A DNA stretch of 64,000 bases from assembly GCA_020746105.1 (NCBI GenBank), contig CM036620.1:28474118-28538117 (forward strand), read 5' to 3'. This document shows positions 1-64,000 of the stretch, piece by piece (the stretch's first letter is position 1; the number at the start of each line of letters is the position of its first letter). Position numbers and translations under genes: made by a program. Source of the stretch: Trogon surrucura. Lineage: Eukaryota; Chordata; Aves; Trogoniformes; Trogonidae. Below the pieces are notes generated by a model. That model ran no database searches. It was not told the DNA's origin and worked only from the letters and a program-made list of their open reading frames with translations.

Positions 1-1502
1 GTCTGAGAGAAAGAGTGGGGATTCAGCATTCTGTTTTATGCTGGGGTTTCATCACTAACTTGCTCGATGGACTGAAAAAAAAGACCCACCTTTATGCATG
101 TTGCACAGTCAATTGCTCCTTGGCCACTCATGAAATAAGGTTCTAGCCAACAAGATTTGCTTATTTCACCCCTCTGCACTTGCAACCACATCCCACCCGT
201 TATGATAAATAAAATATGAGACCATGTTCACCAGAGACTAATTTTGTGCTTTCTATATTTATATCTTATGTAAAAGGTAGAAATGATGCCTGCTAGTTCA
301 CGGAGTTTTCCTGAGGATTAGACATCAAGGTTAGCGTACGTTAAGACCTATTGGAATGGAGGTGCCGTTATCAGCTCTTGCATGTAAAAGAGAACCCATT
401 TATCTCAGACACTCTGCCAAACACCGTAGAAAGGTGGCGTCACAGATGACATTCACTTCTGAAGGAGTATGGCTAAAAAAAGCTATGTGGGAAACGCAGC
501 TCTTTACTGGGCTATCGCTTCGAAGCAGAGGCAAGGGGAGCTCCTTTCCTTTGGGTCTCTGTGCGTTATTTCACTTATGTGTGACCCAAAACATTCTCAG
601 GTCACCGGGAATCTTTTCATTGACTTGAAGGGACGTTAGCTTTCAGCCACACATAGCAAGATAATTGTAGGAGTATTTCTAAGGAGTGACTTATGCTCTT
701 TTGTGCGAATTAAAGCAAAAGAGTTTTTCCTTCTTTTGAATGCTAGCATTCAGGCAAGGACTATGCAAAAAGGAAACCTGTATTCTGAAAGCCCACTTTC
801 TATGAATACCATGGAAAATAACCAATTCTTTGTGTCTTCCATTTTCTACCAGTATCTGAATATATATATCAGCAATTATGTGAACCTTGCAACATCTCCA
901 GAGTCAGTATTAACATCCCCATTGACAATTGAACACATTCAGGAACAAAGAAAATAATTGAGTGTTCCAGAGCTATAACACTAGACAGTACAATTTTGTA
1001 TACTCTGTTGTGCATAACTGTTATAAACATATATAACTATATATATTTGTACACTTAATTGCTTGTATTTTCAATTTAGTGGAGAAGTTTGCACACACAA
1101 TCGTTTTTAGTAGATCCCAAATGAAAAAGTGCATATGCAATTTCTTTTACCCACACGAAAAGACGGAAAATAAATCAACAGAAGTTTACTGTGCATAGAA
1201 CAGGGAAGCATCTATTGTAGTCCTTTCCTACTTATATATGATAATGACTTTCCTGTTGGTTTTGAGTTAACTACCCTGAGGAATAAAACATTGCAGCATT
1301 TATTCTGTTACAGATGTGTGATTTTGACTGAGTAAATACTGAAGGTTTGGTCCCTTGCTTGTTTTATGTGGCTTTCTTTAAGCCCAGAAAACAATTTCAC
1401 TGAAATTACTAGGACTTCTGCCAATTATTTCATTGGGAACAGGAAAATGACAATTCCTAAGCCATAGATAGGAGACAAGAAAAAATATGGAACTTTCCTT
1501 AC
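1..1502 (-). other. MMRN1: MMRN1 intron 1 (partial)
   Basis: AT-rich sequence downstream of the exon 1 donor. I see no second exon, no recognisable transposon and no long ORF. A short TA-rich stretch lies at about 1020-1050. Confidence 0.7.
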
Positions 1503-2029
1503 TTTCTCCTGGTAGTTTCAAAGCCGGATGCTTTGGAGCTGGCATCCTGCTGGGTGTGGGTGATGCCGGTGCTGTGGGATGAATTCTCGAGAGGTCTGTT
1601 GCGTGTCGCTCTATCCCAGCTCGTAGGGACTTCTTGCTGGAGAGGGGCCTCTCCAGCACTGCTGTGTAGAAACACCCCTTTGCTTCTTGATGAGCTTCCC
1701 ATCACGTCTTTGTCAGCGTCACCATCACTGCGTCCACTTGACTGGCTTGCAGGAGTAGAGGTTGTAGGACTGGAGGTTTTCTTCACTGCTTTCATTCCTG
1801 GAGTCTTACTTGAAAATGCAAAAGGAAGTCCCTGTGGGGCACCTGCTTCGGTAATTTGGATCTCAGGATGGGGTGACTCCACAACTGTTATTGGAGATGG
1901 AGTCAAGTCTGAGTGAATTGTCCGGGTTTCACCACCCTGACCTGTGGTCCAGAGCTTTCCTGGAGCGTTAAATCCAATGCTGCCACTCTGTAAGTGCAAT
2001 AGGAGCAGCAAGAAGATTGCCTCCTTCAT
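1503..2029 (-). CDS. MMRN1: Multimerin-1, first coding exon (partial gene)
   Basis: Multimerin-1 is a secreted, very large multimeric glycoprotein of platelets and endothelium that binds factor V and matrix proteins. The exon opens with Met-Lys and a strongly hydrophobic leucine-rich signal peptide (about residues 1-20), then a long Ser/Thr/Pro-rich, low-complexity stretch with one NSS glycosylation sequon near residue 150. It ends in FETTRRK, which corresponds to the FETTRGK just before the EMI domain in human MMRN1. The 3' edge is a good donor (AGGAGAAA|GTAAGG on the minus strand), so the exon carries 175 codons plus two bases, and the in-frame stop just past it is intronic. The low-complexity part is poorly conserved; identity rests on signal peptide, the FETTR motif and the head-to-head position with SNCA. 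The EMI, coiled-coil and C1q exons lie left of the window. Confidence 0.9.
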
Positions 2030-2130
2030 TCTGCTGGTTTGGAAATGCTAGAAGTTATCTCGCATTGATTTCCCAAGCAAGAAATCCTATAGCTTCTCCC
2101 TCCGCCTGAGCTGCTGCTCATATAGTGAGC
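2030..2130 (-). promoter_or_regulatory. MMRN1: Putative MMRN1 5' UTR and core promoter
   Basis: Immediately upstream of the MMRN1 start codon. On the minus strand a TATA-like CTATATGA sits at 2118-2125, about 90 bp before the ATG, which would place a start site near 2090. There is no CpG island here, in contrast with SNCA. The TATA match is short and could be chance. Confidence 0.35.
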
Positions 2131-3213
2131 CTACCCAGAGGATGCCCAGACAGGCTTTATTTTTGTAGAAAGGAAACAGGTTTTGGTGTTTCAAAACTGA
2201 CTGAGGAAGCCTGGTTTCCTGTTTCTGTGGATTCCCCTGCAACCTGTGACCTCTTGGAGAGCAGGAGCCTGGCAGCCTTTGTGGGAGGAATAAAGAAGCT
2301 TCTGCAGAAGGCACAGGATAGAAATTAATGGCACAATAGAAATGTGGAAAAATATGTACTATAAATCCTGAGGATAAAACATGAAATTATTAGGTAATTT
2401 TCCTTTCACATGTCCAGACAACAGAAGTGACTTGTCACATGTGCCCTTTGGATGATTTGTGCTTGTGACCTCGTTATTGAAAAAGAGTTGACAAAACTGG
2501 TGTGCTACATAAAGGTGAAAGCTTGCTGTGTACTCTTTTCTGTTTGAATGTTTGAGCGCACTGCTGCCAAAAGTGGGGAGATGATAAGAGTCTCATGCTG
2601 TATTAATTATTTTACCACAAGCCTTCAAATGTAATCATTTACCTGTAGGTTGCTGGCAATTTAGGCTACTTTGTATTTCTGTAATTCATACAACGGTGTG
2701 TATGAACTCTTTGTACAGCATTGCCCATAGGTGTATGGTGTTATTTCAGATTCTCTAAGGTACAAGAAACACCTGTGTGTGCCTGGCAGAGGTGGCATAT
2801 GATCTATGGGAGACATGCCCTTCTGGGGCAGGATACTTGAGGCAATTTCAAATGGTGCTAAAAGCTTATACTGAACCCCATCCAACTGAATCTCAATCCA
2901 ACTGAATCCCATCCCAGATCACTATTGACTCTAACTAGATTTTAGACACTCAGTTCACATGCAGATCCACATTTATGAATCTCTAAATCCGTATCTCTAA
3001 ATCTGCTTGTTGAATCCCATCCATAGACAAGACTGAAAGGAATATCCTGAATTACTGCATCCATTCCTTCTCTTTTATTGTGTACTTTTACAATTGATTA
3101 GTTTTAATTAATATTATTCTAAAATTAATTGCAAACTAAATGTAATATTGATAACTTTACATGCAGGAGAGATATGGGGAGGTGGATATTCAGTATAAAC
3201 AGTAAAGATAGTT
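2131..3213. other. Intergenic, nothing recognised
   Basis: Sequence upstream of MMRN1 without a supported gene, RNA or repeat. Short ORFs on both strands look like chance. Confidence 0.5.
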
Positions 3214-3402
3214 TTTTACAACAGAAGGGCAGATAAATACTGGAGCAGGTTACCCAGAGAAATTGTGGGGTATCAATGCCTGGAGATACTCAAAACTCAA
3301 CCACACAAGACCCTGAGCAATGTGATCTAAGCCCTGCTTTGAGCTGAGTTTTGGACCAGATGACCTTTGGGTGTCCTTTCCAATCTATATTACTCCATGA
3401 AA
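3214..3402 (+). mobile_element. Old CR1 LINE 3' end, degraded
   Basis: Reads like a worn CR1 tail: a GGAGCAGGTTACCCAGAGA block, then TTTGGACCAGATGACCTTTG, then TCCTTTCCAATCTATATTAC, in the same order as the intact copies later in the window. It is heavily mutated and lacks the intact terminal octamer repeats, so it is an old insertion. Confidence 0.7.
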
Positions 3403-6400
3403 TTGCACTTGGTAGCTACAGTGTTGAGTACTGTAGTCAGGGAAGAGGAGAAAGAATCTTTCCTCCTCTACTGCCATTCTCTAGCTCTTTGAGACTGAGG
3501 ATGGTTAGTTTATTGTTGAAGGGAAATAAAGGGAAAAGGTAATTGCTGAAGAAATTTCACAGAGAAATGTAATACGAAATTTTAAAGCAGGAAAAAGCAG
3601 TAACAGAATAGACCTGTCAGGAACCAAATAGATTCGAGGGGATATTGCCAACATTTTCAAAAACCATCGAGCCACTGACACAAGTGCTGCACTAAGGACT
3701 GGGCAATGCACCTATGAAAGCAACCTCACACAACTGGAAACAGAACTGCATCTCCTGGGCATTTTTTGTATTATTTGAGGATCACCTTGTGTCAAAAACA
3801 GGAGCAAAATCAACATTCGATTCTATGGAACTTTGATGATTAACAATGACACCATGGAAAAGCTGGTAAATGACTTGCAGTTCTTTTTAGAAGGTACTTT
3901 CCAAAAAAAATGCCCTAAACAACAAACAAGCCAAACCATAGAGGATAAACCACTACCTCTTATTGCAGTCAAATAAATTTCTGTGTTGGTTGTTCCTGTT
4001 TTGAAAGATTTGGATAACAGTGCCCTGCTTTCAGTTGCCAGGTGATGGTCTGGCCATTTAGGTGTGCAGAAGAGTTGTTTTTTTCATTTGTTAGGATTTT
4101 ATTTTTCTGTTTTATTGTCTCAGCAAAATGTAAGCTTCTACTGTGCAAGTAAAACAGATGTGATTTTGTGATAAAACATGTTAGAAAACAAATTCAATTG
4201 TGCTCCCTTTCAGAGACTTTATTTCCCCTCTTCTTCTTATTCGTAGTGAAAATTTGTAAATGCCCATTGAATGTAGGATGCAAGACACAGTCTGATGAAC
4301 AATCTCATTTAAAGGCTAACGTAAGCTATTTCATGGGAGATCTCTTTTAAGCTCTAGATCTGAGATTCTGAATTAATAACATTACCTGAATTAACATTTG
4401 TCATCTCATATTTTAGAAATCCCAAGAAAAAATGAGGAGTAAATTAGTATTGACCGCATTTGCAAATCAAATGCAAGCTGGCTTTAAAAAAGAAAAATCA
4501 CAGCAGCTGCACACTGTGTTTATTTATACAGTCAGAGTGCCTAATAACAAACAAAGCTTGGATTCTCCTTTGAGTTATTCTACTGCAGGTGTTAATTCTA
4601 CCTCTAAACTCAGGGGAGCAACTGTATCTTTCCAACAGCGCAGAGAAGAGGAGTGTAGAAGAGTCGCGCTTTTGGTGTTTGGTAGATTTCATTACAACAG
4701 TTTTTACTTCTCTGAATGCTGCAAAATGAAAATTTATTGCTAATATGATTTTATTAGTACATGTCTGGGCTGTCGATTAAAAGATTAAATTGTTTGAGGC
4801 TGTTTTTATTTAGCAAAACAATTTGAGGACTGTAAGAAACTCAGGATATTCATTTTCAAATCGGTGCATGCTGGGTCTGAATCCCAGGCTCATTATAGGT
4901 TGCGTTTCAGCACTAGTTCACATCCAACTGCAAATTGAACCTCGGAAAAGACAAGCACTTGGATGAATTTGATGAAGTTTAGCCAGAAAAATGTTGAAAA
5001 TTATTCTGAAAACTCCCACTCGGCATACTGCTTACTCCCTTATGCAATAAGTTCAATGACTCTTAACTTATATATATATATTGGCACACTCAGCAGGAGG
5101 GATGCAAAGTCTCTCATCTCCCATGAGAGCACAGGACGGTAAATGAAGCAGTTTCCTGGGAGGTGGAATTGAGTCTGAAGATGCAGCTACACTCCTGGAA
5201 GTCAGTTAAATCACCAGGCTATATTACATAGAAGAGTTGTACCCTTCTCCTCACAAAAGAGTTACCCCTGTTTGGTACTGTGGAAGAAAGAACAGTATTT
5301 ATTTTCAGGGTCACAGCTGTGGCTCTCCAGATAAGGCATGTTCTTTACTGAAGTCTGAGTAAAGCTGGCCAAAGGCTGGGTATTTAGAAAATCTTGTATA
5401 TCTAACATCTGCTAATGGCACACACTCAACACTGTGACTTCAGACAAATCCCTGCTCATCTCATTGAATAATTTGAACCATCTTCAGGGACTTTCAACTC
5501 TCGCCAAGCGCTGTAGAGTGAGCATCAGGTTTTCTCTCTTCTGCAGTTAGCAGACTGCATAGCCGCTTTGGCAGAGCTATGGTTGCTTCTCCAGATTATT
5601 TAATAATTTAATAATAATAGCTCACCTCAGCTACACAGCCACAATCTGTCTCACAGTTCTTTATCATTCCTCACTCTTTGGGGTTTACCAGTAATAAAGC
5701 TGTCCCATCTTAGTCAGAGCAGTCCAAATCCACAGGGACTGGGTTCCCCAGAACTACCCAGGCCAAGGACTGCACAGATAGATCATCTTCTCTGGCTATG
5801 TTGGCAACTGTAAAACGCTGCTCACACCATGGGCTGTATGCCTGCTTATCACCTAGTGTCACAAGAGATATGGTAGAAAAACCCCAGTTTCTCTGTGAGA
5901 GAGCTGTTATTGAACAGCACTTTATTCCACTGGCATGCCTACTACTGGGAAAATTTGTCTTTCCCTTGCCCCAGATAAAACATATTTATCTTTGAGATAA
6001 TGTCTCACATTTCTTGCATTGCCCCTTGGTACCAGGCAAGCTGCTCCAGTGAAAAAGCCATGTTGCTTTCTTGTCTCATACAGATGGGATAGGGCAGCAC
6101 TGAAGACATGAAAACAGGCACATCAGGATGAGGATCAAGAAATTACTGCTGTATTCATTCTGCAATAATGCAGGAAATTCTCATGAAGTTATCCGAACAG
6201 CTCTAATGCCCCTTCTGTATCAGAAGACACGCTCTCTTGTTCTTGTCCTATTGTTTCCCTCTAAGGATATTGAAGGCTTCTGAGCAATTCTGAATTTCCA
6301 TATTTGTTTAATTTTTTTAAATAGCTCGTATCCTATGTATATGGCTGGTTAGCATCAATTAAAAGCACATGATAGAACAGATGATACCATGCTCAAAGTG

Positions 6401-9400
6401 GCTACATTTTACGGTTATAACCATTGTGTACTTAGACAAGAATATTTCTCCATAAAAGTCAATCCAGGAAGTTCAAATTTTGCATCCAAAATAGGATTCA
6501 GTGAATCAATAAGATTTCTTTAGGTTTGTTTTGATTGCATAACACATGCCACTATGTCCCTCTCAAAAAATAACCTCTTTGAATTTTTGCTTAGAAGAGT
6601 AGTAACAAGAAAAATCATTACATTTTGTAGAAAGGACATAGCAGCAGAGTGATTTTCTGATTAAAGGCCAATATGTGAAGTTTGCATGGTCACAGCATGA
6701 ATTCTTAGTGGTTTTGATGACTCGGCTGCAATCTGGAACCAGCCAAGGCAGAGTCATATTCCATCATCAGCATCGCTCTTGATCAAATCGAGCAAACAAA
6801 ATACCCTCCAGTATTTGAGTATACCTTTGCTGAAGTATCATGTAATAGCTGTGATTTTAAAGTATTTCAATGTATTCTTTTCCTTTGCCTGTGGGCAAGT
6901 TTTTAGCCTTCAGAGACATTTATGTGTTGAAAACATCTTTTCTATGGGAACTGTGGCAGCTGATGAAGGAGATTGCTTTCTATCCTTAGGGCAAAGCTGT
7001 CATCAGGTAAGTGGGAACTCGCAGTGGCCTGGGTTACTTTAAAGAAAAAACAAAACTGTGAGCTGTTTCTAGCATTTCCTTTCTAGAAGTGATTTTGGTA
7101 TGCAAATATACCAAAGACCACTAGGATTTTCCTATAACAAAAGAAATAACTCTAACCTTGGTCACTTCCTTCCCTGTAGTGCCTCCCAAGGTTGATGGAG
7201 GCACTGATTTTGGTGAGCATTGTAGCCTCCTTTAGGAGCCTCTAGGGGTGGTGCTAAAAGTCAGTTTAGCGTAGGAGATGCTCACGCTTTTCTGGAAACC
7301 AAAGCATTCCCAAGTGCCAAGAAATCAGCAAAGGACATAGGAAAGCAACAGCCACTTCTATAGCTTTTAAATCCAACCCGAAGAAAAGCTTGCCTAGCCC
7401 CAGGAGACAAGGCTTTGCCTTCAGGAGAATGTGGCAAGCTGGGGACTAAGTAATAATTTCTGAAGGACAGAAACTTCCTGGATGCACTTTTCATCTGTCT
7501 GATAGTGTGAAATTCCCACGCGTATCTGCTACTGACAAAGCTTCATTAGCAACGCCCTGTGAAAAACAAACTGGTGCTGCTAGAGATAAGCTCTGAAAAT
7601 CTCCTGTGCTAGCTCATTCCCTAGCATATCGATCAATAATATTCTGTGCAAACTAGAAGGAAGACAAGGCTGTGACAAAAGACCAGAGCAGGAAAAATGC
7701 CCTCTATCAGTAGTGCACATTCATGTCTGTGCTTCTGACGGTGCCTCCATAAGGAGTGAGCAACTCTCCTGAACAGCAGGGCTGCAAGCGGCTGGAAAAG
7801 CAGCATTTGCCTGAATTTTGGAAGCAGTGAAGCCCCTTGGAATTCTTATTATGAGCAGGTCATTGAGTGCTGCTAATTCCACCAGAGCATGAATCATCCG
7901 TGTTTTGCAGTGCTAACAGACTGTATTCGGCATGAGTGTCTCTTCCTCTTGGCAAAAATGGTTGCTTGGTTTGGCTGGGGTTTTGTTCACATCAGTAGAG
8001 AGGAGAAGGGAGATTAGAAGGCTTCCATTACAGCCTCAATATCAAAAAGAAGGGAATAATGAAAGGAGATAGAAGCAACTGAAGAGAAACAGGGCATCAA
8101 AAGGAAAGCAAACTGATAAGAGACAAAAAAGAGAGAGATGACAATTACAGAAGCAGTGACACTTCTGGAAAGGGAACCCTGTGCTAAAATTTGGATTTGC
8201 AACGTCGATTAAGCTTTCTTAAAACTTAGATTTTTTTTAGTATCAACTTTTTCTCATACAGATGAACCAAAAAACTTCCAAAAGTAGAACACTAGAATAA
8301 GGCCCACACTGCTTTGTCTCCAGGGTGTCTCCAAAGAAGTCTTTCTCCTTCCTTATACAGTGTGCCTTTGCAAGGATGGAAAGAAAAAGGCAGACAAGTA
8401 AATGATATATGCACTAGGGCTACTGCTGGCCTCACAAAAATGAAGTGAGAGTCCAGTGAGGTGAGATCCCCTTCCACCTTTGCTTTCTCCTTCCTATTTC
8501 ATTCTTTATGTTCCCTGGATGCAGTAAAAAATACCTAGGGCATTTTGAAAGTAGCAGCTAGAAATGACCCAGAATTACCAGGCTAATAAAACTGGGGAGT
8601 CTATCAAACTGCATAAGGAGCAGCCCACAGTTTGCTATGTCTGCATGCTGGAAAAATCAGACTGAAGTAATAGTTGATATTCCTCCCATCACTGTGTTTC
8701 TTATAACTGCTGTTTCCATGGCAAATATACAGAATTGGCTTTCTCCAACCACACTCTTTATCACTTTTCTTGTAGATATGTATTTCATGGGAAAATAGAT
8801 TTTTTTTCCCCTCCCTGAGCAGCTTAGTCTAGAATGAGAGTCACAGCTCCTTTAACGAACAGTGAGAAGCTATCTGCTTTTTTTTTAAGCGGAAAGCACA
8901 CTGTGCAAGAGATGCAAAGAGAAGGTCCTGATGGATAAAATCAAGATAAAAATCCACTATAAAAACTCTGCATGTGATTTCCTAAGACCACGAGAGTTCT
9001 GCTCATGATGTTTTCGTTTTCTGCATTTTGCTCATCAGAGGCACCTGTGGGTCGATTTCATTTTCATCATTTTACACACAGAACTGCTGTTCCCATTTTC
9101 CAGCACTGACGTCCCAGTGCTGCAACTGGTAGCGTGCAGATAGCTATAAAGTTCTTCCAGTGCGCTTCAGCTATGGCCTGGTGCCAAACTCTGCCTGGGA
9201 CATTTGAAAAGGCTTAGTGGGGTAGAAACCTAAAAGGGAAGGTGGTAATACAGCTGTAGATATTTCAGTAAACATAAATTTAAACCTAAGTTTAGCCATA
9301 ATTCTTTCTCCTAATTTTTGCTTCTGTGCTTGAAATTTGTCCAGGTTTAGTTGGATACGTGACTAGAGCTTGTTGCTCTTCATAGGGTGGGTGTATGATT

Positions 9401-12400
9401 TGCACAGGAATAAATGTGTCAGTCTCTAGTTTTTGTTGTGAGTTTTGGTTTGGTAGCAAAGTTCTAGTTCAGTAGGGAAAGAAACTTGATTTGCCTGGTA
9501 TTTCCCAATTGGTATCTCTGTGGCTTGAAGTGTATTGGGTCAGGACATGGTAGTGTCTTAATTTCATTCAAGCATGACTTGGGGGTAAATTGAGTCCCTG
9601 AACTGAACCAATTATCTGGGTTCTATAAAAGTAGCTCTCTCTGGAGTGGAGCAGTCTGTGGCAGAGAGATGTTTTGTCTAGCTGGATCTGTAAGGAGGTT
9701 TTAATATGAACAGGCTTGGTGGAAGAGCTGGGGATGCATAACACCTATGTAAGGCATTAATCTGTTTTGCAATGACTGCTTGGAGCCAATTTCCAACACC
9801 GATTTTGATTTAACCTGCTCAGTTTCTTTTACAGAATTTGCTTTATCGTGTTGTTCTCCCCTTTCCTCTAGTTATAAAGCTACTTGGGTTTGTAAGTTCC
9901 TTAAGACTTGGCATTTGAAGGTAGGGCAAATTACCTCCAGATGTGTCCAGTGAAATCATATTTTAATTTTCCAGTCAGAAAATAGTGTATAGTCATGGTG
10001 AAAGCCATGGATCTGAAAAGATATTGCAAACCAGCCAAAATCTACTCTTCTTTGTAGCCTTTGACACAAAAGCTTCAAAACCAGATTTCCACCCAGACTT
10101 TCCATACAGACTTCCGCTACTGCATGGATTGCTACTATATGGGGCCATGCTTTGTTTTCCTGAAAACCTTGATAATATGTGAAACTTATCTATACTGAAG
10201 GGTTCTTGCAATAGAAGGATGTTTTTTCCAAGCTCTAGGAGTGAGTCTGCTGCTATTTACAGAAAAGCTTTTCTCACCATACGGAAAAATAGCTTTGAGA
10301 GATTTTTTTTCTGGCCCATGCAATTAATTCTATTCCTAGAAAATTAGTTAGCAGTCTTGACATGCATGCCCTGGGAGAAAAACAAAAGGAGGGCAACAAG
10401 AACCTCTGTGTATAATCTTCAATTTGAGCAATTGTAGATTTTTTGTAGTGAGTAATTTTTTTCCCTTGGAACCAAGAAGCGAAGGAGTGTTGACTAATGT
10501 GCTGTGCAATGGTTGCTGCAGCTGGGAGTTTAGAGTTGGACTGGAGCCTGAAGGAGCCTAATTTAGAAAATAATGAGCTTTGGGAGTGAGTACTAAATCT
10601 AAATATATGTATGTATGCTCATGTATAGTAGCCATGACAGAGTAAGTGTCATGTAAGTGCTTGGATTTGAAAGGTCTCTCTTAGTAGTGTCAGGAAAAGG
10701 AAAATGGGAAGTTGAGAGAGGGTCAAAGGAGGTAACAGCAAGCAGTAATGGCCACCAGCAAGTGATTTTAAATGGAGGAGATGGAAAACCTTGTACCAAG
10801 TGTATAAACACAATTTCTTACTTTTCGTCCTGACATCTTTGTTTCTTTCACATTTCAGATTGAATCCTCAAGAGCATGACAGTAAATCAGCAGAAGAGGT
10901 TTATTTCTTTTAAAAAAATAAAAGTAATAATAAAGTCTTATTTCATCAAAATGTTTGAGGATTTGTTATTGTTAGAAAATCCCCAAATTAATAAAGTGTG
11001 TTTTTCATTGCCATGCAATTCACCAGTGGTGAAAAGATGAAAGGGAAATAAAAGGAAGAGAAACAAACTGAATAACTGAGAAAAAGCTTTCAAAATAAAA
11101 ACCCCTCAAAAAAAAAAACAAGAAAAATAATGAAGGTAAAATTGCTCCACTTTGTAAGCCAGGGATTTTAAATTTCAAAGCTTTCTGTGAAACTCTTTCC
11201 TCTCTTCTGTCATCTCTGCTACAGAGCTAGAATGGCAATGCATTGAACTTGGTATGTTTTATCATGTGTAGCTGAAAGGTAGGACCTGCTACCAGCTCTT
11301 TTAGCAACTGAGGAATGTAAGAGCGCAGTGTGACACCCAGCATGTTGTTCCTACAGGAGGTACAGCAATATGGGCCCGTTTGATCTATTTTCTGGAGTGC
11401 CTTTAAATGCTTAGGAGAAGATCACGCAGCCTCCCTGAACCTTGCCGGGGAGGCACTGACATTTCCTCAAGCCCTCTACGTAATATTCAGAGACCAAAAA
11501 AAGAATGATTAAAGATATTTTCCAGCCATCAAAAACTGCACTGTTCAAACTTGATGCAGGAGCAGCAGGGAGGCTTTGGGAACACAACCTCTTGGGGTGC
11601 CTACCCTGAGCCTGTTTTGGACTGAATCACTGGAAGAATTCAGGCTGAGCAAGGCCCAACCTTCCCGTCAAGTTTAAACACTAATCCACTCTTTCCTCTT
11701 GTAGAGGAGACAGGAAACCACTATTATGGAACGCTCTGGCGTTTTACTGATTTGTCACATTGATGGGCCATAAGCACCAGGATCTTTCAGAGACCAAGAA
11801 AAACCAGAGCAGGCACTAATTCAAGCTGCCGTTTCTTGACCTGGGAGGGCCAAGACTAGACTTCATATCTGGTATTGCAGGGAATAGCACTGGTGAGAAA
11901 GACTTGCAAATTTTCTGTATGATTTTAAGCTCTTCCAATCTAATTTGAATAGAGAGAAATCCCATCATGCTCTTTCAATATCTGCAGAATTTATTTCTCC
12001 AGCTGATCCTACTGCATGTGGAGTGTGTTTCCACTCCTGGGGAATGCCAGAGCTCTGAAACCTTTATGGACTGGTTATTTCTAGCTCCTCCAGCTCTTTT
12101 ATTCTGCTCTGAGGAAGAGTGTGAGCTAGATGCCTCTCTGCTCTATTTGTACCAAAAAGCCTTTCCGGAATTTCTGAACCTTTTTTTTTTTTTTCCTTGA
12201 AGCTTTGTTTTGGCTTGTTTCATTGTTAAAATAATTAGCTAACGACCAGGTAACTATTAATGACCTTGTTTTAGTGTTTACTTCACTTGTTTAGCTTTGT
12301 ACAATTGTGTGACATAACACTTACTGTTATCTGTACTAAACACATAGCAATAGCAAGCAGTTATTGTATGTAGAATGATATCAATGATCCTCACATAAAA

Positions 12401-15353
12401 TGCAACATAGAGGACCACAGGCATGGGTTCAAAGAAGGAGCTTTGAAGTACAGGCAAAGAATAATATCAGAGGACCCATGACTACAGACAGCTCAGCACT
12501 GGTCAGTTATTCGTTATCAAAGACAACAACCTTGGCAGCTGGATAAAACCAGTTCTAGTGGCAAGGGAAGAGAACAAAGAATTAGTATATAGCATATGTT
12601 AAACACACAAATGTGGCTGGAACATGGCATCACAGACCAAGGAAGAAAGAGCACTGTAAATCTTAGCAAACTTAAAAATTACTACAATCCCAGATTCTGA
12701 AGTGAGAAGGAAGAATCAACATAAAAAATTTCCCAGTCTTCCCAGAAAGGAGATGCTGGCTGCATTGAAACTCCCTGCCCACACCGTGAAGCTTTCAACC
12801 TTCATACCCAGGGGGGCAGTGCAAGGGTGAGCACTACACCGGAGGAAGGAGTAGGAACTATAAACTTATATATATGGCATTTTTAAGTGTGTTTCATTTG
12901 AACTGTATACTTATCATTGTAACTGGACTAAAAATTTTTATTTCATTAAATGGCTTAGAGTTTAATTAAACTAAAAATAAGTTCTTGGGTTTGCATGTAA
13001 GGTGTGTTCCCCTTTTTTGCTCATGGATTTTGAGAATTCATGGAATTTGGAGAATTCAGGCAATCTAGTCTTTAATACGGATGCAACAAACTGGTAACAC
13101 ATTCCAGAGCAGAGTCTGTACTGTGAGTAGCAGATTGGAGGTAGCAGGGAAAAAACATCAGTGTGTGTTGCAGCCCAGTACAAGCTTTGTAAGTAACCAG
13201 GACAATTAACCAGGGGTCTTTCCAGCTACATGAGGGGACCGTTCCGTGAATTAATTTCTTGTAAAAGGACTCGCTGTCAATGACATGCATTGCTGGTGAA
13301 AAAAACAAAGAAAATGTTGCAGAACAAAGCAGGCCAGGCTGTGCCCAGCTTCCTAGGAAGCTCTATGGTTCTCTAAAATGGGTTGTGTGGTCTGTTGGGA
13401 AATACAGGTTTAACAAATTTATGAGGCCCAGTAAAATGAAATGATGACGGTTTATTCTTGGCTTTTCAAACTGCTTGAACTGAGCTACACATTTTACTGT
13501 CATGTAGCAGGTTGAGGCCAAAAATGCGTGCTTACGATTGTATGTGAGCTCTGCTCACCCTCTGCAATAATAAAATTTTCCCTATTTGCTCCATTTCAAT
13601 TTCTACACGTTCTGCTTCACTGTTGGTTTGCTACTGCCAGCTACATTTGCTGAGTTTCAATCAGTCCTAGCTGATATATTTGTGAGCCAGAGGGGCGGAA
13701 AAGATAGCTGTGCTTCGGGATGGTAGCTGTTGCTGTGCAACAAAACACGCGTGTCTAAAGCAGCGGGCTACAGCCGTCCTACAGACGCTCAAGTAGGCAT
13801 TGTAGGGTATATAACAGAAAATGGCAACACCTAACTGAGGATGCATAATAATGTTAAATAACTCACGGTGTCAGGCATGTAATAAATTTAGTTAATACTC
13901 AGAAACTGTGTATACTCCCTTTAGTGTGCCCCAGCATTCAGTGTCACCATTGTGTGGGATGGCAGTGCCTCATGGCTCCGCTAGCCTGAGTACTGGATCT
14001 CCTTCTCAGGGCCACCAGCAAACTGATGCATCTGAGCCCCTCTCTTTGTCAGAGTCCCAAGGGCATGAAGTGGCCATCTCTGCCCTGAGCAGCCTCACCT
14101 GACCCCACTGAGCACCTGTGGCCAGCCTTAACCCTAGCCCCCTGATGGAGTAACCCAGGACACACTTTGTCCCCTCGCACTGCTCTGGTTGTCGCTGTGC
14201 TGGCAGGAGCCTGTTGCTGCCACCAGCCCTATCCTGCCTGTTGACAAGGTCCATAATGGAGCCACCCTACACCCCATTTCATTCCTACTGTGGGGGGCAG
14301 CCCCCATGCCTGCTGCTCTCTCATGGTGAGCTCAGGCAAGGCTTTGGGACCTGGGACCTAGGTTGAACAGAATTCCTAGTCCCTTGCACAGAGTATAGGG
14401 GGTAGGGGTCCTAAATGCAGTTATTCAGGGTCCTTAAGATTATTGGTGCCATTAGGGCCATGATGCTATTCTCGTTAGCCATGCAAACATTCATGCAGCC
14501 TCTCTATGCTATCCTGAGATCCAAAATGTTTATTTAAGTACCACATCTTGCTCAGAATGAGTTTCGTTGCAGGGAAGCAGCTGTGTCATTTGCACCCTTG
14601 TAAGTGTGGAGATATTACAAAGCTCAGATATTGAACTGAAATCCCACACTGGAAATGGGGACGGTCTGAGCATGCACAGAGAAAATAACATGTTTGAGCA
14701 CAAAGCATTGACCCAAGTGCTAATGACATAGCCTGTCTAAACTGTAATGCGGGGTTTGAGACTTTTTTCATCTGCTATTGTGATTACAAATTTCAGACAG
14801 ACAGCCCATGTGTGATAGAGGAAGAAAATTGGGAAAGGCAGAGCTGCTTGAGAGAACAGGGCTTCCTGAGAAGCAGCAGAATAGCATTAAGCAATAGAAC
14901 AGCAGGATCCTGAAGCAGTATTCCTTTGTTATAGTAAAGAAAGATAGTTCTTGCAGTAAAACCCTGTCAATACAAGTCCACAAAGACAGTCTTATTCTTT
15001 ATAGCTGAGAATCTGGTGAAGACCAAATGTGTTTTTCTTAACATGTCTGCATAGGTACATGTAGAAAGACCTCGGTCTGCTGGAGATAGTGTGAGATCAG
15101 TTTGGGAGGCTCTAGACCAAAACTCAGCCCTGCTAAGAGGCTCAGTATGATGTACAACCTCCAGATCTGAGTAAGCACGCATGGAAACTAAAGGACCCGC
15201 TCTAGCCAAGGGAATTCTACATTTGCATGATCAGCTAAAGAAGAAGATAGCTTGTTTATGTTGCTGCAGCCTGTATAAAACTGAATCTCATTTACAGCGC
15301 AGATCAAGACTTCAGCTTGCTTGCCCCTGCATGTTAATCTTGCCAAGTTTTGG
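3403..15353. other. Intergenic MMRN1-SNCA spacer, no recognised gene
   Basis: About 12 kb of mostly AT-rich sequence. I find no exon with splice-site and codon support, no RNA gene and no transposon I can name. A pure T run lies at about 12181-12196. A segment of clearly higher GC lies at about 13900-14400. Ancient decayed repeats may be present but are not legible by eye. Regulatory elements of either gene could lie here without visible signature. Confidence 0.5.
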
Positions 15354-15358
15354 CTTAG

Positions 15359-15942
15359 TGTCATGGTTTAACCCCACTGGGCAGCTGAGCTCACTCACTC
15401 ACTCACTCACCTTCTCAGTGGGATGGGGGAGAGAACCAGAAAGGCAAAAATGAGAAAACTCATGGACTGAGATAAAGATGGTTTAATAGTAAAGCAAAAG
15501 CTGTGTACGCAAGCAAAGCAAAACAAGGAATTCATTCACCACTTCCCATCGGCAGGCAGGTGTTCAGCCATCTCCAGGAAAGCAGGGCTCTGTCACGCAT
15601 GACAGCACTTGGGAAGACAAGTTCCATCAGTCTTCCCCTTCCTCCTTATTTCCTCAGCTTTTACTGCTGCTCAGGACATTGTATGGTCAAGCATATCGCT
15701 TTGGTCAGTGGAGATCAACTGTGCCCTCCCAACCTCTTGTGCACCCCCAGCCTACTTGCTGGTGGGGCACTGTAAGGATCAGAAAAGGCCTTGGCTATTC
15801 AGAAAAAGCATTGACTTCGAGTAAGCACTGCACAGGAATAACTGAAATATCCCTGTGTTATAAACAGTGTTGTGGACACAAATCCAAAACACAGCACCAC
15901 ACAAGCTATTATGAAGAAATTTATTCCAGACAACCCAGTACC
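15359..15942 (-). mobile_element. Solo LTR, avian ERVK-like family
   Basis: Starts TGTCATGGTTTAACCCC and, read on the minus strand, ends in GGTTAAACCATGACA. It carries the (ACTC)n tract (about 15387-15412) and AAACTCATGGACTGAGAT, hallmarks of a very common bird LTR ending also seen at 18.35 and 49.6 kb in this window. CTTAG is found at both flanks (15354-15358 and 15943-15947); a 6-bp duplication with one mismatch (GCTTAG/CCTTAG) would fit the ERVK norm. No internal retroviral sequence adjoins it, so it is a solo LTR. Family name is from memory of bird repeats, not a search. Confidence 0.75.
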
Positions 15943-15947
15943 CTTAG

Positions 15948-17095
15948 TTATGGCTGAATTATCTTTCAGTCTGGTTTGCAGCCTTCTAGGCTTCCTCCCA
16001 AATACATGAACTATTGTTACCATCAGAAGCTCAATTCTACACCTGTTTACCAAGCTCTAAGCTCTGAGATGCTCTGCTATCCTATCACTACCTCTCCTAT
16101 CCTCTATTACATTTTGTGAGTTAAAACTGTGTCTCTCTCTCTTTTTAATGTACGAGACTTGCATAAAGGGACATGAAGAGTGCATTATTATGTTGTGGCT
16201 GAAGAAGTTGTACAATAACTTGAGTAGACTCATCAGCTGCTTTCTCCCAAAGATTAACGCTTCTCTGTATTTGACCTTTTGCTATGTTCTTTCCATTTTT
16301 TTTTATGCTGAACTCTCTAGTCAGCCAAAAGGCAATGAGTTCAATGAGAATTAGGCGTAGATGAAAATTTCTGATGGTTCTTTCTTCTGTTACCTTAACA
16401 ACAAGTAAATATAACTCACAAGTAACAATTTCATCTGAAAAATATACATTTCCATTCTGAATATTCACTGAAGAGTAACACTGGAAATTAAATATTACAC
16501 ATAATTTATATGTGCATGTTTTCCCACAAAATAAAATAACCCTTTTTTCCCATTGTTTTTTTTTTTCTACAGAATGGTCCATAGCTGGAATTTGAATGGA
16601 ATGGAATTTGAATTCCCATAGGAATTCAAAATATCATATATCAAGCATCTCTAATGACATGTTTTGGGTCTTTTTTTTTATTTACTCCCATCAAAAAGGG
16701 AGAACTTCTTCTTTAATCAGTTATCTTGAAGGCAAGATAACAAAATGAAGGAGATAATGGGAAGTTCCCCATTTTCTCCAACAAACTTTGGATAAGGACA
16801 GACAGGTGTGTTTCAGAATTATCACTAAACCCCACAATCATCACACAATATTAACAAACTTCATTCATATCACAAGAACAATTCCCAACACCAAAATCAA
16901 AAGAACATCATCATAACACCAAACAAAACTAGACAATTCACACACACAATCCACCCCTTGTACCTTCACCACAATCAGAAGAACATAAATTCCCCAAAAT
17001 CACTCTAGTCTTTAACATTACTCAGACCATGTTTTGCCCGTTACCTCTCTCAACTTCTATTCTTATCTCAAATTCCTCCCTTCCCAGGTTTTGGC
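15948..17095. other. Spacer between two LTRs with hairpin and A/C-rich block
   Basis: No gene seen. Contains a T-rich stretch at about 16540-16567, a perfect 10-bp inverted repeat at 16607-16630, and a strand-asymmetric block at about 16820-17000 in which the plus strand is nearly all A, C and T with very little G. The latter may be leftover retroviral sequence, but I cannot show it. Confidence 0.4.
16607..16630. repeat. Perfect 10-bp inverted repeat, 4-nt loop
   Basis: TTTGAATTCC (16607-16616), loop CATA, then GGAATTCAAA (16621-16630). It follows a near-direct repeat of GGAATTTGAAT. Function unknown. Confidence 0.8.
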
Positions 17096-18253
17096 TGTTG
17101 TTGTTTGACCCTGGCCAGCAGCCAAGTGCCCACACAGCTGCTCTATCACCCTCCCCTTCTCTGCCAGACAGGAGGAGAAAATGTATCAAAGGGCCCATGA
17201 GATAAGGACAGGAAGATCACCCACATCTACTGTCCCAGGCAAAACAGACTCAATTTGGGGGAAATTAATTACATTTATAAAAAAAAACAAATCAGAGAAG
17301 AGTAATGAGAAATAAAAATAGATCTAAAAAAAATTAAAATTAAAAAAAAAAAAATAATGCCTTCCCCCCACCCCTCCCTTCTTCCTGACCTTAAAATCAA
17401 TCCTAATTTATCCACCTCCTCCCCCACATGGCACAGAGGGACAAGGAATGGGAGTTGTGGTCAGTTCATGCAATGTTGTCTCCACCGCTCCTTCTTCCTC
17501 CAGGGGAGGACTCCTCACTGTTCCTCTGGGCCGTTGTGGGGTCCCTCTCATGGGAGACAATATTCACATGCTTTCTGCAACGTGAGTCCTCTCACGAGAG
17601 AGACTTAACAAACTGCCCCAACGTGAGTCTCTCCATGAGATGCAGTCTGTCAGGGGGAAAATGCTCCAGCGCGAGTCCGCCGTGACATCTCAAAAGTCCT
17701 GCCAGCCAACCTGCTCCAGCGTGGGCTTCTCTCTCTCCACGGCCTACAGGTTCTGGCAGCAACCTGCTCGAGCATGGCCTTCCCACAGGGTCACAGCCAC
17801 CTTCAGGCATCCACCTGCACAGGCATGGGGTCCTCCATGGGCCACAGGTGGACATCTACACCCCATCACCTCCATGGGCTGCAGGGGGACAGCCTGCCTC
17901 ACCATGGTCGTCACCATGACCCAGGGGACTCTGCTCCAGCACCTGGAGCACATCCTCCTTCCTCTTCTTCACTGACCTTGATGTCTTCATATATTCTCTC
18001 TCCTCTCTCTCTCTGCCAGTTGTTGTGTGGAGCAGGTTTTTTTCCCCATTTCTTATATATGTTTTCACAGAGGCGTTCCTATCCTATCATTACTGACAGG
18101 CTCAGCCTTGGCCAGAGGCAGCTCCATCTTTGGAGCCAGCTGGCATTGGCTCTATCAGACCTAGGGGAAACTTCTAGCAGCTTTTTGCAGAAGCCACCCC
18201 TACAGCTCCCCCAGCCACCAAAATCTGGCCTGACAAGCCCAATACAAACCCCC
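17096..18253 (-). mobile_element. ERVL-like LTR, diverged copy
   Basis: Homologous along its whole length to the LTR at 27746-28921: the same order of TTTGACCCTGGCC, GGGCAAAACAGACTC, GGGAAATTAATTACATTTAT, the CTGCTCCAGC repeats, TGGGCTGCAGGGGGACAGCC, CACAGAGGCGTTCCT and AGCCCAAT. The polyadenylation motif reads on the minus strand. The right boundary is unclear: the expected CA end is at 18246, but TTGGC occurs at both 17091-17095 and 18254-18258, which would suit a 5-bp duplication if the end is slightly extended. No internal region is attached. Confidence 0.75.
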
Positions 18254-18349
18254 TTGGCTAAATTTGTAATGCTTACTATAAAATAGGTGACTGCACTTGG
18301 AGTTCTTGCCCTGGTTAGCTGCTCTGCTGAAGGCAGGTGGGTAGAGAAG

Positions 18350-18762
18350 TGTCCAGGTTTTGTCTGGGACAGAGTTAATTTTCTTCCTAGCAGCTGGTAC
18401 TAGGTTTAGGACGAGAATAATGTTAAAAATGCACTGATTTAGCTGTTGTGAAGTAGTGCTTATCCTAAGTCAAGGATTTTTCAGTTTCCCATCCTTTGCC
18501 CGTGAGGGGGTGGACAAGAAGCTGGGCAAGAGCATGGTCAGGACAGCTGACCCAAACTAGCCAAAGGGATATTCCATGCCATAGGACATCATGCTCAGTA
18601 TATAAACCAGGGGGAATTCGCTGGGGGGTACTGGTTACTGTTTGGGGACTGTCTGGGCATCAGTCAGCGAGAGGTGAGCAGTTGCATTGTGCATCACTTG
18701 TTTTTCTTGGGTTTTATTTCTCTGCATGGTGTTTAGTTGCTGGGTAGGGTTAAATCACAACA
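18350..18762 (+). mobile_element. Internally shortened avian LTR (ERVK-like)
   Basis: Starts TGTCCAGGTTTTGTCTGGGA and ends GGTTAAATCACAACA. It carries the bird-LTR blocks GAGAATAATGTTAAAAATGC, GACCCAAACTAGCCAAAGGG and the TATA region CAGTATATAAACC (about 18597-18609). It shares its last 35 bp with the LTRs at 15.36 and 49.6 kb but lacks the AACCCATGAGTTTTCTC segment between promoter and end, so a stretch has been deleted. Flanking duplication is not clear. Confidence 0.7.
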
Positions 18763-19966
18763 GTAAGACAGATGATCAGGTTTCTTGCTTTCTAATCTCG
18801 CCACCTTCCTCAATCTTGTTAAGTCGCAGATTTGCTGGATTTTCTAATTTCATCTCCAGAGCTGATCACACTCACCTCAGTCATCACACCAGATGAGGCA
18901 AAATGAAGAAATAGAGCAACATGTATAATCAGTTATAAGCGCTGCTTCCAGCTCATCTCTACCCCAAGTTCTTCTCCTCTTCCTCCTCTGTTCTTAGGAT
19001 TTTCTTCAGCTCCACACCCACAAGACAGTAGACTCAGATTTTATCTTCAGTATCACTTCCATAATTTGGTATTGGGATTGTATTTGTGCCAGGAAATGTG
19101 CTTAAAGATTATATAGTGCAGTTATGCACCTGTACCCCTTGCTGCTTATTGAGCAGAACTCTTTAAACATTTCTGAGCATCCTGCAATAACAAAAAGATT
19201 AACAAAACAAAAATCCTCAACCTCCTCCTGTTTTTTTTCTGAATACAATGACTGTTATTACACTAGGAATACCAGAATTCCTAACTCATCACCAAGAATC
19301 TCAGTTTGCTGCTTCTAGATTAATTGGTATGTGTTTCACACAATAACTGAAGCTACCAACATCAATTATCTTTAAAACTAACCCCTATTTCCTCTCTTTA
19401 GAGTGGCAAAACTGTCTTAGACATAGAAGAGGTAGTATTGCAATACAATAATTGTGTTTTCTGACAACACTGGAAATTCCTCATTAAAGTTGTACTGAAT
19501 ATATAATACAATGTAAGAATGTTATCATCCACAATTCGAATCTCACACTTTTAGCAACAGAATAGACCTTTAAGAGGCATTCTCTAAGTGATATCAAATG
19601 AGCCTTTGCTCATTCAGTAATTGTGCACATTTGTACAGCTCAGAAGAAAACAAGGTTTGTACAAAGTTCATTGATGGATCTGTTGTTCTGTTGCTGGACA
19701 GTGGTGTTCAAAATTGGTTTAGGCTATATGTCGATTTATTTTTTTATTTATTCACTTGTATTATAAGAGGTTCATCTCAGTGCATCTACATCACTGGTTT
19801 GGATTGGATCGGGAATGCACTTTTGAAGCAGCTCTCCCACTCTGCCTGACTTACTGGCTTTCATCACAGACGAGTCTCAGTACGCAAACTTTTCCTTTCG
19901 GATGAAAATAAATTGGAAGCTGTGCTCATTCCACTCATGGGTATCCTCTCCAAAGTTGAGCACTGC

Positions 19967-19993
19967 AGAACACTTCTGTTCCAGAAGTGTTCT
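19967..19993. repeat. Perfect 12-bp inverted repeat, 3-nt loop
   Basis: AGAACACTTCTG (19967-19978), loop TTC, CAGAAGTGTTCT (19982-19993). The outer hexamers AGAACA and TGTTCT match steroid-receptor half-sites, but the spacing is not that of a classical response element. Confidence 0.85.
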
Positions 19994-21160
19994 AAATACT
20001 CTAGATGTTTCACTATAGGATAACTTTGTTCCAAATATATATTTTGTGGACTCTGGATCCTAGCACAAATTTGTTTCTACAGATCTTTCCTTATAATATT
20101 ACACTGCTTGTATGTGTAGACATAGCCCAAGAAGGCTGGGTCAGGAAGACCTTCCAGAAGGCAGAAGAAGATTATAACTTCTCTTGCGGAGCTACTGTTA
20201 AGGGAGTATACAGCACTGCCTGGAGCCAGAAGTCTGCAGCTCACAGATGGTGGAACTGCTCTGAATTGCTCGGAGTAGCCAACAGGCCTCGAGTGGAGCT
20301 GAAGAACTTCTCAAGTATCAGAGGTGAATGTGCAGGACTTGCTTGCTGTAACTCAGAAAGACACCAAGTTAATATGAAAGCAAGTCTGCAAGGAAGAGTT
20401 GCTGCCAGAACATGGCAATCAGAGAGAAAGTCGAGTATAAACTATTTTTATTTTCTGTTGAGGTAATTGGTTGGGTTAATCTAATTTGGCTACACTAATG
20501 AGTTGGGTTTATCTCCCTAGATTTTACTTAGAGAGGAACAAGGCAGATCCACTTCAAAACTTTGGCTGATTCAGCGTCTCTTACCAGGCCATGTGTAAAG
20601 TTAGTTCTGTGGTTCCTGCAAGAAATCAGTCTTCCACAGAGCTGGACTAAATTGGTAGCCTCAATCAGACAGGTAAAGTGAAATGGAGATTGCGAAAGTC
20701 AAAAGCAGCCAAGAATGGTTTTTGGTAACCGCACACTAAATGTGTCAAAATTGCAAAATTATAACATTGTGTGGAGAAGGTGCTGGACCGGAGCAATATA
20801 GCAAAATTGCGGAAAATGTTAAAAGACGCTGGAAATTCTATTCTCAGACTGAGAAGGCTCAATGAAGTGTCAAGGTCTCATTTTCTTATTGATGCTGTTA
20901 GCACCTCACCGCACAGATGACTCCCAAACAGTGAATGCTATACTATCCACAATACACAGAAGTAGCAGTGACTGAAACACAATCTTAAAATCACTAAACG
21001 GAAATATAATGCTCACCATCTCTTTAAGGTGTTCCGCACACTGATTTTAAACGAAGAATATTCTAGTTCATTTGGGAAGCTGAATTTCGTTTTAGAAGTA
21101 TATCATCAGACACATTTCAAATTGAAACACAAGCTTACTGATGATGAGAAATGCCTTCCT

Positions 21161-21188
21161 CTATGACTAGCATTTCAGCTAGTCATAG
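21161..21188. repeat. Perfect 11-bp inverted repeat, 6-nt loop
   Basis: CTATGACTAGC (21161-21171), loop ATTTCA, GCTAGTCATAG (21178-21188). No surrounding mobile element is visible. Confidence 0.85.
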
Positions 21189-21287
21189 AATAATGAAAGC
21201 TGCATTTGGCTTATGAATAACAAGAGGAAATTCTTTACAATTTCGATCTATGCCCATTTCAAGTAGTTCTGAAAGAGTTTAATATTT

Positions 21288-21473
21288 GGAGGGAGTTTCA
21301 TTGGTTAGAGCGTGGTGCTGATAACACCAAGGTCACGGGTTCGATCCCGGTTGGATCCCCATGTGTCGCCTGATCTAGTTGAGAGGTGTCCCTGCCCATG
21401 ACAGGGAGGTTGGGTTAAATGATCTCTAAGGTCCCTCCAGCCTAGGCCTTTCTATGATTCTATGATTCTGTGA
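21288..21473 (+). mobile_element. tRNA-Ile/CR1 SINE (TguSINE1-like)
   Basis: The first ~73 bp are a tRNA-Ile relative: GGTTAGAGCGTGG (A-box side), an anticodon arm TGGTG-CTGATAA-CACCA with GAT anticodon, and a B box GGTTCGATCCC at 21338-21348. The remainder is a CR1 3' tail, beginning CTGATCTAGTTGAGAGG and ending in the octamer-type TCTATGATTCTATGATTCTG. tRNA-Ile heads fused to CR1 tails are known from passerine birds. It is a retroposon, not a tRNA gene: the 5' acceptor and D-stem are eroded and the 3' side runs into the CR1 tail. Confidence 0.9.
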
Positions 21474-24400
21474 AAAGTACCTAGCAACATAGTTATGAGG
21501 ATGACGGCAGAAGATATTACTGGTGAATATGCCACATGTATAAACAATTTACTGCTTGGTTAGATATTAGCAGTAAATAATAATCATTGATTGAAGCATT
21601 GGAAACACATTAGCCCTTTTTAAACAGTCTATATACAAAATCTTACAGTGGATTGTGGGCAAAACTTACAAACTGTTACCTGTAAGTGTGGACCTTGGCT
21701 GCAAACAACAGAAAAGATTACAATGAAAGCTGAAGAGAAACAGTCCACTAAATATTCTAAGTTCATGGCTAAAAAAGCTACAGGGATGCTAAACTCTCAT
21801 TTCACAGGGCACTTGGTACCTAGGCAGGCAGTGATCCGTGATTATTGGTTGCTGTGAATGGTTGACCTGTTTCATTCTCATTACTCCTTCTTCCATCCTT
21901 CATCTGTGCTTTATTTCCCTATTTGTATCTTGTCATGAAACCAAGATGATAAGCTCTTTTGAGCAGAGAATATTGCCTGATCGTGGCTGTAAAACATCAG
22001 GCACAATGGGGTATTCATCAGCAGTTATGAGTGCTAATAAGAAATGAATGTAAAAATATATTGATAGAGAAAACAAATTTATCTCTGAAAAAGATTTTGA
22101 ATATCTCCTGCAGGTTAGGACCGTGAGGAGCAGATAAACTCCTGAGACACTGATTCTGCACAAGTTCTGGATCTGTGTTTCAAAACACAAAAGAAAATCT
22201 GTATTTTGTCCTAGGGAAAAATGCAGATGTCCAATATGAAAGCATACCAATCTTTTAAGATGTTTTTCCTGGAGACAGAGGGAAGTGACTACTGCTTTTA
22301 AGAAAGGACATTTGGCTGTTCAAGGCTAGATCATCTGGATTTCCTACACAGAGCACATAGCAGGGGAATAACTACTAAGGGGTCTGAGTCACAACATTGG
22401 GTATCAGATGTTCCTTCAGGACAGGGAAAAAACTTAGCTGTGTAAATGAAAAAGCCTATGTAGATAAAGTAGATTGGTAGCCCTGTTTTGAGGGGCAACC
22501 AATTTTGGGCTGTTACAGGCAGCAGTGCTGTACGTCTGGCCACTTGTTTAGCTGCTTTGGGTGACTGACTTCACTCAGCCAAGCACTAAAATCTGAGCAT
22601 CTCTCAGAGTGACAGTGAGTCACCTTATGGTCACTGATGGCACAAACAACCTGGGAAGCCAGCACTCCTACAGCTGGGACTTAGGAACTTTTATCCTGGA
22701 AGAGGTAGGACATGATTGTTGTAACCCTGACCTTGCTGGTTTGGGGCATTTAAAATGATCTGATCATGTGGCAGCTTGTAGGCTTTAGCAAGTACAGCTT
22801 CTACTCTTACTTTGACAAATGCAGTCTTTTTTTCCAATATCCCCTCAATAAACTACTGGAGAAATAATTTTCCCAGCAGATTGTTTCCAACATGTCACCT
22901 CTCTTTTTGCATGTCCTCACCGTCCTTTCTTTTTCTGGTCCAGCAAAACCTCAAGGCTGCCTGTGGTCTGTCCTTACCTAACTGACCACCTCCTGCCTGC
23001 TGCCAAAATGCCACTTCTTGCCTTCCTTCTGCCAGGTGCCTGTGCCATCTGACCATCAATGATGAATTAAAACATTTCGTACCTTCTCCCCGATCAATTT
23101 TCATGCATGAAAAATCATTCTGCAGAAACCTCTACTTAGCCCACTGGCAACTTGCAACTCCTTCCTGGTCAAACCCTTCTTTGAGAGGTCTACGCATATT
23201 TCACTTTCATTGTGACTACAGCCAACATGTCTGCTGCTTTGTCCTCCCTTTTTCCCTTACCTAACTAACTTGTTCCTTGCTTAAGTGATCTTTCGAGTCT
23301 GTTTTCTCCTACCTTCTGTGCATCACTGCAAATGTGAATGCTTCAAACTGCTTGTGAATTGAAACAAATTGGAGAGCCTAACAGAAATTAAATGTTTCTA
23401 AGGTAGGTTTTTTTCCAAGATCTGAGCTTGAGGCTGCAACTGGAATGGTAATTTAAATTAAATTAAATTTACAGGCACATTTATTTTGTGCATGAATATG
23501 AGGAAAAATAATCTTTTTTTTTTTTTTGCTGTTGATTGTCTACGTTGCCTAAGCCTGAGTATAAATCCCCTTATGAAGAAATCTGAAATGGCTCCCTGCA
23601 GTCACTCTGTGCCCTGCTTTGTTTAGTGATGCATATACATAAATCTTAATAGCCCAGGTGTGGCCTTATAATTAAGAATTGTAAATCAAAACAAGTGCCT
23701 AGATGTTTTGTGGTAATAGAAACATAGACAAGAAGGTACAGGCCTGGGGGCTGGAGATTAAGATAGGATTCCAATAAGTGATTCCTTGTAACAAATAATG
23801 GAGCCAAAGAAGCTGGAACAGATAATAATGCTCTTATACAGGTATTTCCTTTTTTTCTTGGTTCCCCTGAGTCAATCTCTTTTTTAATGTCAGCATGAGT
23901 GGGAGTTGAATTGGACCTGTGGTTGGTGATACAAAAAACCCACTGACAACTGATGACCATGTCATGAGTTTTTGGTGATGGGAGTGGCAGCAGCTGACAT
24001 TAACTAAGGGATGCATTTGTCAGGGAAATTTGCATGTTGGAATCAGAGAAATGAGACGAGAATGATGTGTTGTTTTTTCTGGAGAAGATTTTAAATTTTC
24101 CTTATGGATTAATATGGCAAAACATGGTAAAACAAACCATGTTGTCCTTATGTACTTGTTCTGTATATCATTGTTTATACACATTTTTTCACATATGCTG
24201 GATGTTCAAAAAAAGAATTGCATTGTGTACTAAATGTTGGTGAACATTAGATACACAGAACTTTTGTTTATTAAATACATCAGGTAACAGACTTGTAGCA
24301 ATAAAGCAAACTCGTTCACAAGCAACATGAAACCTTAAAATTTCTATCTGAAGCTGCAGTCATGTGTTTGAATTGCTCATATGCTTATCACCTCTGGATT

Positions 24401-25330
24401 ATTAATACCTCTGATGGCAAAAGTGTGATGTGAATGAAAACTGTCACTTTTCTTTTGTGTGATGTCTACTTTCTCTTAGAAATTGTAGAGAGAAGACAGT
24501 TTGAAAGAATGAAGTATGCTCCTGTCTGGGTTTTGCACTTGTTTAAACAATTTGCTGGTGACTAACTTTAGTACCTAATTAAAGCTGCTGCCTTCCTGGT
24601 GTACCTCTTGAGAAACGCTGCCAGCCAGGTAATTAATGTGCTGTGCCTGCCCTGGCTCAGATACCTATATTTGCAGCAGGCTACTTTAGAGCACGCAGTC
24701 TTATCATTGACCTTGGAGACACCTAGTGCTGGCCTCTCAATCAGACAGGATTTGGGACAAGACAGGTGTCAGACCTGACCCTGCATGACCATTTCCACTT
24801 TTCTAGCATCAGCATTTTCAGTAATAGGAGATACTGCTAACATGTTGCATCACATGTGAGGAAGATGATTTTTTTTCTTTTAGTTACAATCCACCCTGCA
24901 GTGCTGCATAACAGGAAACAAAGAGCAACGAACACTGATTTTGTCAGGCAGCCTTAGGTCAGCCTCATGTGATGTACTGGGTGTCTCTGAGTAGAAACAT
25001 GCTGCCAGATGGCTTCCTTGGCACTTAAGCTGTTGCTTTTCAGGGTACAGCTTCGCTTAAGGTCCCAGGTGCATCAGACAGAGTTGCTTTGCCCTTGAGC
25101 GCTGAATTTCTAGCCCAGATAAACTAATTAATTTATAAAATGTTGCCATCGCCTATGAAAGATGTGATGCCTCTGTAACTTCAGCCTTGACTGCAAGTGA
25201 AGGAAGTGAAGGTCTGGCAGGTTTTGCCTGGAACAGAGGTGGTATAAATCTGTGAGTCCCTTCTTTCTGTAAGTTAGAGTTGTGTGTAGCTGGGCTGATA
25301 ATTGCATACACATACACCTACAAATACAAT
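21474..25330. other. Intergenic, nothing recognised
   Basis: AT-rich spacer. A (AAATT)n-like stretch lies at about 23452-23470 and a T run at about 23514-23527. Short ORFs have no codon or domain support. Confidence 0.5.

Positions 25331-25386
<56 letters not shown>
25331..25386. repeat. (ACATAT)n microsatellite
   Basis: About nine copies of a 6-bp unit, nearly pure. It lies roughly 5 kb upstream of the SNCA CpG island. Read on the minus strand it gives a meaningless Val-Tyr repeat ORF. Confidence 0.95.
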
Positions 25387-25712
25387 CTGAGATGAAGAAC
25401 CCTTTACGCACAAAGGCATTAAGGGTGCCAAGCTGAGTTTCAGACAAACCTGTTTCAGCTCTGTTTGTGTTTCTTATCAATGGCTGCACGGCGTGACAGT
25501 GGACATCCAGTGACCCAGCCCATATTCAGCACCGTGTTCGGTTTTATCTATCGGAACAGTTCGTGAGCAGAAATCTTTGCAATAGGTATGAATTGGAAAT
25601 GGCAACAGCTGCATAATAAAGGATATGAATTTTAGACTAATAAACAGAATGTTTCCACTAGAAAACTGACTCTGAAATGATAACTTGCAACTTGATTATA
25701 CAAAGGCTTTAA

Positions 25713-25801
25713 TATATCCTGCTCTGGCAGGGGGGTTGGACTAGATGATCTTTAAGGTCCCTTCCAACCTCTAACATTCTGTGATTCTGTGATTCTGTGA
25801 T
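25713..25801 (+). mobile_element. CR1 LINE 3' end, 5'-truncated
   Basis: Contains GGGGGGTTGGACTAGATGAT, CTTTAAGGTCCCTTCCAACC and three repeats of TTCTGTGA at the end. Only about 90 bp of the element is present, which is typical of very short CR1 insertions. Confidence 0.93.
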
Positions 25802-27740
25802 ATGTGCTTAATTTTCAGTTAAGTGAACATCGCTGGAAACACCACGTGATCCACATGCGTGCTCTGGAGTGTTACCTTACAACACTTACGAGCATCCTAA
25901 ATAAAGATAATAATAAATAATAAGATAATGATGTGCAAAACCCTACGCCCACCTGTAAGCAAATGAGAAGCTATACTCAACTTTTTTTTTGAAATTGAGC
26001 ATGGGTTTGTGCTCTCAGAATTTGCTTGTGCATAGAGGTGATTACAGCATAATCAACAGCAATGGCCCACAGAGGGACCCAAGTGGGAATAGAAATGCAA
26101 ATGTTGTGATTCAAGAGTCCATGAAAATGGTCTGAACTCCCTGTTGCCTCTAAAGCAATGCATATGGTAAACTGTCCTGTAAGAAATCCAAAGATCAAAA
26201 CATAATTGCTTAAAAATTGCAGCGTTTCACACAGTTAAGGGATTTATCAAAATAAGACCATTTTCAGATTATCTGCACTCAGCAGAAAGATCCTGCAGTG
26301 GAATAATCAATGTTACCTGTGAATAACCTGCCCTAAGACAGCTTCCTTCCATGCTGCAGCTTTTCCAGGTTTTCAAAGGTACCTTTCTCCTGAGCAACAT
26401 CATCTCTCAGTTCTTCGGTAACACAGAGAGCCTGTGTGAGTCGCGCTTTGAATAAAGAGGGGAAAGCTCTCAATTTAGTACGTAGTGTTCAAAAGGAACA
26501 CCTTTCCAGTATTTTAATATGGAGAGTTTTACATTGGAATTTTTCAACCTGGAGACAGTAAATTCTGATCAGTTTTACTCTGCAGTGTTGTTCATTTGTC
26601 AACAGTTGTTCTTTCTGTAGTGGTAAAGTAGATTTACTTGATCACTGGCAACTAAACCGATAAGTTAACCTGCAATGCAAGATGGAGCGAAGTTTTTATT
26701 ACTACTTAATTGATTTTTGCTCTAGATGCTCATGCAAAGTAAACAGTGTCATTAAATAAAGATTTGTTTTAAATGCCATCAGTGGGCAATCTGCTTGTCA
26801 CTATTCTTTCTCAGATAGGAAAGGCTTCAGGGGAGAACTTACTGTGACAACCCGGAAAAAACCCCACACCCAGCAGTTGTAGACAATGTGGTTTAAATAG
26901 GAGTTACCTTGGAGATGCAATGCCAATTCCCTACCATATTTAATTCTGTTTTCCACGTGAGCCCCATCCATTTTCAGAATGAAGAATTTCCTGTGTCAAC
27001 GTTCATACTCTATTTTTTTTTCCTTCTGTGCATCTTATCCTCTGATTTAGAATTTAACAGCTGCCTATTTTGAACACTACAGCTGAAATTTTAAGCTTTT
27101 TTTCTGCTGTAGTGACTGATCCCTCTTGCCTTTACCTCCCTATTTCTAGCTGCATGATTTTATTAACCAACAAGCTGTTACTTTGTTTAACAGAAGAACA
27201 TAATGCGTCCCTTTGAAAAACACAAGGCTAAAAACCACTCTTGCAAAAGCTAGAATTTGCAAACATCTGAGCTCTTCTTTGTAAAGTTCTCAGAAATAGA
27301 TCCATAAATGTACATGGATATTTGTCATACTGGATTCTTTGCTATTGCTAACATAATTAAATAAAATAAGTATCTCCAGATTTATATCAGCATAATAAAA
27401 AGTAGCATTTCATGCTCATGGTCATTGGCATGCTAGAGAAACAAAAGACTTCTTTAAATCTGAAAAATCATACTTAGCTAAGGAGTGCAATATTCACTTT
27501 AATTCTAATTTGGGGTCTAAGTAAGTTTACTGGCCCGGGTAGTAGAGAATGACTGAGGGAGTGGCTTTCAATGAGACAATTTATATACTAAGGGCCATTT
27601 AACATGTGGAAAGAATATGATTTTGATTTACTCTCTGAAATGATGCCTAGTTTCCTCTCCCCCAAATTGGAAGGAAATAGAAATATCACATCTAGTTCTT
27701 GCACTGCTTAGTATGATTGTGCTGCATGGGGTGAATGAGA
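25802..27740. other. Intergenic, nothing recognised
   Basis: AT-rich sequence without a supported gene, RNA or mobile element. Confidence 0.5.
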
Positions 27741-27745
27741 TGAGG

Positions 27746-28921
27746 TGTCATGGTTTGACCCTGGCCGGCCGCCAGGTACCCACACAGCCGCTCTCTCACT
27801 CCCCCTTCACTGCTAAACAGGGGGAGAAAATATGTCAAAGGCTCAGGGTTTGAGATAAGGACAGGGAGATCACTTTCATTTACTGTCCTGGGCAAAACAG
27901 ACTCGATTTTGGGGAAATTAATTACATTTATTAAGAGAACCAATCAGAGAGGAGTAGTGAGAAATAAGAAAAAGCAAACAGATCTTAAAAACAGAACACC
28001 CTCCCCCATCCCTCCCTTCTTCCCGGGCTTAACATCAATCCCGGTTTCTCCATCTCCTCCCCCCCGAGCAGCGCAGGGGGACAGGAAATGGGGGAGTTAT
28101 GGTCAGTTCATCCAACATTGGTTTCACCGCTTCTTCACTCCAGAGGAGGACTCTTCACTCTTCCCCAGGCCATTGTGGGGTCCCTCTCACGGGAGACAAG
28201 CTTCACGCTCTCTTCTCCGCGTGAGTCGTCCCACGAAGGGCAATTCATCACAAACTGCCCAATGTGAGACACCTCATGAGGGGCAGCCCACCCCTCGTGA
28301 GTCTGAGGCGCAGTCCTTCAGGGGAAACTGCTCCAGCGTGAGTCCCCCGCAGCATCACAAAAGTCCCACCAGCCAACCTGCTCCAGCGTGAGCATTCCTC
28401 TCTTCCATGGGCTACAGGTTCCGGCAGCGACCTGCTCTGATGCGGGCTTCCCATGGGCTACAGCCCCCTTTAGGCATCCACCCACACAGCGTGGAGTCCT
28501 CTACACAGTGATCCTCATGGTGGACATCTACACCCTGCCCATGGGCTGCAGGGGGACAGCCTGCTTCACCATGGTCTTCACCACGACCCGGGGGACTCTG
28601 TGCTCCAGCGTCTGGAGCTCATCCTCCCCACCCCCTCCTTCTTCATTGACCTTGGTGTCTTCACAGATTCTCACTCCTCCATCTCTGTGCCAGTTGTTGT
28701 GGTGCAGTTCTTTTCCCCTATTCTTAAATATGTTTTTCACAGAGGCGTTCCTCTCCTATCACTTTACTGATAGGCTCAGCCTTGGCCAGCAGCAGGTTCC
28801 TCTTTGGAGTTGGCTGGCATTAGCTCTGTCAAACTTGGGAAGCTTCTAACAGCTTCTTGCAGAAGCCACCCTGCAGCTCACCCCCTCCCCGCCAAAATCC
28901 GGCCAGGCCAACCCAATCACA
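27746..28921 (-). mobile_element. Solo ERVL-like LTR with intact target duplication
   Basis: A 1176-bp LTR starting TGTCATGGTTTGACCCTGG and ending CCCAATCACA, i.e. TG...CA. It is flanked by the direct repeat TGAGG at 27741-27745 and 28922-28926. A 5-bp duplication is the ERVL (class III) norm. The polyadenylation-type motif (TTTATT on plus) near 27930 places the element on the minus strand. No internal retroviral sequence remains, so it is a solo LTR produced by recombination. ORFs inside it are not meaningful. Confidence 0.88.
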
Positions 28922-28926
28922 TGAGG

Positions 28927-29780
28927 ACAGAATCATGAGGGAATCATTCGTATCCTCAGTCTGCACCTTCTTACACAAAGAAATAAAATGTACTGTTGAA
29001 TGCTTGGTTGACTAAAACTGGTAGTGGAATGAAGCAAAAGGAAGGTTACCAAACAGTATAGAAGTATCAAGGCTTATAAAGAAATCTCACAAGAGGAAGA
29101 CTGCACTATGTGTTGAATGAAAACAAAACGAGGGATGCAGCAGCTCTCGGCACAGGATCATGGATGAAAGATGCTCCTTGCAGCTCACAACCTTGCATCT
29201 GATCAACACCATGTTGTGTTTCTCCTTTTGGAGAGCAATAAAAACCAAACTCTTTCTGTAGGTCTTGCAGGATTTTATACAGCACATGAAATGCTGTACT
29301 GAAGCTGAAGGTCCATCTTTTCCAACGCCTCATCTCCTACTGGTCTTGGCTTTTCATACCTAAGTTCTGCTACCAAATAGAGAAGTCTGATAGTTTTCCC
29401 TTTATGGGGAAAAAGTGACTTCCATGCATCTGACTGAGTAGCCGTGGGCATGGATGCTAATCTGGCAGGAGTGAGGTTGGGTTTCTCACAGCGTTCCTGA
29501 TTTGGGATGAAATTGTGTGCGTGCAGTAGTGCTAAGACTCAAATTACAACTGCAAGAGCATCACCTCCCAGACTTAAAAAAAATGGTCTGGAATCATGAA
29601 TCTTTTGAAGAAATCACATTGAACTCCAGTCACTTAGAGTCAAAGATTTGGAAATAGAAGATAAAGCAATGAGATGCTTGGGGAGATTTTCTAAGGCTTC
29701 GGTGAAACAAAAGGTGAAGTCAAACACAGGTCCTGCAGCTGCCATCAAGGGCTTCCTCACACTTCCAAGATGTGGTGCTC
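28927..29780. other. Spacer before the SNCA CpG island
   Basis: No gene, repeat or CpG enrichment recognised; GC content rises sharply at about 29780. Confidence 0.5.
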
Positions 29781-30199
29781 CAGCTTTTCCAGCGACTGGT
29801 GGGCGGGCAGAGTCACGGGGGGACAGGTCGCCCGGTCTCCCTTTTAGTCTTGTTCCTCTCTCGGTCTGCGTCGATGGAACAAGTGCTCCCAGTTCATCAC
29901 ACCTCCCACCTCTCTCCCACGGACGACGCGAGGGGGTGGGAGCAGGAAAGCGGGAGGGGGCGCAGCCCCTTCCCGCAAACCTCAGCAAGAGGGTGGGCCG
30001 GGAGAAGGCGGAGGAGCCTTCCTCCCTCCCCCCGCTCCTCCTTCCTTCCCTCCCGCGGCGCATCTTCTCTCCACCCCTCGCCCTTTCCTCTCCCTCACAC
30101 TCGCCGCCTGCGGGGCTGCCGTCGGGGGAGGTGCCAGCAGTCCCGGCCCGCTCTCCCCCGCCTCGGGGATGTGCTGAGAAGGGGCAGCTCCCCTCGAGC

Positions 30200-30300
30200 C
30201 CCTCCGCTCGTCCCCCTCCGCCTCCCCGGCGTGTACCCCCACCCTCCACCTCCACTCCTCCTCGGAACGGGTCGGTCGCTGGTGGCGGAGGAACCCGGTG
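30200..30300 (+). other. SNCA: Candidate 3' part of SNCA non-coding exon 1
   Basis: Sequence ending at the strong donor GTAAGT (30301-30306) inside the CpG island, in the right place to splice to exon 2 at 32074. The 5' limit given is arbitrary. Another donor further right could be used instead. Confidence 0.4.
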
Positions 30301-30517
30301 GTAAGTGGCGGGGCAGGGCGGGGCAGGCGCCGTCTCCGGTAGCGGCCGGGGGGTGCGGGAGCCCCTCGGGGCGCTCCGGGCTGCGGGAGGGAGCGGCGGG
30401 GATGCGGGCTGTGCTCCGCGTCGGTGCTGCCGAGGGCTGGGCTTCCTGCGGCTGTGCAGCCGGAGGGGTGCGCGTAGGTTTATATCCGCGGACATGCCCA
30501 CACGTATCGTTATATCC

Positions 30518-30596
30518 ATGTGTGTAAAATTTATAAAATATTTTTATATATGTATTATTTTATATATGTATTATTTTATATAAATCTATATACATC
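30518..30596. repeat. AT-rich tandem stretch inside the CpG island
   Basis: Two copies of a 16-bp unit (TATATATGTATTATTT) within an almost pure A/T segment, abruptly bounded by GC-rich DNA on both sides. Confidence 0.8.
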
Positions 30597-31020
30597 TCCT
30601 GTTGAACACTCTCTCGTGGGCACGGGGGAGGGAGGAGAAGCCGGGCGCTCTAACCACCTTGTGCCGACAGCGTGTCAGCGGCAGCCCCGTGGATGCCCAC
30701 ACGGTCACGTCGCCCTGCTCTCCACCCTAGGTGCCTCTCTCTGTGTAAATACATATCCCTCTATACGGTCCCGACGCCCTGCCCTCTCCCTCCCTCTGCA
30801 GGTCCCTGTGCATTATTCGCTATACATCCGCGCCGTCTGCTCGCCGTCGCCGGGTACCCCCACACCTGGTCGCGGCGCTGCCCCCCGCCCAGGGACAGGG
30901 ATGGACCTGGGGACCCCCTTGGTGGCGGAGCTGGAGGGTCCCGAGGGCTGGAGCCTGGCTGCCTCCCCCCTCCTCGTCTCTGTGTGTATAAGCCCCCCCC
31001 AGCCCCAGAGCGACAGGTAC

Positions 31021-32073
31021 CGTAGGCAGCTTGGCTGGAGCACAAATCCTGCCTTTCTTCGCACGCTTGTCACGAGTTAGTAGAAAGCTGCGGCAGCCCA
31101 GATGCCTTCCTAGACATCCATTCCTCCTACTCAGCCTCTGGCAGAGAAAAGAAAATGACAGGCAGCACTTCTTTCTGTGTGGGTGGAGGAAGAGAAAGGA
31201 CTATCGATAGCGGATTTGTTGAAGGGACACTGGCTTCTTGGTTTTAATTACTATTTTAGTAGTTTCAGTGTAGCGCTGGGTTGTATAGCTGACACGGAAC
31301 TCACCTGGTAGCTTTAGTGCAGTGCTTTTGAAATCCTGCATTCTTGCTTTTTTAGTCAGATCTTTTCTCAGTCCAGATCCATACAAAGAGCCCACTTGGG
31401 AAAACTCAATTCCAGAAGAGTGGTGTGGACTGTGCACAAAATGCTGGACTACTGGAAAAGTGGCATTTCCTATTTGCTCCAGTCCTTCTAGGTTGTGATG
31501 GCAGTTTCTTATAACAAGTGGACATTTGTCATTTAGAAGGTGTGTTTTCCTGTTTTTTGTTGGTTTTTTTTTAAAGTTGCCAGCATTTCTTTAAGCTGAC
31601 GATGAACAGAACTGTCCTTTGGAGGAAATGATGCCTTGGTAGGCAAGGAAGAGACTTGTCATAGCAGTGAATCCATCTTCCAACCAGAACTGCGTTATCA
31701 ACAACCTCTTGTAGGATTCAGTGGAAACAGGATCCCCAAGCTTTGCTTGGATTGAGGGAACTGCTCTGGCAGTGCTGTTTAACTTACTGTGTACAGCAGC
31801 ATGTGAGAAAACATAAAGGTGATTCATGTAATTGTACTCCTCTTTGTCCTGTTTATTTAGCTGTTCTATCTATCTGAAATACTGAGTGCAGCCTCACATA
31901 CTGAGATGTGTTTCTGTATTGCTGATAGACATGTGGATGAAAGCTATATAATATGGGGGTATAAATAATGAAATTTTAAAGTAATTGTGATTCCATTTGG
32001 TTTGATAAAATTTTCTTCCAGTTTTGGGTTAAAAAAAAATCTTACTGAAAGTGTACTGTCCTTTTTTCTCTAG
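31021..32073 (+). other. SNCA: SNCA intron 1, distal part
   Basis: Runs from the CpG island edge to the exon 2 acceptor (CTTTTTTCTCTAG, 32061-32073). Nothing else recognised in it. Confidence 0.6.
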
Positions 32074-37935
<5,862 letters not shown>

Positions 37936-38262
37936 AGTGTGCCCAGGTGGCCAGGAAGGCCAATGGCATCCTGGCTTGTATTAGAAATTGTGTGACCAGC
38001 AGAAGCAGGGAGGTGATTGTCCCCCTGTACTCAGCACTGGTGAGGCCGCACCTTGAGTATTGTGTTCAGTTTTGGGCACCTCAGTATAGGAGAGATATCG
38101 AGGTGTTGGAGCGAGAGCAGAAGAGGGCGACAAAACTGGTGAAGGGCCTGGAGAATAGACCTTATGAGGAGCGATTGAGGGAGCTGGGACTTTCCAGTTT
38201 GAGGAAGAGGAGGCTGAGGGGGGACCTCATCATGCTCTACAATTACTTGAAAGGACATTTTT
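37936..38262 (+). mobile_element. Internal CR1 ORF2 fragment lacking its 3' end
   Basis: Encodes the C-terminal CR1 ORF2 segment after the polymerase core: [39 protein letters not shown], then [20 protein letters not shown] and YNYLKG. The element stops at about 38262 in unrelated sequence, without the CR1 3' UTR or octamer repeats that a primary insertion should have. It is therefore broken at both ends, in SNCA intron 2. Confidence 0.9.
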
Positions 38263-38810
38263 TGTCTAAATCTGTCTAGCACTACCATTTCCCTATGATT
38301 TTAACCTCTGTAAAGTTTTTCTGTAGTTCAGTAATGGTGATAAACCCCTGCAAAATGAGAGCTGGAGAAGAGCTGTGAGATCAGATTGTAAGGATCTTCT
38401 GGAAACTTTGGCTGTGGTCTTCTGCGAACACATGCGTAAGCTTCCTTACGATGTTAACAGTAACGTGGTTTCTGTGCAGTGTCATCCACGGGAGTGTGCT
38501 AAGTAGGAGGTTTAATTAACACGGCTATTAATACAGTGGCAAGAAAGTCAGTACCTACAAGAAATAAACTGCAGAAGAGCATCCTGTATTATGCACATTT
38601 CCACAGCCAATGCACATTCATGAAGTGCTCTTTATTGATGGTTTTACCCTTTCCCTTAGATAGAATTTCTCTTTAATTAATTTTAATAACCTTAGAAAAT
38701 ACTGTATGCAACTGTCTGTAGTCTATATATTAGTCCCTCTCTATCATCCATCTAGGCTTCACTAGTACTTAAGTACATGTATTTTCAACCTAATATTGTT
38801 CTTTGTTTAG
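38263..38810 (+). other. SNCA: SNCA intron 2, distal part
   Basis: Unique-looking sequence ending in the acceptor TTCTTTGTTTAG just before exon 3. Confidence 0.6.
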
Positions 38811-38852
38811 GTTCCAGGACCAAGGAAGGAGTTGTTCATGGAGTCACAACAG
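38811..38852 (+). CDS. SNCA: Alpha-synuclein exon 3 (residues 41-54)
   Basis: A 42-base exon, the same length as in mammals, between acceptor TTTGTTTAG and donor CAG|GTAAGA. With the last base of exon 2 it encodes GSRTKEGVVHGVTT and one base of the next codon. Residue 53 is threonine, the residue that in people (A53T) causes familial Parkinson disease but is the normal state in birds and rodents. Residue 43 is arginine where mammals have lysine, so this repeat reads RTKEGV. The exon is too short to stand out as an open frame and was found from its splice sites and phase. Confidence 0.97.
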
Positions 38853-39561
38853 GTAAGACAATTCTTTTAATTTCAACTGCTTCTCTATGTTTGGTTAACC
38901 AACCATTTAGCTGTTAAAATTTCTGTGGATTTTTTGGACAGCACTCCCATTTATGCATGATACGAAAATGCAGAAAAAAGGAGAGGCAGAAAGCAACATT
39001 CATTTTTTCTCAAAAGGCATTTTGTCAAAATGCAAACTTATAATCAAATATGTAATTTTATTATAGGTGCTTCTGTGTGAGAAAGGGTTTTTTGAGGGAT
39101 GTTCTGAATCAAAGTCAAGCTGTACTATTACGAGCCAGGAGACTAATGAAGTCAGAATCCTAAACAGAAGGAAATAACGTGAACTTGTAGAAATTGATAA
39201 ATGAAGGCTCTTTCTGCTCTTTATTGCCAAAGGTGAAATATTCTGTGCTGGAATGTTATAAAGTAGTTGGCATAAAAAAAAAAAAAAAAGACAAATATTT
39301 GTTTATTTATTTGCTTACTTATTTATTTGCTGTGGAGAATTTCACCCTGTAGAAACGGAAAGCCCGGCTTGGGTGCCCGGGTGAGGAGGGGCATGTGTCA
39401 GGAGGACGTTGATCTGCTGCTTTAGGAGCTCATGGTTGGAGAGGACAGGCGCAAGTGGGAGAGACAGGAATTACTGACACCAGCAAAGGAGGGAAAATAA
39501 TGTGGAAGGAGCTTCCTTCATACAGCAGGGATTGCAATAGCTGGGTAGAAAGGCAGAACCA
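38853..39561 (+). other. SNCA: SNCA intron 3, first segment
   Basis: Contains an A-run with TTTA repeats at about 39275-39335; no gene or other mobile element recognised. Confidence 0.6.
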
Positions 39562-39784
39562 TACAGAATCATAGAATGCGCTGGGCTGGAAGGGACTTTT
39601 AGGGGTCATCTAGTCCAAGCGCCCTGCAGTGAGCAGGGACATCTTTAACTGGATCAGGTTGCTCAGAGCCCCATCCAGCCTGACCTTGGATGCCTCCAAG
39701 GATGGAGCCTCCACGACCTCCCTGGGCAACTTGTGCCAGTGTTGCACCACCCCCATAGTACATAAGAACTTCTCCCTAACATCT
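39562..39784 (-). mobile_element. CR1 LINE 3' end in antisense
   Basis: On the plus strand it starts AGAATCATAGAATGCGCTGG, then GGGTCATCTAGTCCAAGCGC, AGAGCCCCATCCAGCCTGAC and ends CTTCTCCCTAACATC. That is the reverse complement of a CR1 3' terminus from the distal ORF2 to the octamer tail. It abuts a second CR1 in the opposite orientation. Confidence 0.92.
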
Positions 39785-41222
39785 GGAGAGGTTCCCACAG
39801 ATTGGAAAAGGGGGAACATAACCCCCATCTTTAAAAAAGGAACCAAAGACAACCCAGGGAACTACAGACCAGTCAGCCTTACCTCTGTGCCAGGCAAAAT
39901 CATGGAACAGATTCTCCTGGTAACTGTACTAAGGCACATAAAAGATAATCAAGTGGTTGGTGACAGCCAACACGGCTTCACCAGGGGCAAATCGTGCCTG
40001 ACTAATTTAATGGCCCTCTATGATAAAGCTACAGCGCTGATTGACACGGGAAAAGCAACGGATGTCATTTTCCTGGACTTGTGCAAGGCGTTTGACACTG
40101 TCCCACATGACATCCTTGTCTCTAAAATGGAGAGACACGGGTTTGACAGATGGACCACTTGGTGGATAAAGAACTGGCTGGAAGGTTGCACTCAAAGAGT
40201 TGTGGTCAATGGCTCGATGTCCACACGGAGACCAGTGACAAGCGGTGTTCCTCAGGGGTCTGTTCTGGGTCCAGTGCTGTTCAACATCTTCGTCAGCGAC
40301 ATGGACAACAGCATTGAGTGCACCCTCAGTAAGTTTGCCGATGACACCAAGCTGTGTGGTGCTGTGGACTCACTTGAGGGAAGAGATGCCATCCAGAGGG
40401 ACCTTGACAGGCTTGAGAAATGGGCCAGTGCAAACTGCAGGAGCTTCAACAAGTCTAAGTGCAAGGTCCTTCACTGGGGTCAGGCCAATCCTAGGCACAA
40501 ATACAAACTGGGCACAGAGTGGGTTGAGAGTAGCCCTGAAGAGAAGGATTTAGGGGTGTTGATAGATGAGAAGCTCAACATGAGCCGGCAGTGCGCTCAT
40601 GCAGCCCAGGAGGCCAATCGCATCCAGGGATGTATCAGAAGCGTAGCCAGCAGGTCAAGAGAGGTGATTTTCCCCCTTTACTCTGCTCTTGTGAGACCCC
40701 ACCTAGAATACTGTGTCCAGTTCTGGTGCCCCCACCTTAAGAGGGACATAGAACTGTTGGAGCGTGTTCAGAGGAGGGCCACAAAGATGATCCAGGGGCT
40801 GGAGCACCTCCGCTATGAGGACAGGCTGCGGGAGCTGGGATTGTTCAGTCTTGAAAAGAGAAGACTTTGGGGGCACCTAATAGCTGCCTTCCAATACCTG
40901 AAGGGAACCTACAGGAAGGCTGGGGGGGGACTTTTTACAAGAGTGCCCACTGATAGGACAAGGGGAAATGGGTTTAAGTTGAAGGAGAATAGATTTAGAT
41001 TAGATTTTAGGAAGAAATTCTTCAGTCCGAGGGTGGCAAGACTTTGGAATAAATTGCCCAGAGACGTCGTGGCTGCCCCCTCCCTGGAGGTGTTCAAGGC
41101 CAGGTTGGACAGAGCCTTGGGTAGCCTGATCTAGTGGAGAGATGCCCCTGCCCGTGACAGGGAGGTTGGATTAGATGATCTCTAAGGTCCCTTTCAGCCT
41201 AGGCTATTCTATGATTCTATGA
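39785..41222 (+). mobile_element. CR1 LINE with long open reverse-transcriptase ORF2 and 3' end
   Basis: The open frame to 41134 covers most of the CR1 polymerase. It runs [45 protein letters not shown] (catalytic Asp), [12 protein letters not shown] and [11 protein letters not shown] (FADD box near 40336), followed by the C-terminal [20 protein letters not shown] region to DRALGSLI. The roughly 447 RT residues contain no stop or frameshift. The N-terminal endonuclease is absent (5' truncation). The first ~54 codons of the continuous frame come from the neighbouring antisense CR1 and are not part of ORF2. The 3' UTR ends in repeats of ATTCTATG. CR1 copies itself by target-primed reverse transcription; this copy cannot, lacking the endonuclease. 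It lies in SNCA intron 3. Confidence 0.95.
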
Positions 41223-41264
41223 TCTAACCTAAATGCACCCCGCTGTAGCTGAAACCCGCGGCCG

Positions 41265-41770
41265 AGCTGGGCTGCCCGATGCCGTTCCAGCCCCCGGTCG
41301 CTAACCCGGCCGCTGTTGCCCGCAGCCCGCGCGCTCCCACCCGTGTGCCCGGCGGCCGCGCGCTCCTGCCTCTCCGCGGTCTCGCGGAACCGCCGCGTCG
41401 GCGCTGCAGAGGCGCTGCGGCTCGGCAGGGGGCGTTCCCCGCGCGGCCGAGCCCGGGAGCGCCGATTGGGCGAGCGGGTAAGGGGGCGGGGCCTTCCTCT
41501 GGCGGCGCGGGTGATTTGGATCGGCCGAGGGCAGCGGCTTGCCCGCTGCTTGCCCTCTTTCCCTGTGTCCCGGGCTGCCGGCAGAGCTCCCGCCGCAGCG
41601 TGCGGGCGCTCAGACTGCGGGGCTGGGGGTGTGTGCGTGGGGGATGCTCCCGGAGGCGGAGGGGCCGACCTGCGCCCTTGCGGGAGGTGCGACCCCGTGG
41701 ACGAGCTGGCCTTGATTGGGAGCGGAGCTGCGGGAGGAGGTGAGCAGCCCGGGCTGTAACCCGAGGAGGT
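41265..41770 (+). promoter_or_regulatory. Isolated CpG island in SNCA intron 3 with promoter-like elements
   Basis: About 500 bp of CpG-dense DNA between two CR1 copies, 2.4 kb past exon 3 and 10.5 kb before exon 4. It has an inverted CCAAT box (ATTGG, 41465-41469) and a GC box (GGGGCGGGGCC, 41483-41493) 13 bp apart, another ATTGG at 41715-41719, and a good plus-strand donor GAG|GTGAGC at 41739/41740. This spacing suits a TATA-less promoter with a first exon ending at 41739. It could serve an alternative SNCA transcript, a long non-coding RNA, or be a remnant without function. The ORFs across it have no recognisable domain. Confidence 0.5.
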
Positions 41771-41983
41771 TGTTGACCAGTGCCCGTTACGGAGGCAGGT
41801 CCAGGGTTTGTTTTGTGCCAGGAGGGCGGTGGCGTTGTGGGGTGTAGAGAGCAGTGGAAGAAGTTTTGCTGCCTGGATATGTAAGGGGAACCCTCTCAGC
41901 TACCTTTACAAGGCTCTGGGTGGGGTAGACAAAACATGGTAAGATAGGAGGAACCTGTGTAAGCACCCTCACCAAAGGTGTGG

Positions 41984-42712
41984 TGACTGGTCCTCCATCT
42001 GGGTCGGGGCAATCCCAAGCACCGATACAGACTGGGCTGTGACTGGCTTGGGAGCAGCCCTGAAGAAAAGGACTTGGGGGTACTGGTAGACGAGAAGCTC
42101 AACATGAGCCATCCGTGTGCATTTGCAGCCCAGAAAGCCAGTCGTGTCCTGGGCTGCAGCAAGAGGTGTGTGGCCAGCAGGTCGAGGGAGCTCATTCTTC
42201 CCCTCTACTCCACTCTTGTGAGGCTCCACCTGGAGTACTGTGTCCAGTTCTGGAGCCCACAGTACAAGAAAGATATGAATGTGCTACCACGTGTCCAGAG
42301 AAGGGCCATGAGGATGATCAGAGGGCTGGAGCTCCTCTCCTACGAAGACAGGCTGAATTGGTGTTGGAGAAAAGAGGGCTTCCAGTATCTTAAGGGGACT
42401 TACAAGAAAGCTGGTGAGGGACTTTTTAGGATGTCAGGTAGTGATAGGGCTAGAGGGAATGGATTAAAGCTAGAGATGGGTCGGTTTAGACTGGACGTTA
42501 GGAAGAAGTTCTTCACCCTGAGGTGGTGAGACACTGGAACAGGTTGCCCAGAGAGGTGGTGGAAGCCCCATCCCTGGAAGTTTTTAAGGCCAGGCCGGAT
42601 GGGGCTCTGGGCAACCTGATGTAGTGGGGGATGTCCCTGCCTATGGCAGGGGGGTTGGAACTAGATGATCTTTACGGTCCCTTCCAACCCTGGCAATTCT
42701 ATGATTCTGTGA
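41984..42712 (+). mobile_element. CR1 LINE, 5'-truncated, frame-shifted
   Basis: Begins within ORF2 after the polymerase core (CCATCTGGGTCGGGGCAATC) and continues through [32 protein letters not shown] and the C-terminal domain to a complete 3' UTR ending ATTCTATGATTCTGTGA. Relative to the copy at 39.8-41.2 kb there is a deletion after DRLN and a stop near 42527, so it is a dead copy. Confidence 0.94.
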
Positions 42713-42839
42713 CTGACCTCTTGCAGTGAGACCTGTGTTAAGACCAGTGATGAGTTATGGTCATGGGGACTTCCTCAGGAGCTCCATTTGTTGACTGGAC
42801 CCTCTTTTCAGGGAAGTTTTCTTCTCTGGGTCCCCAACT

Positions 42840-43262
42840 GAGGATGTCACCAGCTAACTGATGAACTTAGTACAACCTTCAAACTGTTACCCACTCCTGG
42901 TTTTTCATGTGGGTACTAATGGTATTGCAACTGGAAGTGCGAAGTTGCTCAAAAGATCTTTCAGGACTCTGGGAAGACTGCAGAAAGGTTTGAGAGCATG
43001 AATAGTGTTTGCCTCAATCCTCTCAGTAATGAGGAAAGACTTTGGAAGAAGCAGGCATGCCCAAGACATCAATACCTCTCTCCAGGACTGGTCCCTCTGC
43101 CAGAACTTTGTTTTTTGTAATTATGGAAGAGTCTTTGAAACACAGGGTATACTAGAGAATGATGGGATCCACCTGTCCTGATGAAGAAAGTATGTCTTTG
43201 CTCTTATGTTGGCAGGACTAATTAAGAGGGCTTTAAACCGATACATCTGTGGCCACAGAGAA
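42840..43262 (+). mobile_element. CR1 ORF1 (esterase-type) remnant
   Basis: Translated with frame changes the segment shows FHVGTNGIATGSAKLLKR, an INTSLQDWSLCQNF-type block, and DGIHLS followed by LAGLIKRALN. The GTN and DGIH boxes resemble blocks III and V of SGNH hydrolases, as described for the esterase domain in ORF1 of CR1-like LINEs. It has several frameshifts and stops. It lies directly after the 3' end of the CR1 at 41.98-42.71 kb, so it comes from a different insertion. Confidence 0.6.
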
Positions 43263-44040
43263 CATCATGTCAACTTAATAACTGAGTATCACCTGTGCTC
43301 TTAGTGATTCTTCAGTCTGGCCTGAGGTCTGTTTCCAACAACTCGCATATGCTGCAGTTTCAGATAAGATGTGCTTGGTGCACTTGAAGTCACACTGCCA
43401 CTGCAGTGTCAGTGTGTCCTATCACCCTGTCCATTCCTAAAAGGCACTCCTAAAAGATTCTTGTAATTCATTGGTGTGTCCCACTGAAGCTGCTTAGGTG
43501 GGAAGACAGAAGAGAAATGGCTTATGGAAAAGAAACGAACTTTGGAGTTTCAGTAAACTGAGTTACATTTGCCACAGTTGTGAGGATTTTTAAATGTTTT
43601 TTTTACAGCTGCCTAATCTCTCAGTAGCAACAGCACTTTCACATGTTCAAGTTAGTGCTGGGCATGTATATTCGCATTAGCATTTCTGCACTGAAAATTT
43701 GTATTTTAAATTGATTTGCAGGATCACTTTAGGTATGAATTAAAACCAGAGGCAAATAACTTGCAGTATGTGGCAAAATGAATGGAAGTCTTTGGTCTCT
43801 ATGGAATGCAGAAAACCCTCAGCTGACCATAATGCATTGAATAGAACATGAATTTTCTGTTGTAGACTATGGGACTTATGGAGATGTGAAGAAAATATGT
43901 GGTCAAAAAGCTTAAGGTGTTTTTCCCATAAGAAATTAGAAAACAAATAATTAAGGGATTAGAAAACAGTTTCTTGTTTCTTTTTGTTCTGTATACAGAC
44001 AGTGCATCATTCACCTGTGCTCATGTAAGCCAATGCAAAG
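43263..44040 (+). other. SNCA: SNCA intron 3 segment, nothing recognised
   Basis: Between CR1 pieces; no gene seen. Confidence 0.5.
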
Positions 44041-46120
44041 GATCACAGAATCCAAGAATGTTAGGGGTTGAAAGGAACCTTGAAAGACCATCTAGTCCTG
44101 CCAGAGTAGGATGACCTAGAATATATCACACAGGAATGCATCCAGGCAGGTTTTGAATGTTGCCAGAGGAGACTCCACAACCTTTCTGGGCAGCCTTTTC
44201 CAGTGCTCTGTTACCCTCACTGTGAAAAATTTTTCCTAATGTTTCTGTGGAACTTCCTATGTTCCAGCTTGCACCTGTTGCCCCTTGTCCTATCATTGGA
44301 CATCACTGAGAAGAGCCTGGCTCTGTCCTCCTGACACTCACCCTTTACATATTTATTAACATGAATGAGGTCACTCCTCAGTCTCCTTTTCAAGCTAAAG
44401 AGACCCAGCTCCTTCAGCCTTTCCTCATAAGGGGGATGTTCCACTCGATCATCTTTGTGGCTTTGTGCTGGACTCTTTCAAAGAGTTCTATGTCCTACCT
44501 CCAGCTATACTCTGTCCCATTGACCACAGCTCTCCAGCTTCTTACCTTCAACCAGTTCCTGACCCACCTCACTACCCACTCATCCAGACCACACTTCCTC
44601 AGTTTAGCTATGAGGTTGCTGTGGGAGATGGTGTCGAATGCTTTACTGAAATCCAGATAAACCATGTCCACTGCACTGCCATCATCTATCCACCTGGTTG
44701 TGTCCTCATAAAAGGCTATCAAATTGGTCAAACATGACTTCCCCTTGGCAAAACCATGTTGACTGATCCTAACAACCCTCTTACGCTTGATGTGCCCAGA
44801 GACAATACCAAGAATAAGTTGTTCCATCACCTTTCCAGGGATGGAGATGAGGCTGACTGGTCTATAGTTACCTGGGCCCTCCTTCTTGTCCTTTTTGAAG
44901 ACTGGAGTGACATTTGCTTTCCTCCAGTCCTCAGGCACCGCTCCTGTTGCCCATGACTTACCAAAGATGCTGGAGAGTGGCCTAGCAATGACTACTGCCA
45001 GCTCCCTCAGCAACCGCGAGTGCATCCCGCCAGGGCCCATGGATTTATGGATGTTCGGATTGCCTGAGTGATCCCTAACCCAGTCCTCATCAACCAAAGC
45101 AAACTCCTCCTTTATCCTGATGTCCTCAGGGGTGTGGAGCTCCTGAGAAATATCTAGTAGTACCGACAGAGGCAAAGAAACCATTCAGTAAATCTGCCTT
45201 CTCTGTATCTTCTGTCACCAGGGCACCCACCTCATTCACCAGTGGGCCTGCATTGCCTTTAGTGTTAATTTTGTCTGCAGTGTGTTTGAAGAAGCCCTTT
45301 CTGTTGTCCTTGACCTCCCTTGTAAGGTTTAATTCCCAGGAGGCTGTAGCTTTCCTAGTTGCTTCCCTGCATCCTCTGACCACAGTCTTATATTCCTTCA
45401 AGTGGTCAGCCCCTCCTTCCATGATTTATATACTCTCTTCTTCCACTTGAGTTTGCCCAGCAGTTCCCTGGTTAACCACACAGGTCTCCTGGCTCTCTTT
45501 TTTGATTTCCTACCCATTGGGACGCACTGATCCTGAGCATGGAAGAAGTGGTCCTTGAATATAAACCAACTCTCTTGGGCCCCTTTACCTTCTAGTACCC
45601 TGTCGCATGGAGTTTCCCCTAGCAATTGCTTGAAGAGGCCAAAGTTGGCCCTGCTGAAGTCCGGAGTTGTGATCCTGCTTGGTATTCTGTTCCCACAACA
45701 CAGGATCCTGAACTCCACTATCTCATGGTTGCTGCAGCCAAGGCTGCCCTCAGGCTTCACCACTTCAACCAGACCCTCCTTGTTAGTGAGTGTAAGATCC
45801 AGCAGCACTCCTCTCCTAGTTGGCTCATCCACCATTTGAATCAATAAATTATCGTCAATGCACTGGAGGAACCTCCTGGGCTATGGCTGGCTGTGTGGGC
45901 CTTCCAGCAAACAGCTGAGCAGTTCAAATCCCCCATGAGAACCAGGGCCTGGGATTGCAAGGCTACTGTCAGCTGCCTGCAGAAGGCCTCATCAGCTTCC
46001 TCCTCCTGATCAGGTGGCCTCTAATAACCACCCACCACAGTATCACCTGTGCTAGCCTGCCCCTTCATTCTTACCCACAAACTCTCAACTTGCTCCTCAT
46101 CCTCCTCTGGACGGAACTCG
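44041..46120 (-). mobile_element. CR1 LINE, long minus-strand copy with internal RT deletion
   Basis: Read on the minus strand: the endonuclease domain ([30 protein letters not shown] near 46030-46110, then ALVLMGDFN), the linker (MGRKSKKRARRPVWLTRELL), the polymerase start ([40 protein letters not shown] near 44650) up to VVNGTEYSW. It then jumps at about 44507 to [13 protein letters not shown] and the C-terminal domain, ending at the 3' tail near 44043. The VPQGS and FADD boxes are gone; in the sibling copy this span is roughly 40225-40740, about 0.5 kb. Several frameshifts are present. It is the longest CR1 here and is interrupted near its left coding end by the plus-strand CR1 at 46121-46390. 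Confidence 0.93.
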
Positions 46121-46390
46121 ATACAAGAGGACAAAGGGAAATGGATTTAAATTAAAGGAAAACAGATTTAGATTGGATCTTAGGAAAAACTTCTTCAGTA
46201 TGAGGGTGGCAAGACGCTGGAATAAATTGTCCAGAGAGGTTGTGGATGCCCCCTACCTTGAGATGTTCAAGGCCAGGTTGAATGAGGCCTTGAGTACCTC
46301 GTCTAGTTGAGAGGCATCCCTGCTCATGGCTGGGAGGTTGGATTAGATGATCTCTAAGGTCCCTTCCAACCTAAGCCTTTCTGTGATTCC
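46121..46390 (+). mobile_element. CR1 3' end nested inside the minus-strand CR1
   Basis: Starts at AGAGGACAAAGGGAAATGG and runs through GGAATAAATTGTCCAGAGAG to the 3' tail (TCTAGTTGAGAGGCATCCCT ... GTGATTCC). On both sides the opposite-strand CR1 endonuclease reading resumes: GGGVALHVREQ on the right and [10 protein letters not shown] on the left. This is therefore an insertion into an older CR1. Confidence 0.88.
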
Positions 46391-46465
46391 AGTTGCTCTC
46401 TCACATGAAGAGCAACTCCACCACCTTGCCTTGTTGGCCTGTCTTTCCTAAAAAGGACAGAGCTG
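46391..46465 (-). mobile_element. Continuation of the minus-strand CR1 endonuclease
   Basis: On the minus strand it encodes a KDRQ-type stretch followed by GGGVALHVREQ, which is the CR1 endonuclease portion directly upstream of the part that resumes left of the nested insertion. The outer limit is approximate. Confidence 0.65.
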
Positions 46466-46686
46466 TGTGTGACCACGTTGAACAACTGTAGGTAAACACA
46501 TTGCAGTACTTAATATCGCAACCCAAATAAATGGCTGAGAAGTCAGTGAAGAGTATTTTTAGTAACAAAACTGAACATAACGTCTATAATAATTCTTCAG
46601 AGTTTAGCCTCAGTCTGAGTATTCATGCTGTTGTCATGAGGTTTGAAACCACAGCTTGTTAGACCTCAATTAAGAGAAATATTCAG

Positions 46687-46866
46687 AGAATTTAGCTCAG
46701 CGGGTTGAGCGCAGTGCTTGAAACACCAAAGATTGCAGGTTTGATTCCCGTTTGGTTCTCACGTGTTGCCTGACGTAGTCAAGAGGTGGCGTCCCTGCCC
46801 ACAACAGGGAGGTTGGATTAAAATGATCTCTAAGGTCCCTTCCAGCCCAGGCCATTCTATGATTAA
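46687..46866 (+). mobile_element. tRNA-Ile/CR1 SINE, second copy
   Basis: tRNA-like head with A box TTAGCTCAGCGGGTTGAGCG and B box GGTTTGATTCCC, an anticodon loop mutated to TTGAAA, then the CR1 tail (CTGACGTAGTCAAGAGGTGG to CATTCTATGATT). Same architecture as the copy at 21288 but more diverged in the anticodon arm; its A-box side is better preserved. Confidence 0.88.
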
Positions 46867-49578
46867 ATCGGTACTATAACCGGTAGAGGATTGCTGCAGA
46901 ATGAGATTTGAGGCACATGTATCTAATATCACATACGGCACCAGCAAACAAGTTAATAGAGGTGATGATCACCAAGCTGTGCTGTGGTAGAATAGAAGTT
47001 GAGGGTATTTGCATGTGTTTGAAACTTGCTGAAGCACTGGGACCATATATAGTAGCTTTGTGAGGAACTTCTTTCTGTTCTCCTGAGCAAAATAAGTGAT
47101 CTGGACTACTGTGAGTATCCACTTTATCTGATTGCAGGATGTGTAGTGACACAGGAAGTTTTAAGTAGATGAATAGGCTTTTTTTGACAGGCTTGAGAAG
47201 ATACTAGATTTTGCTCTGTAAGATACGGAACAGACTATAAAGCCAAACATAAGGACAACACATATGTTTTGTGTTACACCTATGAATAGAAAATTAAGAA
47301 AAGTTACTGAAAATTTTGGGCAAAACAGTGGTTGCTCATCACTCAGTTTAGGAAATGGGTGACAAAGTGAAATGCCCAAAGCTAAGCAATAATGCCTTCT
47401 GTTCTACAGTTTGCCTCCTTCCAAACTATTAAAACTGTTTGAAAGGAGTTCAGCTGTTGAGTGACTGGAAAATGAGTAGAGGCCCTACAGGTGAAAATGT
47501 GGAAATGAGGAGACCTAATGCAAAATTCAGAGAGCATGGTTTCTGAAATGAAACTATATAAACTTGGTAGGGTATTGAACTAGGTATGAACTACGTAGAG
47601 GAATTGCTTGAGCACATATTGTAAAAACAAAAAATAATAAAAAATTGCAAGTCTGTGATGGGTTGTTGTGGCAAGCAGAGAAGGTAGGCAAAACCAGGTT
47701 TGGGTTCACTGTAGTGATGCTATGATGTTGTAAGATATAATGTGAAGACACTGAGAATTGCTAGTGAAGTTGTTTTAGAAATCAGGTTTGTTTAAATCAG
47801 CGGTAGTGAAAGTTGATGTGACAAAACTGCCTTTTAGGGCAATTGTAAAGACCTACTTTTCTCTTTGGTGTTATGATGCACCAAGGTGTTAGTATTATTT
47901 GAAACCTGAAGTAACACGTTTTGTTATATGAATAAACATTATTTGATTCAAGAAGTTGAAGATGGTCAAATGCAAAACAGAATCACAGATTAAAGTGAGT
48001 GTGTGTTCACTTGTGCAGTGAGTCCTTTCTTACTGAGTTCCAAGGTCTTGCTAGTTTTACTATTTTTGAATAGTTTGTGGTCTAAAACTCTTTTCTAGTG
48101 AAGGAACTGGGAGCTGACACATCTCAAAGTGCTGAAAAAGTAAATATGCTTTTAGGTCAGTTGCTTTCCAAACCCAGAAATACAAGACTGAAATGTTTCC
48201 TGCTTTACACAAAGTATGACCTGATTGTACCAAGTTTAGTGGCGTCAAGAGCATTAAGACACTGTAAAATCAGGATGCCAAGCTGTGATTCACAGGAATA
48301 CAGTGAGAAAGGGTGACCCTTTCTCAGAACTTCTGAAGATGAAGAAGCTATGCTTATTGGTTTTGTGGGATGTTAGCTTGTGGATCTAACTTGCCTGCCT
48401 AATTAACATGTCTTACTGGCCTTTGACTGTAAATACATAATTCATCCGTCTTGCTTATCTCCCAGGGATAAGTGTCCATAAATATACAGTATCAAAGATG
48501 AAATATTTACAGTCCGTCTCCTGATAATCAAAGTAAAGCACTGGTTTGTACAAAAGATCAGGGCCAGAAAGCCCTTGATACTTCAACCATGTGTCCGCTT
48601 CCTGAAGCTGAGTCAAGACACAGTATCAACAGTTATGAACCATAGTTCAAGTTTTTACTTAGTTATTTTATATGATTATTCTTGTTCTTAACATTCTGAG
48701 TCATTGGTATTGCTCTTGTGGTTTTTTTTAACTCCATCAGATGCCTTACAGTAAATTGTGTGAATTAAAGAACCCCCAATGTATTTATGACTTCTTTGTA
48801 AATGAATTCTTCAAATACCTAAGGCAACCTAGTTGTCTGAAATACATATTTAAAGGTATATTTAGTGCCATAAAAATCTATTTTTATTGTTCAAAATTGA
48901 AAGCAACTAGCTCTCACTTTGAATTGCTCTAAGGGTTTCACATTGGTAGGGTACGTTACCCAGTTGTCTGTAACAAGTAGGGAAAAGAAAGCTTCAATGC
49001 TAATAATTTTTGTACAGTGCTGTGTACAGGATTAAAACTTCAGTTTCAAACTTAGCCTTGGCACAATCATTGTACGCCATCCCAGAGTCATTTACTAGAA
49101 TGGACAGTCTCAGCAGAGATGGACAGAAGTAAAAAGGCCATAGCACAGCTATGCTCTGCAGAAGCCGATTTACTCTGTATCTTAGTACTCTGATGCAAAA
49201 CATCTACTTTATAAACACTTAATGGCTTAAGATCATTAAAAAACCTGGTATTCAGATTAATTTAATTAATTGTATCAACCTCCTGCATTCTGAACTGATT
49301 TGTTTGTGTGCACTTAATGCTTTTCCCCTGTTACTCCTCAGGGTAAGCAATAAAATACATGAGACTAGAAAAATATTTTGGTTTTTCTTCTCCTGTTACT
49401 AGGATTTCGCAGCTGAAGTGTCACTAGGCTGGAACTTATTACAGAGTCCCCTTGGTAATAGGGACTTTGATGTTTAGATATTCCTTAGAGATGAGAGGGC
49501 AGGCAGACTTTCTCCTACTAGCATGAGTGCCTTTGCAAATCTATGCAGTGCGTGTAGTTTGCTGAGGTTGGTTGCAGG
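46867..49578 (+). other. SNCA: SNCA intron 3 segment, nothing recognised
   Basis: AT-rich intronic sequence with no supported gene, RNA or mobile element. Confidence 0.5.
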
Positions 49579-50130
49579 ACAATATTCTTGTTCTTCTTAT
49601 TATTCTTGTTTGTTTTCTGTTCTTGTTCTCGTGTTTGTTCTCTGTTCTTGTTCTTTTGTTATTGTTTTGTTATTTTCGTTATTCCTGTTTCTCTAGTTGT
49701 TCTCTTGTAGTTCTTGTTATTCTTTTGTTATTCTTGTTTGTTCCCTATTCTTGTTATTCTTGTTTGGTTTATTACTCTTGTTTGGTTTCAGTTCTTGTTG
49801 TTCTCTTGTTTTTGTTGTTCTCTTGTTCTTCTTGTTTGTTTTCTCTTGTTCTAGTTTGTAATCTTTTTCTTATTTCTTGTTCTCTTGTTATTCTTGTTTG
49901 TTTTCTCTTGTTAGCTTGTTCTTGTTTGTTCTCTATTCTTGTTGTTCTTGTTTGGTTGGTTGTTCTTGTTTGGTCCTGTTTGTTATTCTAGTATTTTAGT
50001 TACTAAACTGTTCTTAGCCATGAGTTTTCTCATTTCTCTCCTTCCAATTTTCTTTCCCTCATCCTGCTCTTGAGGGAGTGAGTGAGCGGCTGTGTGGTGC
50101 TTAGTTGCTGGCTACGATTAAACCACTTAA
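49579..50130 (+). mobile_element. 5'-truncated avian LTR with expanded T-rich microsatellite
   Basis: The last ~130 bp (50000-50130: CATGAGTTTTCTCATTTCTC, GAGGGAGTGAGTGAGCGGCT, GTGGTGCTTAGTTGCTGGCT, GATTAAACCACTT) are the 3' end of the LTR family also found at 15.36 kb. Before it, 49579-49990 is an impure (TTCTTGT/TTATTCTTG)n tract, in the place where this LTR family normally carries a short TTATT-type run. The LTR promoter half is missing. A 139-codon Leu/Val/Cys-rich ORF over the tract is an artefact of the repeat. Confidence 0.75.
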
Positions 50131-54959
<4,829 letters not shown>

Positions 54960-55048
54960 ATGGGCCTGCATAATCGGGTTCAAGTTGTCCAATTGAATGT
55001 AGCAAACAGTGACTCCCGAGATTCCCTTCCAACCTAAATTCCTCTGTG
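54960..55048 (+). mobile_element. Very old CR1 3' end (tentative)
   Basis: GATTCCCTTCCAACCTAAAT followed by TCCTCTGTGA resembles a worn CR1 terminus; the upstream part is too decayed to align by eye. Confidence 0.45.
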
Positions 55049-55365
55049 AGCTGCTATAAACTCAGCCTCCGTGCAGCTGGAGGAGTTTGCTTATTTGTCC
55101 TCAATTACAGGATCAGGGAGTGTGCAGTAAATACGATTAGCTGTCTGGAAGTTTAGCTAAACTGATGGTAGTTGCTGGGATCTGCTGCTGGTGATCTACT
55201 GACCTGTGTGAAAGCCTGCAGTCTTGTGTGGCCACTGGCATTTTTCTTGGGCCATGGCAGAAGTCTGGCTTTGACTTGCAACTCGTTGAAAACAGTCGTA
55301 GCGTTTCTTCACCTGTGGATACAACAATATTGGTGTGAAGGAGATACCAAGTGGGTTGTTGGCAA

Positions 55366-55940
55366 TGTACGGAAAATCACGTTGCCAGAGGTCAGTGTTC
55401 ACAAAGAAGACAGAGGAGTCTTAACTTTATTCGAATAAAGGGAGAGTTCACTGGGGTTGCCAAGTCCCAGTGAGGTCTCTCAAATTGCTGGAGGACGCAG
55501 CCCCCTTTTATCCTAATTTCCCGGCCGCATGAAACCCTCTCCCTTTCCCCATTGGCTGAGGTACTCAGGAGGTACAGACTTCCCGATCCGCCTATTCCAT
55601 GTTCCCCCTTAACATGTACCCCCCTTAACAACATACATCGCATGTTGCATTAACTCCAACTTTATGCCGCCCAGGGCGGAGAAGTTAATATTCATAGGCC
55701 TATTAAGCCTGCGCACTCTTTCTCAAAGTTCAAAAGTTTAGAGCATCCTTGCTGTTGACTTAATTAATAGCCCTAATGGTCAAGGTGTCTTGTTATCTTC
55801 TCCTGCAGGCTGCATTCTGTGACTCCCTAGTTCAGGAAGGACACTCTCCTCTTTGTTCCATTACTAACAAGGAGAAAAACCCCACACACTCCTCTTCTGG
55901 TTTTATCACTTATTTGTAAAGACACTCTCTTATTCTCTCA
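55366..55940 (-). repeat. 3' LTR of the provirus
   Basis: Same 575 bases as the 5' LTR by eye. Its AATAAA is the complement of 55426-55431 and would end retroviral transcripts running antisense to SNCA. Confidence 0.95.
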
Positions 55941-55955
55941 ATCCCTCCTCTTCTT
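55941..55955 (-). other. Proviral polypurine tract
   Basis: The minus strand reads AAGAAGAGGAGGGAT directly before the 3' LTR start TGAGAG. It is the plus-strand primer site of the element. Confidence 0.9.
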
Positions 55956-57018
55956 ATTTCAATATTTGTCTTTACAAAGTTTGGTTATCATTAACCTGAT
56001 TTTCTCCTCCTGATCCACCTTTGGTCTTAGAATTATCATTTGTTCCCAAATTTGATCTTGCATCTTTTGTAATTCTACTACTTTTTTTTCCTACAAAAAA
56101 AAAACAAACCAAAAACCAATGTCTAACAACTAGTGCGCCAGTGTGAAAAGGGAGCAAAAGAGAAAGGAAGAGAGGGAACGAAGCAAAGGCTGAGGGTGAG
56201 CTGGAGGGAAGTCCAAAAGGAAGGGCTGAAAAAAAAAAGCAAGCCAAATAAAGTAGAGGGAAAAAGCACAAAGTAGTCCTTTCTTCCACTTTTATATTAC
56301 GTTTCTTATTCCAAGGGCTCATTTGCTTAAGTCCACCTCCCACCAGCGGTGGTACGCATGCCCAATACCGTCACTGTGGGGGCCTTGCGGAGCAGACCCC
56401 GGGTCTGGGCGCATGCGTGGACTCCAGGTTCGGTTTCTGGGAGTTTGCTTTGTGCACAACGACAGGGAACTCCTAATCTGGCAGTACCCTGTGGCTCAAC
56501 ATTGCTGCTCCTTCTATGTGGTGAGTGGTGGTATGAATGACAGAGGCAGAAGAGGAAGGGGGAAAGAAAGGAAAAACAAAAGAGAAGCAATCGCGCATGC
56601 ACAATGCAAGCTTCGATCGACTTTATAAGAAAATCCAAAATGTATTACAAGTAACAGTATCTTATCTTTTGATATACCCAAAAATCCTTTCCAAAAGTCC
56701 ACACTTTCCACTTTCTTCATCTTCGTCCTCTTATCAGTCCATCATTCTTTAATGCCAATGGTCTTCCATCTTCATTCTTGTTTGCCGAGCATTGCCGAGT
56801 GTCCTCCATCTTGCGTTGTAGCACGTGTCTTCTCGTATATTGCTCAGTCTATTCTTTTCCATGATCCAATCCTGAAACGCTGTTCTGACATTTAACTACT
56901 ACATTAACAACACCAACTATTTAACTGCAAAACCATTAAATGTTCTAACCATAACATATCAAAACTCAAGCAAATACAACTATCAAAACATGTCTTAACA
57001 ACACCAAATATTCTAGGT
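55956..57018 (-). other. 3' non-coding region of the provirus
   Basis: Between the last small ORF and the purine tract. No env subunit is legible. The plus strand carries several CATGC-centred motifs: GCGCATGCGT at 56409-56418, CGCGCATGCA at 56592-56601 and ACGCATGCCC at 56354-56363, with another GCGCATGCGT just outside at 57301-57310. An A-run lies at about 56095-56104. Confidence 0.6.
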
Positions 57019-57210
57019 TTATAAGTTTGTTTCCAATACTGGGGAAGGGGGCGGGGCAGGTGGTTGTTGTTCATCAGAACAATATAACTCGCAACATTCT
57101 CCAAAATGATCACCACAACACCACAACAAACAAGTAAAAACCATCAAAACAAATGCCGCAACAAGTGTTATCCCAGCCAAAACATACAGAGCAATCACCT
57201 CGCTATCCAT
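57019..57210 (-). CDS. Unidentified 63-aa membrane ORF inside the provirus
   Basis: Starts at 57210. It has a short acidic N-terminus, one transmembrane helix (about residues 6-30, VIALYVLAGITLVAAFVLMV), then a cysteine-rich juxtamembrane part (seven Cys between residues 27 and 44, CLLWCCGDHFGECCELYC) and a proline-rich tail. The reading can be extended upstream to an ATG at 57342. I do not recognise it. It could be the transmembrane/cytoplasmic end of env in altered form, an acquired accessory gene, or chance. Confidence 0.35.
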   Translation of the reverse strand: MDSEVIALYVLAGITLVAAFVLMVFTCLLWCCGDHFGECCELYCSDEQQPPAPPPSPVLETNL

Positions 57211-57450
57211 GATAATTTGTCTTTTTGTAACCGCGTTACAGCCGCTGCGCCTTCGCCAAGAGAATGGGGGTCTGCAAAGGTCTACGCCCCCTAGCCCAGA
57301 GCGCATGCGTGGTCTAGAAATTGCTATCCCAAATATAGGCAAGAGTAAATAAACAAGAACTAGTCACGTTACTAATTCCTTATACATAATAAATGTTTTT
57401 AGTTAATATACTTAATAAGGCCAATGTTAAAATAAATCTTTCACAATACT

Positions 57451-57636
57451 CTATGTATGCCCACTAATTTTTCCACTCCGATACTTAACTCTGTTATAGA
57501 GGGGGAGGAAAGAAAATAAAGAAGCAAGAGTTATAATCCATAAAATGCTAATGGCTACACTCTTGGCCTGTTTCACAAACCCGACTTGTTTTACTCCGTC
57601 AGGGGAAGTCACAGCAATTGCCTGCATGTTGCTCAC
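57451..57636 (-). pseudogene. Small membrane ORF, probable env leader of the second series
   Basis: A 61-codon frame with one hydrophobic segment (SVAISILWIITLASLFSFLP) after a polar N-terminus. Its place after integrase suggests an env signal peptide followed by a deletion. No surface-subunit motif is seen. Confidence 0.45.
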
Positions 57637-58099
57637 AACACTCTAGATGAACTATTAAATAGTCCACACACAAAAAAATAATGCTCGTGGTCAACTAGAA
57701 CAAATTGTTTTGATAGTTTCTTCACGTTAGTATGGTGAGGTATGTTCCCCAACTTTGATTGCTGTATCCCCCTTTTCTTGGAAGTTCAGAAAAATCAATT
57801 TGACAGTGGTCCCCTGCTGCGTTCCTCTTAATTGCACTCAGTTACCTTTCCCATCGCCGAGTCACTTGTCGAATTGTAACATATAAATTTATCCCTACTT
57901 ATTTCTGATTTAAAAATGTATACAGAGAGTGCGCCCCTCCATGTGCCTTATTGTGCTCTTTTACAGTTTTCCCTAATTCTGCCATTGCTCAGGTGTGCCC
58001 ATCCTTTGGAGGGAATCTACCCTCTCATTCGTTCTATTAATTCTTTATCAGCTCTAGAGTATTTAATATTTTCCTCATCCAGACTTCTGCTTCTGCTAT

Positions 58100-58340
58100 C
58101 TGAAATTAGTGTTAACATATTCTGAGTTCTTTCTGCTATGAAATGTGGGGCCCATATCTAAAGATAGTCCTATAGACACCCCAAACCTTGGTGCTATTTC
58201 TCCAAGTAATGTTTTTGATACCTCTCTTACTTTATTGGTGCAACAAGGAAAAGCCTCTGGCCAGCCTGAAAAAGTGCCTCTCACCTTACCAGTCTGGCAT
58301 CTGGCTTCAGTTGGGTGGTTACCAGTTCCGCTGCTCAAGA
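58100..58340 (-). pseudogene. Integrase catalytic core fragment, second series
   Basis: Reads FSGWPEAFPCCTNKVREVSK, then LLGEIAPRFGVSIGLSLDMG, including the second Asp of the DDE core region. The N-terminal zinc domain and the rest of the core are missing. Joined to protease-border sequence upstream, so RT and RNase H are deleted. Confidence 0.8.
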
Positions 58341-58499
58341 TCTTCCTGGTGTTTCTGAGGCCCAAACCAGAATTATTACGGTGTTTTCTACTCCCTCTAG
58401 TACCTCCTGCGGCACAGCTTCCATCTGTAACATAAGAACTTGGGCATCCAGACCTTTATTTTCAAGAATATGAACTTGAATTCTTCCTTTTTCCAATAC

Positions 58500-58790
58500 T
58501 GACACAGGACAGTCTGGTAGGAATTGATGGGGCAACCCCCTTTGCCAGTTCTCAATTTCAAAGGCTAAAGAAAACCAGAAACCCTCTGGCTTTTCTCTTT
58601 ACCCTGTGGCACCAATAATTGACTCAGTTTGCTTACTAGAATTACCTTTACATGGGTTTAATACTAAATAAGTAACCCCTGTATCTACTAGAAAATTTAT
58701 TTTCTCATTCCCCAACCTTATTATAACCAGGGGCTTTGTCGGGGAAGGTTCCAGTTCATAACCCTCAGTTTCCTTCAGTCTGAACCCACC
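58500..58790 (-). pseudogene. Protease, second series
   Basis: Reads KPLVIIRLGNEKINFLVDTG, with the catalytic Asp-Thr-Gly at 58677-58685, then a broken frame and PHQFLPDCPVSVL, the region at the protease/RT border. RT itself is not found; within about 170 bp the reading reaches integrase. Confidence 0.8.
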
Positions 58791-58825
58791 ACCATCATGT
58801 TAGCTGTTTGCCCCATTATTCCTTC

Positions 58826-59115
58826 AAATCACTGCTGATTTGGTTGCAAGCATTCTCTTTTTCAGTGCCTCTTCTCTTTGCAAAAGGCACGTTGATCTTT
58901 TTCTAACAGCATTCTGGCCCTTGGCATTCCACCAGGATCTTGCCTGCCTCTCGGAGCCTGAGAACACCCTCCTCCAGCCCTGTTATTGTCCTGGGCTACA
59001 GCCACTGCTAGCAGCTTGCATCGGAGTTTTTCTTTTCTCTGCTTTCCTCCTCCACTTTCTTCCTGTTGTTATACATTTTCCAAGCACACTTCTGTATTTC
59101 GTTTAACAAGTTGGC
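58826..59115 (-). pseudogene. gag capsid end and nucleocapsid, second series
   Basis: Reads a NNRKKVEEES-type capsid end, a linker, and a damaged zinc knuckle (RAFCKEKRH then stop, KREC): the first Cys is Arg and the residue after His is a stop. It is the counterpart of 60120-60500 and shows that this part of gag occurs twice in the provirus. Confidence 0.7.
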
Positions 59116-59255
59116 ATTTTCCCTTCTAACTTCGGTGCTAAGAACCTCCCAGTTCCCACGTTACCTTCTACACCAGGTGTGACAAATAAATACACAGAAG
59201 CAATTCTGCATAAAGCGAGCAGTGACAGCGCAGCTGTGAGCATCAGCCCCCGCAT
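59115..59255 (-). pseudogene. env leader, first series
   Basis: Starts MRGLMLTAALSLLALC, a signal-peptide-like hydrophobic stretch placed after the integrase end, as env is in gammaretroviruses. After about 45 residues the sequence switches to capsid-end sequence of a second series, so surface and transmembrane subunits are absent. Confidence 0.55.
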
Positions 59256-59399
59256 CACTGGAGATTCAAAAGAAGAGAGGTCTTTTCAGACCACTTCAGT
59301 AGATGATCTGTGGGTCAACTCCTGGGGCTCCCCCCGAAGTTGACACACTGACCACTACTCCGGTTCATTCCTGTGAAGAGTAAACCGCAGTCTCCCATA

Positions 59400-59630
59400 C
59401 TTTTCCTCCAGCTTAGAAGTCCAAGTTTCTGGGGCTTTGGAGATCTTGACTCAGGTATGATAAGTCCACCCAGGTTCAGCTGTCTTGACTGCTGATTGCA
59501 GAGTTAACAGTACTTGGTAGGGCCCATGCCACCTTGCCATCAGTGGTGTTTCCTTCCACTCTTTAATTAGGACCCAGTTTCCTGGTTGAATGCCATGGAC
59601 AGCAAAGTCCAAAGGCAGGGTCTGTGCCAG
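59400..59630 (-). pseudogene. Integrase C-terminal domain, first series
   Basis: Reads HGIQPGNWVLIKEWKETPL, then ARWHGPYQVLLTLQSAVKTA and GWTYHT, the DNA-binding C-terminal domain of gammaretroviral integrase. A stop codon follows YHT. The reverse transcriptase, RNase H and integrase catalytic core that should precede it are missing between about 59960 and 59640. Confidence 0.8.
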
Positions 59631-59959
59631 CTGAGCTTCCTGTCAAAGAGATTTTACAAGAGACAGTATTCTGGCCACATACTTGTCTAAGAACACATCA
59701 CTTATCTGCACCTCCCCACTGGGGCCAGAGCTTTGGTTAACCCGCTTTTTAACACGTTAAAGCTGTGCTGCCCCCCCTCCACAGACTGCAGTAACCTAAT
59801 CCATGGAGGCAGAGTAAATTAGCATTCTCTTGCAAAGCTTGCCCAAACAGAACCTGTGGATCCCTGCTGAAGGATCGTTCATATCAATTGTTGGTTTGCT
59901 ATTCTCCCTTTTTCCTCTTTTTCCCACTAAAATAAAAAAAAAAAGTTTACTGTCCTCTG

Positions 59960-60075
59960 TAAACAGACATTCCCAGAAAGCATCCTTTAATTCAAGTACT
60001 GCTCATTCTCCAACTTTACTATTACCAGGGGTTGTGCTGAGGATTCCGATTCATCCTCTTGTCTCACACAGTCTG
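59960..60075 (-). pseudogene. Protease start, first series, truncated
   Basis: Reads SAQPLVIVKLENE, matching the start of the second-series protease (KPLVIIRLGNE). It stops before the catalytic Asp-Thr-Gly box. Confidence 0.6.
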
Positions 60076-60119
60076 TATCTAACATCATACTTCAGTATTC
60101 TTTCAAACCCCACCGACTG

Positions 60120-60500
60120 AATTGTGAGCATTCCGTCCTCCAGTGCTGCTTTTTACAAAAAGCACACCCATCTTTTTCTCAATGATATTCCGACCCTTGA
60201 TGCTCTCCTAGGAAGTTGCCTCCCTACCCCCCGAGGCCTAATAGCCCTGTCCTCTGATTTTATGACTTCCCAGGCTATTGCAGCTGCCAGTATTGCTGCA
60301 CGTTTGTTTGTTTTCGTTTCCCTTTTTTTTTTACTTTCTTTTTCTTTTTCTTTTTTTTTTTTTACTTTTCTTCTTTCCAGCCTTCTCCCTGTTACTATAA
60401 ATTATATATACTATCTCAATCAACTGAGACATTGTCATTCCAGACATTCCGTAACCTTCAGTACCCATTCAGGGTCCTCCCTACGCGTGCCTGCTATCTT
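60120..60500 (-). pseudogene. gag capsid end and nucleocapsid, first series
   Basis: Minus-strand reading gives a capsid C-terminal piece (MSQLIEIVYIIYSNREKAG), a lysine-rich stretch encoded by A-runs, and one zinc knuckle CAFCKKQHWRTEC at 60128-60166. The knuckle spacing is C-X2-C-X3-H-X4-C, one residue shorter than the usual CCHC, so it may be impaired. Frameshifts separate these pieces. Confidence 0.75.
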
Positions 60501-61133
60501 TCCAAGTCTTTAAACCGGGTACCGAAAACAGCACCTTTAACTAAACCAGTTTCCAAACTCTCCTGCCGCCTGTCTGAGAGGGGCTTGTAAACTTTCTCCC
60601 TCACCAGAGTTCTCCGTATCACTGTTCCTTCTTTCTCTCTGTCCTCCATTCGCCCCCCCCTTTCATCCTGTGCAGCCGCTTCTTACTTATTCCTTCTCAG
60701 TCCAGACAACATATTAACATCCTCTACTCCTTCTTCCTCACATTTCTTTTTACATTTGTTGCATTGCCTACCAATGCTACATGATGAACACCACCATGTT
60801 ATTTTCTGCTTTTAACACCAAAACATTGCTATCTTGAACCATTAACCCACAGTCCTTCCTGGATTTTTAATCATTTCTGAGTGTAAAGAAAAGATTTACA
60901 TACAGTATTTCATCCCATTTTCCTTCCCACCAGCAAAATATCATTAATTTCAATATTGTATTACAATTCAGAGTTCCATCTTTCAACAATTTCCCTGATG
61001 TTCAAGAATATACATTGGCCACCAGTTAGTACACCATTCTGTAAGTTGTTTCCAGTTTAGAGGGTCCTCCCTCCCCACTTTTCGCATTGTTACTCTGGCC
61101 AAGAAAAATAACCGAACTTTTCCATTGTTTCAA

Positions 61134-61532
61134 TTATTTTCCAGCCCAGAAAAACAGCAAAACTCTCAAGTAAGGGGGTACTCCAACCCACTTTTTCCCT
61201 ATTTTCCTTTTACATCCTGAGTGGTAAAGTGGCACAATTACAAACCCAGCGCCTCCCCCCTGCCTGTCCAACAGGGCTTGACGCAGACTGCATCCTCCTT
61301 CCAGCTGTAGAAGGAGACACAGTATTCTACCTTCCTCCCCTTTACTGTTCCACTTTCCCAAAAGAGCAGTAATGGCAGCTCCTCCTTCATGTCCCTGATT
61401 CGGGAGTTGGGGATACAAAGATCTTACATCCCCTGGGGGAGGTGGAGGAGCTCGGGGATAAGGAGGAGGGAGATATTGGAACACATCCTCCATATCCTCG
61501 TTATCCTCCCCTTCTCCCTTCCTAAACTTCAA
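61134..61532 (-). pseudogene. gag-like ORF with PPPY late-domain motif
   Basis: A 132-codon frame whose N-terminal third reads YLPPPYPRAPPPPP then LYPQL. PPPY is the budding late domain of gammaretroviral Gag, placed between matrix and capsid. Past about residue 60 the frame no longer resembles Gag, which suggests a frameshift. The matrix start upstream (61540-62040) is not legible; that region is a Gly/Pro-rich leader with a small ORF at 61670-61888. No complete Gag can be read. Confidence 0.6.
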
Positions 61533-62046
61533 CCCTCATTTATTCCCTTTCCCTCTACCCCAAGAGGGAACCATCTATATCCTCTCTTCAGAATATAGTC
61601 TGGCCAGGAAAAACAAAACAAAACAAAAAAACCTTTACCTTTAAGGGAATGTGCAGGCTATCCCAAACCTCAACATTCTCCCCAAGGGAGACTCCGGGGG
61701 TATTTCGGGATCGTCATCCCGAGCGTCGGGGCCCCTTCCCGACAGTCCACTGCCCTCCCTGGGCATCCTTTACTCCCCGAAGTTCCCATACTCACCGGTG
61801 AGTTTTCGCGGTCCTTCCCTTCGGATCGCTTGAGGTACCTCGGGTCCTTTCCGTCGGACCCCTGGCCCTTTCCTTCGGGCCTCTTCACGGACCAACTCGG
61901 TCCGTTACTCGTCTGTCTCCGAACAGTCTCGGGAACCCAATCAGTCGTCCAGTGCCAGCAGCCACGAAAGGGAACTGATCACCGAAATCTTGGTGAGGCG
62001 CGCCGTCAGTCCCGTTCACCGTCTGCTGTCCCTGGAAGGTGGAAGG

Positions 62047-62064
62047 ATCCCGGACGAGCCCCCA
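62047..62064 (-). other. Proviral primer-binding site for tRNA-Pro
   Basis: The minus strand reads TGGGGGCTCGTCCGGGAT, the 18-base complement of the tRNA-Pro 3' end used by murine-leukaemia-type viruses. It fixes the orientation and supports a gammaretroviral origin. Confidence 0.95.
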
Positions 62065-62066
62065 TT

Positions 62067-62641
62067 TGTACGGAAAATCACGTTGCCAGAGGTCAGTGTT
62101 CACAAAGAAGACAGAGGAGTCTTAACTTTATTCGAATAAAGGGAGAGTTCACTGGGGTTGCCAAGTCCCAGTGAGGTCTCTCAAATTGCTGGAGGACGCA
62201 GCCCCCTTTTATCCTAATTTCCCGGCCGCATGAAACCCTCTCCCTTTCCCCATTGGCTGAGGTACTCAGGAGGTACAGACTTCCCGATCCGCCTATTCCA
62301 TGTTCCCCCTTAACATGTACCCCCCTTAACAACATACATCGCATGTTGCATTAACTCCAACTTTATGCCGCCCAGGGCGGAGAAGTTAATATTCATAGGC
62401 CTATTAAGCCTGCGCACTCTTTCTCAAAGTTCAAAAGTTTAGAGCATCCTTGCTGTTGACTTAATTAATAGCCCTAATGGTCAAGGTGTCTTGTTATCTT
62501 CTCCTGCAGGCTGCATTCTGTGACTCCCTAGTTCAGGAAGGACACTCTCCTCTTTGTTCCATTACTAACAAGGAGAAAAACCCCACACACTCCTCTTCTG
62601 GTTTTATCACTTATTTGTAAAGACACTCTCTTATTCTCTCA
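62067..62641 (-). repeat. 5' LTR of the provirus
   Basis: On the minus strand the order is U3, an inverted promoter set of CCAAT (complement of 62252-62256), a TATA-like GGATAAAAGG (complement of 62205-62214), then AATAAA (complement of 62127-62132) and U5 ending CCGTACA. It abuts the primer site after 2 bp. Length 575 bp, the same as the partner LTR. Confidence 0.95.
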
Positions 62642-62645
62642 GCAA

Positions 62646-64000
62646 GAAGAACTTATTTGAATTTAGCTGAGGTTGCCTAGTGCAGCTTTGAGTGCTGGCG
62701 TGCTTTGGACTGTGAAGCACAGTTTTAGCCATCCTGCTGAGGCCGGGCTGGAGGGCTGCGGTGACACCACGCTGTCACCTCCCCAGCCCGCAGCAGTGCA
62801 GGGTGACAGGGCTCACTTGATAGTGCCCATCTGAGGACTGCCCTGGGGAATTTATGCTTTGGCAGAACCTCGCTGTTTAACACAGCAAGGGTAGCGGCAG
62901 TTATTAGGCTTGAATTAATTTTAAAAGGGTTAACATACTGCAAGTGGCATTTTAATAAATGACAAAACAATTCTTAAGATTATTTGGATTCCCAGAGTTC
63001 TTGCGTGCATTGCCAGCATGCATCTGCTCACAAATTGTTTCTAATGCACACTGGCCTTTAGCATACACCCTATTAAAAATGAATTAATTCTTTATAAAGT
63101 AGTTGTAAAGTTAAGCCTATTTTTAAAACCTGCATATAATAATACTGTTATCTGTGAACAGTGGCACTCTCTCTGAAAGCAGAGAAGTTGCTTCTCTTTT
63201 TTAATGCTTTCTTCTCTCTGTTAAGAGAAGATGACAAGATAAAGTACTGGGGTTATACAGATAAAACATTTGTTTTATGTTTATTCTGTGGCTGTTTATA
63301 TTTTGTTTTTCTGTACAGCTTATAAATATAAATATAAGCACAGTGAGTGTGCTTATAAACTAATCGAGTTCAAAAAAAAAAAGGAAGAGTAATGATAGTC
63401 ACATCTACTGTAGAAATGAACATGTCTTTTATTAAATCAAGGTGGCATTGGAATCCTTTGAATAATCTATTTTCAACTCATCCTGTACATATAGATCCAG
63501 ATAGTATGGAGGAGTACTAGCTAGTGAGTATCTATTCTATGATATACAAAGTTTATTTTCAGATAGGTAATCAACTAATTGAAGTTATTAAACTCACTAA
63601 ATTCATGTAATTTGGTTCTCTAGAATCTCAGGAATGAATCAGTTGCTAAGTTCTCTTATTTTTATGTCGAATAATTCTTTTTATAGTGTTCTAGCACCAA
63701 AATTCCCAGTTGAGCTGAAAACTCAAGGCACTTTGAGTACCGGACAAAGATATACCTAGACAGATTTTGTGTGCTGTAGATTTTACTGAAGTAAATAGTG
63801 GCAGGCCTAATCCTTATCGTGTTTGGGTTCTGTATGATCGTGTTTGGTACCTATATGTGCTAAATTCCTTTTCTTTCTAGAGTGTCTCTTAATTTAACTT
63901 GTTTACAGTAGATTGCACTGTAAACACAAACATGAAACTACAGCAGCAGGTAACATGTAGATAGATCATATACTTACAGAGCAGGTAATATAGCTCATTG
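62646..64000 (+). other. SNCA: SNCA intron 4, right of the provirus
   Basis: AT-rich intronic sequence continuing past the window. No exon 5 (which should encode the start of the acidic tail) or mobile element is recognised here. Confidence 0.55.

What the first reader, a model, noticed from the sequence alone, without database searches (positions are those of the whole stretch)
55366..62641. Mosaic provirus: two consecutive gag-NC/protease/integrase/env-leader series between identical LTRs
Reading leftward from the primer site I find gag with PPPY, capsid end and zinc knuckle, protease start, integrase C-terminus and env leader (60.5-59.1 kb). Then comes a second capsid end, zinc knuckle, protease with DTG, integrase core and env-like leader (59.1-57.4 kb). 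The two series are clearly related but diverged (knuckles CAFCKKQHWRTEC and RAFCKEKRH; protease starts PLVIVKLENE and PLVIIRLGNE), so this is not a recent tandem duplication of one element. Recombination between two packaged RNAs, or a non-autonomous lineage built from two elements, would explain it. No RT is present in either series.
Basis: partly seen in the sequence, partly recalled or inferred. Interest (0 to 1): 0.8.

Follow-up and report, generated by a model that had tools for sequence, protein, structure and literature searches.

The report
Parasitic endogenous retrovirus family, one gene
This is one copy of a young family of broken, patched-together endogenous retroviruses that must have spread using another virus's enzymes, and whose only intact gene is a small membrane protein, under selection across element families, that may dock onto host proteins.

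Summary
The two-series structure is real, but it is a family trait. The provirus (minus strand) has 575/575-identical LTRs, a GCAA target duplication, a tRNA-Pro-type primer site, gammaretrovirus-like protease and integrase remnants and two diverged nucleocapsid/protease copies. The joints near 59.1-59.65 kb recur at 40 of 40 scored places (188 candidates; the window's own included). Of 27 other copies with both LTRs found, 18 have no LTR mismatch and 26 have matching 4-bp duplications. In the 19 closest copies 2575 of 2641 stop-codon cells coincide: gag/pol/env died before the family spread, so it was mobilised in trans. No helper was identified. Assembly error is excluded. Unexpected is a 63-aa ORF (57210-57019): one transmembrane segment, a cysteine cluster, a proline-rich tail, C-terminal ETNL. 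It is intact in 29 of 35 readable copies and has 141 genomic matches, one with a stop. A second repeat family carries a 52-54% identical version (dN/dS about 0.15-0.35) ending ETQL or ETHL, a class I PDZ-ligand pattern: a candidate accessory gene. Its origin and function, and the helper, are inferred. The capsid, integrase-core and env calls were not confirmed.

The parts
62067..62641 (-). 5' LTR (element sense)
   Evidence: 575/575 identical to the other LTR, TG..CA, next to GCAA; CCAAT at 386, TATA-like ATAAAA at 430 (also at 35), AATAAA at 510 of 575
55366..55940 (-). 3' LTR (element sense)
62642..62645 (.). target-site duplication GCAA (5' side of element)
   Evidence: sequence printed; 4-bp duplications also in 26 of 27 other copies
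55362..55365 (.). target-site duplication GCAA (3' side of element)
62047..62064 (-). primer-binding site, tRNA-Pro type
   Evidence: sequence printed; assignment to tRNA-Pro recalled from murine leukaemia virus
61137..61535 (-). gag remnant with PPPY
   Evidence: ORF; no Pfam match
59980..60350 (-). series 1: nucleocapsid-like stretch and protease start
   Evidence: DNA similarity to series 2; stops shared by 19 copies
59454..59642 (-). series 1: integrase C-terminal domain remnant
   Evidence: Pfam MLVIN_C over cut-off; 2m9u E 0.0058; 150 genomic matches scored
   Evidence: no Pfam match
58602..59068 (-). series 2: nucleocapsid-like stretch and protease with DTG
   Evidence: RVP 18.0 bits, below cut-off; 3nr6 E 2e-4
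58099..58598 (-). series 2: putative protease end / RT start joined to putative integrase core (by eye, not confirmed)
   Evidence: frames; no Pfam match, no solved structure for the integrase-core piece
57019..57210 (-). intact 63-aa ORF: single transmembrane segment, cysteine cluster, proline-rich tail, C-terminal ETNL
56355..57309 (.). stretch around the ORF with all four CGCATGC sites of the 64-kb window; short collinear similarities to the second repeat family
55941..55960 (-). polypurine tract
   Evidence: sequence printed

Best explanation
A young, multicopy, non-autonomous class I (gammaretrovirus-like) ERV family. Shown: intact LTRs, primer site and purine tract; dead gag/pol/env pieces in a fixed two-series order; many independent recent insertions that share the same lesions. 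Inferred: the two-series interior arose by template switching between two related, co-packaged RNAs, and the RNA is packaged, reverse-transcribed and integrated in trans by proteins of an autonomous gammaretroviral ERV. Shown for the gene family, inferred for function: the element also carries one intact small gene for a single-pass membrane protein, conserved across repeat families and ending in a class I PDZ-ligand pattern; the likeliest role is host-protein targeting at a membrane that favours the element or its helper.
For: Same joints at 40 of 40 scored places, the window's own included, 90-100% identical. The 19 closest other copies are collinear over 3.8 kb at 96.7-99.9%, one of them (L027) in two pieces. 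27 of 39 other copies had both LTRs found; 18 of 27 have no LTR mismatch, four of these with one or two gap positions, and 26 of 27 have matching 4-bp duplications. 2575 of 2641 stop-codon cells of the window copy, all three frames of five pieces, are stops in those 19 copies too, so the decay came before the spread. ERV1 elements have 4-bp duplications (PMC6523648, passages). Integrase and protease remnants are gammaretroviral. Small ORF: 141 matches, 1 with a stop inside the matched stretch, against 21 of 150 for an equally long dead integrase piece (p 6.6e-6); between the two families dS is 1.0-3.0 (near saturation, so imprecise) and dN 0.38-0.49; 5000 neutral simulations at d 1.4 never exceed 27% amino-acid identity, against 54% observed.
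Against: No helper found: relatives of the integrase piece at or above 60% identity lie in frames of at most 167 aa, and those in longer frames (to 1173 aa, leaving out one 28,338-aa frame taken to be masked N) are 38-55% identical (150 of 322 candidates scored). The LTR/leader search did not complete. Inside the window's own family the ORF is not clearly more conserved than its flanks among young copies, and one within-family pair gives dN/dS 0.71 on seven changes. Older copies (L103-L106, L122) and L093 have lost the ETxL end, and L091 its start codon. Transcription, translation and PDZ binding were not tested.
Confidence: 0.88

Rival explanations
1. Assembly error or a chance nesting of two separate proviruses at this one place.
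For: A single unusual structure would look like this before other copies are seen.
Against: 40 of 40 scored places on many contigs cross the same joints; 26 of 27 testable other copies have their own matching target duplication.
Confidence: 0.01
2. The second series is an internal duplication of one element that later diverged, not material from a second element.
For: The two series are homologous and in the same order.
Against: They match at only about 68-87% over short stretches, while copies of the family are 90-100% identical over the joints, so the divergence predates the family; as far as could be read, the flanking pieces differ between the series (integrase C-terminus only in series 1, protease middle only in series 2).
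Confidence: 0.2
3. The small ORF is a passive passenger: it stayed open by chance because the family amplified recently.
For: Young copies are too similar to show constraint; one within-family pair has dN/dS 0.71; several of the nearer matches end early, so their C-terminus is out of frame.
Against: Gag/pol/env frames of the same element carry many shared stops, while none of the 77 matches at or above 74% identity has a stop inside its matched stretch (counted by hand, one broken copy giving two pieces); the second family shows dN/dS 0.15-0.35 against the window copy.
Confidence: 0.2
4. The small ORF is a captured host gene, or part of an env cytoplasmic tail, rather than a retroviral accessory gene.
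For: CGCATGC sites cluster around it, as in a cellular CpG promoter (resemblance recalled); it lies between a putative env remnant and the 3' LTR.
Against: No Pfam family over its cut-off, no relative at E 1e-3 in the protein database (10 candidates) or in viral contigs; its genomic matches come in repeat tiers, although a spliced host gene could be missed.
Confidence: 0.3

Closest known systems
Bovine ERVK[2-1-LTR] D-type elements, with MusD/ETn and KoRV-A/RecKoRV as cited there (PMC10924933, abstract and section 20 read)
   Same: Defective elements with intact ends, a central segment replaced by old retroelement sequence, and spread by trans-complementation that can outnumber the helper
   Different: Those pairs have known helpers; here none is found. 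Here the interior is two diverged NC/protease series and one open small ORF remains; D-type elements are described as lacking functional genes
Mosaic human ERVs (PMC4724089, outline and abstract seen)
   Same: Recombinant (mosaic) ERVs, some of which proliferated after the recombination
   Different: Those are human groups; here the spread is very recent (18 of 27 LTR pairs without a mismatch) and the same joints recur at every scored place
VL30 and other defective, packaged gammaretrovirus-like elements (recalled, not tested)
   Same: Non-coding class I element packaged by a related virus
   Different: No sequence comparison made
HTLV-1 Env and Tax, with class I PDZ ligands (PMC4810129, passages seen); Vpu and MMTV Sag as other small or 3'-encoded accessory proteins (recalled)
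   Same: Retroviral proteins with a C-terminal S/T-x-hydrophobic motif (Env, Tax); a small single-pass membrane protein (Vpu); a gene at the 3' end (Sag)
   Different: No direct sequence comparison with these was made; PDZ binding here is untested

Membership tests
Class I ERV (ERV1, gammaretrovirus-like) | TG..CA LTRs and 4-bp target duplication | tested here: met
   26 of 27 other copies; criterion from PMC6523648
Class I ERV (ERV1, gammaretrovirus-like) | gammaretroviral integrase C-terminal domain and protease | tested here: met
   MLVIN_C over cut-off; protease matches 3nr6 E 2e-4, though RVP is below its Pfam cut-off
Class I ERV (ERV1, gammaretrovirus-like) | position of RT in a tree with gammaretroviruses | not testable with these tools
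   no RT domain in the 15 frames scanned
Class I ERV (ERV1, gammaretrovirus-like) | tRNA-Pro-type primer site | tested here: met
   sequence; tRNA assignment recalled
Non-autonomous ERV mobilised in trans | intact cis parts (LTRs, primer site, purine tract) without coding gag/pol/env | tested here: met
Non-autonomous ERV mobilised in trans | many insertions that share the same lesions | tested here: met
Non-autonomous ERV mobilised in trans | identified autonomous helper sharing LTR/leader | tested here: inconclusive
   integrase-based search shows only 38-55% relatives in frames over 167 aa; LTR/leader search not answered
Class I PDZ-ligand protein | C-terminal S/T-x-hydrophobic | tested here: met
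   ETNL/ETHL/ETQL in the 8 members aligned; of the six short stretches fetched, L122 was left out of that alignment because it lacks the motif, as do L093 and L103-L106; class definition from PMC4810129
Class I PDZ-ligand protein | binding to a PDZ domain | not testable with these tools
   needs a binding assay

The most novel reading that the evidence does not exclude
A previously undescribed retroviral accessory gene: a 63-68-aa single-pass membrane protein with a conserved C-terminal PDZ ligand, carried by at least two ERV (or repeat) lineages of one genome. It is the only gene kept by a lineage that discarded gag, pol and env, so a parasite-of-a-parasite would carry its own effector, for example to act on host membrane or polarity proteins.
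Probability: 0.45. Interest if true: 0.82.

Novelty: new variant of a known kind. Interest (0 to 1): 0.62.

Why it matters
Defective ERVs that outcompete their helpers are thought to shape how ERV families rise and die (PMC10924933, abstract). A very young family with a fixed mosaic interior is a clean case for dating and tracing such parasitism. A small gene kept open while the virus genes around it are dead would be unusual: it makes 'what does a non-autonomous ERV still need to encode?' directly testable, and it hints at an accessory gene class outside the known retroviral ones.

Tried and rejected
Rejected: assembly error and a single recent recombinant. Tried without result: Pfam, solved-structure, protein-database and viral-contig searches for the small ORF (the viral-contig tool warns that records of this or very near genomes may be left out); solved structures for the putative integrase core (one search used a wrong frame, another the frame read); comparison of eight window pieces with the eight best RT loci (L001-L008), only three matches at E 0.28-0.59. 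In one search the second family's locus L115 gave no match to those RT loci. The 539-aa frame beside the ORF in L115 holds an RT and looks like a CR1 LINE (recalled, not tested); it is on the other strand and treated as a neighbour. A TG..CA scan for an LTR in L115 gave 15 candidate pairs and no decision. In one search the frame 56370-55975 gave 7tm_3 at E 0.00039 but 20.6 bits against a 33.5 cut-off; taken as chance. Papers: PMC10924933 outline, abstract and section 20; PMC4724089 outline and abstract; PMC6523648 and PMC4810129 passages; others seen only in search listings. None of the titles or abstract openings in those listings describes this family or ORF; that is the limit of my claim about print. 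PMC6112702 is not held. One search's second comparison used a miscounted number; one search replaces it.
Full report
What the window holds. A provirus lies on the minus strand between 62641 and 55366. Its LTRs are 575/575 identical, begin TG, end CA, and are flanked by GCAA on both sides. The next bases hold a primer site of tRNA-Pro type (tRNA assignment recalled) and, at the other end, a purine tract. The LTR has CCAAT, a TATA-like ATAAAA and AATAAA in a plausible order.

Two series. Comparing the two halves directly gives two collinear DNA matches, one at the nucleocapsid-like stretch (95/140) and one at the protease start (26/30). Of 500 dinucleotide shuffles none reaches the better score and one exceeds the weaker. 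Integrase C-terminus and protease are supported by profile or structure-sequence matches. The protease is below Pfam's own cut-off, and the other named pieces (capsid ends, integrase core, env leaders) have no significant retroviral match. They may be right but remain readings by eye.

A family, not a mosaic accident. An 801-base query across the joints scored 40 of 188 candidate places, the window's own among them. All 40 align over the whole query or all but one base at an end, at 90-100% identity. The 19 closest other copies are collinear with the window copy over 3.8 kb at 96.7-99.9%, one of them in two pieces. For the 39 other copies I fetched both ends. Both LTRs were found in 27; in the other 12 at least one was not found in the fetched stretch. 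Of the 27, 18 have no mismatch between their LTRs (four of these have one or two gap positions) and the other nine have 1 to 17 mismatches. 26 carry a matching 4-bp duplication, the exception being L045. So these are separate, mostly very recent insertions.

Dead before it spread. Across five pieces and three frames, 2575 of 2641 cells (a stop of the window copy, in one of the 19 closest other copies) are stops there too (summed). A lineage that has lost gag, pol and env and still inserts must borrow those proteins. This matches the C/D-type pattern in cattle, which its authors compare with MusD/ETn and KoRV-A/RecKoRV: intact flanks and a centre swapped for old retroelement sequence (PMC10924933, section 20). 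Recombination between co-packaged RNAs is the ordinary source of such joints, but I did not find the parents.

Helper. Searching with the integrase piece scored 150 of 322 candidates. Matches at or above 60% identity lie in frames of at most 167 aa. Matches inside longer frames, up to 1173 aa, are 38-55% identical; I left out one frame of 28,338 aa, taken to be a masked run of N. Distant gammaretroviral relatives with long pol frames therefore exist, but no close autonomous relative was seen among those scored. A helper may share only the LTR and leader; that search did not complete.

The surviving gene. Between the putative env remnant and the 3' LTR, at 57210-57019, lies a 63-aa ORF with a strongly hydrophobic segment at residues 6-24, a cysteine cluster, a proline-rich tail and the end ETNL. 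Of 40 other copies examined, 35 cover the ORF fully; 29 of these are intact from Met to the ETxL end and 6 are not (L091 lacks the start; L093, L103, L104, L105 and L106 are broken). In the genome it has 141 matches among 150 scored of 151 candidates, and one has a stop inside. By my count of the rows, 77 are at 74% identity or more (one broken copy, L093, gives two pieces, and several others end before residue 63) and 64 at 38-52%. The same-length integrase piece has stops in 21 of 150 (p 6.6e-6). In the nearer tier it is 8 of 62 against 0 of 77 (p 0.0012). That control is imperfect, because some integrase relatives are themselves in long open frames, and because a frameshift shortens a match without showing as a stop.

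Selection. The second family, seen in L115 and in five of the six short stretches I could still fetch (L117-L121, out of 141 matches), is 52-54% identical to the window ORF in the L115 comparison. Between the two families dS is 1.0-3.0, near saturation and so imprecise, dN 0.38-0.49 and the ratio 0.15-0.49; against the window copy itself it is 0.15-0.35. Distant pairs inside the second family give 0.18-0.38; close pairs are noisy, up to 1.04 on five changes. Neutral simulation to 1.4 substitutions per site keeps the frame open in 248 of 5000 runs but never exceeds 27% amino-acid identity. Results against: within the window's own family young copies show no clear dip in divergence at the ORF; in older copies the blocks from 57450 to 56926 are 2.4-4.8% diverged and those beyond 2.9-9.0%. 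L120 and L121 have altered N-termini.

The C-terminus. The eight members aligned end E-T-(N/H/Q)-L although the stretch before it varies in length. That is a class I PDZ-ligand pattern, S/T-x-hydrophobic, found also at the ends of HTLV-1 Env and Tax (PMC4810129). The sixth short stretch, L122 (77% tier), lacks it and was left out of that alignment; L093 and the older copies L103-L106 lack it too. The pattern is short and binding is untested.

Surroundings. The similarity to the second family is not confined to the ORF. Short collinear matches run from 57311 to 56486, including CAGCAATGTTGAGCCACAGGGT at 20/22; several are individually weak, and the same list holds non-collinear and low-complexity matches. 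All four CGCATGC sites of the 64-kb window, both strands, lie at 56355-57309, which suggests, without proof, a local promoter. Three pairs of second-family hits lie about 5.3 kb apart on the same strand, as they would if the ORF sat in an LTR. This was not resolved, and L115 alone does not show that the second family is an ERV.

Verdict. As a non-autonomous ERV it is a new variant of a known kind. The small conserved membrane-protein gene is the part a specialist would not expect; its role is open.

Noticed in passing
window 57019-57210 (minus): Intact 63-aa membrane-protein ORF with C-terminal ETNL; 141 genomic matches in at least two repeat families. Became the main new finding.
   Followed up: yes
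G000 C67:53139973/53145330, C1:91211728/91216981, C10:41359069/41364414: Pairs of second-family ORF matches about 5.3 kb apart on one strand, suggesting that the ORF lies in an LTR there.
   Followed up: partly
G000 C1:16706732, 16713790, 16720848 and C145:1421, 8199: Regularly spaced ORF matches (7058 and 6778 bases apart), perhaps tandem proviruses.
   Followed up: no
G000 C60-C63 and C43: These contigs hold older or broken copies and many RT and integrase matches; they may be a sex-limited, ERV-rich chromosome (inference; compare PMC8310711, listing only).
   Followed up: no
window 56355-57309: All four CGCATGC sites of the 64-kb window cluster here; resembles NRF-1 sites (recalled).
   Followed up: partly
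5' LTRs in L044, L045, L072, L073, L074, L075, L077, L078, L079; 3' LTR in L099: A second LTR subtype with a changed start (AAGTAG after TGAGAGAATAAGA) (ten copies looked at).
   Followed up: no
L045 (5' end) and L065 (3' end), one copy: Its 5' LTR is of the second subtype and its 3' LTR of the window's type, with 13 mismatches and no matching target duplication: perhaps a later recombination between copies.
   Followed up: no
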